From assembly GCF_027944115.1 (NCBI RefSeq), contig NZ_JAPJZI010000001.1, positions 4,030,001 through 4,094,000 on the forward strand: 64,000 nt of DNA, given 5' to 3'. The position numbers and the translations under genes were made by a program. Origin of the DNA: Hoeflea prorocentri (GTDB lineage: Bacteria > Pseudomonadota > Alphaproteobacteria > Rhizobiales > Rhizobiaceae). The notes below the pieces were generated by a model. It searched no databases, was not told where the DNA came from, and saw only the letters and a list, made by a program, of their open reading frames with translations. Numbering within the stretch: position 1 is the first letter of the stretch; every line of letters begins with the position of its first letter. Of this stretch, positions 1-64,000 are shown in pieces.

Positions 1-1
1 G

Positions 2-883
2 CAGACACCGATCTACAAGGAACTGCTGGAACCGGGCGGCTTCAAACATACGTTGCAGATGAAGATCGAGCATCTGGGCGACAAGGGTGTCATGATCGGT
101 TTTGCACTGCCGGCGGATCCGGAGCGGGAGGCCGAAATCCACGACCCGCTCTTCAACCTGCTCAAGCTCCTTTCACCTCATGTGCTGCGAGCAACCAAGC
201 TGGCACGGGCGATTGCGCTGTCGAAACGGACCAATGAGGTTTTTGCCGGCTTTATTGACGGGATTGTGCTGCCCCTTCTTATCACCGATGGGGCCGGGAA
301 ATACCTGTTCGGCAATGCCGCCGGCCGGCGGATGATCGACCGCAATGCGCCCTTCAAGGTCGGTGCCAGCGGCATCCTGACCTTGTCCGATCCGATGGAC
401 ACCAGGGCACTCCACAACAAGCTGAAGCAGCTTGAGGCGCATCAGGCCCCGGGGGGCATGCGGCTGGAATCGGAGCCGGATCCGCTGTCGCTCATCATTA
501 CCCCTTTCCGCCCGGCTTTGCGCGAGGCCAGCGCGATTGATCGCCACCTGCTCGCGGAAGAGCGCCTTTACGCAATCGTGGTCGGCCAAACTTCGAATGA
601 CACCATTTCCAGTGCATTGCTGGAGGATGTGTTAGACCTGACGGCGCGCGAGGCCCAAGTTTGTAAAGAGCTTCTGATGGGCCGCAAGGTGCCTGAAATC
701 GCCGAAAGCTCTGGGCGCTCGCCGAAGACAATTCGCAATCAGATCCAGACCATCTACGACAAGACAGGCGTGGCATCGAACACCAGCCTGTTGGACGCGC
801 TTTTGGTGTTTCGGACCATCGGCACCTTGTTTGACGGCGAAGACGCGGATCGCGTCAAGGCCGCGCAGCGTACCCAAAAATAA
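2..883 (+). CDS. LuxR-family transcriptional regulator (5' end outside window)
   Basis: The reading frame is open from base 2, so the true start lies upstream of the window and 293 residues are visible. The C-terminal 60 or so residues form a LuxR/FixJ-type helix-turn-helix: LTAREAQVCKELL, then a recognition-helix region around SPKTIRNQI and IYDKTGV. The middle part (about nt 240-580) looks like a PAS-like sensor, for example the stretch around LPLLITDGAGKYLFGNA, but no ligand can be named. It is probably a DNA-binding activator responding to an intracellular cue. It lies upstream of, and in the same direction as, the small genes at 1058-2767, which could be targets; this is inference. An ATG at 53 is only an internal methionine. 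The protein shares its general layout with the LuxR-type regulator at 12856-13839. Confidence 0.8.
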   Translation, partial: QTPIYKELLEPGGFKHTLQMKIEHLGDKGVMIGFALPADPEREAEIHDPLFNLLKLLSPHVLRATKLARAIALSKRTNEVFAGFIDGIVLPLLITDGAGKYLFGNAAGRRMIDRNAPFKVGASGILTLSDPMDTRALHNKLKQLEAHQAPGGMRLESEPDPLSLIITPFRPALREASAIDRHLLAEERLYAIVVGQTSNDTISSALLEDVLDLTAREAQVCKELLMGRKVPEIAESSGRSPKTIRNQIQTIYDKTGVASNTSLLDALLVFRTIGTLFDGEDADRVKAAQRTQK

Positions 884-1057
884 ATCAGCTCTCTTAGGTA
901 AATTTGCTCATGTGAGCGGCGCGCAGAGCCGTCACACATGACCATGCTGTGGGGTCAGTCTTCTTTCACAGAGAAGTGCCTGCGGAAAAACGCAAGTCGC
1001 AGGAGATGAACCTGTTTCCCGCGACCGTTTGAAAATGAAAAATTGAGGGCAGAATCC

Positions 1058-1351
1058 ATGCCAAAAAATGTGATCAAAGCCGACGAAATCGATTGCCATG
1101 AGCCCGAGCCGGTGCTCTCCGGCTTTCGATCGCTCCACACGCTTGCCGCATCCAGGGGCGACGGACTTCACCCCAAACTGTTGGCGCTCGCGGAGCGCAC
1201 TGCCAACGGGGCCCTCGGGCACCCGACGAGGCAGCTGGGGTGCGATCTTTCCGGCACCTTTCTTGACCCGGATCGGTTCGCAGCCGACACGGCCAGTAAG
1301 ACAGGCGCGGCGACCATGCGACATGACCTCGTACGCGGCGAGAAGGATTAG
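1058..1351 (+). CDS. hypothetical protein, 97 aa
   Basis: This short frame begins at ATG 1058 with a purine-rich GAGGGC 8-13 bases upstream. A TTG at 1043 would add five residues but lacks that spacing. The product (MPKNVIKADEIDCHEPEP...) has no signal peptide, membrane segment or motif I recognise. It contains two cysteines and a central run of small and charged residues. It is the first of a same-strand run (1058-2767) whose members are separated by short gaps. I cannot assign a function. Reality of the gene rests on the ribosome-binding site, the codon pattern and the position in the run. Confidence 0.45.
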   Translation: MPKNVIKADEIDCHEPEPVLSGFRSLHTLAASRGDGLHPKLLALAERTANGALGHPTRQLGCDLSGTFLDPDRFAADTASKTGAATMRHDLVRGEKD

Positions 1352-1379
1352 ACGATCATCGCAGGATAGGAGAAAAAGG

Positions 1380-1658
1380 ATGTTCACACGGATCATCACA
1401 TGGAATGGAAGCGATTCCGACGCGGTACGGCCAAACATTGAAGCAAAGCGCGAACAGATCATGTCCGTTCCCGGCATAGTTTCGTGCCATGTTGCCTGGA
1501 ACGAGGATGGATCAGGAGTTACCGTCGCAGTCTACGAGTCCGAGGCCGCGGCGAGCGCCTCAGCGGCGCAAATCCAGGCGATCTGGAGCGATCTCGGTTC
1601 CCTGTTCACCGCGCCGCCCGAAACGGTGACCTATTCCGAATCGATAGAGATGCGCTGA
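1380..1658 (+). CDS. small dimeric alpha/beta-barrel (ABM-like) protein
   Basis: The start is ATG 1380, preceded by AGGAGA at the right distance. The 92-aa product has the layout of the small ferredoxin-like dimeric alpha/beta-barrel proteins (antibiotic biosynthesis monooxygenase or EthD type). A first strand FTRIITWNG is followed by a helix with REQIMSVPGIVSCHV, a strand around GVTVAVYES, a second helix AAASASAAQIQAIW, and a final strand. Such proteins are enzymes or small-ligand-binding barrels and no catalytic residue is diagnostic. It is 28 bases downstream of the 97-aa gene and upstream of a CrtA-like gene that also belongs to a dimeric-barrel superfamily. The fold assignment is by pattern only. 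Confidence 0.6.
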   Translation: MFTRIITWNGSDSDAVRPNIEAKREQIMSVPGIVSCHVAWNEDGSGVTVAVYESEAAASASAAQIQAIWSDLGSLFTAPPETVTYSESIEMR

Positions 1659-1813
1659 CGGTGCCAGGCCGGATACCGTCCTCTCACGTCTCGTGAGTCC
1701 GATAGATACCATGCAGGAGCGCATGCCAACGCGCGCCTCTTGCAAGGGATCAGGGAGACGGATGCCTGGTGTGTTTCAAAATCCAGCTGGCTTTCGCAGG
1801 AGACAGTGTTCCA

Positions 1814-2020
1814 ATGGCCTTCGCTATATGGATATCAGCTTGGTTGGTTTTCATTTTCAAGCTTGCCATCATTGCCACAGCTTCATTGGCTTTCCTGGCC
1901 ACGCTGCCTGCCCTCTTCGGCGCCGCAGCCAAGGCGTTGAGGATGCACCCAGCGCCGGGTCCAACCGCGCCGACCAGCAAGGTCCGGCATTTGCCAAGCG
2001 CAGATTCGAAGAAGGAATGA
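1814..2020 (+). CDS. small membrane protein, 68 aa
   Basis: ATG 1814 follows AGGAGA by about ten bases. The 68-aa product starts with one or two hydrophobic stretches, AIWISAWLVFIF and LAIIATASLAFLATLPALF, that together could form a hairpin or one long membrane segment. They are followed by a polar tail rich in proline, serine and lysine. The stop is three bases before the ATG of the next gene at 2024, suggesting co-translation. I do not recognise a family. It may anchor or assist the neighbouring CrtA-like protein, which is inference from proximity only. Confidence 0.45.
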   Translation: MAFAIWISAWLVFIFKLAIIATASLAFLATLPALFGAAAKALRMHPAPGPTAPTSKVRHLPSADSKKE

Positions 2021-2023
2021 AGC

Positions 2024-2767
2024 ATGTCTCATGCCGATCATGACTGGATCGTGTTTCACCGCGTCCGGTTTGCCGAACCGGTTGACGGGCTTGGCAATCC
2101 TTTCCCCGGGCCGAAGAGTGCGGCGGCCTGGCGGTTCTATCCCGCCTCGCAGCTGTCTGAAGACAATATGCGGAACTTCAACAACGATGAGTGGGGCGGC
2201 TTCGGCATCTATCCGAACCGGGAGGCGGCCCAGGCGGTGTTTGACGTACCCGAGGCGCATCTTTCATTCCTGGCCGACCCGGTCGAAGCCTATCATGCCC
2301 TCATTGCACCCTATGCTCATCATGGCGAGGTCAACTGGCGCGGCGAAACCCTGGCGAACGATACGTTTGCAGTCGCAAAGGAAGACCCGGGAGGTCCGCT
2401 TGTCGTATTCACCTCTGCCGGGTTTGAAGGCCGCGGGCCGGAGGATGCGGAACGGATCGTGGCGTTCCTGCACGGGGTCTATGCCGTGCAAGACTACTAT
2501 GCAGGACTGCCGGGCAACATTCGCCAGGCGGTCTATAGCGGCGTGGGCGTCGATGGCGGCGACGGGATCACCGTGTCGCTTTGGCAAAACGATGCCGCAA
2601 TGATGCAAGCTGCCTACAAGCCCGGCGAGCATCGCGGCCAGATGGATAACCACAAAAAGACAAGCCGTATGGACCGAAGCTCTTTCACGCGCGCGCGCAT
2701 CATCGCCAGCAAGGGTTCCTGGAAGGGATGCAACCCTGTCTCGGAAATCGAAAGAGTGGCTGTTTAG
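2024..2767 (+). CDS. CrtA (spheroidene monooxygenase)-superfamily-like protein
   Basis: This is a 247-aa cytosolic protein with ATG 2024 and GAAGGA just upstream. The C-terminal third carries the pattern I associate with CrtA-type proteins: a strand ITVSLW, a helix with MMQAAYKPGEHR, then FTRARIIASKGSW followed by G..PV. In purple bacteria CrtA inserts a keto group into spheroidene. Here there are no other carotenoid genes nearby, so that reaction should not be assumed. The N-terminal region (HDWIVFHRVRFAEPVDGLGN) looks like the first strand of a second barrel domain. It closes the small-gene run and may be co-transcribed with the ABM-like gene and the small membrane protein. Substrate unknown. 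Confidence 0.6.
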   Translation: MSHADHDWIVFHRVRFAEPVDGLGNPFPGPKSAAAWRFYPASQLSEDNMRNFNNDEWGGFGIYPNREAAQAVFDVPEAHLSFLADPVEAYHALIAPYAHHGEVNWRGETLANDTFAVAKEDPGGPLVVFTSAGFEGRGPEDAERIVAFLHGVYAVQDYYAGLPGNIRQAVYSGVGVDGGDGITVSLWQNDAAMMQAAYKPGEHRGQMDNHKKTSRMDRSSFTRARIIASKGSWKGCNPVSEIERVAV

Positions 2768-2968
2768 TCGCAGCGACGGTCAAAGATCCATGTCACCCGT
2801 ATGCTGTTTTGCAGATACGGCCCGATCCGGCGAAATCGCCCCGGTCTATCCGGCAGGCGAATGCAGAAGCGGTTTTTTTGATCGTTGAGGGCACTCGAGG
2901 AACTTCCTGCTGCGCGGGAGAGCCCTTGGGTCAAGGGTCCCGCCGGCAACGTGCATCGCATGCAGCGC

Positions 2969-3973
2969 CTATAGCCGAACCATCAGCTTGCCGGAGTTCT
3001 GCCCCGCATAGAGCCGTGCAATTGCGCCTGGAGCCTGTTCGATCCCGTCCAGAAACTCCTCGCGATAATTGAGCTGACCTTCTTGCACCCATTGTCCCAG
3101 ATCGGCCCGCGCGCGCTCATAGCCATCAACCCAGTCGAAGACCAGAATGCCCTGCACGGTGGCGCGTTTGGTGAGGATATGGCGTTCCATCCGCTCGCCC
3201 TGAGGCCACGGGTCCCAACTCGCAGTCGCTGCCGTACCGCAGACCACCACACGGGCCTTGACGTTAAGCTGCCGGTAGACCGTGTCTGAGATCGCTCCGC
3301 CTGTATTGTCAAAATAGACGTCGATCCCCTCCGGGCTGGCCTCTGCCAGCGCCGCGCCCAGGTCGCCCTCGCGGTAAGACACCGCGGCGTCATAGCCAAA
3401 CTCGTCACGGCATTGCGCCCGCTTTTCTTCACTGGAGGTGATGGCGACCGTGCGACACCCCTTGATCCTGGCGATCTGACCGACGGCGCTGCCCACGGCC
3501 CCGGCAGCCGTTGAGACGACAACGGTTTCACCTTGCTTTGGGCGTCCCGCCTCCAGCAGTCCGAAATAAGCGGTAATCCCGTTCAACCCGAGAATGCCCA
3601 GTGACAGGGACGCCGGTCCGGATGCGTGATCATGCGTGAACCAGATATTATCCTTATGCGCAACGGCATAGTCCTGCCAGCCGAACATCCCGCATACCAG
3701 CGTGCCTTCCGGGTAATTCGCGTTCCTTGAGGCGACAACCTCCCCAACGGCAATCGAGCGCATTACGCTGTTAAGCGGCACCGGCTCGGAATAGTTCGCT
3801 ACCGCGCTCACCCAGCCCCTCATGGCCGGGTCGATGCTCAGGAACCGGTTTTTGACCAATACCTCGCCATCACCCGGCTCAGGGATATCGCCATCCCTCA
3901 ACGAAAAATGCCCGGCTTGCGGGATGGCCTCAGGTCTGGAGGTCAGGATAACTTGCCGGTTTGTTTTTGCCAT
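2969..3973 (-). CDS. NADPH-dependent CurA/LTB4DH-type oxidoreductase (MDR superfamily)
   Basis: This 334-aa zinc-independent medium-chain dehydrogenase/reductase resembles E. coli CurA and leukotriene B4 12-hydroxydehydrogenases. The N-terminal GroES-like domain has the family-typical IDPAMRGW. A Rossmann domain follows with the dinucleotide-binding AAGAVGSAVGQIARIKG. No zinc-ligand cysteine cluster is seen, consistent with the family. Members reduce the carbon-carbon double bond of enones and enals using NADPH, and the physiological substrate here is unknown. It is a single gene convergent with the CrtA-like gene and separated from it by about 200 bases without a visible gene. ATG 3973 gives the expected N-terminus. 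Confidence 0.88.
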   Translation of the reverse strand: MAKTNRQVILTSRPEAIPQAGHFSLRDGDIPEPGDGEVLVKNRFLSIDPAMRGWVSAVANYSEPVPLNSVMRSIAVGEVVASRNANYPEGTLVCGMFGWQDYAVAHKDNIWFTHDHASGPASLSLGILGLNGITAYFGLLEAGRPKQGETVVVSTAAGAVGSAVGQIARIKGCRTVAITSSEEKRAQCRDEFGYDAAVSYREGDLGAALAEASPEGIDVYFDNTGGAISDTVYRQLNVKARVVVCGTAATASWDPWPQGERMERHILTKRATVQGILVFDWVDGYERARADLGQWVQEGQLNYREEFLDGIEQAPGAIARLYAGQNSGKLMVRL

Positions 3974-4178
3974 GGAATCGTCCCGCTCACTGTCGCTCGA
4001 CCGATGCTATCTTCGGCGAAAACCGACCGCAAGGGAGGTCCCGGCAGCTTTGAGGACTGCCATTGTGGTTATTGGATCGAAGCCGGTATCGGCTATGCGG
4101 ACTTTGTGGTCCTTGGCTCTTGACCGTCTAAGGCCACAAACGGGCCGGAAAGCGGCCACTGGTTGCTATAGAAATCTC

Positions 4179-4925
4179 TTAAACTCTAGCGGCGAAGACG
4201 ACAGTGGTTATCAGACCAATGACCACGATAGTGGCTCTGACGGTATCCTCAGAAAGAAATCTAGCCAGAAGCGCTCCACAATATCCGCCAACAGTTGCCG
4301 CGATCATCATTATGATCGCTTGCGGCCAGTGGACAATGCCGGCCAATGCGAACGTGGCAACGGATGCAGCAGACAAACAAAATGACATGGCATTCTTCAA
4401 CCCGTTCATCTGATTGATATCGCGCAGACCGAGTATCGAAAACACAGCCATGAGAACTATGCCCAAACCTCCATTGAAGTAACCACCATAGGTAGAAACC
4501 ATCAAAACCAACATGTTTCCTGACATACCCTGCGCTTTGAAGTGTCGCTCTGTCCATGTTGCAATCCGCCTGCCAAAAGCAAACAGAAGCGTGGCAAAGC
4601 CGAGCAACCAAGGCACAATGAATGAGAAGACAGCTTCCGGCGTGACCAGCAACAAGAGCGAACCTGCGACACCGCCCACCACGGACAGGCCCAACAAAAC
4701 CGCCAATACATCTCCGCGCATCGTTCGCAGTTCGGAGGTGAAGCCGAGTGCGCCACTCAAATAGCCAGGAAAAACGGCCACCGCGCTGGTTGCGTTCGCC
4801 GCGATGGTGGGCACTCCCGCAAAGACCAGCGCCGGGAATGTTAAGAAACTGCCGCCACCAGCAATCGCGTTCAGACCACCTGCGAGAAACGCAGCTACAC
4901 TGATGAGTAAAGTATCAAACATCAC
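4179..4925 (-). CDS. TauE/SafE-family membrane exporter
   Basis: This is a 248-aa integral membrane protein with about eight hydrophobic segments. The family-typical N-terminal GGLNAIAGGGSFLTFPAL contains the glycine-rich loop conserved in TauE/SafE proteins. Family members export sulfite, sulfoacetate or other small anions. It is the last gene of the five-gene minus-strand operon tctC-tctB-tctA-peptidase-exporter and begins six bases after the peptidase stop. The setting suggests it removes an anionic product released from the imported substrate, but the anion is not determined by sequence. Confidence 0.87.
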   Translation of the reverse strand: MMFDTLLISVAAFLAGGLNAIAGGGSFLTFPALVFAGVPTIAANATSAVAVFPGYLSGALGFTSELRTMRGDVLAVLLGLSVVGGVAGSLLLLVTPEAVFSFIVPWLLGFATLLFAFGRRIATWTERHFKAQGMSGNMLVLMVSTYGGYFNGGLGIVLMAVFSILGLRDINQMNGLKNAMSFCLSAASVATFALAGIVHWPQAIIMMIAATVGGYCGALLARFLSEDTVRATIVVIGLITTVVFAARV

Positions 4926-4930
4926 AGACT

Positions 4931-6184
4931 TCAGGATGCTTCCTGGCTGGCTTTGTGCTTACCTGTCTGTCTTAGGGACATGGATTGGATCAAGGCATGG
5001 GTCAGCTTGAGCGCAGCCACGAGATCTTCTTGGGCAACCTGAGCTCTCATGTCGGCCTCAGTCAGTACGTGGCGCAAACGGCTGTCTGCGTCACCAAAAC
5101 CGGCGATCAACCGCATGGCCGGGATACCGGCAACAGCAAAATTATAATGGTCTGAATTTTTCAACAGCGGCTCATGAACACAGACCGGTATCTCACTTTG
5201 CGCAGCACAGCGCTCCGCCTCTTCTTTCAGCTCGGCAAATGCACTGGTCATCGCACCGAAACGGGTGCTGCCGCCAACGCAGTCGAGGTTGAACACCGCA
5301 CGTATTGCGGCGCGCTTCTCCAGAGAGAGTTTGTCGACATAGGCTTTTGATCCACACAGCCCAAACTCTTCAGCGGAGAAGATCAAAATCCGAACCGTAT
5401 GCGGAAAGTTGGCCACTGTGCACAGCTCTTTGGCCAGAGCCATGATAACTGCAACGCCGGATGCATTATCCATCGCATTTTCAGATGATTCGTGCCCATC
5501 GAGATGGGCACAGACAATGATCTCCTCCGTCGAAAACTCTGGATCAGTCCCCTTTATGGACCAGTCGATTGTTCTGGTTGATGCAGGCGTATGAGCGCTC
5601 TTCATATGGAACTGAACATGTTTGCCTGATTGAGCGGCAGAGCGGAGTGCGTCGCCCGTGAAAGCGCTGACCCCAAAACCTGGCACTGTGCCATGGACAC
5701 TTCCCGATACTCTGCCGGTGGCTGCATCCGGATTGGCTATAATAAATGCGGTCGCTCCAAGCGCTTGCGCGCACTCATATTTCTTCATCCGGTGAACGTG
5801 GTCAGGAGCGAACATGAATTCATGGGTTACAACAACTGCCTTGCCAGCGATTGACGCGCGCAATGCGTTCAGTTCCTCTGGTGTACCCCGTCCCGCGTCA
5901 ACCACCTGCACGCGTGCGCTGTGGTTAGAAAAGGATCCGCTTCGTGGAAGCGCAAATGCATCAAAGCGTTTGTTGTCAATCTCGATCCAGCAGTCTGAAG
6001 AAGACCAACCAGGATAGGAAACACGATGCGTAACCACTTCACCGCAGGGTAGGTTCGAGAAGTAGCCTTCCACATAGTCCAACGCATCAGCCTCACTTTT
6101 GCTTCCGCTGAGACGGCTGCCGAAGTCGCAGATTGCATGGAACATGGACATCAAGTTCATCTGTTTTGAATGTTGCATGAGCAT
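4931..6184 (-). CDS. M28-family zinc metallopeptidase/aminohydrolase
   Basis: This 417-aa hydrolase has the di-zinc ligand set of the M28 family in order: AHLDGHE (His and Asp), DNASGVAV (bridging Asp), SAEEFGLCGS (catalytic and ligand Glu), NLDCVGG (Asp) and a late KNSDHYNF (His). The segment at about 90-200 looks like an inserted PA-type lid, e.g. GKAVVVTHEF. There is no obvious signal peptide, so it is probably cytoplasmic. Several Met codons crowd the N-terminus (1, 3, 9, 12, 14) and no strong ribosome-binding site decides between them. It lies between tctA (gap 4) and the exporter gene (gap 5), so it probably cleaves an amide or peptide bond in the compound imported by TctABC. Confidence 0.82.
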   Translation of the reverse strand: MLMQHSKQMNLMSMFHAICDFGSRLSGSKSEADALDYVEGYFSNLPCGEVVTHRVSYPGWSSSDCWIEIDNKRFDAFALPRSGSFSNHSARVQVVDAGRGTPEELNALRASIAGKAVVVTHEFMFAPDHVHRMKKYECAQALGATAFIIANPDAATGRVSGSVHGTVPGFGVSAFTGDALRSAAQSGKHVQFHMKSAHTPASTRTIDWSIKGTDPEFSTEEIIVCAHLDGHESSENAMDNASGVAVIMALAKELCTVANFPHTVRILIFSAEEFGLCGSKAYVDKLSLEKRAAIRAVFNLDCVGGSTRFGAMTSAFAELKEEAERCAAQSEIPVCVHEPLLKNSDHYNFAVAGIPAMRLIAGFGDADSRLRHVLTEADMRAQVAQEDLVAALKLTHALIQSMSLRQTGKHKASQEAS

Positions 6185-6188
6185 CCAA

Positions 6189-7670
6189 CTAGAATTTGCG
6201 CTTCATGGCTTTGACAATGGGAAACACCGACACAATCAAAGCAAATGCGAACAGCGCAAGCGGAGTTGGCTCGGAATACAACGGCGACCAGTCTCCAGCG
6301 GTTATTTGAAGTCCGGTACGCAGCTTTGCCTCTGCAATCGGCCCGAGAACAAAAGCAATGGCAAAGGGCGCCAATGGATAGTCCAACCATTCCATCAACA
6401 CGCCCAGCCCCCCGAAGGCCAGCATGACCCACAATGACATGGCCGTACCTTCAAGTGCATAAGCACCAATAACGCTGGCAACGATGATGATCGGCAACAA
6501 AAGATAAAGTGGCACTCTCGCAAGCATTGCCAGCCAACGGGCACCTGTCAGAACAAAAAAGGCCATAGCGAGTGTGGCAATGATGTAGGTCGCGATCAGG
6601 CCGTAGGCCAAATCACCACTGTTGACGAACAACATCGGTCCTGGCTGGATCGCGTGAATGGTCAAGGCTGTGAGCAGCAGCACGTCAACCAAACTGCCCG
6701 GCACTCCCAAGGCAAGAGTCGGAATCAAAGCGCCGCCAACAGCTGCATTGTTGGCAGTCTCAGACGCGACAATCCCTTCCTCGGCGCCTTTGCCGAATAT
6801 TTCCGGATTCTTGGAAAAGTTGCGCGCCAGAGTATAGGAGACCACAGAAGCGATATTGGAGCCTATACCCGGCAGAATTCCGACGCCTGTACCGATAGCC
6901 GAACTGCGGATCAGATTGCTTCCGTGCGTCTTCAGATCCTGCAAGCTCAAATTGGCGCCATGGGTGTCCTGCGCCAGTTTTACAGACTTCTTCAGGTGTG
7001 TGCCTCGTACGATGTCACTCAAGACCGCGCCAAAGGCGAACATGCCGACAAAGAAGGGCATGATTTGAATACCTGCGTTCAGCTCCACCATGCCGAATGT
7101 CATGCGCGCTTGTGCCGACGAAGGATCAATACCAGGCAGGGCCAGCAAAAAACCCAAAGCCGCCGCAAGAAGTCCCTTCAAAAGCGCTTTCTCGCTCAGC
7201 GTGACAACAAACGCCAGCGCCAAAATCACCAGGGCAAAATAGTCAAAAGGTGTAAACCGGGTCGCCCAAAGGGAGATTGGTTCGGAAAGCACAGCGAGAA
7301 CAAGCCACGACAACACACCGCCTAAAAGTGATGCCCCAACCGAAAGCGCAATGGCGCGTCGCGCCTTGCCCTGTTGCGCCATGGGGTAACCGTCCAGCAT
7401 TGTCATTAGATTGGAAACGGTGCCCGGCATACGGAGCATAACCGCGGTGATCAATCCGCCGGAAACGCTGCCGACATACACGCCAACAATTGAAGCCACT
7501 GCGTGAAAGGGTTGCATCTGGAACGTCACCGGCAGGAGCAACGCAATCAACATGGCTCCGGTCAGACCCGGGATAGCCCCGACAATGATGCCGACAAGAA
7601 CACCGGCCAATGTCAACGCAAGAGAAATGGGCTCAACAGCAAGCACAAAGCCCTGAAGAAGATCTGACAT
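6189..7670 (-). CDS. tctA: tripartite tricarboxylate transporter, large membrane subunit TctA
   Basis: This 493-aa polytopic membrane protein has the TctA signature features. The N-terminal GVLVGIIVGAIPGLTGAM loop is present. A conserved central GTGVGILPGIGSNIASVVSY segment is followed by ANNAAVGGALIPTLALGVPGS. About twelve hydrophobic segments are visible. With TctB and the periplasmic TctC it forms a secondary, ion-driven uptake system for carboxylate-type solutes. The length is typical of the family. It is two bases downstream of tctB and four bases upstream of the M28 peptidase gene, which ties transport to hydrolysis. The family does not define the substrate. Confidence 0.95.
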   Translation of the reverse strand: MSDLLQGFVLAVEPISLALTLAGVLVGIIVGAIPGLTGAMLIALLLPVTFQMQPFHAVASIVGVYVGSVSGGLITAVMLRMPGTVSNLMTMLDGYPMAQQGKARRAIALSVGASLLGGVLSWLVLAVLSEPISLWATRFTPFDYFALVILALAFVVTLSEKALLKGLLAAALGFLLALPGIDPSSAQARMTFGMVELNAGIQIMPFFVGMFAFGAVLSDIVRGTHLKKSVKLAQDTHGANLSLQDLKTHGSNLIRSSAIGTGVGILPGIGSNIASVVSYTLARNFSKNPEIFGKGAEEGIVASETANNAAVGGALIPTLALGVPGSLVDVLLLTALTIHAIQPGPMLFVNSGDLAYGLIATYIIATLAMAFFVLTGARWLAMLARVPLYLLLPIIIVASVIGAYALEGTAMSLWVMLAFGGLGVLMEWLDYPLAPFAIAFVLGPIAEAKLRTGLQITAGDWSPLYSEPTPLALFAFALIVSVFPIVKAMKRKF

Positions 7671-7672
7671 TT

Positions 7673-8200
7673 TCAGAAACCGGGAAGGGGAAGCGGCAGG
7701 AGTTCGGTAAACACAAAAGCGCAGCCGCCACCGACGCCAATTGAAAGGCCAAATATCAAAAGCCAGTTGCGTTTTCCGACAGGCGCCAATACCGCCATAC
7801 AGCTGAACAGCACAAAGCTTGTCGATATAGCATAAGGCACCAGTGAAAAGACGATGGTGAGGACATAGAGAAAGCTGGCAAGAGCAACCAATAACAACTG
7901 AAATAGTCTCGATTTTTCACCGCTGTAATCGTCGTCCTGCTGAGTGGCGCGGCCGTGGTCTTCACGTTGCAAGAAGTGTTCCGGCTGGTTGCTTCTAATC
8001 AGCGTGGCGGCTGAGCGCAGCATAAGAATAGCCGAAAGAGCAAGTACCAACCAACACAAGATCGACGGAACACTTGACGATGCTAGGAAGTCGAAAGGCG
8101 ATTTCCTGATCGTGCTCAGATCGCTGAGCAACACCACCGAAAGGAGGATTAGGAAACCGCAAAACACAATGTTTGCAATCTCCTTTGTCACATCTGACAT
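7673..8200 (-). CDS. tctB: tripartite tricarboxylate transporter, small membrane subunit TctB
   Basis: This 175-aa protein has four hydrophobic segments, including IVFCGFLILLSVVLLS and LLVALASFLYVLTIVFSL, with a charged central loop, as in TctB proteins. TctB is poorly conserved in sequence and is recognised mainly by size, topology and position between tctC and tctA. ATG 8200 is preferred; a GTG at 8206 would add two residues. The gap from the tctC stop is about eleven bases. It probably stabilises TctA in the membrane. Confidence 0.85.
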   Translation of the reverse strand: MSDVTKEIANIVFCGFLILLSVVLLSDLSTIRKSPFDFLASSSVPSILCWLVLALSAILMLRSAATLIRSNQPEHFLQREDHGRATQQDDDYSGEKSRLFQLLLVALASFLYVLTIVFSLVPYAISTSFVLFSCMAVLAPVGKRNWLLIFGLSIGVGGGCAFVFTELLPLPLPGF

Positions 8201-8211
8201 GAACACCGGTT

Positions 8212-9195
8212 TTATTGTTTCGACAATTTGGCCAAAGGCTCCAGAACTGTCCAGTTGTCGTTAAGGAAACCAGGAAGCTCCGCGCCGTAAACGAAGAGTT
8301 CTGTGCCCCCGATATTGCTGAAGAAGTCTTTCAAACCTCCATCTTGGCGATAGGAAACATCCAAGGCCGCGGCCATTTTTTCCACCACCGCGTCCGGTGT
8401 ATCTTTTGGAGCAAACACCATATGCGGCACGCAAATCGTTTCGCCCGATCCCACATCTGTCATGCTCTCAATGTCAGGCAGGGATTGATGACGGTTTCTG
8501 CCCGTGTATAAAAGCGGCGTGGCCTTTGGCTCTTCCAGCTTTTTGCCCTCTTCGTCATAGAAATAGTCCTTGGCACCGGCAGGGGCGGTCACCATAAGAT
8601 CGATTTGGTTGCCGATAAGGGCAGCATAGGCGTCGGCTGAACCACCGACCTGCACTGCGCGGATTTCGAAACCACCGATCTCTGCAGCTTTCAGCACACC
8701 CATATGACTGGCTCCGCCGATGGTGACCCCGGCAATCAATGGGTCATCACCTTTGGCGGCGGCGATTTCCTTGATCGAGCTCCAACCGGAATCGGCCTTG
8801 CCCACTACCACCAGGCAAACGGAAGACACAGCTGCCACCGGTTTGAGGTCACGATACCCAAAATCTTGGATTCCGGACGCCTCAGCCGTCATGATACCGG
8901 TCTCATGGACCAGAAATTCATATCCATCCGGCTTTGCATCGACAACGCGCCGTGTTCCCACTGAGGAGTGACCTGAAATGTTCAAAACCACAATTTCTTG
9001 CCCCAATTCCTCAGTCAGACCGGGTTCCAGCTTACGAGCTACAAGGTCTGTCAGGCCACCAGCCCGAAATGGCACTACGAGGGTTACGGATTTCTCGGGC
9101 CAAGTCTCGGCTAGGGCCACTTTTGTTCCGGTCACGGTGATTGCAGCTGCCATGAGGGCCGCCAACAGACCGGTGCGCTTTGGAAATCTCATCAT
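8212..9195 (-). CDS. tctC: tripartite tricarboxylate transporter substrate-binding protein TctC
   Basis: This 327-aa periplasmic binding protein begins at ATG 9195, directly after an excellent AGGAGGAC ribosome-binding site. The N-terminus is a signal peptide (basic MMRFPKR, hydrophobic LLAALMAAAITVTG, likely cleavage after ALA at residue 29). The mature protein opens with WPEKSVTLVVPFRAGGLTD, the family-typical PFxAGG(x)xD carboxylate-binding loop. It captures the solute and delivers it to TctA/TctB. As the first gene of the operon it is divergent from the LysR gene at 9289, whose product probably controls it. Confidence 0.93.
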   Translation of the reverse strand: MMRFPKRTGLLAALMAAAITVTGTKVALAETWPEKSVTLVVPFRAGGLTDLVARKLEPGLTEELGQEIVVLNISGHSSVGTRRVVDAKPDGYEFLVHETGIMTAEASGIQDFGYRDLKPVAAVSSVCLVVVGKADSGWSSIKEIAAAKGDDPLIAGVTIGGASHMGVLKAAEIGGFEIRAVQVGGSADAYAALIGNQIDLMVTAPAGAKDYFYDEEGKKLEEPKATPLLYTGRNRHQSLPDIESMTDVGSGETICVPHMVFAPKDTPDAVVEKMAAALDVSYRQDGGLKDFFSNIGGTELFVYGAELPGFLNDNWTVLEPLAKLSKQ

Positions 9196-9241
9196 GTCCT
9201 CCTAGGAAAAAGTCCTTTCAAAAATACGACTGTGAAACCAT

Positions 9242-9273
9242 AATGATAATGAGAAATTTATTACAAATGATAA
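9242..9273. promoter_or_regulatory. direct repeat AATGATAA in the tctC/lysR divergent promoter
   Basis: The 93-base gap between the divergent tctC and LysR genes contains two exact copies of AATGATAA at 9242-9249 and 9266-9273, start-to-start spacing 24 bases. The segment between them is AT-rich. A LysR-type regulator usually binds in such a shared promoter, so this is a candidate operator; no promoter boxes were proven. Confidence 0.4.
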
Positions 9274-9288
9274 CCTGAGGTTAAGGAT

Positions 9289-10167
9289 TTGTCTTTCTAC
9301 CGTCAGATTGAAGTGTTCCGCACTGTCATGACGTCTTCGAGCCTGAGCGCGGCTTCTGGTCGTTTGTTGATCTCTCAGCCAGCAATAACCAAGCAATTGC
9401 GCAATCTAGAAGCCTATGTGGGTACGAAACTTTTTCTGAGAGAAGGCCATCGCCTCCAGCCGACTGAACATGCGCGCCGACTTTTTGAACAATCTGAAGG
9501 CGCTATGGAAAGCATGATGAGCCTTGACCGGTTTGCGCGTTCCCTGGAAGAAAATACCCACGAAACTTTGCGCATCGCAGCGATGCCAATGATTGCCACG
9601 CTCTGGCTACCTCGAAAAATCAATGATCTGTTTAGCCGATATCCGAGCCTCAAAGTGGTCGTGGAAGTCACTAAGTCTTCGCGCATTCTCGACATGGTCG
9701 AAACCGGACAGACCGATATCGGCCTGGGGCTGCCGGTGAGGCCATCGGGTGCCATTATTGCTCACAGACTCCTTGGCAACGAAGCCGTCTGCATTTTCCC
9801 AAAGGGCCACCACCTTGAAAAGAAGGATTATGTCGATCCGGCCGATCTGACCGGAGAAAATTTCATTCTACTGGGCACATTGTTTTATGCCAGCACTGAG
9901 ATCCTCGACCTCTTCGAACAGGAGGGGGTTGCCCCAAAAATAAGAGCTGAAGTCAATTTGGAAGAACTTGCCGTTACAATGGTAGAATCTGGAGCCGGCG
10001 TATCTATTATTGATGCATTCTCGGCAGCCGAACGACAAAAACAAGGCGCAAGTTTTGTTTCCAAACCGTTTAGACCGATTGTCAATATGGATGTCCAAAT
10101 CATGCGCGGCGTCACGTCCAAAAGCCCCGACCTGATCAAGGCGGTGATTGAACACTTTTTGAGCTGA
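9289..10167 (+). CDS. LysR-family transcriptional regulator
   Basis: This 292-aa LysR-type regulator has an N-terminal winged HTH (residues 1-60, including SLSAASGRLLISQPAITKQL) and a two-lobed effector-binding domain. The start is a TTG at 9289 with GAGG eight bases upstream; no in-frame ATG gives a complete HTH. It is transcribed divergently from the tctCBA-peptidase-exporter operon, the standard arrangement for a LysR protein that controls its neighbour in response to the imported compound or a breakdown product. Base composition is AT-richer than the genes beyond 10.3 kb, like the operon it faces. Confidence 0.92.
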   Translation: MSFYRQIEVFRTVMTSSSLSAASGRLLISQPAITKQLRNLEAYVGTKLFLREGHRLQPTEHARRLFEQSEGAMESMMSLDRFARSLEENTHETLRIAAMPMIATLWLPRKINDLFSRYPSLKVVVEVTKSSRILDMVETGQTDIGLGLPVRPSGAIIAHRLLGNEAVCIFPKGHHLEKKDYVDPADLTGENFILLGTLFYASTEILDLFEQEGVAPKIRAEVNLEELAVTMVESGAGVSIIDAFSAAERQKQGASFVSKPFRPIVNMDVQIMRGVTSKSPDLIKAVIEHFLS

Positions 10168-10372
10168 GGCGATAAAGGAAGCTTCTGGCGACTAGAAACG
10201 AATTGCTTTTAACTAAGCTGCTTCAACGTAGTGCACCCAAGGCTTGTTGAACGATATTGTCGCGATTGATGCCAAAGTGGTGATTATGCATACAAAGCTG
10301 ACAAATCAGTGTTGTTTTTGCGTGGCGACTCCTGACCCAAAGTGGACATCATCAGGCGTATGCATTCGGCTG

Positions 10373-11020
10373 CTAGAATGCCAGGGCGTCCTCTGCTTCG
10401 GCGGCTTCTTCAGCGGTCCATTGGCGGACGGGAGTCGGCGCGGCAACTTGGTTGAGAGGCAGAAACGTGCCTTCGCCAGCTTCGTCAAGCACGACTGATC
10501 CGCCTGGCGAAATCACCTCGATTGCGCCTTCGTTGATCTGAAAACCGTAGTGTGACTGGCCTGCCGGCATTCCAACGGTCAACTCGCCACCGAGGAACAC
10601 AGTGCCGCGGATGCCGATGGTTGCAACTGATGTTGAGATGGCGACGTCACTGGGCGATGCTTTGCTTATTTGGCCGGAGACAAAGCGGAATACCCCGACC
10701 GCTATCTCTAATGCCTGGCTCGAACTGCCCGCAGGTGCATAGACGAACTGGTCGATGGTAACGCGTGCGTTCTCACCCATGGTCAGTTTCGACTCATCGT
10801 CAAAAACGATCAGAAGCCGAGCGCCCGGACCAGTGCTGATCTCATCACCAACAAAGACCTGACTGCCCTGCGCCAGATCAACGGTGGTGTTGGCCGCGCT
10901 GCGGCTCGCCGTGCCTTTTTGGCGCTCGACTTGCCCGGCGGCCTGTTGGGCCTGCGCTGGCAGGCTGCATGCCATGGCAACGAAAAAGAGTGCTACGAAG
11001 ATTCTGAAACGATTTCTCAT
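10373..11020 (-). CDS. secreted FecR-domain protein (orphan)
   Basis: This 215-aa protein has a signal peptide (RFRIFVALFFVAMACSLPAQA, cleavage near residue 24) followed by a FecR-type beta-rich domain. Typical features are GSQVFVGDEISTGPGARLLIVFDD, KLTMGENARVTID and SVATIGIRGTVFLGG. Classical FecR is an inner-membrane anti-sigma regulator next to fecI and fecA. Here there is no sigma factor, TonB receptor or transmembrane anchor, so this is the stand-alone exported form found in many alphaproteobacteria, of unknown role. The C-terminus ends in an acidic alanine-rich tail (EEAAEAEDALAF). It stands alone between a LysR gene and a CBS-domain membrane protein. Confidence 0.85.
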   Translation of the reverse strand: MRNRFRIFVALFFVAMACSLPAQAQQAAGQVERQKGTASRSAANTTVDLAQGSQVFVGDEISTGPGARLLIVFDDESKLTMGENARVTIDQFVYAPAGSSSQALEIAVGVFRFVSGQISKASPSDVAISTSVATIGIRGTVFLGGELTVGMPAGQSHYGFQINEGAIEVISPGGSVVLDEAGEGTFLPLNQVAAPTPVRQWTAEEAAEAEDALAF

Positions 11021-11308
11021 TCACAACACCTCATGTTGCGTAATGTACAGTCGGCGTCTTATCCGTGTGCTGATCGATGTTGGTATTGCCGCCCAATATT
11101 GTCAATATCAAACATGTGGTTCTATCTGGTAGCGAAGCTGACCTGGTATCAGCTCCTTTAAGGACATAGTTGCCAATAAATTTGTGAGCCTATGGGCACA
11201 AATGCATACATAACACTCGGCGGCATTGCACGAAATTGAATGTCCGCTTGGGGCTCACAGCGGTCGTTCGCACCTCATCCAGATGCTGCCTTGGAAACCC
11301 CGACGCGA

Positions 11309-12376
11309 TCAACCCGGATCTTGTGATTTCTCCACCACAGCATCTTCCTTCGGTTCACGTCGCTGTTTGGCGCGCAGCCGTGCGGCTTTTCTAAGGTCCA
11401 CTACCTGGTCGTGCTCGTCGACGATCTCGGTGCCGAGAAGCGTTTCGAGTACGTCTTCCATGGTCACCAGGCCGGCTGTTCCGCCGTACTCATCCTCCAC
11501 CAGGGCTATATGAGCATCGCGGTCCATCAAGAGGTCAAAGAGCGTGTCGAGGTCTGTTTTCTCCGGCACGCGCAGCATCTCGCGGGTGAAATCCGCGACC
11601 GGGCGCTCGCCTTCACCGCGCAGAGCGGCGAACAGCAGCTCGCGCGCCAGGACAAAGCCCCGCACCTCATCGATGGTCTCACCGGAGACCAGTATGCGCG
11701 AGAAGGTGAAGGCGTCCCGTCCCGCAACCGCCGAAGCCACGGTCGCATCGGCCGCCACATGGTCGATCACCGTTCGCGGCGTCATAACCTCGTCAGCCTG
11801 GATCTCAGGCATGCGGAACAGGTTGGCGACGACACGTGTTTCATCTTCCTCGACAACACCAAGCCGCTGACCGGCGCTCGTCAGGGCCGTGATTTCCTCG
11901 CGCGAGATCTCTGCGCTCGCCTCACCCCGGGTCAAGAGCCGCGTGATCGCCTGGCTCATCCAGACCAACGGCAATTGCACGGTAATCAGCCACGGCAGCA
12001 CGCGAACCGCAAACGGGGCGAGAGCGCGCCAGTAGGTCGCTCCGAGCGTCTTCGGAACGATTTCCGACAGGATGAGGATGCCCAGCGTCAAAAAGGCGGA
12101 GAAAACGCCAACGCCAAAATCATCGAAAACAAGCGCCGCCTGGGCGCCGGCCCCGGTTGCGCCGACGGTGTGTGCGATTGTGTTGAGCGAAAGGATCGCG
12201 GTCAAAGGCCGTTCGATATCGGCCCGCAAGCGTCTCAGCTTCCCGGCCAGCTTCGGGCGGTCTTCCTCGGCCGCCTCCACGAACGAGGGCGTGATCGATA
12301 AAAGCACCGCCTCCAGGATGGAGCAAAGGAACGACACCCCGATGGCGAGAACGACAAAGAGGATCAGCAGGGTCAT
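11309..12376 (-). CDS. CNNM/DUF21 transmembrane protein with tandem CBS domains (CorC/HlyC-type)
   Basis: This 355-aa protein has an N-terminal DUF21 membrane domain: LLILFVVLAIGVSFLCSILEAVLLS, then the conserved SLNTIAHTVGATGAGA and ILILSEIVPKTLGA. Cytosolic CBS domains follow (about residues 200-330), including MTPRTVIDHV and a second CBS ending LVTMEDVLETLLG. The relatives are linked to magnesium or cobalt efflux and have been mislabelled hemolysins. The usual C-terminal CorC_HlyC transporter-associated domain appears absent, and the protein ends about 40 residues after the second CBS. It is a single gene with about 230 empty bases upstream. Confidence 0.9.
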   Translation of the reverse strand: MTLLILFVVLAIGVSFLCSILEAVLLSITPSFVEAAEEDRPKLAGKLRRLRADIERPLTAILSLNTIAHTVGATGAGAQAALVFDDFGVGVFSAFLTLGILILSEIVPKTLGATYWRALAPFAVRVLPWLITVQLPLVWMSQAITRLLTRGEASAEISREEITALTSAGQRLGVVEEDETRVVANLFRMPEIQADEVMTPRTVIDHVAADATVASAVAGRDAFTFSRILVSGETIDEVRGFVLARELLFAALRGEGERPVADFTREMLRVPEKTDLDTLFDLLMDRDAHIALVEDEYGGTAGLVTMEDVLETLLGTEIVDEHDQVVDLRKAARLRAKQRREPKEDAVVEKSQDPG

Positions 12377-12612
12377 GGGACGGCCTTCGATTGGAGCGTG
12401 TCTTCTTCAGCGATCCCCTTCATACAGGAACGCAGAGCCACAACCAACACAGCAAAGCGAGACAAATCCGCCGGTCGCAGAACCTTGCCTCTGTCCGACT
12501 GCCCACCAACGTAACGGTGTTTGACAGCACTTGTCGTCCGAAAGGGTGACACGCGCCAGGGGCTGGCTCGGCTAATCAACCTCCGAACGCACAGAGTTCT
12601 GGAGAAACACGC

Positions 12613-12852
12613 ATGGTCGACTGGACTGTCATAAGCCGCAACCGCAAAAAACACGGGCACTTTGCGGGCCGGAGCGAAATTGAACAGAACGCCTATTTCG
12701 ATTTTTTTGCAGGCCCGGATAAGGAAACCGGTTCAGGCAAGCGCGTGAGCCTCATCAATCTGCTGCCGCACCTTTCGAGGCTTATGGACCAATACGTCTT
12801 GCGTTGGATGCCCTTTTTGCTAGCGTCCATGAAACACACGAACAGGCAGTAG
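12613..12852 (+). CDS. hypothetical protein, 79 aa
   Basis: This short frame starts at ATG 12613 with GGAG about ten bases upstream and ends three bases before the GTG start of the regulator at 12856. The product is basic at its N-terminus (RNRKKHGHFAGR) and has a mildly hydrophobic middle (LINLLPHLSRLMDQYVLRW). No family is recognised. The close spacing to the regulator is the main support, and it could be a non-coding leader instead. Confidence 0.35.
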   Translation: MVDWTVISRNRKKHGHFAGRSEIEQNAYFDFFAGPDKETGSGKRVSLINLLPHLSRLMDQYVLRWMPFLLASMKHTNRQ

Positions 12853-12855
12853 AGC

Positions 12856-13839
12856 GTGTCAAAGCATCAACACAGGGATATCTCATCAAAAGACGCCATA
12901 AGACGGCTGCTTGAGACAGACATCGACAGCTGTCTCGCCCGCGACGGAGAGACCTGGGAGCAATGCTGGGTACAGGACGATCGTTTTCGCAGCTTCATGG
13001 AATGCGGCATGATGCAGATCGCATGGAACTACGAGGAGTTTCGCCAAAACATGTTCGAGGCCTGGGAGGCAGAACCCGAACCGGTTGATGCGGCGGTTCG
13101 GCGCGAGAATCTGAGCATTGAGGTCCATGGCACCCTGGCCTGGGCAACATTCCAGGAAATCGTTGACACCGGCCCCAATCCTCTGGCGGTTCCCAGCCAC
13201 TCGCTTAATTTTCGTCTGCTTGAAAATACTGACGGGCAGTGGCGTATCCTGTTTCACGGCTGCTGGGCCGAGCCGTTGCGCAACAGCGAAGCGCCTGCAA
13301 TAGAAGTTCTTCCGGACGCTCGCGTCGTCTGGCTCAACAGCGCCGCTCAAACCCGATTGAAGACATTTGGCGGACTGACCATCAGCAACGGTAAACTTCG
13401 CGCCTCCCGGCCGTCATTGAACGCCGGGCTGCACAATGCGATTTCTGGAGCGCATAATCTGACCGGTTTCGGAAAATTCAATCAGGCCGCGAGAAATGCC
13501 GGCGGCGACGTAAAATTTCCCGTCGTCCTTGGAGAACAGGATGATGGAGCACTCCTGTTGTGCTGGGTCAAAGTTGCCGATGGCCGTGTTTATATCCTGT
13601 TTGATCACGATCGCGATCTGTCCAGAAACATCGACATAGCGCAAACAATCTACGGTTTGTCTGACGCGCAAACCGAGACTGTGCGACACATTGCACATGG
13701 CATGGATTTGTCAGATACGGCAGCGGCGCTCGGTATTACAAAAAACACCGCACGGACGCATCTTCGGCGCGTCTACGACAAGGTGGGAGTCAGCAGCCAA
13801 ATCGAACTCCTCCGTCTTCTGATCAGTTTCGACAGCTGA
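12856..13839 (+). CDS. LuxR-type regulator with N-terminal NTF2/SnoaL-like domain
   Basis: This 327-aa regulator starts at GTG 12856. The N-terminal 140 residues look like an NTF2/SnoaL-type alpha-plus-beta barrel: a helix DAIRRLLETDIDSCLARD, strands around AWATFQEIVDTG, and WRILFHGCW. A middle PAS-like segment carries ARVVWLNSAAQ. The C-terminal LuxR HTH has LSDAQTETVRHIAHG, AALGITKNTARTHLRRVYDKVG. The sensory part may bind a small molecule, which cannot be named. The gene is convergent with the TPR gene, with no spacer between the stop codons. The HTH shares spacing and the YDK-G motif with the regulator at the window start. Confidence 0.82.
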   Translation: MSKHQHRDISSKDAIRRLLETDIDSCLARDGETWEQCWVQDDRFRSFMECGMMQIAWNYEEFRQNMFEAWEAEPEPVDAAVRRENLSIEVHGTLAWATFQEIVDTGPNPLAVPSHSLNFRLLENTDGQWRILFHGCWAEPLRNSEAPAIEVLPDARVVWLNSAAQTRLKTFGGLTISNGKLRASRPSLNAGLHNAISGAHNLTGFGKFNQAARNAGGDVKFPVVLGEQDDGALLLCWVKVADGRVYILFDHDRDLSRNIDIAQTIYGLSDAQTETVRHIAHGMDLSDTAAALGITKNTARTHLRRVYDKVGVSSQIELLRLLISFDS

Positions 13840-15480
13840 CTATGCCGCCTTGCTGCGCCGGCAGAAACAGGATGCATGAACCGGCACTTCAGCCCTCGCC
13901 TGCGCCTTGTCGAGCTGCAATTTGATATGCAGGCGCTCGGCCTCCTCGCCGCGGCGCGTCAGGCATTCGTGCAGGCCGTGAAGGCTCCAGACATTGCCAG
14001 GATGCTGACAGGCGCGGGCAAGGGTTGCGTCAAGGCCAAGATCGGCGCGGTAGACGGCTTCCGCCTCGTCAAATTGTTCCTGCTCCATCAAAAGCGCGCC
14101 AAGCGCATGGCGGGTCGGCTGCATCCAGCCCCACGGTTCGTCATAGGGCAGTGCATCGTCGATCTCGACGGATTTGCGCAGGTGCCCGAAGGCCACCTCG
14201 TGATTGCCCTTGTGATACTCAAGCTCGCCAAGCATCATCTGCTCGGCCACTTTGAGGATATCGACGCAGGTGTTGTTGAAGACCATCCGTGTTTCGGGAA
14301 CACGATCGCGGGCGGCCAGGAACAGATCGCGCTCGGCTTCAGCGGCGCTTATCTGATCCGTATTGGCAAGGGCCACAGTCCTTGCATAGTGCATCATGGC
14401 GGTCGTCACACAGAAAAGGTCCGGATCGCCCGGCAAGGTCTGCTCGAGGATGGCACCCCACTGCCCGAAGCGGACCAGAACATGCTGTTTCATGGGAATG
14501 AAACCCTCGAACCAGTCGGCCAGGGGCCGCACAACGGATTCGGGCAGGTTTTCAATCAGCTCATCGGCGGTGGTCAGTGCTGTCTTCATCTGGCCAAGGA
14601 ACATGGCGCCATAGATCTTGAAATGGAAATTGTGGCAGCGGTAGAGCGTGTAGAAATTGTCCGGACCCTCCTGCTGAAGGTAGATGAAATCGGCCTCGAT
14701 GGCGCGGGCATTGCGCTGCACGACGTTTTCGTAATCACCGCACAGGACATCGATATGGGTCGGCATGTGGATGAGGTGCCCGGCATCGGGCACAAGCGAC
14801 ACCAGCCGGTCGCCGTGGCGCAAAGCCCTCTCGGGGTGCGGCGACATTTCCATGAGATGGATATACATGTGCAGAAGGCCGGGATGGTCCCAGGCGCCCT
14901 TGAGCGTCTCGAAAGCGGTATCCAGAACCCGGATCGCCTCCGTCGTATCGGCGCCTTTGGCCGGAGCGCCGGTGGAAAGGTCCCACAACTGCCAGGGTGT
15001 GCGGTTCATGATGGCTTCGGCAAAAAGGGCCGACAGGTCGAGATCGCCGGGGAAAGACCCGTGCACAAGCCGCATCTCTTTGGCATAGGCATCGTTGAAC
15101 GGGGAAAAATCCTCGACCTCACCCTCTTCCGGATAACGGGTCTTTAGGGCCTTGAGCAGAGCCCGTTCCACCGGGCTCGACTGCCGGGACGCTTCCGATG
15201 CCGCCGCCAGCGCGGCACGTGCCTTGGCCAGCGCCTCGGGTTTTTCTTCCGGTTCGAACGCCTCCCAGGGCTTGTTGTAGTTCGGCCCGACCGCATAGGC
15301 GATGCCCCAATGGGCCATGACGCATTCGGGATCGAACTCAAGCGCCTTCTCGAAACAGGCGATTGCCTCCTCATGATTATAGGCATAGGTCCAGATGAGG
15401 CCCCGGTTGAACCAGCGCTGTGCATCTTTGGAGGCGGTGTTTATCTCGCGGCGGTACGTTCCAAGATCATAATAGTCCAT
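13840..15480 (-). CDS. TTC38-like tetratricopeptide repeat protein
   Basis: This 546-aa soluble protein is built of TPR-like helical pairs. The first is clear: RWFNRGLIWTYAYNHEEAI followed by CFEKALEFDPECVMAHWGIA. Later repeats include LHMYIHLMEMSPHPERALRHGDRL. This layout and the family-typical HMPTHID segment match the TTC38 group of bacterial and eukaryotic TPR proteins, whose biochemical role is unknown. ATG 15480 is chosen because GGAGAG sits just upstream; an upstream in-frame start at 15528 would add 16 residues unlike the family. No partner gene is nearby. Confidence 0.85.
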   Translation of the reverse strand: MDYYDLGTYRREINTASKDAQRWFNRGLIWTYAYNHEEAIACFEKALEFDPECVMAHWGIAYAVGPNYNKPWEAFEPEEKPEALAKARAALAAASEASRQSSPVERALLKALKTRYPEEGEVEDFSPFNDAYAKEMRLVHGSFPGDLDLSALFAEAIMNRTPWQLWDLSTGAPAKGADTTEAIRVLDTAFETLKGAWDHPGLLHMYIHLMEMSPHPERALRHGDRLVSLVPDAGHLIHMPTHIDVLCGDYENVVQRNARAIEADFIYLQQEGPDNFYTLYRCHNFHFKIYGAMFLGQMKTALTTADELIENLPESVVRPLADWFEGFIPMKQHVLVRFGQWGAILEQTLPGDPDLFCVTTAMMHYARTVALANTDQISAAEAERDLFLAARDRVPETRMVFNNTCVDILKVAEQMMLGELEYHKGNHEVAFGHLRKSVEIDDALPYDEPWGWMQPTRHALGALLMEQEQFDEAEAVYRADLGLDATLARACQHPGNVWSLHGLHECLTRRGEEAERLHIKLQLDKAQARAEVPVHASCFCRRSKAA

Positions 15481-15576
15481 CGATCTCTCCAATCCCGTTC
15501 GAAAGCCGCACGGGATAAAGAGTAACACGAGCGTATTATGTGGCCAATTTCACAATATCTTACAAAAACAGATGTT

Positions 15577-15921
15577 TTACTTCTGCCGAATACCGACCCG
15601 CACAAGTACTTCGCCGGGTATTGCATATCGTTTGATCAATTGTGACTGGGACGACAGTCCGGCCATGTCATATTGGATGAACAGCGCCCAGGCACGGTCG
15701 GCGGCGGTCTGGACCAAAGCCCGGCGCTTGTCCGGATTGTCGCTATCAACGTCATCATGAACCTCATCATGGGCACGCAGAGCATCCAGCGCCTTTTCGA
15801 GCGCCTTGCCCGCGCGGCCGATGGAAGACGCCATCTCCGCCATAATCTCGTAATCGAGAATTCCGGCACCGGTCTGCGGTCCACGCCTTCTGCCGTAGAA
15901 CACCGGGACCTTCAGGGACAT
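15577..15921 (-). CDS. DUF6665-like small protein
   Basis: This 114-aa protein has an N-terminal motif GAGILDYEIMAEMASSIGRAG followed by two helices (KALEKALDALRAHDE and RRALVQTAADRAWALFIQYDMAG) and a C-terminal strand region. I associate this layout with the rhizobial family DUF6665 from memory. The function is unknown and there is no signal peptide or membrane segment. It lies about 100 bases upstream of the TPR gene on the same strand, so the two may share a transcript. Confidence 0.6.
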   Translation of the reverse strand: MSLKVPVFYGRRRGPQTGAGILDYEIMAEMASSIGRAGKALEKALDALRAHDEVHDDVDSDNPDKRRALVQTAADRAWALFIQYDMAGLSSQSQLIKRYAIPGEVLVRVGIRQK

Positions 15922-16003
15922 CGGGATTGCCTTTGATGCTGGGACTCATGACCGCCGGCATGACGTTGCGATACGGCAACGCTGACCGCCCGTCCCTGTT
16001 CTA

Positions 16004-17026
16004 TCAGACGATAAACCCGTAAATCCAGCCCGCTAGCAGAGAACCGATTACGGCAATCGCGATAAAGAGCCCAAAGGGTTTTGCCTTAAGGACCGGGAAG
16101 ATGGCCAGGGCGCCCCAGATGCTGACGACACCACCGGAAACGAGAAAGGCCATTGCCGCCCCCGGCGACATTCCATGCTCCATCAGCGAGCGGGTCAGCG
16201 GCAGTGCCGCATAACCGTCCACATAGGCGGGCGCACCGACAAAGACAGCCAGCGGCACGGCCCACCAGTTTTCGCGCCCCACATAGGCGGAAAGGGTCTC
16301 AGGCTCCAGAAGGCCGTTCAGGATATGCTCGGCGGCAAAGGCCGGCACGAGACAGATGACCACGAGCCGGAAGGTGGCCGCGAACTCACGGAAGAACGCC
16401 CGACGGCGCGCCGCCGACGCCCATACAGCCGCTTCAAAGCTGCCGTCACTCTGCGCGCAACCGCTGCCGAGACGTCCGACGATTGCATTGCTGCGCAGGG
16501 GATGGTCGATCCAGGCGCGGCCTGACAGTGCTGCAGTCGCCAAACCACCCAGAAGGCCGATTGCAAATGCCGCGGTGGTTTTGCCCACGGCAAAGCCCGG
16601 GCCGAGCATGGCGGCGGTCGCCGCAAACATCGCCGGATCGGTCACCGGCGATGACAACCAGAACGCCATGACCGGGGCAAGCGGAACGCCGGATGCCAAC
16701 AGCGCCGCCATAAGCGGCAGGACAGCGACGCCGCAGACAGGGGTGACCGCGCCGCATGCCGAAGCAAGAAGAATGGCCGGCAGCAATCTGCCGCCAAGAT
16801 GCCGGGAAACGACATCAGCCCCGCCGCTGGCACTGACCCATGCCGCCAGCACGATGCCCGGGATGACGAGCGGCGCCACATCAACGAGGCCGTAGATCAC
16901 AAACCGGCCGGTCTCGAGGACCTGCACGGGCATAAAAACGATCAGCAGAAGCGCCGCAAGGGCGCAGATCGTGATGAAGGATAGAAGCCCGGCACTCATA
17001 CCGGCTTTTCTTGTGGTGTCTGTCAT
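16004..17026 (-). CDS. predicted permease (two-fold membrane efflux type, DUF318/ArsP-like)
   Basis: This 340-aa polytopic membrane protein has about eight to ten hydrophobic segments and the repeated GxxxPxCG-type feature: LASACGAVTPVCGVAVLPLMAAL in the first half and FVGAPAYVDGYAALPL in the second. These mark the predicted-permease family that includes the organoarsenical exporter ArsP and related metal or metabolite exporters. The substrate here is not evident. ATG 17026 with GGAAA upstream is preferred over a TTG at 17050. It is divergent from the LysR gene at 17125 across an AT-rich 98-base spacer, so that regulator probably controls it. Confidence 0.82.
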   Translation of the reverse strand: MTDTTRKAGMSAGLLSFITICALAALLLIVFMPVQVLETGRFVIYGLVDVAPLVIPGIVLAAWVSASGGADVVSRHLGGRLLPAILLASACGAVTPVCGVAVLPLMAALLASGVPLAPVMAFWLSSPVTDPAMFAATAAMLGPGFAVGKTTAAFAIGLLGGLATAALSGRAWIDHPLRSNAIVGRLGSGCAQSDGSFEAAVWASAARRRAFFREFAATFRLVVICLVPAFAAEHILNGLLEPETLSAYVGRENWWAVPLAVFVGAPAYVDGYAALPLTRSLMEHGMSPGAAMAFLVSGGVVSIWGALAIFPVLKAKPFGLFIAIAVIGSLLAGWIYGFIV

Positions 17027-17124
17027 GTCGGTTTCCAATGTGCAGGGCAACTATGACAGATGGCAATTTATTAGAAAAACGAATATATTGTAATTCTGCT
17101 ATCTGAAATATCGATACCTTGAAT

Positions 17125-17979
17125 ATGGAAAAACTCGACACCGACCTTCTACGCACCTTTCTGGCGATTGCCGATGCCGGCAGCTTCCTGGGCGGCGCGG
17201 CACGCATCTTCCGCTCCCAGTCCGCCGCCAGCATGCAGATCAAAAAGCTTGAGGATGTCCTCGGCGCACCGGTCTTTATCCGTCACGGGCGAGGCGTGAA
17301 GCTAGCCCCATTGGGAGAAAAGCTGGAGCCGGTCGCCCGCCGGACCATTGTGCTGCTTGACGACGCACTCGATCAGATCAGGGGCGACGGGCTTGCCGGC
17401 TCCTTGCGGGTCGGAATTCCGGACGACCAGAGCCGCACCGTGCTGGCGCGCATCATCGGAGATTTCGCCGGTGCGCATCCTTCGGTCGAATTGTCTGTCC
17501 ACTGTGCACTCAGCAGCGGCTTCTCGAAGGCGCTGAAAACCGGGGAGCTCGATCTCGCGGTCCATGAGGTCGAAAGCTTGGAGGCGGGCATGATCCCCCT
17601 GCGGCGCGAAAAGCTTGTCTGGACCGCATCGCGCGCGCATCACCTCATAGACCGAGACCCGTTACCGGTTGCCGTTTTCGACCGGGCCTGCTGGTGGCGC
17701 GACATGTCGCTGAGGCTGCTGCAGGCGGCGGGACGCCAATACCGCATCGTATATTCCAGCGAAAGCACGACGGGCATTGTCGCGGCGATCGAGGCCGGGA
17801 TTGCCGTCGGCCTTCTCGGCGAGTCCTCCTTGAATGACCGGCTCAAACCGCTGTCTTCAAACCACGGTCTTCCAATCCCGCCGGCATCGCATCTGGTGAT
17901 AGAATTCAGCCCGTCGCAGGAGAGCGACATTCGCCGCGCCATGACCGACACCATCCGCCAGGCCTTCGGTTCGGCATAA
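17125..17979 (+). CDS. LysR-family transcriptional regulator
   Basis: This 284-aa LysR-type protein has an N-terminal HTH (DTDLLRTFLAIADAGSF through RSQSAASMQIKKLEDVLG) and a C-terminal effector domain with the typical GSLRVGIPDD opening. ATG 17125 is favoured over a TTG two codons upstream. It faces the permease gene at 16004-17026 and probably regulates it. Its stop codon at 17977-17979 falls inside the A-run of the rpsA terminator on the other strand, so the two convergent genes are packed as tightly as possible. Confidence 0.9.
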   Translation: MEKLDTDLLRTFLAIADAGSFLGGAARIFRSQSAASMQIKKLEDVLGAPVFIRHGRGVKLAPLGEKLEPVARRTIVLLDDALDQIRGDGLAGSLRVGIPDDQSRTVLARIIGDFAGAHPSVELSVHCALSSGFSKALKTGELDLAVHEVESLEAGMIPLRREKLVWTASRAHHLIDRDPLPVAVFDRACWWRDMSLRLLQAAGRQYRIVYSSESTTGIVAAIEAGIAVGLLGESSLNDRLKPLSSNHGLPIPPASHLVIEFSPSQESDIRRAMTDTIRQAFGSA

Positions 17980-18006
17980 AAAAACCGCGGCGAAAACGCC
18001 GCGGTT
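17978..18006 (-). terminator. rho-independent terminator of rpsA
   Basis: On the minus strand the perfect 10-bp stem AACCGCGGCG / CGCCGCGGTT with a four-base loop is followed by a run of T (17978-17984). It lies 25 bases after the rpsA stop and ends the aroA-cmk-rpsA block. Confidence 0.9.
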
Positions 18007-18030
18007 CCATATTCGGTCTGTCAGAGCGGA

Positions 18031-19734
18031 CTAGTCGTCGTCGTTCTGCTTCTTCAGGGCCGCGCCCAAAATGTCGCCGAGCGATGCACCACTGTCGGAA
18101 GAGCCGAACTGTGCGACAGCTTCCTTTTCCTCGGCGATTTCCAGCGCCTTGATCGACAGGGTGATCTTGCGGTCCTTCTTGGAGAAGTTGGTGACGCGCG
18201 CGTCGATCTTCTGACCGACGGAGAAACGCTCGGGGCGCTGCTCGTCACGGTCGCGCGACAGGTCGGAGCGGCGGATGAACGAGGAGACATCCTCGTGATC
18301 GACCAGCTTGACCTCAAGACCGCCATCGGTGACGCCGGTTACCTCGGCGGTCACAACGGCATTCTTGCGCAGACCGCCGGAAGCGGCTGCTTCACCGACA
18401 CTGTCCTTGCCGAGCTGTTTGATGCCGAGCGAGATACGCTCCTTTTCGACATCGACATCGAGAACAACGGCTTTGACCATATCGCCCTTGTTGTATTCCT
18501 CGATGACCTGCTCGCCAGGACGGTTCCAGTCGAGATCCGACAGGTGAACCATGCCGTCCACATCGCCTTCAAGGCCGATGAACAGGCCAAACTCGGTCTT
18601 GTTTTTGACCTCGCCTTCAACCTCGGTGCCGACATTGTGGCTCTGGGCGAAGACTTCCCACGGATTGTCGAGGGTCTGTTTCAGGCCGAGAGAGATGCGG
18701 CGCTTGGCCGGATCGACTTCAAGCACGACAACTTCGACTTCCTGGCTGGTCGACAGGATCTTGCCCGGATGGACGTTCTTCTTGGTCCAGGACATCTCGG
18801 AGATATGGATAAGACCTTCGATGCCCGGCTCCAGCTCGACGAACGCACCGTAGTCGGTGATGTTCGTGACCGTGCCCTTGATCTTCTTGCCTTCCGGATA
18901 TTTCACTCCGATGCCTTCCCACGGATCGGCCTCGAGCTGCTTCATGCCGAGCGAGATACGGTGGGTTTCCTGGTTGATGCGGATGATCTGCACCTTCACC
19001 GTCTGACCGATCGACAGGATTTCCGTCGGGTGGTTCACACGGCGCCAGGCCATGTCGGTGACGTGCAGCAGGCCGTCAATGCCGCCGAGATCAACGAACG
19101 CACCGTAATCGGTGATGTTCTTTACGACGCCCTCGACAACCTGACCTTCTTCAAGGTTCTGAACGATTTCGGAGCGCTGTTCGGCGCGGCTCTCTTCAAG
19201 AACGGTGCGGCGCGAGACAACGATGTTGCCGCGGCGCTTGTCCATCTTGAGGATTTCGAACGGCTGCGGATTGTGCATCAGCGGCGTGACATCGCGGATC
19301 GGGCGGATATCGACCTGCGAACGCGGCAGGAAGGCCACGGCGCCGTCGAGATCGACGGTGAAACCGCCCTTGACCTGATTGAAGATGACACCTTCAACGC
19401 GCTCATTGGCTTCGAACTTGGCTTCAAGGCGAACCCAGCTTTCCTCGCGGCGCGCTTTCTCGCGTGACAGAACCGCTTCGCCCAGCGCGTTTTCGATACG
19501 CTCGACATAAACTTCGACCTCGTCGCCCGGCTTCATGGAGCCGTCCTTGGACTTGGCGCCGAATTCCTTCAGCGGGACGCGGCCCTCGACTTTCAGGCCG
19601 ACGTCAACAATGGCGACGTCCTTTTCAATGGCGGTGATAATGCCCTTGGCGACATAGCCTTCGGCAAGATCCTGGGCGGCAAAAGATTCCTCGAGGAGGG
19701 ACGCAAAGTCCTCCATAGACGATTGTGCAGACAT
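18031..19734 (-). CDS. rpsA: 30S ribosomal protein S1
   Basis: This 567-aa protein has about six S1 RNA-binding domains in tandem. Repeated signatures include GIITAIEKDVAIVDVGLKVEG, GVVKNITDYGAFVDLGGIDG and GTVTNITDYGAFVELEPGIEG. S1 joins the small ribosomal subunit and helps recruit and unfold mRNA during initiation. ATG 19734 is chosen because AGGAG lies just upstream and MSAQSSMEDFASLLEESF is the family-typical N-terminus; the longer frame to 19809 is not. It follows cmk as in most proteobacteria and has a strong terminator downstream. Confidence 0.98.
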   Translation of the reverse strand: MSAQSSMEDFASLLEESFAAQDLAEGYVAKGIITAIEKDVAIVDVGLKVEGRVPLKEFGAKSKDGSMKPGDEVEVYVERIENALGEAVLSREKARREESWVRLEAKFEANERVEGVIFNQVKGGFTVDLDGAVAFLPRSQVDIRPIRDVTPLMHNPQPFEILKMDKRRGNIVVSRRTVLEESRAEQRSEIVQNLEEGQVVEGVVKNITDYGAFVDLGGIDGLLHVTDMAWRRVNHPTEILSIGQTVKVQIIRINQETHRISLGMKQLEADPWEGIGVKYPEGKKIKGTVTNITDYGAFVELEPGIEGLIHISEMSWTKKNVHPGKILSTSQEVEVVVLEVDPAKRRISLGLKQTLDNPWEVFAQSHNVGTEVEGEVKNKTEFGLFIGLEGDVDGMVHLSDLDWNRPGEQVIEEYNKGDMVKAVVLDVDVEKERISLGIKQLGKDSVGEAAASGGLRKNAVVTAEVTGVTDGGLEVKLVDHEDVSSFIRRSDLSRDRDEQRPERFSVGQKIDARVTNFSKKDRKITLSIKALEIAEEKEAVAQFGSSDSGASLGDILGAALKKQNDDD

Positions 19735-19894
19735 AAATACTCCTGAACGGTCCGGACCGGAATGTCTCAACGGGCGGACGGATGCGCCGGTGGCTGGTGT
19801 TGCGTTCACTTCAAATGCAGTCCGGCAGTCCTTGTTGACTGCCTGTTCGGCGCGCGGGCCGCATCAAAAGCGTTGGGTCAGTCTTTTCTGTTCC

Positions 19895-20524
19895 TTAGCT
19901 GCGCGCAGCATCAATGAGCTGTTCAGCAGCGCGGAACGCCGCTTCTATATCCATTTCGCTCGTATCAAGCAAGTGCGCATCGTCGGCGGGACGCATGGGC
20001 GAATCGGCGCGGTCGCTGTCGCGCGCGTCCCGGCGCTTCAGGTCCGCCAGAACCTCGTCATAGGAGAGCTTGCCGCCGCCGGCGTCGATCTCGGCAAAAC
20101 GGCGGCGTGCGCGCACCTGCGGTGAGGCCGTAACAAAGAGCTTCACAGGCGCTTGCGGACACACCACCGTTCCGATGTCCCGGCCATCGAGAACCGCGCC
20201 CGGTTCACATTGCGCAAAGCGCCGCTGCGCCTCGACCAGCGCGGTGCGGACCTTGGGCATGACGGCAACCTTTGAAGCCGCTTCACCGATCCCGTGGGCC
20301 GACAGCACCGTGCGGTCAAGTCCGGTAAACTCAAGGTTGGCCGCGACATCCGCTGCTCCGTCCTCGTCGTCCAGCGGCAGTTCTCCATCCAGTAGCGCCT
20401 TGGCGACGGCGCGATAGGTCAGTCCGGTATCGAGATGGTGAAAACCGTAGCGCGCCGCGATACGGCGGGCGAGCGTGCCCTTGCCGGAGGCGGCGGGACC
20501 GTCGATCGCAACCGTAAAACCCAT
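19895..20524 (-). CDS. cmk: cytidylate kinase
   Basis: This 209-aa cytosolic nucleoside monophosphate kinase phosphorylates CMP and dCMP with ATP. The N-terminus carries the P-loop [15 protein letters not shown], followed by the family-typical [14 protein letters not shown] and later [15 protein letters not shown], then a lid-like ARRRFAEID. Length is slightly under the E. coli enzyme. It begins two bases after the aroA stop codon and precedes rpsA by about 160 bases, the common aroA-cmk-rpsA order. Confidence 0.97.
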
Positions 20525-20526
20525 GG

Positions 20527-21966
<1,440 letters not shown>

Positions 21967-22156
21967 CTAGCATAGGAAAAATGGGGCGTCATCCTCACAG
22001 ATGCCGGCAAGTGCAAGGCACCCGCGTTTTTTGCTCACATAGGCTTTGACAGACGCGGCCAAGATGGGTATGGGGTCCGGCACGTCAGTCTGCAGGCTGT
22101 GACATACAGCCAAGTGAACAGCCGATCCGGCGACAGCAAGACCAAGGGGCCCACAA

Positions 22157-22567
22157 GTGCCAAAGCCTGAACTCGGAACAAAACGCGTCTGTCCTGAAAC
22201 AGGACGCAAATTCTACGACCTCAACCGCGATCCGATTGTCTCTCCCTATACGGGTCAGAGCTACCCCCTGACATTCTTTGAAGGCGGGGAACCGGAGCCA
22301 GAAGCCGAGAAGCCGAAGGAAGAAGAGGCCGTCGAGACCACCGAGACAGAGGCTGAAGGCGCAGAGGTTGAAATCGTCTCGCTTGAAGAAGCTGATGACG
22401 AAGCATCCGATACCGGTGAGACCATTCCCGATATCGATGGCGACGACGACGATGATGACGTCGATATCGGCGACGACAATGACGATACGTTCCTGGAAAC
22501 GGACGACGATGAGGATGATGACGTCACCGGCATCATCAATGTCGCCGATGACGACGAAGAGACCTGA
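22157..22567 (+). CDS. TIGR02300 (FYDLN acid) family protein
   Basis: This 136-aa protein starts at GTG 22157 with GGGG about ten bases upstream. The conserved N-terminal 40 residues hold the family motif LGTKRVCPETGRKFYDLN and PIVSPYTGQSYP; a Cys and the FYDLN pentamer give the family its name. The remaining 90 residues are low-complexity and strongly acidic, with runs of Asp and Glu encoded by gac/gat repeats (about 22430-22560). The family is restricted to alphaproteobacteria and its function is unknown. It sits between aroA and tRNA-Ala. Confidence 0.93.
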   Translation: MPKPELGTKRVCPETGRKFYDLNRDPIVSPYTGQSYPLTFFEGGEPEPEAEKPKEEEAVETTETEAEGAEVEIVSLEEADDEASDTGETIPDIDGDDDDDDVDIGDDNDDTFLETDDDEDDDVTGIINVADDDEET

Positions 22568-22578
22568 TTTTAGGCAAG

Positions 22579-22602
22579 CGGGCAATATTTGGACTTTGCC
22601 CG
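22579..22602 (+). terminator. possible hairpin after the TIGR02300 gene
   Basis: A 7-bp inverted repeat CGGGCAA / TTGCCCG with a 10-base loop starts 12 bases after the stop codon. No T-run follows, so it is only a weak candidate for termination or transcript stabilisation. Confidence 0.35.
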
Positions 22603-22655
22603 TCATTTAGACCTTGATATCCACGCCGTGCGGCTTTAGATACCCGCACCGGTCA

Positions 22656-22731
<76 letters not shown>

Positions 22732-22821
22732 AAATCCCTGATGATCTCTTTTTCCGCTTTCTCGTCGGTTGCGCGGTTCCCGCAGCGGCATCGCATACAT
22801 GTTTCCGGCGGTTGCGGTCAT

Positions 22822-24015
22822 TTAAACAAGACCCAGCCCCAAACCAACGGCACGCCGGATCGCTTCGGGACCATGAAGATCGCAGACCGCCCGGCGGGCT
22901 TCATCGCGTTGACTGCAAAGCCGGACTTTATCGTTAAGAAGATCGATTGCCATCTGCGCTAGCTCTTTGTCCGTCTCGCCAACAACAACCTGCCGGCCCG
23001 GCTCGAGTTCGAGACCCTCGACTGCAAGCGGTGTTGCAACGACCGGTATGCCCCAGGCCGCGGCCTCGAGTATTTTGATGCGGGAGCCGCCGCCGGCACG
23101 CAACGGGACGATCGTGATGCTCGCCTGGGCAAAGAGTTTTTCGAGAGTGAGCGGATTTGCATGGAGATGAACGCCCGGCAGGTCGGCCAGCGCTTTGACG
23201 AGCGGTTTTGGATGCCGGCCGGCAAGGTGCAGGCGCGCCCGTGGAAAGGCCTTGTGGATCAGAGGGAAAATGCCCCGTGCGAGGCGAACCGCGGCCTGTA
23301 CATTCGGCGCGTAGCCAAGGTGACCGACAAAGAGAATTGAGGGAGGCGCGTCATCGGCGGGCGGATCTTTCAGGCTTGCGGCGATCTCATGGAACCGCGG
23401 GATGGCATTCGGAACGACGTCAAGCGGGATAGGGCGCTTGAAGCGCGAAAGCACACGATCCCGGTCCGCCGCCGTGCAGGTCCATATTCGATCGACCTTT
23501 TTGCCGGCCTGCCTTTCATGCCAACGCAACAGGCTTGAATTCAGGCGAATTGCGACGCCACGCAGAGCTCCTGCCCCCACCTGAAGCGCGAGATCCGATT
23601 CAACATTGTGCATATCCAGAACAAGTTGAGGAACATGGGGACGCAAAGGTTCAATGAAGGCCTGGAGCCCGATGCCTTCCAAAATGACCGTATCGGGCCG
23701 GAAACGGTCAACCTCGGCAAGCAGGCGTTCAATGGCAATGGCTGAGATTCTCGGCTCGATCCGCGTGCGAGGCCGGTTGACCGCGGGGCGGCGCGGATCA
23801 TCGCGCCGGATCAAAGACGCGACCGTAAAGGCCTTTGACCCCGGTCCATCCGCTTCATGAGGACGGAGTGAAACAAGATGTGACGGACCAAATTCTGAAG
23901 CCGCCTGAACGTTTTGAACGTTACGCAGATCAGCGCCCGATACCGGCGGCCAGGCCGGATCATGGCTGACAACAAGCGTTCTGTGTTCACTGCGCGATTT
24001 CATGCAAAGTCCCAT
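22822..24015 (-). CDS. glycosyltransferase family 4-type protein
   Basis: This 397-aa GT-B-fold glycosyltransferase has an N-terminal acceptor domain beginning LVVSHDPAWPPVSGADLRN, with VLDMHNVESDLA. The C-terminal donor domain shows ILFVGHLGYAPNVQAAVRLA, RLHLAGRHP, then the family-typical ITIVPLRAGGGSRIKILEAAAWGIPVVATPLAVEGL (glycine loop and catalytic-site Glu). It probably adds a sugar from a nucleotide-sugar donor to a surface polysaccharide at the cytoplasmic membrane. A second possible ATG lies four codons in (24003). It is the first of three glycosyltransferases in this region, which do not all point the same way. Confidence 0.88.
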   Translation of the reverse strand: MGLCMKSRSEHRTLVVSHDPAWPPVSGADLRNVQNVQAASEFGPSHLVSLRPHEADGPGSKAFTVASLIRRDDPRRPAVNRPRTRIEPRISAIAIERLLAEVDRFRPDTVILEGIGLQAFIEPLRPHVPQLVLDMHNVESDLALQVGAGALRGVAIRLNSSLLRWHERQAGKKVDRIWTCTAADRDRVLSRFKRPIPLDVVPNAIPRFHEIAASLKDPPADDAPPSILFVGHLGYAPNVQAAVRLARGIFPLIHKAFPRARLHLAGRHPKPLVKALADLPGVHLHANPLTLEKLFAQASITIVPLRAGGGSRIKILEAAAWGIPVVATPLAVEGLELEPGRQVVVGETDKELAQMAIDLLNDKVRLCSQRDEARRAVCDLHGPEAIRRAVGLGLGLV

Positions 24016-24619
24016 TTATCTCGCCTGAGGCGATGTCCCGCACCAGCCGGGATGTGCCGGATGGCGCGCCATTGCTTGTTCAGATCAGGACGCAGCGCAA
24101 CCACACTTAAACAAGCAGACCTTCGTAACGGTTCAATGCGCCCGGTTCCCGCTGAACCCAGCGAACCAGGTGGTGAACTCCGCTTCCCTTGGCGGCTTTG
24201 TGAAAAATGCAAGCACAAACCGGTAAAGGCCAGTTCTTTCATCACCTTTCGGCGCGTGCGTAAATGTACCGAAGCATACCCTATCACGGCCGGACCGAGA
24301 TGTTTGCCATCTTCGCGAGGTGGCAAAGCAATATATCCGTGATGAGAAAGCACTTTGCATGATCCGGAATATTGCTCTTTAAAGTTACCGCCGCTTACGC
24401 CCGCCCTTATTACGGCGTCGAAAACAGAAGAGAATTTATAGAAAAAGCGTTATTCTAACGCACACCAGTCAGCAACCACTCAATTTTAAAAAAATAAGCA
24501 AAATATTATTTAATCTACTATTTCTATCGCAACTGATTTACTTATTTCTTGAGGACATTACATAAGATAGAACATTCAATCTACACAAACCTCCGCCGGT
24601 AAAAATACCCAATACGGAT
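24016..24619. other. long intergenic region, AT-rich right half
   Basis: About 600 bases between the GT4 gene and the divergent DXD glycosyltransferase. No frame here shows convincing coding character. From about 24360 the composition turns strongly AT-rich, with runs of A and T near 24480-24520. A 6-bp hairpin GCGTTA-TTC-TAACGC lies at 24447-24461. The region probably holds divergent promoters and possibly a remnant of an acquired segment. Confidence 0.5.
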
Positions 24620-25456
24620 GTGAGGATACTTGGTTCGGCTCCGGAGACATTCTTGCTACCAGTAGTCAACGCCGTCTGGATCGGAGAAAGACTGGGGCCG
24701 GTTCATGCAGCCTGCCTCGCATCGTTCGTCAGGGCCGGACACCGTGTCGTTCTTCACATATTCGACCCAATCGAGGATCTTCCTGACGGCGTCGAGATCT
24801 TCGATGCCTCGCGCCTGATGACAAAGAGCGAGATCATCAGATATGACCACAAACACAAATTCAGCCCGGCCCTGGCTGCCAATATCTATCGCTTACGGAT
24901 ATTGCGAGAGAATATGGGCATCTATGTCGATTGCGACGTTTATTGCCTCAGGCCATTCCCCGACGACGAATATCTGTTCGGGTGGGAGGGAAATGAAAGC
25001 ATAAACAATGCCGTCCTGAAGATGCCGCCTGACAGCGAGCTTTTACGAGCAATAATGCAAGATGCTGAGAATCCGCATTTTGTGCCTTCCTGGTGCAGCA
25101 CCCGTGAGCGGCGAAAACTGCGTATCCAACAGCTTCTCGGACATGCCGATACGCGCCCTAAGCTTGAATGGGGAAGCCTGGGCCCGAGGCTTTTGACACA
25201 TCACATCAAACGCCTCGGCCTCGAGAAGCTGGCGAAAGACATCGACTACTTCTATCCCTCACATTATGCTCACAAGCGTCTTCTCAATTGTCCGGATTTA
25301 ACGGTCAAGGATCACACAACACACCGCAGCCTGGGTTTGCATGTCTGGTCTTCGGGAATACCGATCAAAGAAATACAACCGGGCTCCCCACTGGATGAAA
25401 TCGTGTCCGGCTACCGGTCTCAGAAACAGTTGTCCGCCGAAACCCCGTTCGCCTGA
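24620..25456 (+). CDS. DXD-motif glycosyltransferase (GT32-like)
   Basis: This 278-aa protein begins at GTG 24620 without a clear ribosome-binding site. Features match the capsular/GT32-type sugar transferases: VNAVWIGERLGPVHAACLASF at the N-terminus, LAANIYRLRILRENMGIYVDCDVYCLRP in the middle with the metal-binding DxD as DCD, then FGWEGNESINNAVLKM. A late LGLHVWSSG is also typical. It probably transfers a hexose from a nucleotide donor during assembly of a surface glycan. It follows an AT-rich promoter region and is convergent with the GT25 gene. Confidence 0.82.
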   Translation: MRILGSAPETFLLPVVNAVWIGERLGPVHAACLASFVRAGHRVVLHIFDPIEDLPDGVEIFDASRLMTKSEIIRYDHKHKFSPALAANIYRLRILRENMGIYVDCDVYCLRPFPDDEYLFGWEGNESINNAVLKMPPDSELLRAIMQDAENPHFVPSWCSTRERRKLRIQQLLGHADTRPKLEWGSLGPRLLTHHIKRLGLEKLAKDIDYFYPSHYAHKRLLNCPDLTVKDHTTHRSLGLHVWSSGIPIKEIQPGSPLDEIVSGYRSQKQLSAETPFA

Positions 25457-25550
25457 TACACGCCTCGCCATTTTCATGTCATGCGTGGAACACATGGCCC
25501 AGCGCGAGACCACGTGATCCAACGTTCTTGTTTCAGCGAAGGATCTGTCT

Positions 25551-26351
25551 TTAAGGATCGCCGGCAAAGGGGACTTTTTTGAACAAAGAGATTTGCAGCC
25601 GTTGCAGAAATCGCGGTCTTATTTTCCTGCGGTAAATACGCCGGATCTCACGCACAACCTTTTTAATCCCGAATGGCATTGGCGTGCGCGGCTCCGGTTC
25701 CTGCTTGCGAATGATAGTCTGCTCGAAACCAATTCTACCCGGTGCGTCATTGTCCTGAATGCAAATGGCCGGATCAAGTTGATAGATCATCAGATTTGAC
25801 GAAATTCCCAGATCCGGATTGAAGAGCACCTCATCAATCGGATCACAATATGAAGCAGTCAGATGCAGAAGCCGCCTGGCGGTGTCCCTGCCGATGAAAT
25901 AGCCGGCGGTATTGCGATGAGCTGCCTTGAGTTTACGAAGCCTGAATGTGCCTTTCGCCGGCATTGACCTGGCTGACAACTCCGTCACTTCTTGCGACGT
26001 TTCGGCCTTCACGATATCTGCGTCGTCCGGAATCCAGTCCGTACTTTCAAAGAACATCTTTGCGTCTTTGAAGATATGGGCGTCATCTTCGGTAACAAAA
26101 GCCCATTGATCCTCGTTGTCGGAAACCCACTCCCATGCTCGCCGATGACTGAGGAAACAACCAAGCACACCCGCCGGCACGGGATAGTCACTTCTGCGCC
26201 GCTCCATCAGCGTCATGCGTTCTTCTTGTTCTAAATGAGACCCGTTGATTGCCGGTACGCGAAGGATTTCTATGCCACTTAGAGGCTCCTGTTCAGTAAA
26301 CCAACGAAGCCTGTCGGACGATCCCTCCAAGTTTATGACGTAACATTTCAT
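25551..26351 (-). CDS. glycosyltransferase family 25 (LPS-type)
   Basis: This 266-aa protein matches the GT25 family of lipooligosaccharide and LPS galactosyl- or glucosyltransferases. The N-terminus CYVINLEGSSDRLRWF is the family opening, followed by VPAINGS, LGCFLSHRRAWEW and the acidic WAFVTEDDAHIF motif. ATG 26351 is preferred because it gives the canonical start; a TTG at 26369 would add six residues. The upstream region is very AT-rich. It probably acts in the cytoplasm on lipid A core or O-antigen precursors together with the two neighbouring glycosyltransferases. Confidence 0.88.
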   Translation of the reverse strand: MKCYVINLEGSSDRLRWFTEQEPLSGIEILRVPAINGSHLEQEERMTLMERRRSDYPVPAGVLGCFLSHRRAWEWVSDNEDQWAFVTEDDAHIFKDAKMFFESTDWIPDDADIVKAETSQEVTELSARSMPAKGTFRLRKLKAAHRNTAGYFIGRDTARRLLHLTASYCDPIDEVLFNPDLGISSNLMIYQLDPAICIQDNDAPGRIGFEQTIIRKQEPEPRTPMPFGIKKVVREIRRIYRRKIRPRFLQRLQISLFKKVPFAGDP

Positions 26352-26694
26352 CGTGTCGCGGTGTTGCAAAATTCTTCTTATATTTTTTCTTTTTCATTCT
26401 ACAGTTTCTTATCTTCTCATTTATACGCCCTCTATTTTTCTTGATACAGTAGAAAATCATTTCCCTTCTTCAATCTACGTCTCATTTATACATATTAATT
26501 CGAGCGCCATCCGGATCCGGATGAAACGAAAACTCATTCATAGAGGCATGATTTGGACGCGCGCTTTCAATCTGCAGGAACGCGTCGCGCACCTTGAGGT
26601 CGCTTAGCGCGCAGGTTTGCCACGCTTCCTCGTTTTCAATCGCAATGTTTCCGAACTGAAAGGAAGTGGCAAAAACACTTCTAGCCCGCGATGC
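26352..26694. other. AT-rich intergenic region with a 16-bp palindrome
   Basis: About 340 bases between the GT25 start and the end of the DedA gene. The left half (26370-26500) is AT-rich and probably holds the GT25 promoter on the minus strand. A perfect 16-base palindrome CATCCGGATCCGGATG lies at 26508-26523. No gene is supported here. Confidence 0.55.
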
Positions 26695-27303
26695 CTAGCG
26701 CGCCTTCATCCACACGAATAGCGCGCTGGCGACCGAGCCCGCCAACAGAAAAGGCACAACCACCATGGCGACCAGGGCGAGGTGATGCCAGATCAACGGC
26801 AGGAAGGTGACGTCCTTGCCGAAGTGATAGGCTATGGTCGTCCAAAGGCCGACCCAGAGCGCGGCGCCGATCATGTTGGCGATCAAAAAACGCAGCCAGT
26901 GCATTCCGGCTGTGCCGGCTGCAATGCCGTTTAACTGCCGCAAGAGAACAAAGAACCGCGCAAAAGCAACGATGATAGGGCCGCGTTTCTGGATGATATC
27001 CTCGGCCGCAGCCAGCCTTTCATGGGTTATGCCCCATCGGCTGCCGTGACGGACGATCAAAGGGCGGCCTAATTTGCGGCCGATCAGGTAACCGATATTG
27101 TCACCGACAACGGCCGCAAAGAAGGCGGTCAAGGCCACCCCGGTAATGCTCAACTGACCAAGTGCCGCAAGACCGGCGGCGACAATGATCAGCGTTTCAC
27201 CGGGCAGCGGCATGCCCAGCGCCTCTAAAAGGACGTCAACAAACAGGCCAGGCAATCCATATTCATGGACAAGCGGTTCAAGCTGCGTCAGCCAGACGGG
27301 CAC
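26695..27303 (-). CDS. DedA/SNARE-associated family membrane protein
   Basis: This 202-aa integral membrane protein has four to five hydrophobic segments and DedA hallmarks: ALGMPLPGETLIIVAAGLAALG near the N-terminus, FFAAVVGDNIGYLIGRKLGR in the middle, and ARFFVLLRQLNGIAAGTAGM with the conserved arginine. DedA proteins act in membrane lipid recycling (undecaprenyl or phospholipid scrambling) and resistance to membrane stress. The start is GTG 27303 with GAGGAA just upstream. It is a single gene divergent from the small exported protein at 27498. Confidence 0.92.
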   Translation of the reverse strand: MPVWLTQLEPLVHEYGLPGLFVDVLLEALGMPLPGETLIIVAAGLAALGQLSITGVALTAFFAAVVGDNIGYLIGRKLGRPLIVRHGSRWGITHERLAAAEDIIQKRGPIIVAFARFFVLLRQLNGIAAGTAGMHWLRFLIANMIGAALWVGLWTTIAYHFGKDVTFLPLIWHHLALVAMVVVPFLLAGSVASALFVWMKAR

Positions 27304-27497
27304 GGTTCCTCGCCTTTTTCCTCAATCCGGCGACCCGCCGGGACAAAACAGACGTATCACAGACCCACAGGCACAGCCAACCGGTCCGAGCGGCGCAGTC
27401 CGCGGCGCGAGTGCAGCTGTGCAACAGGTGTTCGGAATCACGATGGCGTGATCCGGCTTCAGTGGAAAACCACAATGTGTTGCGATAAGAAGCGGCC

Positions 27498-27833
27498 ATG
27501 ATGAAGTGGTTTTGCACATTGATTCTTCTGCTGTTTACGGCCACGGCCGGCGCCGCACTTCCGGCGCAGCCCGACGGTCTTGGTCCTGTCGCCATGACCG
27601 GTACGGGACCGGCTGCTGCCGAACTTGGCATGAAAATCGGGGCTGCAGATGATTGCTGCGCTGATGAAGTCGCCGCCAAGCCGGCTGCCGTTCCGTGTCT
27701 GGTGGATTTTTCAATGGTGCTCTGCTCTTTTGCTCTCCATGAGCCTCTAAACCAGTGGAGCTTCGTTGAAGACCGCGACCGGATGGCCGTTGCGGTTCTT
27801 ATCGATCTGCTGCATCGCCCTCCAATCGTCTGA
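27498..27833 (+). CDS. small exported protein, 111 aa
   Basis: ATG 27498 begins a clear signal peptide (KWFCTLILLLFTATAGAA). The mature part is about 90 residues with four cysteines, two adjacent in DDCCADE and others in VPCLVD and LCSF, so disulfides or metal binding are possible. No family is recognised. A second ATG immediately follows the first. It is divergent from dedA. Confidence 0.55.
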   Translation: MMKWFCTLILLLFTATAGAALPAQPDGLGPVAMTGTGPAAAELGMKIGAADDCCADEVAAKPAAVPCLVDFSMVLCSFALHEPLNQWSFVEDRDRMAVAVLIDLLHRPPIV

Positions 27834-28007
27834 CGTGCTCGCATTCCCGGGCCTTGGGCCGGGAGTGGAACACTAGCCGGAGAAGCCAGGCACGTGCCCG
27901 GTCGTCTTCGCCCCTGACCGTGACCATGTGGCATTGGCAGGTGCGGAGCAGAGGAAATTCTCCAAACAAGACCAGCCCGATGGATACCGGGCCGAACGAG
28001 ACGAACA
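27834..28007. other. intergenic segment, no feature recognised
   Basis: Spacer between the small exported protein and a short basic frame that precedes the L,D-transpeptidase. I see no promoter box, strong hairpin or coding frame that I can support. Confidence 0.4.
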
Positions 28008-28142
28008 ATGAAACGGAATAGAAAAACCCCGGTGGTGAACCCCGCTAGGAAAGCTGCTCAACTGACTCTGAAATTGCGCTTTGCGTCCATGATTGCGCTG
28101 GCGGAACGCCGCCGGTTTATTGCCGGTCGGGGAGGCGACTGA
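28008..28142 (+). CDS. possible 44-aa basic small protein upstream of L,D-transpeptidase
   Basis: A 44-codon frame from ATG 28008 to TGA 28142 encodes a very basic peptide (MKRNRKTPVV..., ending RRRFIAGRGGD) with a short non-polar middle (FASMIALAE). Its stop lies two bases before the ATG of the L,D-transpeptidase gene at 28145. The GGAGG that serves that gene lies inside the last codons of this frame. It could be a genuine small protein or a leader frame coupling translation. There is no family match. Confidence 0.35.
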   Translation: MKRNRKTPVVNPARKAAQLTLKLRFASMIALAERRRFIAGRGGD

Positions 28143-28144
28143 CC

Positions 28145-28822
28145 ATGGACTACGCCTCACACCCAACGCGCAGGCGCTTTCTGGCAGGGTCAGCAAGCCT
28201 GGGCGCCCTTGCGCTTGCCGGATGCACGACGACGACACCGCAGGAGGAAACGGCAAAAATCGACCCGATCAGCAGCAGCTACAAGCTGATGTACGGACCG
28301 CTTCCGGATGAGAAGTTTCCCATACCGGCTGTTGATCTGAGCCGCGTGCCGTCAAAATTCTATCGGCGCCAGGTCGACTATTTCGGGCCCGAGCCGCCGG
28401 GAACCGTCGTCGTCGATACCAGCCAGTTCTACCTCTATCTCGTTCAGGAAAACCGGCGCGCGACGCGTTACGGCGTGGGACTTGGACGCGCCGGCTTCGA
28501 ATGGTCGGGGCGAGCCCGGATCGCCTGGAAACAGGAATGGCCGAAATGGACACCGCCGGCGTCGATGATCGAGCGCGAGCCGGAACTCGAGCAGTGGAGC
28601 GCCGCCAATGGCGGAATGCCCCCCGGCCTCAACAATCCGCTTGGCGCGCGGGCGCTTTACATATTCGAAGGCAATATCGACACGCTCTACCGTGTTCACG
28701 GATCGCCCGAATACTGGACAATCGGCAAGGCGGTCTCAAGTGGATGTGTGCGCATGATGAACCAGGACGCCATCGACCTTTACAACAGGGTCCCGACGCG
28801 CTCGCAGATTCTGGTGATTTAG
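28145..28822 (+). CDS. L,D-transpeptidase (YkuD domain), predicted lipoprotein
   Basis: This 225-aa exported protein has GGAGG upstream of ATG 28145. The N-terminus has a twin-arginine-like TRRRFLAG and a lipobox LALAGC with Cys27, so it is probably a Tat- or Sec-exported lipoprotein. The YkuD domain covers about residues 75-225: PGTVVVDTSQFYLYL, GVGLGRAGFEW, then the catalytic HGSPEYW...SSGCVRMMN with Cys201. These enzymes form 3-3 crosslinks in peptidoglycan or attach proteins to it. Two paralogues occur in this window (44886 and 63454). Confidence 0.93.
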   Translation: MDYASHPTRRRFLAGSASLGALALAGCTTTTPQEETAKIDPISSSYKLMYGPLPDEKFPIPAVDLSRVPSKFYRRQVDYFGPEPPGTVVVDTSQFYLYLVQENRRATRYGVGLGRAGFEWSGRARIAWKQEWPKWTPPASMIEREPELEQWSAANGGMPPGLNNPLGARALYIFEGNIDTLYRVHGSPEYWTIGKAVSSGCVRMMNQDAIDLYNRVPTRSQILVI

Positions 28823-28928
28823 TTGCCGTGGCGACGTCGCCGATGCGGCGACGGGCCACATAGCTATTTTCATTATGTTGCCACCGATCTATTTATATAG
28901 TGCGCCATGTCCTTCAGGAGCGATTCAT

Positions 28929-29645
28929 ATGCCTAGTGCCCGTGCCGCCGTCAGTTGTTCAGTTTTTGCCGCAGCCGTTACGGCCTTCTTCATGGCCTAT
29001 CCGACACCGGCCGCTGCCGGCTGCTCGGATAGTCCGGGAAAAGGCGTGAATTGGGATGATTGCCGAAAGCGCAATCTGATTTTGAAGGGCGCAAATCTTG
29101 AAGGCGCCACGCTGAAAGGTACGGATTTCACCTCGACGGACTTGCGCGATACCAACCTGAAGGGCGCCGATCTGACAAAGGCCAACCTGCTCAAGTCACA
29201 TCTGGACAATGCAAATCTGGTCGGTGCCAATCTCACACGCGCGCTGGGTTTCAGAACCCAGTTCCATAGGACCGACCTCAGCAACTCAGACTTTGAGAAG
29301 GCAGAGATGCAGCGTGCCGATTTTGCCGGTTCAACATTACATGATGTCAATTTTTCCAAGGCGGAGCTCGGCCGATCGAACTTCGACGCGGCAAGCCTCA
29401 AAAACGTCAATTTCGATTACGCCATCCTTGCGCGTGCGGATTTTCGTGGCGCCGATCTCAACAGCGGGATCAATTTCAGCTCAGCCTACCTCTTCCTCAC
29501 ACGCTTTGATGGCCAGGACCTGAGCAATGCAAGCGGTCTGACACAGGGACAGATCGAGCTTGCCTGCGGCGATGCGGAGACCAATCTGCCGGCCGGACTG
29601 GAAAGGCCGTCAAGCTGGCCTTGTGACGACGACGCGGTCAACTAA
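28929..29645 (+). CDS. exported pentapeptide-repeat protein
   Basis: ATG 28929 follows AGGAG by nine bases. The 238-aa product has a signal peptide (SVFAAAVTAFFMAYPTPAAA, cleavage near residue 30). About 150 residues of A(D/N)LxX pentapeptide repeats follow, such as NLEGA, TLKGT, NLKGA, DLTKA, NLVGA, which would fold as a right-handed beta-helix. A cysteine pair (GCSDS and WDDC) precedes the repeats and another (LACGD, WPCDD) follows them. The function of exported pentapeptide proteins is unclear. A longer frame from 28875 lacks the ribosome-binding site. Confidence 0.88.
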   Translation: MPSARAAVSCSVFAAAVTAFFMAYPTPAAAGCSDSPGKGVNWDDCRKRNLILKGANLEGATLKGTDFTSTDLRDTNLKGADLTKANLLKSHLDNANLVGANLTRALGFRTQFHRTDLSNSDFEKAEMQRADFAGSTLHDVNFSKAELGRSNFDAASLKNVNFDYAILARADFRGADLNSGINFSSAYLFLTRFDGQDLSNASGLTQGQIELACGDAETNLPAGLERPSSWPCDDDAVN

Positions 29646-29651
29646 AGCAAT

Positions 29652-30431
29652 TCAGGCGCGGCAATCCGACATCGGCGTTTCACCCTGGCGCAGCGTCAGG
29701 ACCTCAACCCCATGCTTCGTCACAGCGACCGTATGCTCGAACTGGGCTGAGAGTTTGCCGTCGTTGGTAACGACCATCCAACCGTCACTCTCGGTCGATA
29801 CCTTTCGGGTTCCCTGGTTGACCATCGGTTCGATGGTAAAAACCATGCCTTCGCGCAGCTTCAGCCCCGTTCCCGGCCGCCCGAAATTCAGGACCTGAGG
29901 CTCCTCGTGCATCTTGCGGCCGATGCCGTGTCCGCAGTATTCGCGCACGACCGAGCATCCATTCCTTTTGGCATGCCGCTCGATCGCGAAGCCGATATCG
30001 CCGAGACACGCACCCGGCCGCACCTGTTCTATTCCTTTCCACATCGCCGCCCGGGCGATACGCACCAGCCGTCTTGCGGCGGGCGGTGCGTTGCCAATCA
30101 CATATGTCTTGCTCGAATCGGCAATGAAGCCGTTCTTTTCCAGCGTGATGTCGAGATTGACGATATCCCCGTCGCTGATGATCTCGTCACGATCGGGCAC
30201 GCCGTGACAGACGACATGATTGATCGAACAGTTGAGGACGTATCTGAAACCGTATTGCCCTTTGCTCGCCGGACGGGCAGCAAGATCCACGGTGATGAAA
30301 TTTTCAACCAGATCGTTGACCTGCATCGTCGACATGCCCACCAGTTCCTGCCGGTCAAGCATCTCAAAGACCGACGCCAGCATTCTGCCCGAAATGCGCA
30401 TGAGCGCCAGTTCATCCGGGGACTTCACCAT
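29652..30431 (-). CDS. map: methionine aminopeptidase, type I
   Basis: This 259-aa cytosolic metalloprotease removes the initiator Met from nascent proteins. The di-metal ligand positions are present: VNLDITLEKNGFIADSSKTY (two Asp), YCGHGIGRKMHEEP (His), MVFTIEPM (Glu) and a late Glu in SAQFEHTVAV. Substrate histidine NHVVCHG is also seen. The start ATG 30431 lies one base after the stop of the ParD-like gene, so translation is probably coupled. Its stop is six bases from the pentapeptide gene on the other strand. Confidence 0.96.
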   Translation of the reverse strand: MVKSPDELALMRISGRMLASVFEMLDRQELVGMSTMQVNDLVENFITVDLAARPASKGQYGFRYVLNCSINHVVCHGVPDRDEIISDGDIVNLDITLEKNGFIADSSKTYVIGNAPPAARRLVRIARAAMWKGIEQVRPGACLGDIGFAIERHAKRNGCSVVREYCGHGIGRKMHEEPQVLNFGRPGTGLKLREGMVFTIEPMVNQGTRKVSTESDGWMVVTNDGKLSAQFEHTVAVTKHGVEVLTLRQGETPMSDCRA

Positions 30432-30432
30432 G

Positions 30433-30639
30433 TCAGGCGACCGCTACATCCTCAAGACGCACCTGCGCTGCCTCCAACTGCATCCTCACGATGTCATTAA
30501 AGGACGCGGACGGGTTGGCTTCGGCAAGCATGCCGATCTTCATCCAAAACTCGGCCTGTGCATTGATGGAGCGGCACATGACCGTACTGGCCTTGCGGAC
30601 TTCCTCGTGCAGGTCTTCATCGATCTTAACAATGCCCAA
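30433..30639 (-). CDS. ParD-like antitoxin-family protein
   Basis: The 68-aa product (MGIVKIDEDLHEEVRKAS...) has a short N-terminal strand and helices like the ribbon-helix-helix ParD_like family (Pfam PF11903, by memory). The start is a TTG at 30639 because a perfect AGGAGG lies five bases upstream on the minus strand; ATG codons further upstream lack that site. It probably binds DNA as a dimer. No ParE-type toxin is next to it. Instead it is coupled to map. Confidence 0.78.
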   Translation of the reverse strand: MGIVKIDEDLHEEVRKASTVMCRSINAQAEFWMKIGMLAEANPSASFNDIVRMQLEAAQVRLEDVAVA

Positions 30640-30739
30640 TGATGCCTCCTGACCGAGATTGAATATACGAAACATACATGATTCGTATATCAGAAACAAT
30701 CAGGTGCCGATGGCCATTCCAGACAAGTCCTGGCGGCGT

Positions 30740-31531
30740 CTATTTCAGCATCGACCAGTTTTTGTAAAAGATATTGTTGAAATTGACGAATATCGCCTGC
30801 AGCAGACCCATGATGGCGTTTTGCAGACCGGTAAAACTCGACGGGCGCAGGACATCGACAAAAACGCAGTACCTCTCCCTGTCTTCATTGTTGACGGAGC
30901 GATGCTCAAGCGTGTCGTCAAAAATGAACAGCGGATCGTCGTGCCAATAGTGTGTCTTGCCATCCACCTCGATAAAGACGTTGTCGCTCCTGAAGGCAGA
31001 GAGATTGTAGAGCACTCGCACCGTCAGGCGTAACGGACCGAAATGCCGACTGGTCGTTTCCTTCTCGCTGAAGGCTGAAAGACCGATCGTCTTGACATAG
31101 GTGAACGGCTGATTGAATTCCGGTACGGATTCATCCGTGTCGCGATCATACCATTTATAGAACAACATGCCGCGCTTATTGCCATTCATCCTGGCCTTCA
31201 CACCGTCAATGATCTCGTCGCGCTTGTCATCGAATGTCTTCAGAACGCTCTCTATTTCCTGACGTGCTTCCGGCGGAAAATCCTCCAGCTTGTAGACATA
31301 TTTGTTGCGGAAGGAGATCAGATCGAAAAACAGATTAACCGGCGACAACAGCCATGTCGGTATGCCGTTTCCCGTGAAATAAAGTTGCGCGATATCTTTC
31401 GTTACCTTGCGGTGGCGGCCGATGTCGATCAACCCACAAACAACGAAGATCAGCGCCACGACCGGCAGGAAGTAAAACAGAACGGCCAGGACCACGACAA
31501 CGCGCAGAATCCGGATATTTTCCTTACTCAT
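30740..31531 (-). CDS. aspartyl/asparaginyl beta-hydroxylase-family protein (LpxO-like)
   Basis: This 263-aa protein starts with a hydrophobic membrane segment (ILRVVVVLAVLFYFLPVVALIFVVCG). A 2-oxoglutarate/Fe(II) oxygenase fold follows at about residues 110-235. Iron ligands are visible as His in RHFGP and His in FDDTLEHRSVNN, and the late arginine is in ERYCVFVDVLRP. The position that is usually a second histidine in the RxH 2-oxoglutarate site reads RVL here. LpxO relatives hydroxylate a lipid A acyl chain; others hydroxylate Asp or Asn side chains. The substrate is unknown. It is a single gene between the ParD-like gene and a CAP lipoprotein. Confidence 0.82.
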   Translation of the reverse strand: MSKENIRILRVVVVLAVLFYFLPVVALIFVVCGLIDIGRHRKVTKDIAQLYFTGNGIPTWLLSPVNLFFDLISFRNKYVYKLEDFPPEARQEIESVLKTFDDKRDEIIDGVKARMNGNKRGMLFYKWYDRDTDESVPEFNQPFTYVKTIGLSAFSEKETTSRHFGPLRLTVRVLYNLSAFRSDNVFIEVDGKTHYWHDDPLFIFDDTLEHRSVNNEDRERYCVFVDVLRPSSFTGLQNAIMGLLQAIFVNFNNIFYKNWSMLK

Positions 31532-31702
31532 AAGAATTCAGATCCTCATTGAAGTCAGTCAGGTAGGGCAAAAGACAAGCGGCCGCTTCTGCAAACGGCC
31601 GTCGTCAACGACAGAGCGTCACCATCTCGCACCGTTACCGCATCGGTCCCGACAAGTCACTTCGTTTCTTGAACGGCGTCCGGCTTGCAATGACGTTATG
31701 TT

Positions 31703-32257
31703 TCAGATCACGGGCCGACCGTCTTCCGTCGGACGGGACAGGATCAGAACCCAGAAGTTCCTGTATCGTCCATCAGGCCTTTGCGCCCTCGCAATGCCCA
31801 TGCGCGTCACGTGTTTGTTCAGCAGGTTCTTGTCGTGGTCGGCCGACCCTTTCCAGCCGGCCAACGCCTCATCGAAGGTCCGGTAGCCGGCTCCGAGGTT
31901 TTCAGCACCCGCATAGCTTGGATATCCGCCACGGTCGAGCCGGCCGGACAGCCCCCGGGCACTGTGGAGACGCGTATTCATGCTGTCATTGGCGGCAATG
32001 ATGCGGGCCATGTCCTGCGAAAGGGCATCAAGTCTGGCATCGAGGGTCAGCCGCGGCAAACCGTTCGCCGCCCGATAGGCGTTGATCTTGGAGAGCGCCG
32101 CACTGCGATTGACCGCGACATCCGAGACGTCGGCATCCGGCTTTCCAATCGAGATGCATCCGGCGAGCGCCGTCAGCATGGCGCCAAGTGCCATCAGGGC
32201 CGCCGCACGCACAAAGCGGACCCGAAAGGGTCTTCCGTTTGTCATAGCAGTTTGCAT
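31703..32257 (-). CDS. CAP/SCP-domain lipoprotein
   Basis: This 184-aa protein has a lipoprotein signal (RFVRAAALMALGAMLTALAGC, lipid Cys34). A compact CAP domain follows: KINAYRAANGLPRLTLDARLDALSQDMAR, then SYAGAENLGAGYRTFDEALAGWKGSADHDKNLLN, with the family-typical Glu, Trp and His positions. Bacterial CAP proteins are secreted or surface proteins of uncertain function. ATG 32257 is chosen; ATG 32245 is an alternative and neither has a strong ribosome-binding site. It lies six bases downstream of the GntR gene and may end the deoC operon transcript. Confidence 0.85.
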   Translation of the reverse strand: MQTAMTNGRPFRVRFVRAAALMALGAMLTALAGCISIGKPDADVSDVAVNRSAALSKINAYRAANGLPRLTLDARLDALSQDMARIIAANDSMNTRLHSARGLSGRLDRGGYPSYAGAENLGAGYRTFDEALAGWKGSADHDKNLLNKHVTRMGIARAQRPDGRYRNFWVLILSRPTEDGRPVI

Positions 32258-32262
32258 TGGAT

Positions 32263-32976
32263 TTATACCGTGGCCTCGTGTTTGTTTTGCCGGCTCAGCC
32301 ATTCGGCCAGATCATGCGTTGCCGCCTCGATGTCGGCAACAATACCGGAACGCGCGGCGGCCATATCGGCCCTTTCAAGCGCCTCGACGATCTCATGATG
32401 GATTGTCATCGCATTGTCCAGATGCCTGCTGTCGGTCGCTGTCATTCGGAAATACGGCCCCATGCGCAGCCAAAGGCTCTCGATGAACGAAAGCAGGATG
32501 CCGTCCGAGGCGAGCCTGTAAATATGGGCATGAAAGGCCCAATTTCCGCTGAGATATCTATCGACATCGCCGGTGGCGATGCTTTGCGCCATCGCCTCGC
32601 ATCTTGAACGCAAGGCCTCCACATCGGACGCGGTAACCGCCGGCACCGCCCGTTCCACGGCGAGCCCTTCGAGCGCAACGCGTGTTGCGGTGATTTCCGT
32701 CAGGGTATCAGGATCGAGTTTTGGAACTTCCAACGCCCTGTTATGGCCGACGACCAGGGCATTTTCGACCTCCAGGCGCCGTAACGCGTCGCGCACGGGC
32801 ATGACCGAGACGCCAACGGCTTCAGCCACCGAACGGGTGCTGAGAGCCTGTCCGGGCTGAAAGAACCCGGACATGATGCGGTTACGGAGCTGGCGGTAGA
32901 TCTGCTCCTGCAAGGTGGCCCGTTCGACCGTCTCCAGACCGCCGGCATCGGCTGTCCATGCGGCCTTATTCGCCAT
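32263..32976 (-). CDS. GntR-family transcriptional regulator (FadR/FCD type)
   Basis: This 237-aa regulator has an N-terminal winged HTH (LQEQIYRQLRNRIMSGFFQPGQALSTRSVAEAVGVSVMPVRDALRRLE). An all-helical FCD effector domain follows, with metal-ligand-like histidines in NWAFHAHIYRLA and a later MTIHHEIVEALE. ATG 32976 overlaps the last 11 bases of the aldehyde dehydrogenase gene, showing operon coupling. It probably represses the deoC-aldehyde dehydrogenase operon in response to an intermediate; the palindrome at 36388-36399 is a candidate site. Confidence 0.9.
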   Translation of the reverse strand: MANKAAWTADAGGLETVERATLQEQIYRQLRNRIMSGFFQPGQALSTRSVAEAVGVSVMPVRDALRRLEVENALVVGHNRALEVPKLDPDTLTEITATRVALEGLAVERAVPAVTASDVEALRSRCEAMAQSIATGDVDRYLSGNWAFHAHIYRLASDGILLSFIESLWLRMGPYFRMTATDSRHLDNAMTIHHEIVEALERADMAAARSGIVADIEAATHDLAEWLSRQNKHEATV

Positions 32977-35350
32977 AGGGAATCCAGATGTTCTTGACCT
33001 GCACCGACTGGCGCAGGAAATTGCGACCCTCCGCGACCTTCGGATCATACCAGTTGGTGGCAAGCCCGTTGTCGACAAAGGTGCGTTTCATATTGCCCAC
33101 CGACCGGGCCTCGACCACCTCGGAAACCTCGCCGTCGCCAAAGGCCCAGATGATGTCGACGTCATCATGATCGGCCAGCGTTTTTGTAAGTTCCATCGTG
33201 TGGCCGGTGACGATGTTGAGAACACCGCCGGGCAGGTCTGATGTTTCCATAACCTGATAAAAATCTGCCGCGATCAGCCCGTAGCGCTCGCTTGGGACAG
33301 CGACGACACGATTGCCCATCGCCATCAGCGGCGCCACCAGACTGACAAAGCTCAGAAGCGGCGCCTCGTCCGGACAAATCACGCCGGCGACGCCGATTGG
33401 CTCATTCATGGCGAGCGCCACACCGCGCAAGGGCGGGCTGTGGACCGCCCCGTCAAACTTGTCGGCCCAGGCCGCATAGGTGAAGAAACGATCGATGGCC
33501 GTCTCCACCTCCTTTTGCGCCTGCGCCTTGTTCACGCCGGTCATGACTGTGAGCCGGCCAACGAACTCATCGGTACGAGCGGCCAGATTCTCGCCGAGAT
33601 AGTAGAGAATCTGAGCCCGCAAATGAGTCGACGCCGTCGCCCAACCGCCTGCCTTTCGGGCAGCCGCCACGGCATTGCGAATATCCTTGCGATTGCCCTC
33701 CCCGACCTCGCCGATCACCTTGCCCTTGGGCGAGACGATGGTCAGCGAATAATTGCCGTCAGGGCGGGTCTGCTTGCCACCGATGTAGAGTTTCGCGGTC
33801 CGGTCGACGGACATCGGCTCGAAACTGTCGGTGGCTTCGACCACCGGCAACGGAGGTGCCGGCTTGCGCGGTTTGCGGGCCGCCCAGGCTTTCGGCTTGA
33901 GATATTCGTAAGCCCCTTCAAGACCGCCCTCGCGGCCGTAACCGGATTCGCGGTAACCGCCAAAGCCTACGGCAGCGTCGAAGAGGTTGGTCGCGTTCAC
34001 CCAGACCACACCGGCCTTGAGCTGCGGCGCAATGTCGAGCGCGAGGCTGATATTCTCGCTCCAGACGCTGGCGGCAAGTCCATAGCGGCTGTTGTTGGCA
34101 AGCGCCACGGCTTCATCCGGCGTGCGGAACGACATGGCCACCATCACCGGTCCGAAAATCTCTTCCGTTGCGACGGTTGAGGCAGGTTCGACACCTGTCA
34201 AAAGGGTCGGCGGATAAAAGAAACCCTTCTTCGGCGTTCCGATATCCGGCGTATAGGCCTCGGCGCCCTCTTCCACACCCTTGTCGACCAGGGTGCGGAT
34301 GCGGTCGAGCTGGCTCTTTTCGATAATGGCGCCCATGTCGATCGCCTTGTCCAGCGGGTGGCCGACGCGCAATGTGTCCATGCGCTCTTTCAGCCGGGCG
34401 ATGAAACGATCATGGATGCCCTCATGGACAAGCAGCCGCGATCCGGCACAACACACCTGGCCCTGATTGAACCAGATGGCGTCGACCACGCCTTCAATAG
34501 CGCCATCCATGTCGGCATCATCGAAAACGATGAAGGGCGATTTGCCACCAAGTTCCAGTGTCAGCGACTTGCCGCTTCCGGCGGTCTCGGCGCGGATGAT
34601 GCGGCCGACATCGGTCGAGCCGGTGAAGGCAATCTTCTGGACACCCTCATGTTTGACGAGGGCCGAGCCGGTCGAGCCATCTCCGGTAACGACATTCAGG
34701 ACACCGGCTGGAAGCCCGGCGCGCGCGGCAAGTTCGGCAAAGAGCAGCGCGGTCAGCGGCGTCGATTCAGCCGGCTTCAGCACCACCGTATTGCCAAGCG
34801 CAAGGGCCGGGGCAACCTTCCAGGCAAGCATCAGCAGCGGGAAATTCCACGGGATGATCTGACCGACGACACCGAGCGGCTGATGGTCGGCAAGTTCGCT
34901 GTCCTGAAGCTCCGCCCAGCCGGCGTGGTGGTAGAAGTGCCGGGCAACCAACGGGATGTCGAGATCGCGGGTCTCGCGGATCGGCTTGCCGTTGTCGAGG
35001 GCTTCGAGCACGGCAAACAGCCTTGCATGACGCTGAACCATGCGGGCAAGTGCGTAAATATGCCGGGCGCGCTGCCTTCCGCCGGCGGCCTCCCATGAGG
35101 ATTGCGCCTTGGCGGCGGCAGCGACCGCATCGTCAATGTCTTCAGCCGCCCCCAAAGCAATCTTCGCCAGCTTTTCGCCAGTCGCCGGTTCATGGGTGAC
35201 GAGCGTCTTGCCGGATCGGGAGGGCCGAAACCCGCCGCCAATGAAGTGGCCGAAACCTGCTTCATGGCTCTTCAGCCAGTCGCGCACATTGTCATCGGCC
35301 TCGGGAGCGGGACCGTAATCGAGGGAATCGAAATAATCTGCAACGGACAT
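32966..35350 (-). CDS. bimodular aldehyde dehydrogenase (full domain plus partial second domain)
   Basis: This 794-aa protein starts at ATG 35350, where AGGAGGG overlaps the end of deoC. Residues 1-500 form a complete ALDH: PWNFPLLMLAWKVAPALALGN, FTGSTDVGRII, the catalytic Glu in LELGGKSPF and catalytic Cys in FNQGQVCCAG. Residues 520-794 repeat only the NAD-binding half (PDEAPLLSFVSLVAPLMAMGN aligns with the first motif) and lack both catalytic motifs. It probably oxidises the acetaldehyde from DeoC to acetate; other aldehydes are possible. It sits between deoC and a GntR gene in one operon. Confidence 0.92.
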   Translation of the reverse strand: MSVADYFDSLDYGPAPEADDNVRDWLKSHEAGFGHFIGGGFRPSRSGKTLVTHEPATGEKLAKIALGAAEDIDDAVAAAAKAQSSWEAAGGRQRARHIYALARMVQRHARLFAVLEALDNGKPIRETRDLDIPLVARHFYHHAGWAELQDSELADHQPLGVVGQIIPWNFPLLMLAWKVAPALALGNTVVLKPAESTPLTALLFAELAARAGLPAGVLNVVTGDGSTGSALVKHEGVQKIAFTGSTDVGRIIRAETAGSGKSLTLELGGKSPFIVFDDADMDGAIEGVVDAIWFNQGQVCCAGSRLLVHEGIHDRFIARLKERMDTLRVGHPLDKAIDMGAIIEKSQLDRIRTLVDKGVEEGAEAYTPDIGTPKKGFFYPPTLLTGVEPASTVATEEIFGPVMVAMSFRTPDEAVALANNSRYGLAASVWSENISLALDIAPQLKAGVVWVNATNLFDAAVGFGGYRESGYGREGGLEGAYEYLKPKAWAARKPRKPAPPLPVVEATDSFEPMSVDRTAKLYIGGKQTRPDGNYSLTIVSPKGKVIGEVGEGNRKDIRNAVAAARKAGGWATASTHLRAQILYYLGENLAARTDEFVGRLTVMTGVNKAQAQKEVETAIDRFFTYAAWADKFDGAVHSPPLRGVALAMNEPIGVAGVICPDEAPLLSFVSLVAPLMAMGNRVVAVPSERYGLIAADFYQVMETSDLPGGVLNIVTGHTMELTKTLADHDDVDIIWAFGDGEVSEVVEARSVGNMKRTFVDNGLATNWYDPKVAEGRNFLRQSVQVKNIWIPYGE

Positions 35351-35363
35351 GATCTCGTCCCTC

Positions 35364-36374
35364 CTATGCCATCGGGTGGCGGTTGTTGGCCGAATAGCGG
35401 CCGGTGACATGGTGTTCGAGCTGGCGCTCGATATCGGCGAGCAGGGATGACGCGCCAAAGCGCAACAGATCCGGTTCAAGCCAGCGCCGTCCGAGTTCTT
35501 CCTTCATCAGGATCTGGTAGGCGAGCACATCCTTGGCGGTCGAGATGCCGCCGGCCGGCTTGAAGCCGACGATGTTGCCGGTGCGCTCGTGGAACTGCCG
35601 GATCATGCGCAGCATCACCAGGCTGACCGGCAATGTGGCGTTCGCTGCCTCCTTGCCGGTGGACGTCTTGACAAAATCGGCGCCGGCCATCATGCAGACC
35701 ATCGAGGCACGGGCCACGTTGCGCAGCGTGCGCAGATCACCGGTCGCAAGGATCGCCTTGACATGGGCATCGCCGCAGGCCTCGCGGAAATCGCTCATCT
35801 CATCATAAAGGGCCTGCCAGTTGCCAGTCAGCACATGCTCGCGGGTGACAACAATGTCGATCTCCCTGGCACCGTCCGCAACCGACGCCTCGATTTCGCG
35901 CAGCTTGGTGTCATGGGGCGACAGCCCCGCCGGAAAGCCCGTCGAGACGGCGGCAACCGGTATGAAGGTGCCGTCCAGCGCTTCGACCGCCTCGCGGACG
36001 AAGCGATGATAAACGCACACCGCACCCGTGGTGATCTGCCGGTCGGCAACGCCCAGCGCTTCAAGCAAGTCAGGCCGTACCGGCTGCCTTGCCTTGGCGC
36101 ACAGGCGGCGCACACGGGCGGCGGTGTCATCGCCGTTCAGCGTGGTCAGGTCGATGCAGGTGATGGCTTTCAGCAGCCACCCGGCCTGTGCATCCTTTTT
36201 GACCGAGCGACGGCCGCCAAGCGTCGAACAGCGGCGCTCGACTGCCGAGCGATTGACCTGGATATCGTTGATCCAGTCGAGCTCAAGCGCGGAGCCTTTG
36301 TTTCTGGCCAACGCGTTGTCGTGAAGTCCGGGGGCTTGTGTTCCGGTTTTGCCCATGGGGATAATCTCTGACAT
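35364..36374 (-). CDS. deoC: deoxyribose-phosphate aldolase, DERA type with N-terminal extension
   Basis: This 336-aa aldolase splits 2-deoxyribose-5-phosphate into glyceraldehyde-3-phosphate and acetaldehyde. Catalytic motifs are EIDIVV (Asp), FVKTSTGKEA (Schiff-base Lys) and GFKPAGGIS (second Lys). It carries an N-terminal extension of about 85 residues before the usual core, containing RRSVKKDAQAGWLLKAITCIDLTTL and the C-terminal HHVTGRYS. Both resemble human DERA, as I recall it, more than the 259-aa E. coli enzyme. It is first in the deoC-ALDH-GntR operon, with a 12-bp palindrome about 14 bases upstream of the start codon. Confidence 0.95.
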   Translation of the reverse strand: MSEIIPMGKTGTQAPGLHDNALARNKGSALELDWINDIQVNRSAVERRCSTLGGRRSVKKDAQAGWLLKAITCIDLTTLNGDDTAARVRRLCAKARQPVRPDLLEALGVADRQITTGAVCVYHRFVREAVEALDGTFIPVAAVSTGFPAGLSPHDTKLREIEASVADGAREIDIVVTREHVLTGNWQALYDEMSDFREACGDAHVKAILATGDLRTLRNVARASMVCMMAGADFVKTSTGKEAANATLPVSLVMLRMIRQFHERTGNIVGFKPAGGISTAKDVLAYQILMKEELGRRWLEPDLLRFGASSLLADIERQLEHHVTGRYSANNRHPMA

Positions 36375-36387
36375 CGGGCGGTGTTAT

Positions 36388-36399
36388 GTGTGATCACAC
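36388..36399. promoter_or_regulatory. palindromic candidate operator upstream of deoC
   Basis: GTGTGATCACAC is a perfect 12-base palindrome starting 14 bases upstream of the deoC start codon. FadR-type GntR proteins bind short palindromes in such positions, and one is encoded at the end of this operon. It also resembles a compacted CRP half-site pair, so the binder is not certain. Confidence 0.45.
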
Positions 36400-36648
36400 T
36401 TGGAGTCAAGCCACAAAACACCGCTTCATCACGTGTGTTAGCCCCCTTTGCTACGCATGCCCGGCGCATAACTGCCATGCAGCAGTGTATTTGGGCTGGT
36501 CATTTTGATTGTGCAGTGCAATAAGCGTGGCGATACTCTCCCACTCGGTCATAAGAAAAACGGAACCGGCCCCTTGTTCAAACCCGCTTATGCGGCGCTT
36601 ACCCAGGCGCTGCCCCTTGTGCGTTCGCCCCGTGCGCTGCGTACCCCC

Positions 36649-38181
36649 ATGACGCCCGACCGTATTCGCATCGAGACCCTGGCGGGCCTGACGGTCGCGC
36701 TCGCGCTGGTTCCTGAAGCCGTCGCCTTCGCATTTGTTGCCGGCGTTCACCCGCTTACCGGGCTCTATGCGGCCTTTATCGTCTGTCTGATCACCTCGCT
36801 CTTCGGCGGCCGACCCGGCATGATCTCCGGCGCGACCGGCGCGCTTGCCGTTGTCATGGTGGCGCTGGTTTCCCAGCACGGTGTCGAATATCTCTTTGCC
36901 GCGGTCATTCTCATGGGCATCATCCAGATTGCCGCCGGCATTTTGCAGCTTGGCAAGTTCATCCGCCTCGTCCCGCATCCGGTGATGCTCGGCTTCGTCA
37001 ACGGCCTTGCGATTGTTATCTTCCTGGCGCAGTTCGAGCAGTTCAAGGTGCCCGCCGCAGACGGCGGCAAGGAATGGATCGGCGGCCTGCCGCTTGCCTT
37101 CATGATAGGCCTCGTCGTTCTGACGATGGTGGTCATCTACCTTGTCCCGAAGGTCACCAAGATCGTTCCCGCGCCGCTCGCCGCGATCGTGGTTGTCGCC
37201 GGGCTGGTAATCGGGTTCGATATTCCAGTGCCGCGTGTCGGCGACATGGCGTCCATCAGCGGCGGCCTGCCGGATTTTGCCATTCCCGCCGTGCCTCTCA
37301 CCTTTGAAACGCTGGAAATCATCTTCCCCTATGCGGTCATCTTTGCAGCCATCGGCCTCATCGAAAGCCTTTTGACCTTCAACCTCGTCGGCGAAAAGAC
37401 CGGTACGCGCGGCGGCGCGTCACAGGAATGCATGGCACAGGGCGGTGCGAATGTGATCACCGGTTTCTTCGGCGGCATGGGCGGCTGCGCCATGATCGGC
37501 CAGTCGATGATCAATGTGGAATCGGGCGCGCGTACCCGGCTTTCCGGGATCACCGCGGCCTTGTTGCTTCTGAGCTTTATCCTCTTTGCATCATCGCTGA
37601 TCGAGCAGATCCCGCTCGCCGCGCTGATCGGCGTCATGTTCATGGTCGTAATCGGAACCTTTGCCTGGAGAAGTTTCACGATCATGGCGCGCGTTCCGCG
37701 CACGGACGCTGCGGTCATTGTCCTCGTCACCATCATCACCGTCATGACGGACCTCGCCATCGCGGTCGTCGCTGGCGTCATCATCTCCGCGCTCGCCTTT
37801 GCCTGGAACAATGCAACGCGCATTCGCGCAATGACGCAGGAAGAAGACGGCGCAAAGACCTATCGCATCGAGGGTCCGCTCTTCTTCGGCTCGGTCTCTG
37901 CGTTTCTGGAGCTTTTCGACCCCAAGGCCGATCCGGAACGGGTGATCGTGGATTTCATGGATTCGCGCGTGGTCGATCAGTCGGCCCTGCAGGCAATCGA
38001 AGCGCTGGCCGCCCGTTATTCCGCCGAAGGAATCAAGCTGGAACTCAAGCACCTTTCGCGCGACTGTCACACGCTTTTGTCACGCGCCGGCCAGTTGATG
38101 GTGGATTCCGACGACGACCCCGACTACGGCGTTGCCGTTCACTACGGTGTGCGTGTCGGCCGTTTCGGCAAGGCGCACTGA
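36649..38181 (+). CDS. SulP-family anion transporter with STAS domain
   Basis: This is a 510-aa polytopic membrane protein. Residues 1-400 hold about 10-12 membrane segments with SulP motifs: LAGLTVALALVPEAVAFAFVAGVHPLTGLYAAF near the start and GGASQECMAQGGANVITGFFGGMGGCAMIGQSMINVESGA in the centre. The last 110 residues form a cytosolic STAS domain (YRIEGPLFFGSVSAFLELF). The family moves sulfate, bicarbonate or dicarboxylates with sodium or protons. ATG 36649 is the family-like start. The frame stays open to a TTG at 36505, which would add 48 unconserved residues. It is divergent from deoC. Confidence 0.92.
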   Translation: MTPDRIRIETLAGLTVALALVPEAVAFAFVAGVHPLTGLYAAFIVCLITSLFGGRPGMISGATGALAVVMVALVSQHGVEYLFAAVILMGIIQIAAGILQLGKFIRLVPHPVMLGFVNGLAIVIFLAQFEQFKVPAADGGKEWIGGLPLAFMIGLVVLTMVVIYLVPKVTKIVPAPLAAIVVVAGLVIGFDIPVPRVGDMASISGGLPDFAIPAVPLTFETLEIIFPYAVIFAAIGLIESLLTFNLVGEKTGTRGGASQECMAQGGANVITGFFGGMGGCAMIGQSMINVESGARTRLSGITAALLLLSFILFASSLIEQIPLAALIGVMFMVVIGTFAWRSFTIMARVPRTDAAVIVLVTIITVMTDLAIAVVAGVIISALAFAWNNATRIRAMTQEEDGAKTYRIEGPLFFGSVSAFLELFDPKADPERVIVDFMDSRVVDQSALQAIEALAARYSAEGIKLELKHLSRDCHTLLSRAGQLMVDSDDDPDYGVAVHYGVRVGRFGKAH

Positions 38182-38185
38182 GTGC

Positions 38186-38812
38186 CTAACGCTCCTGCAG
38201 AGCCAACCGGACGCCGAGTGCGCAATAGATTGCGCCGGTGAATTTGCCCTGCCATCGCAGTATGGTGGGGTTGCGCCGCAGGAACCGGCCGACGCCGCCT
38301 GCGCAGGCCGCGACCACCATGGTGCTGACAAGCCCCATGGCGACGAACAGCAGACCCAATATCGTCAGTTGCAGCGCGACCGCGCCGTTCTCCGGCTTCA
38401 CGAATTGCGGCAGGAAAGCGAGAAAGAACATGGCCGATTTCGGATTGAGCACCTCGGCCAGAACGGCCTGACGCATCGCCTGCCTGGCCGTGATCCGCGG
38501 AGCGCCTTCCAGCCCCGCGACATGAGGCCTTTCCAGGATCGCGCGGATGCCGAGATAGATCAGATAGGCCGCACCCGCATATTTGATCAGGCTGAAGAGA
38601 AAAGCCGATGCGAGGATAATTGCGGAAAGGCCAAGTACGACCATTGCCGTGTGGATGACATCGCCGATGGCGATGCCAAGCCCCGTTGCCATACCAACGC
38701 GCGTGCCGGAACTTGATGCCCTCGCAAGCGTCAAAAGAACCGCCGGCCCCGGTATGAAAACGAAGCCAAGCAGAATGGCGAGGTAGGTCAGAAGCGTTGT
38801 CTGGTCGATCAT
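38186..38812 (-). CDS. LysE/RhtB-family amino-acid exporter
   Basis: This 208-aa integral membrane protein has six hydrophobic segments. The N-terminal signature is LLGFVFIPGPAVLLTLARASSSGTRVGMATGLGIAIGD, which includes the family-typical PGP. It should export an amino acid or homoserine-like compound driven by the proton gradient; the substrate is unknown. It is convergent with the SulP gene with four bases between the stop codons, and 15 bases downstream of the SDR gene on the same strand. Confidence 0.9.
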   Translation of the reverse strand: MIDQTTLLTYLAILLGFVFIPGPAVLLTLARASSSGTRVGMATGLGIAIGDVIHTAMVVLGLSAIILASAFLFSLIKYAGAAYLIYLGIRAILERPHVAGLEGAPRITARQAMRQAVLAEVLNPKSAMFFLAFLPQFVKPENGAVALQLTILGLLFVAMGLVSTMVVAACAGGVGRFLRRNPTILRWQGKFTGAIYCALGVRLALQER

Positions 38813-38827
38813 CTAGGAAACTGCCGG

Positions 38828-39577
38828 CTAGACGTGCTGCCCGCCATTGATGTGAATTTCGCTGCCGGTGACGTAAGAAGACGCTTCGGTACACAGAAAA
38901 TGGATCGTCTCGGCCACCTCCTCGGTCGAACCAAGGCGCCTGAGCGGAATATTCTCGACAATCTTCTCGGTTCCGGGCGACAGGATCGCCGTTTCGATCT
39001 CTCCCGGCGCAATCGCATTGACCCTTATGCCATGGGGTCCGAAATCGGCCGCCATCTCACGCGTCAATGATGCCAGCGCAGCCTTTGAGGTCGCATAGGC
39101 TGTCCCGGCAAAGGGATGGACACGCGAGCCGGCGATGGAGGTTACATTGACGATCGAGCCGTTTGCTGCGGCCAGTTCCTTGAAGAGGCCACGCGCCAGC
39201 AGAATGGGCGCAAAGAAATTCACCTGAAAGACATCGCGCCATGTATGCATCGGCGTTTCCAGCGAATTGAGCCTTTCACCTTCGGCTGTTTTCGGTGATA
39301 TACCCGCATTGTTGACCAGCGCATGCAGCTGGCCGCCTTCCTTTTCCAGCCGGTGACGGATTTCAGCGACAGCACTGCCAACATCCTCGGGATCGGACAG
39401 ATCAATCTTGATGTGGTCCTCGGGGCCGGCCGGCCAGGGGCAGTTTTCGGCAAAATCCTGCCGCGAGCAGGTAATGACGCGCCAGCCCGCGGCTGAAAAC
39501 CGCTTGACGGTCGCGTGACCGATGCCCCGGCTCGCGCCGGTCAGAACCAAGGTCCTGCGGCCCTGCTCCTTACTCAT
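38828..39577 (-). CDS. short-chain dehydrogenase/reductase (classical SDR)
   Basis: This is a 249-aa NAD(P)-dependent oxidoreductase. Classical motifs appear in order: TGASRGIGHATV (cofactor loop), ALVNNAGIS, SIVNVTSIAG (catalytic Ser) and YATSKAAL (catalytic Tyr and Lys). ATG 39577 is supported by GGAGGT upstream and MSKEQGRRTLVLTGASRGIG. The longer open frame to 39829 has no family support. The substrate is unknown. It may share a transcript with the LysE-type exporter gene just downstream. Confidence 0.92.
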   Translation of the reverse strand: MSKEQGRRTLVLTGASRGIGHATVKRFSAAGWRVITCSRQDFAENCPWPAGPEDHIKIDLSDPEDVGSAVAEIRHRLEKEGGQLHALVNNAGISPKTAEGERLNSLETPMHTWRDVFQVNFFAPILLARGLFKELAAANGSIVNVTSIAGSRVHPFAGTAYATSKAALASLTREMAADFGPHGIRVNAIAPGEIETAILSPGTEKIVENIPLRRLGSTEEVAETIHFLCTEASSYVTGSEIHINGGQHV

Positions 39578-39713
39578 CGTATACCTCCGGACGGAATTGC
39601 ATTTGATCTTTATGTAACGCAAGCAACCCGCGATAGCGAGGGGCGGTATCAGATTCACCTCACGGCAACGCTTCATTTTTGTCGCCAAAGGCTTTAGAGC
39701 GGAGAGCGAAACG

Positions 39714-42191
39714 ATGACCCATATGCTTCCAGAACTCCCCGTCAGCGAAGCCGTTCCGGCGCTGCTTGCCGCGCTTGAGGAGCGCGGCTCTGCCGTCCTT
39801 GCCGCACCGCCCGGGGCCGGCAAGACCACCCTTGTGCCGTTACACCTTCTGAATGCATCCTGGCGAAAGGACGGCCGGATCCTGGTGCTTGAACCACGAC
39901 GGCTTGCAGCGCGGGCAAGCGCCCGGCAAATGGCGCGGCTGATTGGCGAGGAGGTGGGCGAAACCGTCGGCTACCGCACCCGGCTGGATACGCGGGTCAG
40001 CGGCAGGACCCGCATTGAGGTCGTGACGGAGGGCATTTTCAGCCGCATGGCGCTTGCCGACCCGGAACTGCCCGGCGTTGCAGCCGTTCTTTTCGACGAG
40101 TACCACGAACGGTCCCTTGAGGCCGATTTCGGGCTGGCGCTCGCTCTTGAGGTGAAGTCGGCGCTGCGCGAAGACCTTCGGCTTCTTGTCATGTCGGCAA
40201 CGCTCGATGTGGCGCGTGTCAGCCAGCTCATGGACGGTGCAACCATTATCGAAAGCCGCGGTCGTGCCTTTCCTGTTGCCATACGATACCGCGAGCGTAA
40301 ACCGACCGAGCGGATCGAAGCGGTCATGCATGCGGCAATTGTCGAGGCTTTCGGCCGGGAAACCGGATCAATCCTGGCTTTCCTGCCCGGTCAGGGCGAA
40401 ATCCGCCGCACGGCCGAACTGCTTCAAAATGACAATCTCAAGGCCGTCATCGCGCCGCTCTATGGGGACCTTTCCGCCAAGGAGCAGGATGCCGCCATAC
40501 GACCGCCGACGAAAGGTCAGCGAAAGATCGTGCTGGCAACGGCAATCGCCGAAACCTCGATTACCATCGATGGCATACGCATTGTCATCGATAGCGGGCT
40601 GCAGCGCCTGCCCGTGTTCGAACCGTCGACCGGCATTACCCGGCTGGAAACGGTTCGCGCATCAAGGGCCTCGGCAAACCAACGGGCCGGGCGTGCCGGC
40701 CGAACGGAACCCGGCATTGCTGTCCGCCTTTGGCGCGAGGAGCAAACGGCGGCCTTGCCGGAGTTCACCCCGCCGCAAATGCTGGCCAGCGATCTGAGCG
40801 GCCTCATCCTCGACTGCGCGGCATGGGGGGTGACGGATCCGGCTTCCATGCGTTTCATCGACCCTCCGCCGGGACCGGCGATTGCCGAAGCACGCAGCCT
40901 GCTTCAAACACTCGGTGCACTCGATGAAGCCGGCCATCTGAGCGAAAAAGGCCGGACGATGCGCACACTTGGATTGCCCGTGCGGCTTGCGGCCATGGTC
41001 TCGGATGCAGCGCGTCAGGGATCGGCCCATGACGCCGCCGAGCTTGCAGTGCTGATGAGCGAACAGGGCCTTGGCGGCCCGTCCATCGATCTTGACGGGC
41101 GCTGGCGGCAATTCCGCCGCGCCAGCGACAAGCGGGCAAAGAGCGCCCGTTCACTGGCAAAACGCATCGCACAAATTGTTGGCGGCAAGAATGAAGGCGA
41201 AACCGGGTTTGTGCCGGAGGCCGGGCCCTTTCTTCTGAGCGGATTTTCAGACCGGGTCGCGCGCCGTCGCGGCGATATGGACGGAAAGACGCGGTTTTCG
41301 CTCGCCAACGGCAGGGGTGCTTTTGTCGAGGAGCATTCCGGGTTGGCAAAGGAGCCCTATATCGTGGTTGCCGATCTGACGGGAAAGGCTGCTTCGCAAC
41401 GGATCTTGTCAGCCGCACGGATTGACGCGCAAACCATCGAAACGGAACTCGCCGACAAGATGTCCGAGGCCGAAGAGGTCACCTTCGAGCGGGATACACG
41501 CAGCGTACGTGGACGGCGTGTCCGGCGCCTCGGTGCCCTCATTGTCGATCAACAGCCGCTTCAAACGCCCTCGCCCGACGCGGTGGCCGATGCGCTGGCG
41601 GACGGCGTGCGCCTTTGCGGCATCGATGCACTCCCCTGGTCATCTTCGGCCAAGCAGTTGCGCGGTCGCCTTGACTGGTTGAGACGAACGCAGGGCGAGC
41701 CATGGCCGGACATGTCCGATGGCGCATTGCTTGACTGTCTCGACCAATGGTTCCTGCCCTTCCAACCGGGTTGCATGGCGTTTGGCCGCATTGCGCCGGA
41801 AAGCCTTGCCAACGGGCTCATGTCTCTTGTGCCTTTCGACCTGCAGCGCGACATCGACCGATTGGCGCCCAGGCAATTCCAGACACCGGCCGGCTCAAAC
41901 CTTGCGATCCGATATGAGGAAGACGAGCCGGTGCTGAGCGTGAGGGTCCAGGAGCTTTTCGGCCTGCGTGAACATCCGGCCCTTGCGAACGGCACGGTAC
42001 CTCTTGTACTGGAACTGCTCTCGCCGGCACAGCGGCCAATCCAGAAAACCCGCGACCTGCCCGGCTTCTGGGCAGGATCCTGGGCAGATGTCAGAGCCGA
42101 CATGCGGGGCCGGTACCCCAAGCACCCTTGGCCTCAGGACCCGGCAACGGCCGAACCGACACGGCGTGTCAAAAGCAAAAGCAAACAGTAA
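39714..42191 (+). CDS. hrpB: ATP-dependent helicase HrpB
   Basis: This is an 825-aa DEAH-type helicase. The N-terminus has the Walker A APPGAGKTT. Motif II appears as DEYHERSLEADFGLAL, followed by VMSATLD. The second RecA domain has AETSITIDGIRIVIDSG and RAGRAGRTEPG (motif VI). The C-terminal half is the HrpB-specific region. HrpB is widespread but its RNA or DNA target is undefined. It is transcribed with, and 30 bases upstream of, the ActS/RegB gene. It is divergent from the SDR gene. Confidence 0.96.
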   Translation: MTHMLPELPVSEAVPALLAALEERGSAVLAAPPGAGKTTLVPLHLLNASWRKDGRILVLEPRRLAARASARQMARLIGEEVGETVGYRTRLDTRVSGRTRIEVVTEGIFSRMALADPELPGVAAVLFDEYHERSLEADFGLALALEVKSALREDLRLLVMSATLDVARVSQLMDGATIIESRGRAFPVAIRYRERKPTERIEAVMHAAIVEAFGRETGSILAFLPGQGEIRRTAELLQNDNLKAVIAPLYGDLSAKEQDAAIRPPTKGQRKIVLATAIAETSITIDGIRIVIDSGLQRLPVFEPSTGITRLETVRASRASANQRAGRAGRTEPGIAVRLWREEQTAALPEFTPPQMLASDLSGLILDCAAWGVTDPASMRFIDPPPGPAIAEARSLLQTLGALDEAGHLSEKGRTMRTLGLPVRLAAMVSDAARQGSAHDAAELAVLMSEQGLGGPSIDLDGRWRQFRRASDKRAKSARSLAKRIAQIVGGKNEGETGFVPEAGPFLLSGFSDRVARRRGDMDGKTRFSLANGRGAFVEEHSGLAKEPYIVVADLTGKAASQRILSAARIDAQTIETELADKMSEAEEVTFERDTRSVRGRRVRRLGALIVDQQPLQTPSPDAVADALADGVRLCGIDALPWSSSAKQLRGRLDWLRRTQGEPWPDMSDGALLDCLDQWFLPFQPGCMAFGRIAPESLANGLMSLVPFDLQRDIDRLAPRQFQTPAGSNLAIRYEEDEPVLSVRVQELFGLREHPALANGTVPLVLELLSPAQRPIQKTRDLPGFWAGSWADVRADMRGRYPKHPWPQDPATAEPTRRVKSKSKQ

Positions 42192-42221
42192 GATTGCAAA
42201 AACCCGAACTGACGGACTGCC

Positions 42222-43514
42222 ATGGACTACTCCGAACACCCCGCTGAAACCCGTTATGCCGACCATTTGAGGATGCGCACGCTCATCCGGTTGCGCACAC
42301 TGGCCATTATCGGCCAGAGCGTCACCGTTCTGGGCGTTGCCTATGGTTTCGAGTTTCCGCTGCCTGTCGCCTCCTGTTTTCTGCTGATCGCCTGCCTGGC
42401 ACTGATCAATATCGCGCTGCGCATTCGCTATCCCAAGGCACACCGTCTCAGCCCCACAATGTCGACGGTTGTTCTCGGCCTCGACATGCTGCAACTTTTC
42501 GGCCTGCTGTTTTTGACAGGCGGTCTGGTCAATCCATTCTCGGTTCTGGTGTGTGTTCCGGTGATCGTTGCGGCGGCTTCGCTGCCGCCGCGCAACATTG
42601 TCGTTCTCGGTGTTATCGCGGTGCTGGCGGTCACGGTGCTTGCGGTCTATCACCGGCCGCTGCCATGGTATCCTGGCCCGCCGTTCGAGCCGCCCTGGGT
42701 GCTTATTACGGGAAACTGGATCGCGATCGTATCAATGGCCGCCTTCTCCGCCTTTTACGCCTATCGTGTCTCCGCCGAGGCCGAGGAACTTGCGGACGCG
42801 CTGATGGCAACGGAGTTTACGCTGCAGCGCGAACAGCACTTGTCGGCACTGGACGGCCTTGCCGCGGCGGCGGCTCACGAACTCGGAACGCCGCTGGCAA
42901 CAATTACCGTTGTGGCGCGTGAGATGGAGCGGGCCCTCGGGGACGACGAGCAATATGGCGAAGATGTGCATCTGCTGCGGTCCCAGAGCGAACGGTGCCG
43001 TGACATCATGCGCCGGCTTACCACCCTATCCTCGGACGAAGAAGCTCTCATAAGCCGGCTTCCGCTTTCCTCGCTGATTGAGGAAGTCATCGCCCCGCAT
43101 CGTGAATTCGGCGTCGATATCAAGGTCAGACACACAGCAGACCCGCAGGACGATCCGGTCGGTCAGCGCAACGCAGGCATCCTTTACGGCCTTGGCAATC
43201 TTTTGGAGAATGCTGTCGATTTCGCCAAGTCGGAGGTCGAAGTGGAAACCGAATGCACCGCCGACAAGGTCTCCATACGCATCAGCGATGACGGACCGGG
43301 TTTCCCCGCCGTTGTGCTGTCGCGGATCGGCGATCCTTATGTAACCCGGCGCAATCACAGCAGCGAGCCAAGCGCAGGCGGGCTGGGGCTTGGCCTCTTC
43401 ATTGCCAAGACCTTGCTGGAGCGTTCGGGCGCCAGCCTGAAATTCCACAACCGGAATGGCCGCAGCGCAAATGTGACGGTCACCTGGCCGCGAGCGGCGA
43501 TGGAAGTCGCATAG
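42222..43514 (+). CDS. actS: ActS/PrrB/RegB-type redox-sensing histidine kinase
   Basis: This 430-aa membrane kinase has six hydrophobic segments in the first 180 residues. The quinone-site heptapeptide GGLVNPF is at 100-106, matching the GGxxNPF known in RegB. The H-box AAAAHELGTPLATI follows with His219, and the redox-active Cys appears as Cys259 in SERCRDIM. The catalytic domain ends with GNLLENAVDFA, SDDGPGF and GGLGLGLFIAKT. It should sense quinone redox state and phosphorylate the regulator encoded 93 bases downstream, controlling respiratory and redox genes. Names ActS, RegB and PrrB are equivalent. Confidence 0.95.
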   Translation: MDYSEHPAETRYADHLRMRTLIRLRTLAIIGQSVTVLGVAYGFEFPLPVASCFLLIACLALINIALRIRYPKAHRLSPTMSTVVLGLDMLQLFGLLFLTGGLVNPFSVLVCVPVIVAAASLPPRNIVVLGVIAVLAVTVLAVYHRPLPWYPGPPFEPPWVLITGNWIAIVSMAAFSAFYAYRVSAEAEELADALMATEFTLQREQHLSALDGLAAAAAHELGTPLATITVVAREMERALGDDEQYGEDVHLLRSQSERCRDIMRRLTTLSSDEEALISRLPLSSLIEEVIAPHREFGVDIKVRHTADPQDDPVGQRNAGILYGLGNLLENAVDFAKSEVEVETECTADKVSIRISDDGPGFPAVVLSRIGDPYVTRRNHSSEPSAGGLGLGLFIAKTLLERSGASLKFHNRNGRSANVTVTWPRAAMEVA

Positions 43515-43607
43515 GGCCGGTGCGAATCCACCTTTGTATATATTGGCTTTTTTTCGCAACAGCTTTATGTGGTAGCCTAGAGCGCGTTTGAGGGATCTCT
43601 TCTCAAG

Positions 43608-44177
43608 ATGAACACACAGACTATCAACGAAAGCCAACTCGAACTGATCGGAGACGATCGGTCTCTGCTCATCGTCGATGATGACGGACCGTTTCTGCGC
43701 CGCCTCGGGCGGGCGATGGAAATTCGCGGTTTTGCGGTTGAGCTTGCCGAATCGGTTGCCGCCGGCCGTGCCTCGGTCAAAGCGGCGCCACCAAAATACG
43801 CGGTTGTCGATCTCAGACTGGGCGACGGCAACGGCCTCGAGCTGATCGAAGATATACGCAAGATGCGCGAAGACACGCGCATCGTCATGCTGACCGGCTA
43901 CGGCAATATCGCAACGGCCGTGAACGCGGTGAAACTCGGCGCCATCGATTATCTCGCCAAGCCGGCCGATGCCGACGAGGTTTTCGCGGCCCTAACCCGC
44001 AAGCCCGGGGAGAAGGCGGAGCCACCGGAAAACCCGATGTCAGCCGATCGCGTGCGCTGGGAGCACATTCAAAGGGTCTATGAAATGTGCGACAGGAACG
44101 TTTCGGAGACAGCGCGCCGGCTTAATATGCACCGCCGGACCCTGCAGCGCATTCTCGCCAAGAGAGCCCCTCGCTAG
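43608..44177 (+). CDS. actR: ActR/PrrA/RegA-type response regulator
   Basis: This 189-aa response regulator has an N-terminal receiver domain (residues 18-130) with the acidic pocket LIVDDDGPF and phospho-acceptor Asp68 in VVDLRLGDGNGLEL. Conserved MLTGYGNIATAV and the Lys in YLAKPAD are present. A proline linker leads to a Fis-type HTH: HIQRVYEMCDRNVSETARRLNMHRRTLQRILAKR, the typical C-terminus of RegA proteins. It is the cognate partner of the kinase upstream. It is convergent with mmcB, whose stop is only six bases away. Confidence 0.96.
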   Translation: MNTQTINESQLELIGDDRSLLIVDDDGPFLRRLGRAMEIRGFAVELAESVAAGRASVKAAPPKYAVVDLRLGDGNGLELIEDIRKMREDTRIVMLTGYGNIATAVNAVKLGAIDYLAKPADADEVFAALTRKPGEKAEPPENPMSADRVRWEHIQRVYEMCDRNVSETARRLNMHRRTLQRILAKRAPR

Positions 44178-44183
44178 ATCGCT

Positions 44184-44669
44184 TCAGCGTTCCAACTGGC
44201 CGTAGGCTGTCTGCTCGGCGATCAGCAGACGATCGGCACCGACGCGTGCAAATCGAAGCGTCAGCGCCTTGCGTGTGGCCGGCGCGAGCTTGTGCTCCGG
44301 GGCTTGACGGACAATCTCGGCGCCAAAACCATCCGACAGGATCATGCCGCAATCGGGCGGGAAAATATCCAGCGGCACGTCCGGATGGGTGGCAAAGAAC
44401 AGCCTGTCGCAATGCTGTCGATAATCCGGCCATTTGCTGTCCGCACGCAAGTCTTCGATCGAGGACTTTATCTCGACTATCCAGATCTCGCCCTTTTCCG
44501 ACAATGAAATGAGATCCGCGCGCCTGCCGCTTGCAAGACCCAGTTCGGGCAGGACGGCATGTCTCAAGTCGCCGAACAGCCGCTGAACGCCACGGCGTAC
44601 AAGCAGGGCACGTTCGGACTGGCGCCCATCGACCAGCGTGGGCTCGGGATGCGGCGAGACAATTGGCAT
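44184..44669 (-). CDS. mmcB: MmcB family DNA repair protein
   Basis: This 161-aa protein matches the alphaproteobacterial MmcB family, first described as an SOS-induced DNA damage gene in Caulobacter. A PD-(D/E)xK nuclease-like core is visible: GRRADLISLSEKGEIWIVEIKSS contains the Asp and the ExK motif, followed by WPDYRQHCDRLFFATHPD. The opening RQSERALLVRRGVQRLF is typical. The gene stands alone, convergent with actR. No LexA box was recognised upstream. Confidence 0.9.
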   Translation of the reverse strand: MPIVSPHPEPTLVDGRQSERALLVRRGVQRLFGDLRHAVLPELGLASGRRADLISLSEKGEIWIVEIKSSIEDLRADSKWPDYRQHCDRLFFATHPDVPLDIFPPDCGMILSDGFGAEIVRQAPEHKLAPATRKALTLRFARVGADRLLIAEQTAYGQLER

Positions 44670-44885
44670 TCAAATGACCTGTTTGCTGGTAAGCTGTCAT
44701 GCGCGGCGGTTCTTGGCAAGGCCGGCAAGGCGTTGCAGGAATGCCATATCCGGCGCCGATCTGGCCGCTCACGAATTATTTACGACGTGACAACTCTTGA
44801 AATGGCTGCGGTAATAAAAAATAAACCATAAAAGTAAATTGTCCGTACGGGAATACACCTGTCAAAGGACAGTAGAGGGGCCAAA

Positions 44886-45530
44886 ATGAACTTGCGTAAA
44901 GCCATTTCGGGAATTGGTATCGCTGCCATGCTGGCGCTCGCCGGCTGCGTGAGCGGCGGGCCGGAGCTGACCCAGGAAATCTTCACCAGCGAATACGGTT
45001 CGGTAAAGGACGGCGGTTACAAGATCCCGGCAGTACCGATCAGTCGGGTGCCAAAACAGTATCACCGTCAGATCGTCACATACTATACGCCTGAAAAACC
45101 GGGCACGATCATCGTCAATACGCGCAAGCGTTTCCTTTACTATGTGCTTCCCGGAAACAAGGCGGTACGCTATGGCATCGGTGTCGGACGCGCCGGTTTC
45201 GAATGGGAAGGCGAGGCCTATGTCTCATGGAAACAGCCCTGGCCGCGCTGGCATCCGCCGAAAGAAATGATCGAACGCGAACCACGGCTGAAGAAATACG
45301 CCAATGGCGGGCAGGCTCCGGGACTGAAAAACCCGCTTGGGGCAAGGGCGCTTTACCTGTTCGACAAGGACGGAAACGACACGCTCTACCGCCTCCACGG
45401 CTCACCGGAATGGAATTCCATCGGCACCGCCGCGTCATCCGGCTGCATCCGGCTGATGAACCAGGATGTGATCGACCTCTACAATCGGGTCAAGCCCGGT
45501 CGCAGCGCACGGGTCGTCGTGATCCAGTAA
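44886..45530 (+). CDS. L,D-transpeptidase (YkuD domain), predicted lipoprotein
   Basis: This is a 214-aa exported protein with a lipoprotein signal (GIAAMLALAGC, lipid Cys21). The YkuD domain covers most of the remainder: PGTIIVNTRKRFLYYVLP, YGIGVGRAGFEW, then HGSPEWNSIGTAASSGCIRLMN with catalytic Cys187. It is a close relative of the enzyme at 28145; both share the RYGxGxGRAGFEW and SSGC stretches. It would crosslink peptidoglycan or tether outer-membrane proteins to it in the periplasm. A strong terminator follows at 45551-45589. Confidence 0.93.
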   Translation: MNLRKAISGIGIAAMLALAGCVSGGPELTQEIFTSEYGSVKDGGYKIPAVPISRVPKQYHRQIVTYYTPEKPGTIIVNTRKRFLYYVLPGNKAVRYGIGVGRAGFEWEGEAYVSWKQPWPRWHPPKEMIEREPRLKKYANGGQAPGLKNPLGARALYLFDKDGNDTLYRLHGSPEWNSIGTAASSGCIRLMNQDVIDLYNRVKPGRSARVVVIQ

Positions 45531-45550
45531 CAGCCTGAGACCAGTCCAAC

Positions 45551-45589
45551 AAAAAGCCGCCCGGACATACATCCGGGCGGCTTTTTTTT
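45551..45589. terminator. strong bidirectional rho-independent terminator
   Basis: Perfect 10-bp stem GCCGCCCGGA / TCCGGGCGGC with a six-base loop (45556-45581), followed by eight T on the plus strand and preceded by five A. It ends the L,D-transpeptidase gene and, on the other strand, the molybdenum hydroxylase operon. Confidence 0.93.
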
Positions 45590-45603
45590 CGGTTCCGTTC
45601 GGA

Positions 45604-46404
45604 TCAGGCGGCGGCGGCGTCTACAGCCCGGCGCGCCATGACCTTGACAAGATTTGCACGGTATTCGGACGAGCCGTGCAGATCGGACAGCAGGTTCGAC
45701 GGGTCCACCGAGACGCTATCGAGCGCGGCGGCAGAGAAGTTGGAGCCAAGCGCCGCCTCCATATCACCGGCGCGGAAAACGCCGTCGCTTCCAGCGCCGG
45801 TCACTGCGACCCGCACGCCGCCATTACCGTTCGCCACGAAAACGCCCGTCATCGCATAGCGCGAGGCCGGGTTCGGGAATTTCTGGTAACCCGCCTTTTC
45901 GGGCGCATCGAAGGAAATTGCCGTGATGATTTCACCATCGTTCAACGCGGTCTCGAACATGCCGAGGAAAAAATCGTCGGCACTGATTTCGCGGCTGTTG
46001 GTGTGGATTGTCGCCTTCAGCCCCAGCATGGCCGCCGGATAGTCGGCGGCCGGATCATTGTTGGCGATCGATCCGCCGATCGTACCCATATTGCGCACAT
46101 GCGGATCGCCGATACCCGAGGCAAGATGGGCAAGCGCCGGGCAGGCGCCGCGGATATCCGCCGACTCGGCGACTTCGGCATGCGTGGTAGCCGCACCGAT
46201 CTTCACCTTGCCGCCGTCGACCGATATGCCTTTAAGATCGGCAATGTGTCGCAGATCGACAAGATCGCTTGGTGCGGCCAGCCGCTGCTTCATGGTCGGA
46301 ATGAGCGTGTGGCCACCGGCCAGCAGCTTGCCGTCGTCGGAACCGGCGATCAGCTTGGCTGCCTCATCGACCGAGGAGGCACGGTGATAGTTTGTCTTAT
46401 ACAT
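45604..46404 (-). CDS. molybdenum hydroxylase medium (FAD) subunit, CoxM-like
   Basis: This 266-aa FAD-binding subunit belongs to the xanthine dehydrogenase/CO dehydrogenase class. Motifs include LLAGGHTLIPTMKQRLAAPSDLVDL (first FAD loop) and HVRNMGTIGGSIANNDPAADYPAAMLGL (second FAD loop). ATG 46404 is chosen with GAAAGGA upstream; a longer frame reaching 46500 overlaps the large-subunit gene and lacks family support. It passes electrons from the iron-sulfur subunit to FAD and then to an acceptor. It is the last of the small-large-medium gene order and ends at a strong terminator. Confidence 0.9.
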   Translation of the reverse strand: MYKTNYHRASSVDEAAKLIAGSDDGKLLAGGHTLIPTMKQRLAAPSDLVDLRHIADLKGISVDGGKVKIGAATTHAEVAESADIRGACPALAHLASGIGDPHVRNMGTIGGSIANNDPAADYPAAMLGLKATIHTNSREISADDFFLGMFETALNDGEIITAISFDAPEKAGYQKFPNPASRYAMTGVFVANGNGGVRVAVTGAGSDGVFRAGDMEAALGSNFSAAALDSVSVDPSNLLSDLHGSSEYRANLVKVMARRAVDAAAA

Positions 46405-46429
46405 GGTTGTGTCCTTTCCTCTCGGTGCT

Positions 46430-48772
46430 TCAGCGCTTGACCGCCGCCCACACCGCTTGCGGTGTCGCGGGCATGGCCAGATCGTTGTTGCCGATGGCAT
46501 CCGTAATGGCGTTGATAACCGCTGGCGGAGAGCCGATCGCGCCGGCTTCGCCGCAGCCTTTCAGGCCGAGCGGGTTGGATGGCGACTCCGTCTTGGTGGT
46601 TGTGACATTGAACCACGGCAGGTCATCGGCCCGCGGCATGGTGTAATCCATGTAGCTGGCTGTCATGAGCTGGCCGGTCTCCGCGTCATAGGCACAACCC
46701 TCAAGCAGTGCCTGGCCGATACCCTGGGCAACACCGCCATGCACCTGTCCGTCGACAATCATCGGGTTGATGATCGTTCCGAAATCGTCGGCGGCGACAA
46801 ACTGCGTAATCAGTGTGCGACCGGTGTCGGGATCCACTTCCACCTCGCAGATATGGCATCCGGCGGGGAAGCTGAAGTTGGACGGATCGAAGAAGGCGCT
46901 CTCCTTCAGGCCCGGCTCCATGCCTTCCGGCAGGTTGTGTGCCGTATAGGCTGCAAGAGCGAGCTGAAACCAGGGCAGCGCCTTGTCCGTACCGGCGACC
47001 TTCAGTTCGCCTTCCTCGATCACGATGTCGGCCTCATCGGCTTCCAACTGATGCGCAGCGATCTTCTTGGCCTTGGCTTCGACCTTGTCCAGCGCCACGG
47101 AGATGGCGGACATTCCCACCGCGCCGGAACGAGAGCCGTAGGTCCCCATGCCCATCTGCACCTTATCGGTGTCGCCATGGACGATGTTGACGGTATCGAC
47201 GCTCACACCGAGGCGCTCGGCGACCAGTTGTGCAAAGGTCGTCTCATGGCCCTGGCCGTGACTGTGCGATCCGGTCAGCACTTCAATCGTACCGACCGCA
47301 TTGACCCGCACCTCTGCCGATTCCCAAAGGCCGACACCAGCGCCAAGCGCTCCGACGGCCTTTGAGGGCGCAATGCCGCAAGCCTCGATGTAACAGCTCA
47401 TGCCGATGCCGCGCAGCTTGCCGCGTGCTTCGGACTCCGCCTTGCGGGCGGCAAAGCCGTCATAATCCGCCGCCTTCATGGCAGCATCCAGAGAGGCGCC
47501 GAAATCGCCGCCGTCATAGGTCATGATGACCGGCGTTTGGTGCGGGAACTCGGTAATGAAGTTCTTGCGGCGCAGTTCGGCGGGGCTGACACCCAGCTCA
47601 CGCGCGGCGGTCTCCATTGTCCGCTCGAGCAAGTAGCTTGCCTCCGGTCGTCCGGCGCCGCGATAGGCGTCCACCGGCGCTGTGTTGGTGTAGACCGTGC
47701 GGACATTGGCGTGGATGTTGGCAATATTGTACTGCCCCGACAACAAGGTTGCATAAAGGTAGGTCGGAACGGACGATGAGAACAACGACATATAGGCGCC
47801 GAGATTGGCAACCGTATCGACCTTCAACGCGGTAATCCGATTGTCCGAATCAAACCCGATCTTGATGTTGGAGATATGGTCACGCCCATGGGCATCGCAC
47901 TGGAAGGATTCGGTGCGGTCGGCAACCCACTTTACCGGTACTCCGGTTCGTTTCGATGCCCACAGGCAAACGATCTCTTCCGGATAGATATAGATTTTCG
48001 AACCGAAACCGCCGCCGACATCCGGAGCAATGACCCGTAGCTTGTTTTCCGGCGCGACATTGTAGAAGGCGCTCATCACCAGACGGGCGACATGCGGGTT
48101 CTGGGATGTCGTCCAGCAGGTATAATGGTCTTCCGCGGCATCATAGAGGCCAAGCGCTGCGCGCGGCTCCATCGCATTGGGAATCAGCCGGTTGTTGACG
48201 ATATTCATCTCGGTGACGTGAGCAGCACTCTCAAGCGCGGCATCGGTGGCGGCGCTTTCGCCGATTTCCCAATCATAGATGAGATTGCCCGCCGCTTCGG
48301 GATGAATCTGAGGCGCTCCGGACTCAAGCGCATCCATCGCCTCGGTCACAGCCGGCAGTTCGTCATAGTCGACAGCCACCGCTTCCGCGCCTTCACGCGC
48401 CTGTGCCCGGCTTTCCGCAACGACGATCGCTACCGCGTCACCGACATAGCGCACCGTGTCTTCGGCCAGCGGACGCCAGGCGCCCATATTCATCGGCGAT
48501 CCGTCCTTGGAATGGATCATCCAGCCACAGATCAGGTTGCCAATCCCGTCTTCCGTAAGCTGCTTTCCGTCCAGCACGTCGATGACCCCATCGACGGCAA
48601 GAGCCGCGGATTTGTCGATACCCTTGATCTTGGCATGCGCATGCGGGCTGCGCACGAAATAGGCATGCTTCATGCCCGGCACAACCATGTCGTCCGTGTA
48701 ACGACCCTTGCCGGTTATGAAACGCTTGTCTTCCTTGCGCGCAACGCTGGCGCCAATACCTTCAACACCCAT
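46430..48772 (-). CDS. molybdenum hydroxylase large subunit, form II CoxL-like
   Basis: This 780-aa molybdopterin-cytosine-dinucleotide-type catalytic subunit has an N-terminal aldehyde oxidase hammerhead domain (GVEGIGASVARKEDKRFITGKG). The cofactor-binding region includes the active-site motif AYRGAGR at residues 369-375 (codons 47648-47668) and the C-terminal catalytic Glu in GCGEAGAIG. AYRGAGR marks form II CoxL-like proteins. True aerobic CO dehydrogenases of form I carry a Cys-containing AYxCSFR loop, which is absent here. The substrate may be CO or another small aldehyde or heterocycle. No accessory genes (coxD, E, F or an MCD ligase) are seen nearby. Confidence 0.93.
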   Translation of the reverse strand: MGVEGIGASVARKEDKRFITGKGRYTDDMVVPGMKHAYFVRSPHAHAKIKGIDKSAALAVDGVIDVLDGKQLTEDGIGNLICGWMIHSKDGSPMNMGAWRPLAEDTVRYVGDAVAIVVAESRAQAREGAEAVAVDYDELPAVTEAMDALESGAPQIHPEAAGNLIYDWEIGESAATDAALESAAHVTEMNIVNNRLIPNAMEPRAALGLYDAAEDHYTCWTTSQNPHVARLVMSAFYNVAPENKLRVIAPDVGGGFGSKIYIYPEEIVCLWASKRTGVPVKWVADRTESFQCDAHGRDHISNIKIGFDSDNRITALKVDTVANLGAYMSLFSSSVPTYLYATLLSGQYNIANIHANVRTVYTNTAPVDAYRGAGRPEASYLLERTMETAARELGVSPAELRRKNFITEFPHQTPVIMTYDGGDFGASLDAAMKAADYDGFAARKAESEARGKLRGIGMSCYIEACGIAPSKAVGALGAGVGLWESAEVRVNAVGTIEVLTGSHSHGQGHETTFAQLVAERLGVSVDTVNIVHGDTDKVQMGMGTYGSRSGAVGMSAISVALDKVEAKAKKIAAHQLEADEADIVIEEGELKVAGTDKALPWFQLALAAYTAHNLPEGMEPGLKESAFFDPSNFSFPAGCHICEVEVDPDTGRTLITQFVAADDFGTIINPMIVDGQVHGGVAQGIGQALLEGCAYDAETGQLMTASYMDYTMPRADDLPWFNVTTTKTESPSNPLGLKGCGEAGAIGSPPAVINAITDAIGNNDLAMPATPQAVWAAVKR

Positions 48773-48819
48773 CTGATAACTCCTCCGTATGGCGGGTGGC
48801 CTTTGCGTCCGCTGCGCGC

Positions 48820-48836
48820 CCCGTTTTTGAAACGGG
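48820..48836. other. hairpin in the small-to-large subunit gap
   Basis: CCCGTTT-TTG-AAACGGG forms a 7-bp stem with a three-base loop in the 128-base gap between the two subunit genes. It could stabilise or terminate part of the transcript. There is no T-run. Confidence 0.5.
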
Positions 48837-48851
48837 TCTCCTCGCGCTCCG

Positions 48852-48869
48852 ACTGATCAGAGGATCAGT
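48852..48869. other. second inverted repeat in the same gap
   Basis: ACTGATC-AGAG-GATCAGT is a perfect 7-bp inverted repeat with a four-base loop about 15 bases from the hairpin at 48820-48836. Alone it would be a weak stem; together the two make a structured intercistronic region. Confidence 0.45.
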
Positions 48870-48900
48870 GCCCGAACGGCTCCACTCCGCACCAATTGAT

Positions 48901-49389
48901 CTATTCGGCTGCCTGCTGCGCGCCGCCCATTTCCGCCGCCGCGGCAAGAATGGATTTGACGATGTTATGGTAGCCCGTGCAGCGGCAGATATTGCCGTCG
49001 AGTTCGGCACGCACCATCTTTTCGTCCAGCGACGCGCCATGCCTGTTGATCATCTCAGTCGCTGCCATGATCATTCCGGGCGTGCAGAAGCCGCATTGCA
49101 GGCCGTGATTCTCGTGGAAGGCCTTTTGGACGGGATGAAGTTCCCCACCCCCTGCAAGGCCTTCAATGGTGGTCACATCAGAACCGGCCGCCTGGGCGGC
49201 AAGCATGGTGCAGGCTTTGACTGCGGCACCATCGATATGGACGACGCAAGCCCCGCACTGGGACGTATCACAGCCGACATGGGTGCCGGTGAGCCCCAGA
49301 TTGTCACGCAAAAACTCGACCAGAAGCGTTCGATCCTCGGCGTCTGCGCTGACCTCGCGCCCGTTTACGGTCATCGTTATGCTTGTCAT
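48901..49389 (-). CDS. molybdenum hydroxylase small (2Fe-2S) subunit, CoxS-like
   Basis: This 162-aa iron-sulfur protein has a ferredoxin-like N-terminal cluster ([15 protein letters not shown] with a later Cys in VKACTM). A C-terminal helical cluster domain has [10 protein letters not shown] and [11 protein letters not shown]. These bind two 2Fe-2S centres that carry electrons from the molybdenum site to FAD. It starts at ATG 49389 after a GGAGGAG site and leads the operon in small-large-medium order, as in form II CoxL operons. A 128-base gap with hairpins separates it from the large subunit gene. Confidence 0.95.
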
Positions 49390-49413
49390 TCAACTCCTCC
49401 CAGATACGCTGAA

Positions 49414-49431
49414 ACATATTTGAATATATGT
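49414..49431. promoter_or_regulatory. inverted repeat in the leader of the molybdenum hydroxylase operon
   Basis: ACATAT and ATATGT face each other across a six-base spacer, 25-42 bases upstream of the small-subunit start codon. It is a candidate operator or promoter element. The binding protein is unknown and no adjacent regulator gene is visible. Confidence 0.35.
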
Positions 49432-49640
49432 CGGCTTTCTTTTGTCTCAACCGGTGTGCCCGACGGTTTGTTGATCCGCTGACAACCCTGCCGATTTTTA
49501 ACGGTGGGCACGCGGACCGAAACCCGGTGACCGTTTTGAATTATTCCAGTTCAATGGAGCCAGCCCCGCCATGGACTGTCAAGTCTGAAAGGGGTTGGGA
49601 ATGATGAAAAGAATGAGAACCGGCCTTCCCCGGGAACGGC

Positions 49641-51269
49641 TTAGTCGGCCGCTAGACGTGCCTCACGGGCCTTGAGCGCCTCATCCAGAACGGGCGTTGC
49701 TGCGAGGAGCTCCCTTGTGTAGCTGTGCTGCGGATTGCGGAACACAGCCTCGGTCGGCCCTTCTTCCACGACCTTGCCGGATTTCATGACGAGCACCCGG
49801 TCGGTGATGGCGCGGACCACCGACAAATCATGAGAAATGAAGAGATAGGAGATGGCCAGCCGGTCCGACAGATCGGCCAGAAGATCGAGAATCTGCGCAC
49901 GAATGGAGACATCCAGCGCGGAGACCGCTTCATCCAAGACAATCAGCGACGGTTCGATGATCAAGGCCCGGGCAATGGCAATCCTCTGCCTCTGCCCGCC
50001 GGAAAACTCGTGGATGTATTTGTGCGCATCCGAGGACTGAAGACCGACATTGACCAGCGCGTTGTCGATGCGGCGGTTGCGCTCTTCGCGAGCGGGCTGC
50101 TTGTCGAGCAGAAAAAACGGTTCCGAGATAAGCCGGTCGACACGATGGCGCGGATTGAACGAGCTGTAAGGATCCTGAAAGACCACCTGTACCTGGCGGC
50201 GCATGTCCCGCCCCGGCCCTTCACCGCCGGTCGAAAAGACGCCGCCATTCAATCTGATCTCTCCACCCTGGACCGGATCGAGGGCAAGGATGGCCCGCGT
50301 CAGGGTCGATTTTCCGCAGCCGCTTTCTCCCACAAGACCGACATTTTCGCCGCGCCGGATGGCGAGCGAAACATGATCGACCGCGCGGAAATGACCGGGC
50401 GCACGAAACAGCGACCGGCGCGGCAGGGGATAGTCGCGCACGACTTCATGCACATCGACCACCGGCTCGCCCCGCTCCGGCACATGCACCGGATTGCGAT
50501 TCGGCACGTGGCTGGACGCCTCAAAGAGCGCTTTCGTGTAGGGATGCTCCATGCGGCGAAACAGCGCCAGCGTGTCGCCCGCCTCGACCACGCGGCCGTC
50601 TTTCATGATGGTGATATGATCGGCCATCTCAGCGACGACGGCCAGGTCATGGGTGATCAAGATGAGGCCCATCCCGTCTTCATCGACCAGTTGCCTCAGA
50701 AGCTTCAGGATCTGCGCCTGCGTGGTCACATCAAGCGCTGTCGTCGGCTCGTCGGCGATCAGCAGCTTGGGGCGAAGCGCGATCGCCATGGCAATCACGA
50801 CGCGCTGGCGCTGGCCGCCCGAAAGATCGTGCGGGTAACGATCGAGCGGGAAACGGTCCTCCGGCAGACCAACGCGGTTCAAGGCCTCCCTGGCAATGCG
50901 CTTGGCCTCACGTCGCGATTTGCCCGAATGAACAAGGATGGTCTCGGCCACCTGATCGCCAATCGTCTGGACCGGGTTCAGCGCCGTCATCGGCTCCTGA
51001 AAGACCATGCCGATATCATTGCCGCGCAGGGCACACATGTCCTTCTCTGAAAATGCCTCCAGCGTCTTGCCGTCCAGCCGGATCGAGCCGCCCCACTCGG
51101 TGCCGGTCGGCAGGAGCTGCATGATCGCCATGGCGGTCATGGATTTGCCGGATCCGGATTCGCCGACAACGCCGAGAACCTCGCCGGCATCCACCCTGAG
51201 ATCCACATCATGGAGGATCGGCACGCCCTTGATGGATAAGGTCAGATTTTCCACATCCATCAGCGACAT
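49641..51269 (-). CDS. peptide/nickel-type ABC transporter ATP-binding protein (fused DppD-DppF type)
   Basis: This 542-aa protein has two complete ABC ATPase domains. The first has Walker A GESGSGKS at 36-43, signature LSGGQRQRV and Walker [14 protein letters not shown]. The second has [17 protein letters not shown] and [15 protein letters not shown]. It powers import by the two permeases encoded just upstream, and the fused arrangement is typical of the dipeptide/oligopeptide class. The start overlaps the permease stop (TGATG), showing translational coupling. It is the last gene of the operon. Confidence 0.95.
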
Positions 51270-52138
51270 CAGCGTGCCCGCCTGAGCTTGGGATCGAAGA
51301 TATCACGCAGACCGTCGCCCATCAGATTGAGACCCAGCACCGTGAAAACAATGGCAAGGCCCGGAAAGATCGCCAGATGGGGAGCGATATAGATCATGGT
51401 CTGGGCTTCCGAAAGCATACGCCCCCAGCTCGGCAAGGGCGGCTGGGTGCCAAGACCGACATAGGCAAGAGCGGCTTCCGCCAGGATACCAAGCGAAAAC
51501 TGGATCGTCCCCTGGACGATCAGGAGGTTGGTGATGTTGGGCAGGATATGCTCGGCTGAAATAAGCGTCTTGCCCTTGCCGGCAACGCGAGCGGCCAGAA
51601 TGTAGTCGCGCTGCCACAGCGACAGCGCGGCGCCGCGCGACAGCCGGGCGAACACCGGAATGTTGAAGATGCCGATCGCGATGATCGCATTGACGGCGCT
51701 CGGCCCGAAAACGGCGGTAATCATGATGGCCATGAGCAGGGCCGGAAATGCAAAGACCAGATCGTTGGTCCGCATGACGACCTCGTCGATCAGGCTGCCG
51801 TGCCGCGCGGCCGCCAGCAGACCGAGCGGCACGCCGATGACGATGCCGATCCCGACGGCAATGAGGGCGACGGCAATCGAAACACGCGCGCCGACCATCA
51901 CCATGGAGAAAATGTCCCGGCCGAACGCGTCGGTGCCGAACCAGTGGGTCAAGGACGGCGTCTTCAGTTTGTTGGCAATGTCGAGCTGGGTGACGTCATA
52001 GGGTGTCCAGACAAAAGACATCAGCGCCACAAAGACGAACAGCACCGTCAGCACCGACCCGATCATGAAGCTCGGCGAACGCAGCGCGGCACTCACCATG
52101 CCGGCGCGCAGGGACGGCTCGACGCGAAGGTCACTCAT
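51269..52138 (-). CDS. ABC transporter permease (DppC/OppC type)
   Basis: This 289-aa membrane protein has six hydrophobic segments and the DppC-type opening region FGTDAFGRDIFSMVMVGARVSIAVALIAVGIGIVIG. The EAA loop appears as DYILAARVAGKGKTLISAEHILPN, the site that contacts the ATPase. The N-terminus has a short cytosolic tail before the first membrane helix. Its start overlaps the stop of the upstream permease gene (ATGA), and its own stop overlaps the ATPase start. It forms the channel together with the DppB-type subunit. Confidence 0.95.
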   Translation of the reverse strand: MSDLRVEPSLRAGMVSAALRSPSFMIGSVLTVLFVFVALMSFVWTPYDVTQLDIANKLKTPSLTHWFGTDAFGRDIFSMVMVGARVSIAVALIAVGIGIVIGVPLGLLAAARHGSLIDEVVMRTNDLVFAFPALLMAIMITAVFGPSAVNAIIAIGIFNIPVFARLSRGAALSLWQRDYILAARVAGKGKTLISAEHILPNITNLLIVQGTIQFSLGILAEAALAYVGLGTQPPLPSWGRMLSEAQTMIYIAPHLAIFPGLAIVFTVLGLNLMGDGLRDIFDPKLRRAR

Positions 52139-53085
52139 GCCCGCGCCCTCCGCAGCCTGGGATCGGCAATTGCATAGGTGATGTCGACAATGAATGTGAC
52201 GAGGATGACCGCGAAGACCAGCAGGAAGATCACGCTTTTAACAACGATCAGATCGCGTTGGGTAATGCTCTGGAACACAAGGCGGCCAAGCCCCGGCAGG
52301 AAGAAGACGTTTTCGATGATGATCGCGCCGGCAAGCAGGAAGGAAAACTGCAGACCGATGATGGTCAGGACCGGGATCAGCGCGTTGCGCAGGGCATGGC
52401 GCCACAGAGCCTGGCGGCGGGTCAGACCCTTGGCCCGGGCGGTTCGGACAAAATCTTCACTCAGCGTATCGAGCAATGACGAACGCATGACACGCGCAAG
52501 GATCGATGCCTGCGGCAGGGCAAGAGCGATTGCCGGCAGGGTCAGCGCCTTCATGCCGGCGAAAAAACCCGCTTCCCAGCCGGGAAATCCGCCAGCGGAA
52601 AACCATCTCAGGTTAACGGCAAAAACCAGCACCAGAAGCATGGCGAACCAGAAATTCGGAACCGCAATGCCTAGCTGAGTCACACCCATGATCGAGACAT
52701 CGGTGGGCGAATTGCGCCGGGCCGCGGCCAGAACGCCGACCGGAAATGCGATCACTGTGGAAAGCAGCAACGCATAGACGGACAGCGGTATCGAGACCCA
52801 GATGCGGTCGGCAATGAGCTCACTGACGGGAACGCGGTAGGTATAGCTGGTGCCGAACTCCCCCTGCAGCAGGCCGGTAATCCATTGCCAGTAGCGGACC
52901 GGCGCCGAGGCATTGAGGCCAAGGCTTTCGCGCAAGGCGGCAACGGTATCAGGTTCGGCATTGAGCCCCAGCATGAATGAGGCCGGATCACCCGGAACGA
53001 CTTCGATAACGAAGAAAATCACCAGGCTCGCGGCAAGCAGGCTGAGGGTCAGGGAGACCAGCCGTTTGAATACGAAGGGAAGCAT
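52135..53085 (-). CDS. ABC transporter permease (DppB/OppB type)
   Basis: This 316-aa membrane protein begins with FVFKRLVSLTLSLLAASLVIFFVIEVVPGDPASFMLG, the classical DppB N-terminus. Six membrane segments follow, with an EAA loop ARAKGLTRRQALWRHALRNALIPVLTIIG. It pairs with the DppC-type permease whose gene overlaps by four bases. Between it and the upstream binding-protein gene lies a 99-base gap with a strong hairpin, which would favour higher production of the binding protein. Confidence 0.95.
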   Translation of the reverse strand: MLPFVFKRLVSLTLSLLAASLVIFFVIEVVPGDPASFMLGLNAEPDTVAALRESLGLNASAPVRYWQWITGLLQGEFGTSYTYRVPVSELIADRIWVSIPLSVYALLLSTVIAFPVGVLAAARRNSPTDVSIMGVTQLGIAVPNFWFAMLLVLVFAVNLRWFSAGGFPGWEAGFFAGMKALTLPAIALALPQASILARVMRSSLLDTLSEDFVRTARAKGLTRRQALWRHALRNALIPVLTIIGLQFSFLLAGAIIIENVFFLPGLGRLVFQSITQRDLIVVKSVIFLLVFAVILVTFIVDITYAIADPRLRRARA

Positions 53086-53143
53086 GAAGCCGGCTCAAAA
53101 TCGCTTCGGTCAGTCGAACTTGCCTGACCTGTTCGGGTTAGCG

Positions 53144-53177
53144 GGATGCGGGCACCGCAAAAACGGCGCCCGCATCC
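53144..53177. other. intercistronic hairpin between binding protein and permease genes
   Basis: GGATGCGGGC / GCCCGCATCC form a perfect 10-bp stem (53144-53153, 53168-53177). Inside it a further CCG/CGG closes a CAAAAA loop after one mismatch. It lies eight bases after the binding-protein stop codon on the minus strand. No T-run follows, so it more likely stabilises the upstream message or attenuates transcription than stops it fully. Confidence 0.7.
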
Positions 53178-53184
53178 ATGTCGA

Positions 53185-54672
53185 TCAATCTTCCCAGTAG
53201 ACCGCCGTCATATCGGCTGCCTGTGTCGGTGCATTCTCCCACACACCGCGCAGCTTGGCATTGACGACACCCGTATTTGCGAGCTGGAACAGATAGCCGT
53301 TGACATAATCGTCGGCAATCTTCTGCTGTGCGGCCTTCATCAGCTTGTTGCGCTCTTCCGGATCAGTCGAGTTGTTCAGATCCTCGATGATCTTGTTGAA
53401 ATCGGCATTGTCATACTGAAAGTAATAGTCCGGCCGGGCATAGATGCCGATATCCAGCGGCTCAGTGTGGGAGACGATGGTCAAACCGAAGTCCTTGCCC
53501 TTGAACACCTGTTCCAGCCACTGAGCCCATTCCAGATTGCTGATTTCGGTTTCAATACCGACGTTGCGAAGCTGCGAGGCGACAATCTCACCACCACGGC
53601 GGGCATAGGACGGCGGCGGCAATTTCAGTGTCGTCGTAAATCCGTCCGGGAAACCGGCCTCTGCCAGAAGCGCCTTGGCTTTCTCCGGATCATGGTTCGA
53701 TTGCCCGGTCAGGTCGACATAGGCCGGATGATGCGGAGCAAAATGCGTCCCGATGGGCGTGCCGTATCCGAACATTGCGCCGTCGATGATCGCCTGACGG
53801 TCAATGGCATGGGCAATCGCCTGACGCACTTTCAGATTGTCGAGCGGCGGCATCTTGTTGTTTGTCGACAGGATGGTTTCGCCTTCCGTCGAACCGGCGA
53901 TCACGCGGAAACGCGGATCGGCGTCGAACTGCGGCAGGTTCTCCGGTGCGGGAAACGGCATGAAGCTGTCGACATCTTCCGCCATGACGGCTGCAAAGGC
54001 CGCATTCGGGTCGGAGATGTACTTGAATGTGACTTTCTCAAGCTTTGCCGGCTCGCCCCAGTAGTCGGGATTGCGCTCAAGCTCGATACGGTCGCCCTGG
54101 ACCCAGTCCTTGAAGACAAAGGCGCCTGTGCCGACCGGATTGGTTGCGTTGCTGTCCGCCGTCTCCGGCGCAACCATTGCTGCATCACCCCAGGCCAGAT
54201 TGAACAGCATGTTGCCGTTGGGCTTCGACAGCATCACCTTGACGGTGTGCGGGTCGACGACCTCAACGGAGTCGATATCGGCGTAGAGCGCCTTTTGAGC
54301 GTTGGTCGAGCCTTCAGCGCCGATGCGTTCGAGCGAGAACTTGACGTCCTCGGCATCGAAGTCGGAGCCGTCATGGAATTTTACGCCCTTGCGCAGGTTG
54401 AATGTGTAGACCTTGCCGTCATCCGATACGGTCCAGGATTCGGCGAGACCGGGATTGATGCTGCCATCCGGACCGAAACGGGTCAGGCCTTCGAAGATAT
54501 TGGAATAAGTAACCTGATCGATAGCGCCCGCGGCACCCGATGTCGGATCGAGATTTGGCGGCTCAAGCTGCGCGCCGACCGTAATGTCCGTTTTAGCGGC
54601 GAAAGCGGGCGACAGAGCGGTGCTTACCGCCAGCGCCCCGGCAATTGCCAGCGCCTTTGCAAATGATTTCAT
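53185..54672 (-). CDS. ABC transporter substrate-binding protein, family 5 (peptide type)
   Basis: This 495-aa periplasmic protein starts at ATG 54672 with AGGAGG just upstream. The signal peptide is MKSFAKALAIAGALAVSTALSPAFA. The mature protein has family 5 features: VTYSNIFEGLTRFGPDGSINPGLAESWTVSDDGKVYTFNLRKGVKFHDGSDFDAEDVKFSLER, here given in pieces as FEGLTRFGPDG, LAESWTVSDDG and GVKFHDGSDFDAEDV. Such proteins bind peptides, opines, nickel or glutathione. The M20 deacylase gene upstream suggests an N-acylated or peptide-like ligand. A shorter cognate is not visible. Confidence 0.95.
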   Translation of the reverse strand: MKSFAKALAIAGALAVSTALSPAFAAKTDITVGAQLEPPNLDPTSGAAGAIDQVTYSNIFEGLTRFGPDGSINPGLAESWTVSDDGKVYTFNLRKGVKFHDGSDFDAEDVKFSLERIGAEGSTNAQKALYADIDSVEVVDPHTVKVMLSKPNGNMLFNLAWGDAAMVAPETADSNATNPVGTGAFVFKDWVQGDRIELERNPDYWGEPAKLEKVTFKYISDPNAAFAAVMAEDVDSFMPFPAPENLPQFDADPRFRVIAGSTEGETILSTNNKMPPLDNLKVRQAIAHAIDRQAIIDGAMFGYGTPIGTHFAPHHPAYVDLTGQSNHDPEKAKALLAEAGFPDGFTTTLKLPPPSYARRGGEIVASQLRNVGIETEISNLEWAQWLEQVFKGKDFGLTIVSHTEPLDIGIYARPDYYFQYDNADFNKIIEDLNNSTDPEERNKLMKAAQQKIADDYVNGYLFQLANTGVVNAKLRGVWENAPTQAADMTAVYWED

Positions 54673-54733
54673 CGTCGTTCCTCCTGTTATGCTTCCCATT
54701 TTTATCGGACCTTAATTTTTGCACTGCGGCATA

Positions 54734-56026
54734 TCAAGCGCCGAGCAGGTCCTTTAGCGACAACGCCATGACCTTGGCGCTGTCTATCATGTCATCGACG
54801 CCGACATACTCATCGGGCTGATGCGCCAGATCCAGAATACCCGGACCATAGGCGATGCAATCCTTGAGCCGGCCGATACGATCGATGTGCTTCTGGTCGT
54901 AGGTTCCCGGCGAAACCACATATTCCGGGCTCTTTTGCAAAACCTGTTCGATCGATCTGGAGACCGAGCGCACGACCGGCGCGTCATTGTCCGTCATGGT
55001 CGGGCTGACATGCCACAGCTCCTTGATATCATACGAAAAATCCGGTCGCTGCGCGCTGACCTTTTCGAGAATGTCGACGACTTCCTGGCGCACCTCCTCC
55101 GGGTCTTCCTCGATGATGTAACGCCGATCAATGACCATGCGGCAGGAATCGGGCACACAGGCCGACGGAAAGCCAGTGAAATCCTCCTCCGGCTCCGTCT
55201 GGCCACCATGCATCGAGTTGATGTTCATTGTCGACTGGCGCGCACCCTCCGGAACAACCGGCATTGCGGTGCGCTTGCCGGCCAGCGCCGGATAGAGACT
55301 GGTCTCGAATTCGTGCAGGACCGCGCCCATATGGCGCACCGCGCAATCACCAAGAAACGGCATGGAGCCATGGGCGATATGCCCCTTTGTCTCGATTTCC
55401 GCCCACCACACGCCGCGATGGCCAAGGCACACGCGATCCTTGTTCAGCGGCTCGGGAATGATGACATGCTGCACGCGCGACGGGTCGAAATACCCCTTCT
55501 CGGCGAGATACGCGACCCCGCCATAGCCGCCGCTTTCCTCGTCCGCCGTCCCGGATATCTCGATAGCCCCGTTAAAATCGGGAAAAGCGTCGATAAAAGC
55601 TTCAGCTGCAATGATGGAGGCTGCCAGGCCACCCTTCATATCGCACGAGCCGCGCCCGTAGATCTTACCGTCCTTCAACTCGCCGCCGAAGGGATCGGTC
55701 GTCCAGCCGCGGCCGACCTCGACCACATCGGTATGGGAATTGAAATGGACGCAGGCTCCCGGTGCACGCCCCTCCCTGCGCGCGACGATATTCCAGCGCG
55801 GATATTTATCGCTGTCGCCGGGCGAGCCATGCGCGCGGATCAGCTCAATCTCGAAATGTCTCGGCCGAAGACGGGCCGCGAGATATTCGCAGATTTCCAG
55901 ATAAGCTTCACCCGGTGGATTAAGTGTCGGGATGCGGATCAGGTCCTGCGTAAGCGCAATCAGATCGTCGCGACGCGCCTCAATATCTTCAAGCCAAGGC
56001 GCCGAGATCATTCCCGCTTCACTCAT
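54734..56026 (-). CDS. M20-family deacylase/peptidase (ArgE/DapE type)
   Basis: This 430-aa cytosolic hydrolase has M20 metal-site motifs: FNSHTDVVEVG (His and Asp), YGRGSCDMKGGLAASI (second Asp), GTADEESGGYGG (catalytic and metal Glu) and a late YGPGILDLAHQPDEYV (His). A dimerisation insert separates the halves. It removes an acyl group or terminal residue from the imported compound. ATG 56026 (MSEAG) is preferred over an upstream frame to 56047. It is first in the operon with the ABC transporter and is divergent from the PAS-LuxR regulator. Confidence 0.92.
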   Translation of the reverse strand: MSEAGMISAPWLEDIEARRDDLIALTQDLIRIPTLNPPGEAYLEICEYLAARLRPRHFEIELIRAHGSPGDSDKYPRWNIVARREGRAPGACVHFNSHTDVVEVGRGWTTDPFGGELKDGKIYGRGSCDMKGGLAASIIAAEAFIDAFPDFNGAIEISGTADEESGGYGGVAYLAEKGYFDPSRVQHVIIPEPLNKDRVCLGHRGVWWAEIETKGHIAHGSMPFLGDCAVRHMGAVLHEFETSLYPALAGKRTAMPVVPEGARQSTMNINSMHGGQTEPEEDFTGFPSACVPDSCRMVIDRRYIIEEDPEEVRQEVVDILEKVSAQRPDFSYDIKELWHVSPTMTDNDAPVVRSVSRSIEQVLQKSPEYVVSPGTYDQKHIDRIGRLKDCIAYGPGILDLAHQPDEYVGVDDMIDSAKVMALSLKDLLGA

Positions 56027-56107
56027 ACAAACCCTACCCTTACGCAAGCTGATGATTTATCAATACTAAAGGGGATTATCCGCGTGCGGCGGCTGACTGC
56101 GCAATAC

Positions 56108-56119
56108 CGTAGGACTACG
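56108..56119. promoter_or_regulatory. inverted repeat CGTAG-GA-CTACG before the PAS-LuxR gene
   Basis: Two 5-base half-sites face each other across two bases, ending two bases before the GTG start at 56122. LuxR/FixJ-type HTH proteins often bind short palindromes of this kind, so it may be the regulator's own operator in the gap to the divergent M20-ABC operon. Confidence 0.4.
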
Positions 56120-56121
56120 AA

Positions 56122-56688
56122 GTGAAAGAGGACGGACTCGACAATCGCGCTTTGCGCGACCTGGCATTCGACCATGCGCCCGTCGGGCTGGTTCTCACCG
56201 AGAACCGCATCATCAAGGCATGCAACCGCACGTTCGCGGAGATTTTCGGTTATGAGCGCGACGAACTTGTCGGCCAGTCCTTCCGCGTTCTTTATGCTTC
56301 AAACGAGGAGTTTCACCAGATCCGCGATGTCGGCCTGACAACGCTGATGGGCGGTAACCGATATACCGATGAGCGCATCATGCCGCGCAAGGACGGAAGC
56401 CTTTTCTGGTGCCGGTTCCGCGCCCACAGCCTGACCCCGGACGATCCGCTGCGCCGGGCGATCCTGAGTTATGCGGACATATCGGACCACCGGCCCTATG
56501 TCGCGCTCTCACCGAGGGAACGGCAGATCGTGACGCATCTGCTGGGCGGCAAGACAAGCAAGGAGATCGCCCGCCTGATTGATATATCGCCGCGAACGGT
56601 TGAATATTACCGCTCGCGGCTTTTAAAGAAATTCGGCGCAAGCAACGTCACCGAACTGCTGGCACAACTCGGAGGCGCGCCAGTTTAA
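56122..56688 (+). CDS. PAS-LuxR transcriptional regulator
   Basis: This 188-aa regulator starts at GTG 56122. Residues 10-125 form a PAS domain (DHAPVGLVLTENRIIKACNRTFAEIFGYERDELVGQ in the family layout). The C-terminus is a LuxR HTH: LSPRERQIVTHLLGGKTSKEIARLIDISPRTVEYYRSRL. There is no receiver domain, so it probably senses a ligand or redox cue directly through PAS. It is divergent from the M20-ABC operon and likely controls it. The next gene on the opposite strand ends 12 bases beyond its stop. Confidence 0.9.
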   Translation: MKEDGLDNRALRDLAFDHAPVGLVLTENRIIKACNRTFAEIFGYERDELVGQSFRVLYASNEEFHQIRDVGLTTLMGGNRYTDERIMPRKDGSLFWCRFRAHSLTPDDPLRRAILSYADISDHRPYVALSPRERQIVTHLLGGKTSKEIARLIDISPRTVEYYRSRLLKKFGASNVTELLAQLGGAPV

Positions 56689-56700
56689 GCCAGATACATC

Positions 56701-57603
56701 CTAGCGGTTCTCATTGAGCCATTTCAGCGTGGTCGGGATCATCTTGTTATCGAGTGTGGCAGGTCCGGAAAACGCGTCCCAAACGTGATCCGTGTCGAAT
56801 ACGACCAGCTCTTCCTTACCGGAATGATAGTCCATGAGGATCTGACCGGCTGCGGGCTGGGGCGCGACAGTCGTATCGCGCGTTCCGACAATGACCATCA
56901 ACGGACCCGGATAGGCGGAAACCGCCGCGGCAGCGCTCTTGACGGGCAGTTCCTGGTAAAAGGCACCCTTAAGGGTCGTCTCCACACCCCAGGGAAGCTT
57001 GATGGTGTGAGGGGTCTGTGGATCACCGGCGATGGCTTTCATCACCGTTTCCGCGCCAAGCAGGTTGGAGAAGGTAAACATCGGATTGGTGACCGGAGCC
57101 CATAATATGGTGGCATTCACCTCGGGCCGCTCCGCCACCGCATGACTCGCCACAAGCCCTCCCTGGCTCCAGCCAAGAACAGAAATCCTGCTGCCATCGA
57201 CCTGCGTGTTTTGCTTCAACCAGTCAATTGCAGCAACCGCATCCTTGATCTGGCCGCTGAACGTGGTGTCTTCCCAATTGCCGTCGCTTTCGCCCGAACC
57301 GCGAAAATCGATCCGAAGGCTGGCATATCCGTTTTTCGACAATTCGCGTGCTGTGCGTGTGAAAACGCCGTCATCGGTATCCTTCACAGCCAGTTCGTCG
57401 CGTGTCCCGGTAAACCCGTGCAGCATCAGAACAACCGGGGCCGGAGCGGACGCATTGTCAGGCGTCTCAAGCGTGCCGACAACCGACTGGCCGTCAACCG
57501 GAATGGTCACCACCTGTTCCTTGGCCAGCGCATAGCCCGCCGAGGCCGCAACCATGATCAGCGCAGCCGCGCTGCTAAAGGCCTTTGATGCAATTTTCTT
57601 CAT
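56701..57603 (-). CDS. exported alpha/beta hydrolase
   Basis: This 300-aa protein begins at ATG 57603 after an AGGA site. Its signal peptide (KAFSSAAALIMVAASAGYALA) is cleaved near residue 27. The hydrolase fold shows VVLMLHGFTGTRDE (oxyanion region), the nucleophile elbow VLGWSQGG (Ser), then VIVGTRDTTVAP (Asp) and FDTDHVWD (His). It should be a periplasmic esterase, lipase or peptidase; the substrate is unknown. A longer open frame reaching 57792 has no family support. It is convergent with the PAS-LuxR gene. Confidence 0.9.
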   Translation of the reverse strand: MKKIASKAFSSAAALIMVAASAGYALAKEQVVTIPVDGQSVVGTLETPDNASAPAPVVLMLHGFTGTRDELAVKDTDDGVFTRTARELSKNGYASLRIDFRGSGESDGNWEDTTFSGQIKDAVAAIDWLKQNTQVDGSRISVLGWSQGGLVASHAVAERPEVNATILWAPVTNPMFTFSNLLGAETVMKAIAGDPQTPHTIKLPWGVETTLKGAFYQELPVKSAAAAVSAYPGPLMVIVGTRDTTVAPQPAAGQILMDYHSGKEELVVFDTDHVWDAFSGPATLDNKMIPTTLKWLNENR

Positions 57604-57697
57604 GTGAACATCCTGTTCTGGTTCATTGCCGGGAGTAGGCGAAGCCGGAATGTTGACACAAAAGGACGCCGGGGGAAAAGCGGAAATACCTGCCGTA

Positions 57698-58570
57698 TCA
57701 GCCGCGCCAGGTCTTGTCGCGCCAAAGCGCCGTAAGCGCTGACTGATAGTCAGGGTAACGGAACCGGTATCCGCTTTCCTTGAGTTTTGCATTCGAAACG
57801 CGTTTGCATTCGCCGTAAAAGGAGCGCGCCATCGGAGTCAGATCCGCCGTTTCAAAATCCATCTCCGGCGGCGGCTCAACGCCCATGCGCTCCGATGCAT
57901 AAAGGACGACATCCTGCGGCGGGGCCGGCAGGTCGTCGGTGACGTTCCAAATGCCTGCGGCGCAAGCATTAATAAGATGCGCGGTTGCGCCGGCTATGTC
58001 AGCCACATGGATCCGGTTGAAAACCTGGCCCGGTTTGACCAGCCGCCGAGCCCTGCCCTTGTTTATGGTGACAAACGCATTGCGGCCGGGCCCGTAAATG
58101 CCAGACAGGCGAAGAACCGCAATCGGAATGCCGCTTGCCTGAGCAGCTTCGAGCCAGGCGCTCTCGGCTTCAACACGCTCAACCGAGCGCTTCGAAACGG
58201 GCTTGCAGGACGTTTCCTCATTCACCCAGGCGCCATCATGATTGCCATAGACGCCGACGGTCGACAGATAGGCGGCCCATTGCAGATCGGGCATCACCGA
58301 CCGCAGATCGGGCCCGGTCAGGCGCAGCAGCGCATCGCCTTCCGCTCCGGGAGCGATTGACTGCACCAGATGCGTAGCGGACGCCAGTTCCTTGCGAACC
58401 GGTTCTGACAGGCTTGACCCGTCAAAGATAAAAGGTTGAAGACCGGCATCGACGAGCGCCGGAAAGTTTTCCCGCGACCGGCTGGTGCCGCCGATCCAAT
58501 CAGCCTTGCCGGCCAGTTCCCGGGCAATCGCCCGGCCGGAAAACCCGGCCCCGAAGATAAAAAGACGCAT
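57698..58570 (-). CDS. NAD-dependent epimerase/SDR-family protein (YeeZ-like)
   Basis: This 290-aa protein has an N-terminal Rossmann motif FIFGAGFSGRAIAREL and an extended-SDR layout: VYGNHDGAWVNEETSCKP and LRLSGIYGPGRNAFV are typical of the YeeZ-type group. The usual YxxxK is not obvious, as in several members of this group. The function is unknown; the relatives are annotated as epimerases or reductases. ATG 58570 is preferred. It follows queG by 17 bases on the same strand and probably shares its transcript. Confidence 0.87.
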   Translation of the reverse strand: MRLFIFGAGFSGRAIARELAGKADWIGGTSRSRENFPALVDAGLQPFIFDGSSLSEPVRKELASATHLVQSIAPGAEGDALLRLTGPDLRSVMPDLQWAAYLSTVGVYGNHDGAWVNEETSCKPVSKRSVERVEAESAWLEAAQASGIPIAVLRLSGIYGPGRNAFVTINKGRARRLVKPGQVFNRIHVADIAGATAHLINACAAGIWNVTDDLPAPPQDVVLYASERMGVEPPPEMDFETADLTPMARSFYGECKRVSNAKLKESGYRFRYPDYQSALTALWRDKTWRG

Positions 58571-58587
58571 GTATTTCGATCCCGTTG

Positions 58588-59736
58588 CTATTGTGGCGCA
58601 AGGCCCCACTCTTCGCGAACAGACCGGTCGTCTTCAGCCGCCGCCCTGTCCTTCATCCGCACAAAGTCCGTCTGGTCGAGAAGCCGGGACAGCGCCCAAA
58701 CCGCTGCCCCGCGCACGAGCGGGTTGGCGTCACCCAGATGCGCCCGGCAGGCCTCGACAAGTGAGCGATCGCCGGAGTTGCCGGTGGCGATCAGCACGTT
58801 GCGCATGAAGCGGTCCCGACCGATCCGCTTGACTGGGGAACCGGAAAAAAGCGCCCTGAACGCCGCATCGTCCAATCCCAGCAATTCTTCGAGCGCGGGT
58901 TCCTTCAAATCGTCTCTGGCTTTCAATTTTGCTTCCCGCGCAAGGCTTGCGAACTTGTTCCACGGACAGACCGCCAGACAGTCGTCACAGCCGTAGATAC
59001 GGTTGCCCATGGCAATTCGGAACTCATGCGGGATCGGCTCCTTGTGCTCAATGGTCAGATAGGAGATGCACCGGCGCGCGTCCAGTTGGTAGGGCGCGGG
59101 AAAGGCGTCCGTCGGGCAGATATCAAGACAGGCGCGGCACGAGCCGCAATGATCGTCCTCCCCGGCATCGGCGGGCAGCGTCGCCGTCGTAAAGATCGAA
59201 CCCAGAAAGAGCCAGGAACCGAATTCGCGGCTGACAAGATTGGTGTGCTTGCCCTGCCACCCAAGACCGGCTCTTTCGGCCAACGGTTTTTCCATTATCG
59301 GGGCGGTATCGACAAACACCTTGACGTCGGAACCGGCCCTTGACGCAAATCGCCCGGCAATGCCTTTCAGCTTTCCCTTGATCACATCATGATAGTCGCG
59401 GTGCCGGGCGTAGACCGATATGGCGGCGCGATCGGGTCTATCCAGAACCTGCAACGGATCGTCTTCGGGACCGTAATTCATGCCGAGCATCAGGATGGAG
59501 CGGACGTCGGGCCACAAAACCCGGGGGTCGGCCCGGCGGGCCCTGGTTTCCTCCATCCAGTCCATGGTGCCGTGGCGGCCAGCCTTCAAATAGGCCTCAA
59601 GCGCTTCAGGCGCATGTTGCGATATGGCGTCAGGTGCAACGATCCGTGCGACATCGAACCCCGCGGACCGGGCCTCCTGCAGCAGAAAGGCCTTAAGCCG
59701 CTCTGCCTTGGAGACCGTTGGCCGGGGCGCGGGCAT
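58588..59736 (-). CDS. queG: epoxyqueuosine reductase
   Basis: This 382-aa cobalamin-dependent enzyme carries out the last step of queuosine synthesis in tRNA. The N-terminal cobalamin domain contains [32 protein letters not shown], shown here only in part. Two 4Fe-4S clusters are visible in [17 protein letters not shown] and [14 protein letters not shown]. The C-terminal region has HEAT-like helices ([24 protein letters not shown]). Four bases separate it from the GST gene upstream. Other queuosine genes are not in the window. Confidence 0.96.
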
Positions 59737-59739
59737 CGC

Positions 59740-60432
59740 TCAAAAATCCAGGTCCGCATAGTGCGAGACCGGCGTGACCTTGGCGACGCGGTCGGCAAGA
59801 AGCGGACGCATGCTTGGGCGTGACTTGATGCGCTGGTACCAGTCCTTGGCGTTTGGTGTCTCGGACCAGGTGATCTCGCCGAGATAATCCAGGGTCGACA
59901 GGGCGCCCGCCGCTGCAAGATCGGCGTAGCTCATCGTGTCGCCGGCAAGCCAGTCGCGGTTTGCGGCAAGCCAGTCCAGATAGCGCATATGCTGGCGGAT
60001 ATTGGCGCGCGCGGCCCGCAGTGCCTTGGAATCGGGCGCACCGCCGCCGGCTTCCTTGGGCATAACCAGCTTGAAGACTCGTTCGCGCATGAGATGCCGC
60101 GTGACATCCTGCTCCATCTTGACCAGGAACCACTCGATCAGCCGCCTAACCTCGGCGCGCTCGAACGACTCGTCCGGCAGCAGGCGCCGGTCGCGCTTGA
60201 AGACACCGTAAATCTCGTCGATGAATTCGGCGATCACCGATGCGCCGCAGACCGCGTGAAGCGAATCGTCGACATAAACCGGAAGCGTTGCGGCCGGATT
60301 GAGCGCCAAAAAGTCGCGGCGGCGCTCCCACGTGCGTTCCTCGGCCAGATCGGTCTGCAGATCGTATTCGTTCAGCATCAGCCGGACAAACCGGGACGCA
60401 GCGGACATCGGGTGATGATAAAGGGTTGGCAT
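59740..60432 (-). CDS. glutathione S-transferase family protein
   Basis: This 230-aa cytosolic protein has an N-terminal thioredoxin-like domain (TLYHHPMSAASRFVRLMLNEYDL with Ser near the active-site position; LNPAATLPVYVDDS with the cis-Pro; CGASVIAEFIDE). An all-helical C-terminal domain follows (AANRDWLAGDTMSYADLAAAGAL). It conjugates glutathione or serves as a related reductase; the substrate is unknown. ATG 60432 is chosen because it begins the GST fold; the frame extends to 60699 without family support. It is transcribed with queG and the SDR gene, divergent from uppP. Confidence 0.9.
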   Translation of the reverse strand: MPTLYHHPMSAASRFVRLMLNEYDLQTDLAEERTWERRRDFLALNPAATLPVYVDDSLHAVCGASVIAEFIDEIYGVFKRDRRLLPDESFERAEVRRLIEWFLVKMEQDVTRHLMRERVFKLVMPKEAGGGAPDSKALRAARANIRQHMRYLDWLAANRDWLAGDTMSYADLAAAGALSTLDYLGEITWSETPNAKDWYQRIKSRPSMRPLLADRVAKVTPVSHYADLDF

Positions 60433-60568
60433 TCCTGACAAGTCATTTCTATGAAACTGATTCGCCGGATTATTATGGAAAACTCCGACGAATGAGCTAT
60501 AGGGTTTCGCACGGGCCAAGACAAGCGCGGCACGTTCGGCACAATCGCACACAGGCGGGATACAATAC

Positions 60569-61375
60569 ATGGCGGAACAGACGATTACCGGCGCCCTGCT
60601 GCTCGGATTGCTGGAGGGGCTAACGGAATTTCTGCCGGTATCGTCAACCGGGCATCTCCTGCTCGCTGGCCATTTCATGGGCTTCGAATCAACCGGCAAG
60701 ACCTTCGAGGTGCTGATCCAGCTCGGTGCGATCCTGGCGATCCTTTCAGTCTATTTTGCCCGGCTGTGGGCGCTGGCAAAAGCCTTGCCGAACGACGCCA
60801 AGGCGCGCCGCTTCGTCCTGTCCATCATCCTTGCCTTCCTTCCTGCGGTGGTGATCGGGGTCCTGGCGTACCAGTTCATCAAGACCGTGCTTTTTGAAAC
60901 GCCAGTGCTGATATGCATCGTTCTGATAATCGGCGGTTTTGTGCTGATGGCGATCGACCGGCTAAAGCGGGAACCACGCTACACCGATGTCATGGATTTT
61001 CCGCCCGGCATGGCTCTCAAAATCGGCATGATACAGTGCCTTGCGATGATCCCGGGAACATCACGGTCAGGCGCGACCATCGCCGGCGCACTGCTTCTTG
61101 GCAGCGACAAACGTTCAGCGGCGGAGTTTTCCTTCTTCCTGGCGATGCCGACCATGGCCGGCGCGTTTACCTATGACCTTTATAAAAACTACAGCCGGTT
61201 GTCGGCGGACGATTTCACCATCATCGCCGTCGGCTTTGTATCCGCCTTTGTCGCCGGCGTGTTCGTGGTACGCGGGCTGCTGAATTTCGTCTCCCGCCAC
61301 GGCTTCACCGTGTTTGCATGGTGGCGTATCGTTGTCGGCACCGCAGGGCTCATAGGCCTCTATTTTTATCCATAA
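60569..61375 (+). CDS. uppP: undecaprenyl-diphosphatase (BacA/UppP)
   Basis: This 268-aa integral membrane enzyme dephosphorylates undecaprenyl pyrophosphate, recycling the lipid carrier for peptidoglycan and other glycans. The two active-site motifs are [14 protein letters not shown] at residues 16-29 and [14 protein letters not shown] in the second half. About eight hydrophobic segments are visible and the length is typical. It is 136 bases from the divergent GST gene and nine bases upstream of the hydantoinase gene, with which it may be co-transcribed. Confidence 0.96.
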
Positions 61376-61384
61376 GGCATTGTC

Positions 61385-63400
61385 ATGTTTCTCGGGATAG
61401 ACACCGGCGGCACCTATACCGATGCGGTGCTGTTCAGTCCGGATGACGGCGTGGTCGCCAAGGCGAAAGCGCTGACAACGCGGCACGATCTGACAATCGG
61501 CATCGGCGAGGCCGCATCCCGGGTGCTCAAAGACGGGTCGGCTGCGGCAAAATCCATTGAGCTGGTCAGCCTTTCCACGACGCTCGCCACCAATGCACTG
61601 GTCGAGGGACAGGGCGACCGGGCCGCGCTCATCATGATCGGGTTCGATGAGAACGATCTTCAAAAAGACGGGCTGGCCGATGCGCTGGGCAGCGATCCGG
61701 TGATCTTCCTGCCCGGCGGGCACGACGTACACGGACGGGCAAGAACGCTCGATCTTTCAGCTCTCGAAGAACAGCTCGAAGAGCTTGGTGAAAGTGTCGC
61801 GGCCTTTGCGATTGCCGGTTACTTCGCGGTGCGCAATCCCGAACACGAAATTGCCGTGCGCGACCGCGTGCGCACTAAAACCGGATTGCCCGCAACCTGC
61901 AGCCACGAACTTTCGTCGCGGCTCGGCGGCCCACGGCGTGCCCTGACGACACTGCTGAATGCGCGGCTCGTCGCCATGATCGACCGGCTAATCGATGCAA
62001 CACAGGCGCATTTAAGCGCAAGCGGCATTGCGGCACCGCTGATGGTGGTGCGCGGCGACGGCGCGCTGATTGCCTCGGATCTTGCCCGGGCGCGCCCGAT
62101 CGAGACCATCCTGTCTGGCCCGGCGGCAAGCCTCGTCGGCGCACGATACCTGACGGGCATGAGCGATGCGGTGGTCTCCGATATCGGCGGCACGACGACC
62201 GATGTGGCGATCCTTGAAGACGGGCAGCCGAGGCTTGACCCCGACGGGGCTATCGTCGGCGGATACCGGACGATGGTTCAGGCCGTCGCGATGCACACAT
62301 TCGGACTGGGCGGCGATTCGGAAGTTCATGTCAGCGACACGGGACTTGAAACCCAGATCAGGCTTGGGCCGAGGCGTCTCATGCCTCTCAGCCTCGCTGC
62401 ACATCTCGATCCGGAGCCAGTGATTGCAGCCCTGAAACGTCAATTGAGCACCGACCAAACGGGAAGACTGGACGGCCGGTTCGCCTGCCGCACCGGTGTG
62501 CCGAACCGGCTGGCGGCCGCGTTACAGCCACAGGAAGCCGCACTCTATGAGCGGATCAAGGACAAGCTGCTTCCGCTCGACGAACTGCTCAGCGCGACCC
62601 CGCAACGGGCAACGCTCGACCGCCTTGCGGCACGCGGCCTCGTTCACATCGCCGGTTTCACGCCTTCCGATGCCATGCATGTTCTGGGCCGTCAGGACAA
62701 CTGGAATGGCGAGGCTGCGCGGCTCGGCGCCGGGCTCCTGGCGCGGCGCAAGAACGGTGCCGGCAAGGCGATTGCCCAAGACGCCGAGGACCTGGCAGAA
62801 CAGACGATCGCCAGACTGACCCGGCAATCCTGCGAGGTCATCCTAACCACCTGCCTCGCGGATGACGGAGAAACGCAGATCGATGCGGCGCGGTCGCGGT
62901 CGGTCGGCCGGGCGCTGGACCGGGCGCACGGGGTCGTCAAATTCGCACTGACCCTCGATCGGCCGCTGATCGGCCTGGGTGCATCGGCTGCAAGCTACTA
63001 TCCGGCCATCGCCCGGATGCTCAACTCGGACAGCGCCGTTCCGCCACATGCCGATGTTGCAAATGCCGTCGGTGCAGTCGCCGGGCATGTGCGCACGAGC
63101 GTGATCGTGTTCGTCACGGCACCGCAGGAGGATGTCTTCGCGGTCAATGGCGCGGGTATCAGCGAACAATACCGCAGCGAGGGCGAGGCAATGTCGAGAG
63201 CCCGCGAGCTGGCGCGTGAAGCGGCTGAACAGGAAGTTGCCATGGCCGGAGCCGAAGAACCGGTCATTCGCCTTGCTGAAGAGATCAAGGCGCCCGAGGT
63301 GGAAGGCATGCGCAGCTTCGTTGAAGCACGCGTCACAGCAACCGCTGACGGAAGACCCAGAATTACCCGCGATGACGGGTCAGACAGATCGGCCGAATAA
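61385..63400 (+). CDS. hydantoinase/oxoprolinase-family protein (HyuA type)
   Basis: This 671-aa cytosolic enzyme of the ATP-dependent hydantoinase A family has an N-terminal actin-like ATPase opening FLGIDTGGTYTDAVLF. It also has LSTTLATNALVEGQG, a second phosphate loop VSDIGGTTTDVAIL and a conserved middle MHTFGLGGDSEV. Typical members open hydantoin or 5-oxoproline rings using ATP and usually pair with a HyuB subunit. None is seen next to it, so the complex may be incomplete or encoded elsewhere. It follows uppP by nine bases and ends at a hairpin that is oriented to stop the convergent L,D-transpeptidase gene. Confidence 0.9.
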   Translation: MFLGIDTGGTYTDAVLFSPDDGVVAKAKALTTRHDLTIGIGEAASRVLKDGSAAAKSIELVSLSTTLATNALVEGQGDRAALIMIGFDENDLQKDGLADALGSDPVIFLPGGHDVHGRARTLDLSALEEQLEELGESVAAFAIAGYFAVRNPEHEIAVRDRVRTKTGLPATCSHELSSRLGGPRRALTTLLNARLVAMIDRLIDATQAHLSASGIAAPLMVVRGDGALIASDLARARPIETILSGPAASLVGARYLTGMSDAVVSDIGGTTTDVAILEDGQPRLDPDGAIVGGYRTMVQAVAMHTFGLGGDSEVHVSDTGLETQIRLGPRRLMPLSLAAHLDPEPVIAALKRQLSTDQTGRLDGRFACRTGVPNRLAAALQPQEAALYERIKDKLLPLDELLSATPQRATLDRLAARGLVHIAGFTPSDAMHVLGRQDNWNGEAARLGAGLLARRKNGAGKAIAQDAEDLAEQTIARLTRQSCEVILTTCLADDGETQIDAARSRSVGRALDRAHGVVKFALTLDRPLIGLGASAASYYPAIARMLNSDSAVPPHADVANAVGAVAGHVRTSVIVFVTAPQEDVFAVNGAGISEQYRSEGEAMSRARELAREAAEQEVAMAGAEEPVIRLAEEIKAPEVEGMRSFVEARVTATADGRPRITRDDGSDRSAE

Positions 63401-63425
63401 AAAAGCGGGCCGGTTTACGGCCCGC
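63399..63425 (-). terminator. rho-independent terminator after the third L,D-transpeptidase
   Basis: On the minus strand the perfect 8-bp stem GCGGGCCG / CGGCCCGC with a five-base loop (63405-63425) is followed by six T (63399-63404). It lies 29 bases after the stop of the gene at 63454 and overlaps the end of the convergent hydantoinase gene. Confidence 0.88.
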
Positions 63426-63453
63426 CTTGAATGCAATTAAAGCCGCTTGTCCT

Positions 63454-64000
63454 TTAGACCACGACGACGGTCGTTCCGAGCGGCACACGCTGGTACAGAT
63501 CGATCACGTGTTCATTCACCATGCGAATACAGCCATTGGAGACCGAGCGGCCGATCGTATCGGGCTGATTGGTGCCGTGAATGCGGTAGTAGGTGTCGCG
63601 TCCGCCGCGATAAAGATAGAGCGCCCGCGCGCCCAGCGGGTTGTTCGGACCGCCCGGCACACCCTTGGCATAACGGGCGTATTTCTTGGGTTCACGGCGG
63701 ATCATATTGTCGGTCGGACGCCAGCTCGGCCACTCGGCCTTGCGCTGAATCGACGCCGTTCCCTTGAAGGCAAGGCCCGCCTTGCCCACGCCGACGCCAT
63801 AGCGCCGGGCCCGGAAAGGCGACAAGACGAGGTAGAGGAAATGATTGCGCGGATCGACAACGATGGTCCCGGGCTTGTGGCCGGAAAAGCGAACGGTTTG
63901 CGGCAGGTAACGCCGCTCGATCTTGAAGTTCTTGTATCGCCGGCTGTGGTGAGCAGAGGCAGTGGTTGAATATTGCGTCGCCGCGATAAGGGCTGAGCCA
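63454..64000 (-). CDS. L,D-transpeptidase (YkuD domain), 5' end outside window
   Basis: The minus-strand frame is open from the window edge to a stop at 63454, giving about 181 visible residues. The N-terminal start and signal peptide lie beyond 64000. Visible motifs are PGTIVVDPRNHFLYLVL, RRYGVGVGKAGLAF and the catalytic HGTNQPDTIGRSVSNGCIRMVN, with Cys in SNGC. It is the third YkuD enzyme in the window and differs from the other two in having SNGC rather than SSGC. A TTG at 63823-63825 is internal. A terminator follows at 63399-63425. Confidence 0.93.
   Translation of the reverse strand, partial: GSALIAATQYSTTASAHHSRRYKNFKIERRYLPQTVRFSGHKPGTIVVDPRNHFLYLVLSPFRARRYGVGVGKAGLAFKGTASIQRKAEWPSWRPTDNMIRREPKKYARYAKGVPGGPNNPLGARALYLYRGGRDTYYRIHGTNQPDTIGRSVSNGCIRMVNEHVIDLYQRVPLGTTVVVV

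Follow-up and report, generated by a model that had tools for sequence, protein, structure and literature searches.

What does an operon import, cut and expel when it joins a TctABC importer, an M28 hydrolase and a TauE/SafE-type transporter? Such a set is encoded by Hoeflea prorocentri in the 64,000-nucleotide stretch of DNA analysed here (the window). According to the ORF list, tctC-tctB-tctA-M28-tauE are five co-directional ORFs on the minus strand, running in this order from 9195 down to 4179 (Table 1). When the first start codons are used, the successive intergenic gaps are 5, 2, 4 and 5 bases; the sequence-only reading had the five genes within the same limits, and its gaps of 2-11 bases are corrected to 2-5. 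Its claim that an importer, a di-zinc hydrolase and a TauE-type exporter share one operon was borne out: the families are assigned by Pfam (every match lying above its curated cut-off, which is 32.6 bits for TauE), and the zinc ligands and the general base are conserved (see below). As expected for a TctABC gene set, TctA, TctB and TctC are encoded together as adjacent ORFs (Pfam and ORF list).

Table 1. Features of the operon and its divergent regulator (positions in the window)
Feature	Position	Strand	Evidence
TctC periplasmic solute-binding protein (Bug family)	8212..9195	-	327 aa, N-terminal signal region; Pfam PF03401 E 8e-21
TctB small membrane subunit	7673..8206	-	177 aa; Pfam PF07331 E 2e-12
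TctA large membrane subunit	6189..7670	-	493 aa; Pfam PF01970 E 1e-132
Predicted cytoplasmic PA-domain M28 di-zinc hydrolase	4931..6184	-	417 aa; Peptidase_M28 E 1e-26, PA domain 2e-6
TauE/SafE (TSUP) membrane anion transporter, presumed exporter	4179..4925	-	248 aa; PF01925 E 1e-35, 123.7 bits
Divergent LysR-type regulator, presumed operon activator	9289..10167	+	Pfam HTH_1 and LysR_substrate
AT-rich divergent promoter region, 93 bases, between LysR and tctC	9196..9288	.	sequence

The five operon genes and the LysR gene are of foreign composition, with a GC3 of 0.53-0.61 compared with 0.705 +/- 0.043 in 43 further ORFs called in the window. Neither the LysR gene nor this composition was part of the sequence-only reading. 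The six genes may have been acquired horizontally as one cassette. Among eight genomes of the genus, the M28 gene is found in the source genome only. The region between LysR and tctC contains an AGGAGG ribosome-binding site upstream of tctC and two copies of an 8-base direct repeat (AATGATAA). A scan of this region for promoter-like signals was no better than chance, and a promoter or terminator call was dropped for this reason. LysR may control the operon; a LysR gene lies within 5 kb of M28 in 73 of 111 M28 loci.

The hydrolase is predicted to be a cytoplasmic di-zinc enzyme. Its zinc ligands (H227, D239, E273, D301 and H346) and its general base (E272) are invariant in an alignment of 15 rows, and E272 is conserved in at least 90% of 22 relatives in a second alignment. 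When aligned with 2ek8 and 6hc6, the protein has the five zinc ligands and the catalytic glutamate that mark family M28. Its AlphaFold model (pLDDT 92.7) matches BSAP with a Z-score of 40.7 and GCPII-type enzymes with Z-scores of about 31-33; the rmsd to the GCPII-type enzymes (2.1-2.4 A over 395-400 residues) is below that to BSAP. No signal peptide was found in the sequence or in the model. In this operon, the enzyme would cleave an amide bond.

Relatives of TctC among PDB sequences include BugD (2f5x, E 4e-29), and the top Foldseek matches of its AlphaFold model (pLDDT 88.2) are TctC/Bug proteins with carboxylate ligands. A ligand assignment from the fold was dropped, as the closest structures hold aspartate, malate, terephthalate, oxoadipate or other ligands. 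A fresh clue comes from TctA. In a tree, the TctA of the window sits in a clade of 10 rows (support 100/99), and sulfatase or TauD/sulfate-exporter (PF03601) genes adjoin TctA in 7 of the 9 other rows of this clade, compared with 3 of 44 rows outside (Fisher p 2e-5 by rows and 1e-4 by loci, for a test framed only after the first loci had been seen). The TctA loci examined follow the ranking of the search matches, with two added from the own genome; from the 25 plasmid rows listed, H81-H87 and H90 were examined. Two of the nine other clade rows are aryl-acid clusters of the arylmalonate-decarboxylase/mandelate type (L238, L324). Sulfatase-family enzymes may also act on phosphate or phosphonate esters. 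For the most part, the clade is found next to organosulfur genes, and its transport substrate is predicted from these neighbours. The genome has its own xsc gene (983 bits, cut-off 676), which is followed by taurine-like ABC genes and lies 1.67 Mb from the operon. Inside the five-gene operon, there is no sulfonate gene.

The relatives of M28 are in different company. M28 matches occur in 13 genomes of the family and 38 of the class (own genome counted in each), and the full-length matches in 2 and 10 others, respectively, were followed. A contig scan with the single M28 protein as query retrieved no relatives; with M28 alignment A1, it retrieved 237, the best 80 of which were examined. A phylum search with the same alignment gave 2 of 398, which says little because scoring was limited to four candidates in each genome. 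Neighbouring genes were identified in phmmer searches with individual reference proteins at E 1e-8 (E 1e-5 for the count of group A and B loci), so that distant relatives are missed. Near-copies are present among the 111 M28 loci (104 of 112 rows are different), which include only 15 of 47 Burkholderiales-type loci. TctC adjoins M28 in 29 of the 30 loci of group A (L169-L198, with flanks of only 1.5 kb) and in all 10 of group B, and LysR-TctC-M28 is a frequent arrangement in the Pollutimonas/Achromobacter-type family. These clusters have LysR, TctC and M28 in the same order as the window; however, those among the 111 loci are devoid of TctA within 5 kb, their M28 belongs to another clade, and those of their proteins that were aligned are 19-24% (TctC) and 33-37% (M28) identical to the proteins of the window. 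In a quick tree, the M28 of the window stands apart from the TctC-M28 clade, on a long branch; membership in the Bordetella-type TctC-M28 clade was therefore rejected, and the neighbours of the relatives inform only weakly. Of the 111 loci, only 4 have sulfur genes at a distance of up to 5 kb from M28, in one case overlapping the M28 ORF.

The complete five-gene set was found nowhere else among the loci examined, although parts of it recur: none of the 111 M28 loci has TctA within 5 kb, and none of 46 TctA loci has M28 or TauE nearby. A literature search for papers on TctABC together with M28 and TauE found none, nor did one on sulfatase, TTT and sulfonate. The sequence-only reading had counted against itself an absence of the exporter from most homologous clusters, and this is in part the case, with TauE absent from 104 of 111 M28 loci. 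Within the LysR-TctC-M28 loci, TauE is present in 1 of 30 in group A and in 8 of 10 in group B. In the TauE tree, hydrolase-linked (M28 or M20) TauEs fall into several separate lineages (5 label changes, at least two of them forced by starred branches). A single origin was therefore rejected, and TauE appears to have joined clusters of the LysR-TctC-M28 type several separate times. The TauE of the window is 62% identical to that of Roseovarius sp. W115, where a plasmid cluster likewise has a divergent LysR, a binding-protein importer, a metallohydrolase and TauE in last position, but with TAXI-TRAP and M20 replacing TctABC and M28 (LysR, then TAXI-TRAP - M20 - TauE). Among the loci examined, TauE relatives outside hydrolase clusters have no coherent neighbour, and no solved-structure relative of TauE was found. 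To our knowledge, TauE substrates are poorly known; export of sulfite, a sulfonate or another anion would be the presumed direction.

We propose that LysR would switch the cassette on, that periplasmic TctC would bind a small anionic amide for import by TctAB, and that the cytoplasmic di-zinc M28 enzyme would cut its amide (or peptide-like) bond. One fragment would enter metabolism, and TauE would expel the anionic product that otherwise accumulates. The likeliest substrate class would be small amino acids or amino-sulfonates that carry an N-acyl group. A candidate is an N-acyl taurine-like compound, with taurine going to Xsc and sulfite or a sulfonate leaving via TauE. We lean towards the import-hydrolysis-export logic because of the operon with its domains, the conserved zinc site, the signal-less M28, the recurring pairings of TctC, M28 and LysR and of TauE with hydrolases, and the ANSA-amidase parallel in the literature (see below). 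For a horizontally acquired, LysR-controlled cassette of this kind as the whole explanation, we consider the chances evenly balanced, since TauE is present in few M28 loci, sulfur genes are rare there, xsc is distant and the TctA clade is partly an aryl-acid one. An organosulfur substrate is proposed only tentatively, based on the neighbours of the TctA clade, the own xsc gene and the reported sulfolactate TTT importers SlcHFG (a review and a T. muris paper). By description, the latter resemble the window as TTT importers, there for an organosulfonate, but they are described as linked to sulfolactate genes, without M28 or TauE linkage.

The import-cut-export plan is known from other compounds, and it is the present combination of parts that is new. 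The sequence-only reading knew of no named pathway with this set; this holds only with a reservation, as the same logic is followed with other protein families. Cluster 2 of the acesulfame/ANSA-amidase system (Chelatococcus, Bosea, Shinella) is described as having a LysR, an amidase, an anion importer and TauE/SafE, from which its authors deduce that an extracellular amide is imported for cytoplasmic hydrolysis and that sulfamate is exported (PMC10413263, PMC11500405). It shares with the window a LysR, an importer and a TauE/SafE protein, and M28 would take the place of its cytoplasmic amide hydrolase; it differs in that it is plasmid-borne, with an amidase-signature enzyme instead of M28 with a PA domain and an importer other than TctABC. 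The N-acetyltaurine genes naaRST-ABC of Ruegeria pomeroyi (PMC4334477) resemble the window, by description, in having a LysR, an importer with a binding protein, an amidohydrolase and a taurine pathway elsewhere in the genome. Their importer is, however, of the ABC type (naaABB'CC') instead of TctABC, and the cluster as listed has no TauE.

The neighbours of the M28 relatives could also point to a non-sulfur cassette, which would take up an amino acid, possibly of the D form, in N-acyl or peptide-bound form. M28 would release it, and a carboxylate or the surplus amino-acid anion would leave through TauE. In the ABC3-type loci (47 of 111 rows), M28 is accompanied by polar amino-acid ABC transporter, M20 ArgE/DapE-type deacylase and arginase-family genes. 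M28 relatives also adjoin oligopeptide ABC systems, D-amino-acid dehydrogenase-like (DAO) enzymes, a D-glutamate-cyclase-like gene and a hydroxyaspartate-aldolase-like gene, and in locus L075 a LysE exporter follows M28. The TctA clade of the window, in contrast, indicates organosulfur or aryl acids. TauE occurs in 0 of 47 ABC3-type loci compared with 7 of 29 TctC-type loci, which places the exporter outside the amino-acid version. We regard such a cassette as conceivable rather than probable. The initial guess of a sulfite or sulfonate fragment is favoured by the TctA clade and the genomic xsc gene, but not by the neighbours of M28.

It is unlikely that the TctABC operon simply serves a carboxylate or an aryl acid, with M28 and TauE as passengers in unrelated roles. 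The aryl-acid clusters among the closest TctA relatives, the carboxylates held by the nearest solved TctC structures and the singularity of the full gene set would be consistent with this; gaps of 2-5 bases, a common foreign composition and the recurrence of TctC-M28 and TauE-hydrolase pairings elsewhere argue against it. It is highly improbable that M28 is an aminopeptidase of general use that degrades imported oligopeptides inside the cell: the fold and zinc site are as in BSAP and oligopeptide ABC systems adjoin some relatives, but the rmsd is lower to GCPII-type enzymes, and the TTT importers characterised so far are described as carriers of small acids (PMC5812351).

According to the same review, orphan Bug proteins vastly outnumber TctAB, for reasons it calls unclear (PMC5812351). 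It is tempting to speculate, though we give this very little credence, that TauE-type (TSUP) proteins in such cassettes cooperate with TctC binding proteins, beyond waste export. In LysR-TctC-M28-TauE loci that have no TctAB nearby (L092, L150, L199, L202-L208), an orphan TctC would have TauE as its partner in the membrane; in the window, beside TctAB, TauE would be a product/substrate exchanger. If true, binding-protein-dependent transport would have a new pairing, and the orphan Bug problem would be answered in part. Independently of this, the comparative data connect numerous orphan TctC (Bug) proteins with a single LysR-M28 locus and mark a TctA clade linked with sulfatase and sulfonate genes. 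With the cassette proposed here, M28, as a second hydrolase family, and the TctABC importer would join the small published set of clusters for amide import, cleavage and anion export, and the substrate class becomes testable.

ORF calling confirmed the five minus-strand ORFs claimed in the sequence-only reading, with intergenic gaps of 5, 2, 4 and 5 bases. Their families are TctC, TctB, TctA, Peptidase_M28 with a PA domain (M28), and TauE, each above the Pfam cut-off. The divergent LysR gene is a member of the same unit. GC3 is 0.53-0.61 in these six cassette genes, compared with a mean of 0.705 (SD 0.043) for 43 further ORFs called in the window. M28 occurs in one of eight genomes at the genus level, and only two other full-length relatives (36-37% identity) were found among 297 family genomes. 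The cassette looks horizontally acquired. Two flanking genes with LuxR-like C-termini and the loci elsewhere in the genome (G000; contigs C1, C2) are listed in the table.

Coordinates of features in the window and elsewhere in the Hoeflea prorocentri genome
Feature	Window or locus position	Genome position	Remark
Five-gene operon	4179-9195		minus strand
LysR gene	9289-10167		divergent from the operon
LuxR-type genes	53-883; 12856-13839		putative; C-termini resembling LuxR-type DNA-binding domains after sensor-like N-terminal parts (judged by eye)
L337 row	7470-15688	G000:C1:2365469-2373687	MocR-type regulator, xsc, trimethylamine-methyltransferase-like gene (below cut-off), taurine-like ABC transporter genes
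xsc		G000:C1:2367085	
L338		G000:C2:238000-256000	LysR/TAXI-TRAP importer, sulfatase-family gene
L341		G000:C1:3429000-3447000	LysR/TAXI-TRAP importer, sulfatase-family gene

The zinc ligands and general base of M28 were assigned by alignment with solved aminopeptidases. H227, D239, E272, E273, D301 and H346 are invariant across 15 relatives; in a wider set of 22, all five zinc ligands are retained without change and conservation of E272 is 90% or more. The structural model (pLDDT 92.7) begins directly with the hydrolase domain and has no signal peptide, making a cytoplasmic location probable. In VIA-align, its top match is BSAP (Z 40.7, rmsd 3.7 Å over 384 residues), and glutamate carboxypeptidase II-type enzymes reach Z of about 31-33 (rmsd 2.1-2.4 Å over 395-400 residues). 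The predicted fold does not decide between peptide and N-acyl amino acid substrates.

M28 neighbourhoods were surveyed at 111 loci (a tree of 112 rows with the window). A polar amino-acid ABC transporter adjoins M28 in 47, mostly together with LysR and in many cases with M20 and arginase-family genes (identities verified at one locus). A widespread cluster (L022, L023, L074-L076, part of L085-L147) has LysR-M28 divergent from the transporter, M20 deacylase and agmatinase/arginase-family genes. Same-strand TctC adjoins M28 in 29 rows; the others lie beside MFS (6), oligopeptide ABC systems (4) or other genes (25). Distant relatives (25-29%) on haloarchaeal plasmids (L020, L021) are found beside dipeptide ABC or histidine-degradation genes. 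The Pollutimonas nitritireducens family has an M28 match in 47 of 250 genomes. In its group A, TctC adjoins M28 in 29 of 30 loci (the exception, L196, is truncated by its contig end) and TauE is present in one; in group B, LysR and TctC occur in 10/10 and TauE in 8/10, with dienelactone-hydrolase-family and D-amino-acid-dehydrogenase-like genes in those loci checked for them. TctA lies within 5 kb of M28 in the window but at none of the 111 loci. In a quick tree, the window M28 forms a long branch that does not belong to the TctC-M28 clade, so M28 probably became paired with TctABC in an independent event.

The expectation that TauE would recur in homologous clusters did not hold, as 104 of the 111 M28 loci lack it. 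TauE accompanies 7 of 29 TctC-type rows and none of the 47 ABC-type rows; the Fisher p of 7e-4 is optimistic because of related rows. The closest TauE found (62% identity) is from Roseovarius W115, where LysR diverges from genes for a TAXI-TRAP binding protein and its permease, an M20 hydrolase and TauE; this M20 is 46% identical to that of M28/ABC clusters. Hydrolase-linked TauEs make up 12 of 36 tree rows and need five label changes, at least two forced by starred branches, so that repeated recruitment into hydrolase clusters appears likely.

As to the substrate, the window TctA belongs to a clade of 10 (support 100/99) in a tree of 54 rows. Among the nine others, six (five records) adjoin sulfatase-family genes, one adjoins TauD and a gene of family PF03601 (YeiH-type putative sulfate exporter), and two lie in aryl-acid clusters. 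Six of seven sulfatases read carry C-x-P-x-R, presumably the formylglycine motif; the seventh is truncated by the locus end. Outside the clade, such sulfur genes occur within 5 kb in 3 of 44 rows (Fisher p 2.5e-5 when rows are counted and 1.0e-4 when loci are, in a test devised after the first loci had been viewed). The genome itself codes for a true sulfoacetaldehyde acetyltransferase (xsc; 983 bits, cut-off 676), accompanied by taurine-like ABC genes scoring under NCBIfam cut-offs, and for five PF00884 sulfatases, two of which adjoin TAXI-TRAP and LysR genes. The L338 and L341 cassettes have the same importer-hydrolase plan as the window operon, with other parts. Given its xsc and sulfatase genes, the cell can probably use a C2 sulfonate, should M28 release one; this is compatible with an organosulfur reading of the cassette but does not prove it. 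The TctA relatives favour an organosulfur or aryl-acid substrate, the M28 relatives the release of an amino acid. An N-acyl amino-sulfonate is a candidate that would satisfy both.

The most economical reading is that LysR would control the whole cassette, a small anionic amide would be taken up and then hydrolysed in the cytoplasm, and the anionic product would be exported. The accounts of acesulfame degradation in PMC10413263 and PMC11500405 describe an ANSA-amidase cluster that includes LysR and TauE/SafE, joined in Chelatococcus by an anion importer; their authors infer that an extracellular amide is imported and hydrolysed in the cytoplasm, and suggest sulfamate removal by TauE. Other partial parallels are the naaRST genes for N-acetyltaurine, listed together with an ABC importer for Ruegeria pomeroyi (PMC4334477), and reported TTT importers carrying sulfolactate (PMC10507020, PMC5812351). 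Within the literature library searched, no paper turned up that combines these families. The cassette design is already known; this combination of parts is new. The LysR-TctC-M28 loci of the Pollutimonas/Achromobacter-type family (L169-L215) tie orphan TctC (Bug) proteins to one kind of locus, which offers a clue to the function of some of these numerous proteins.
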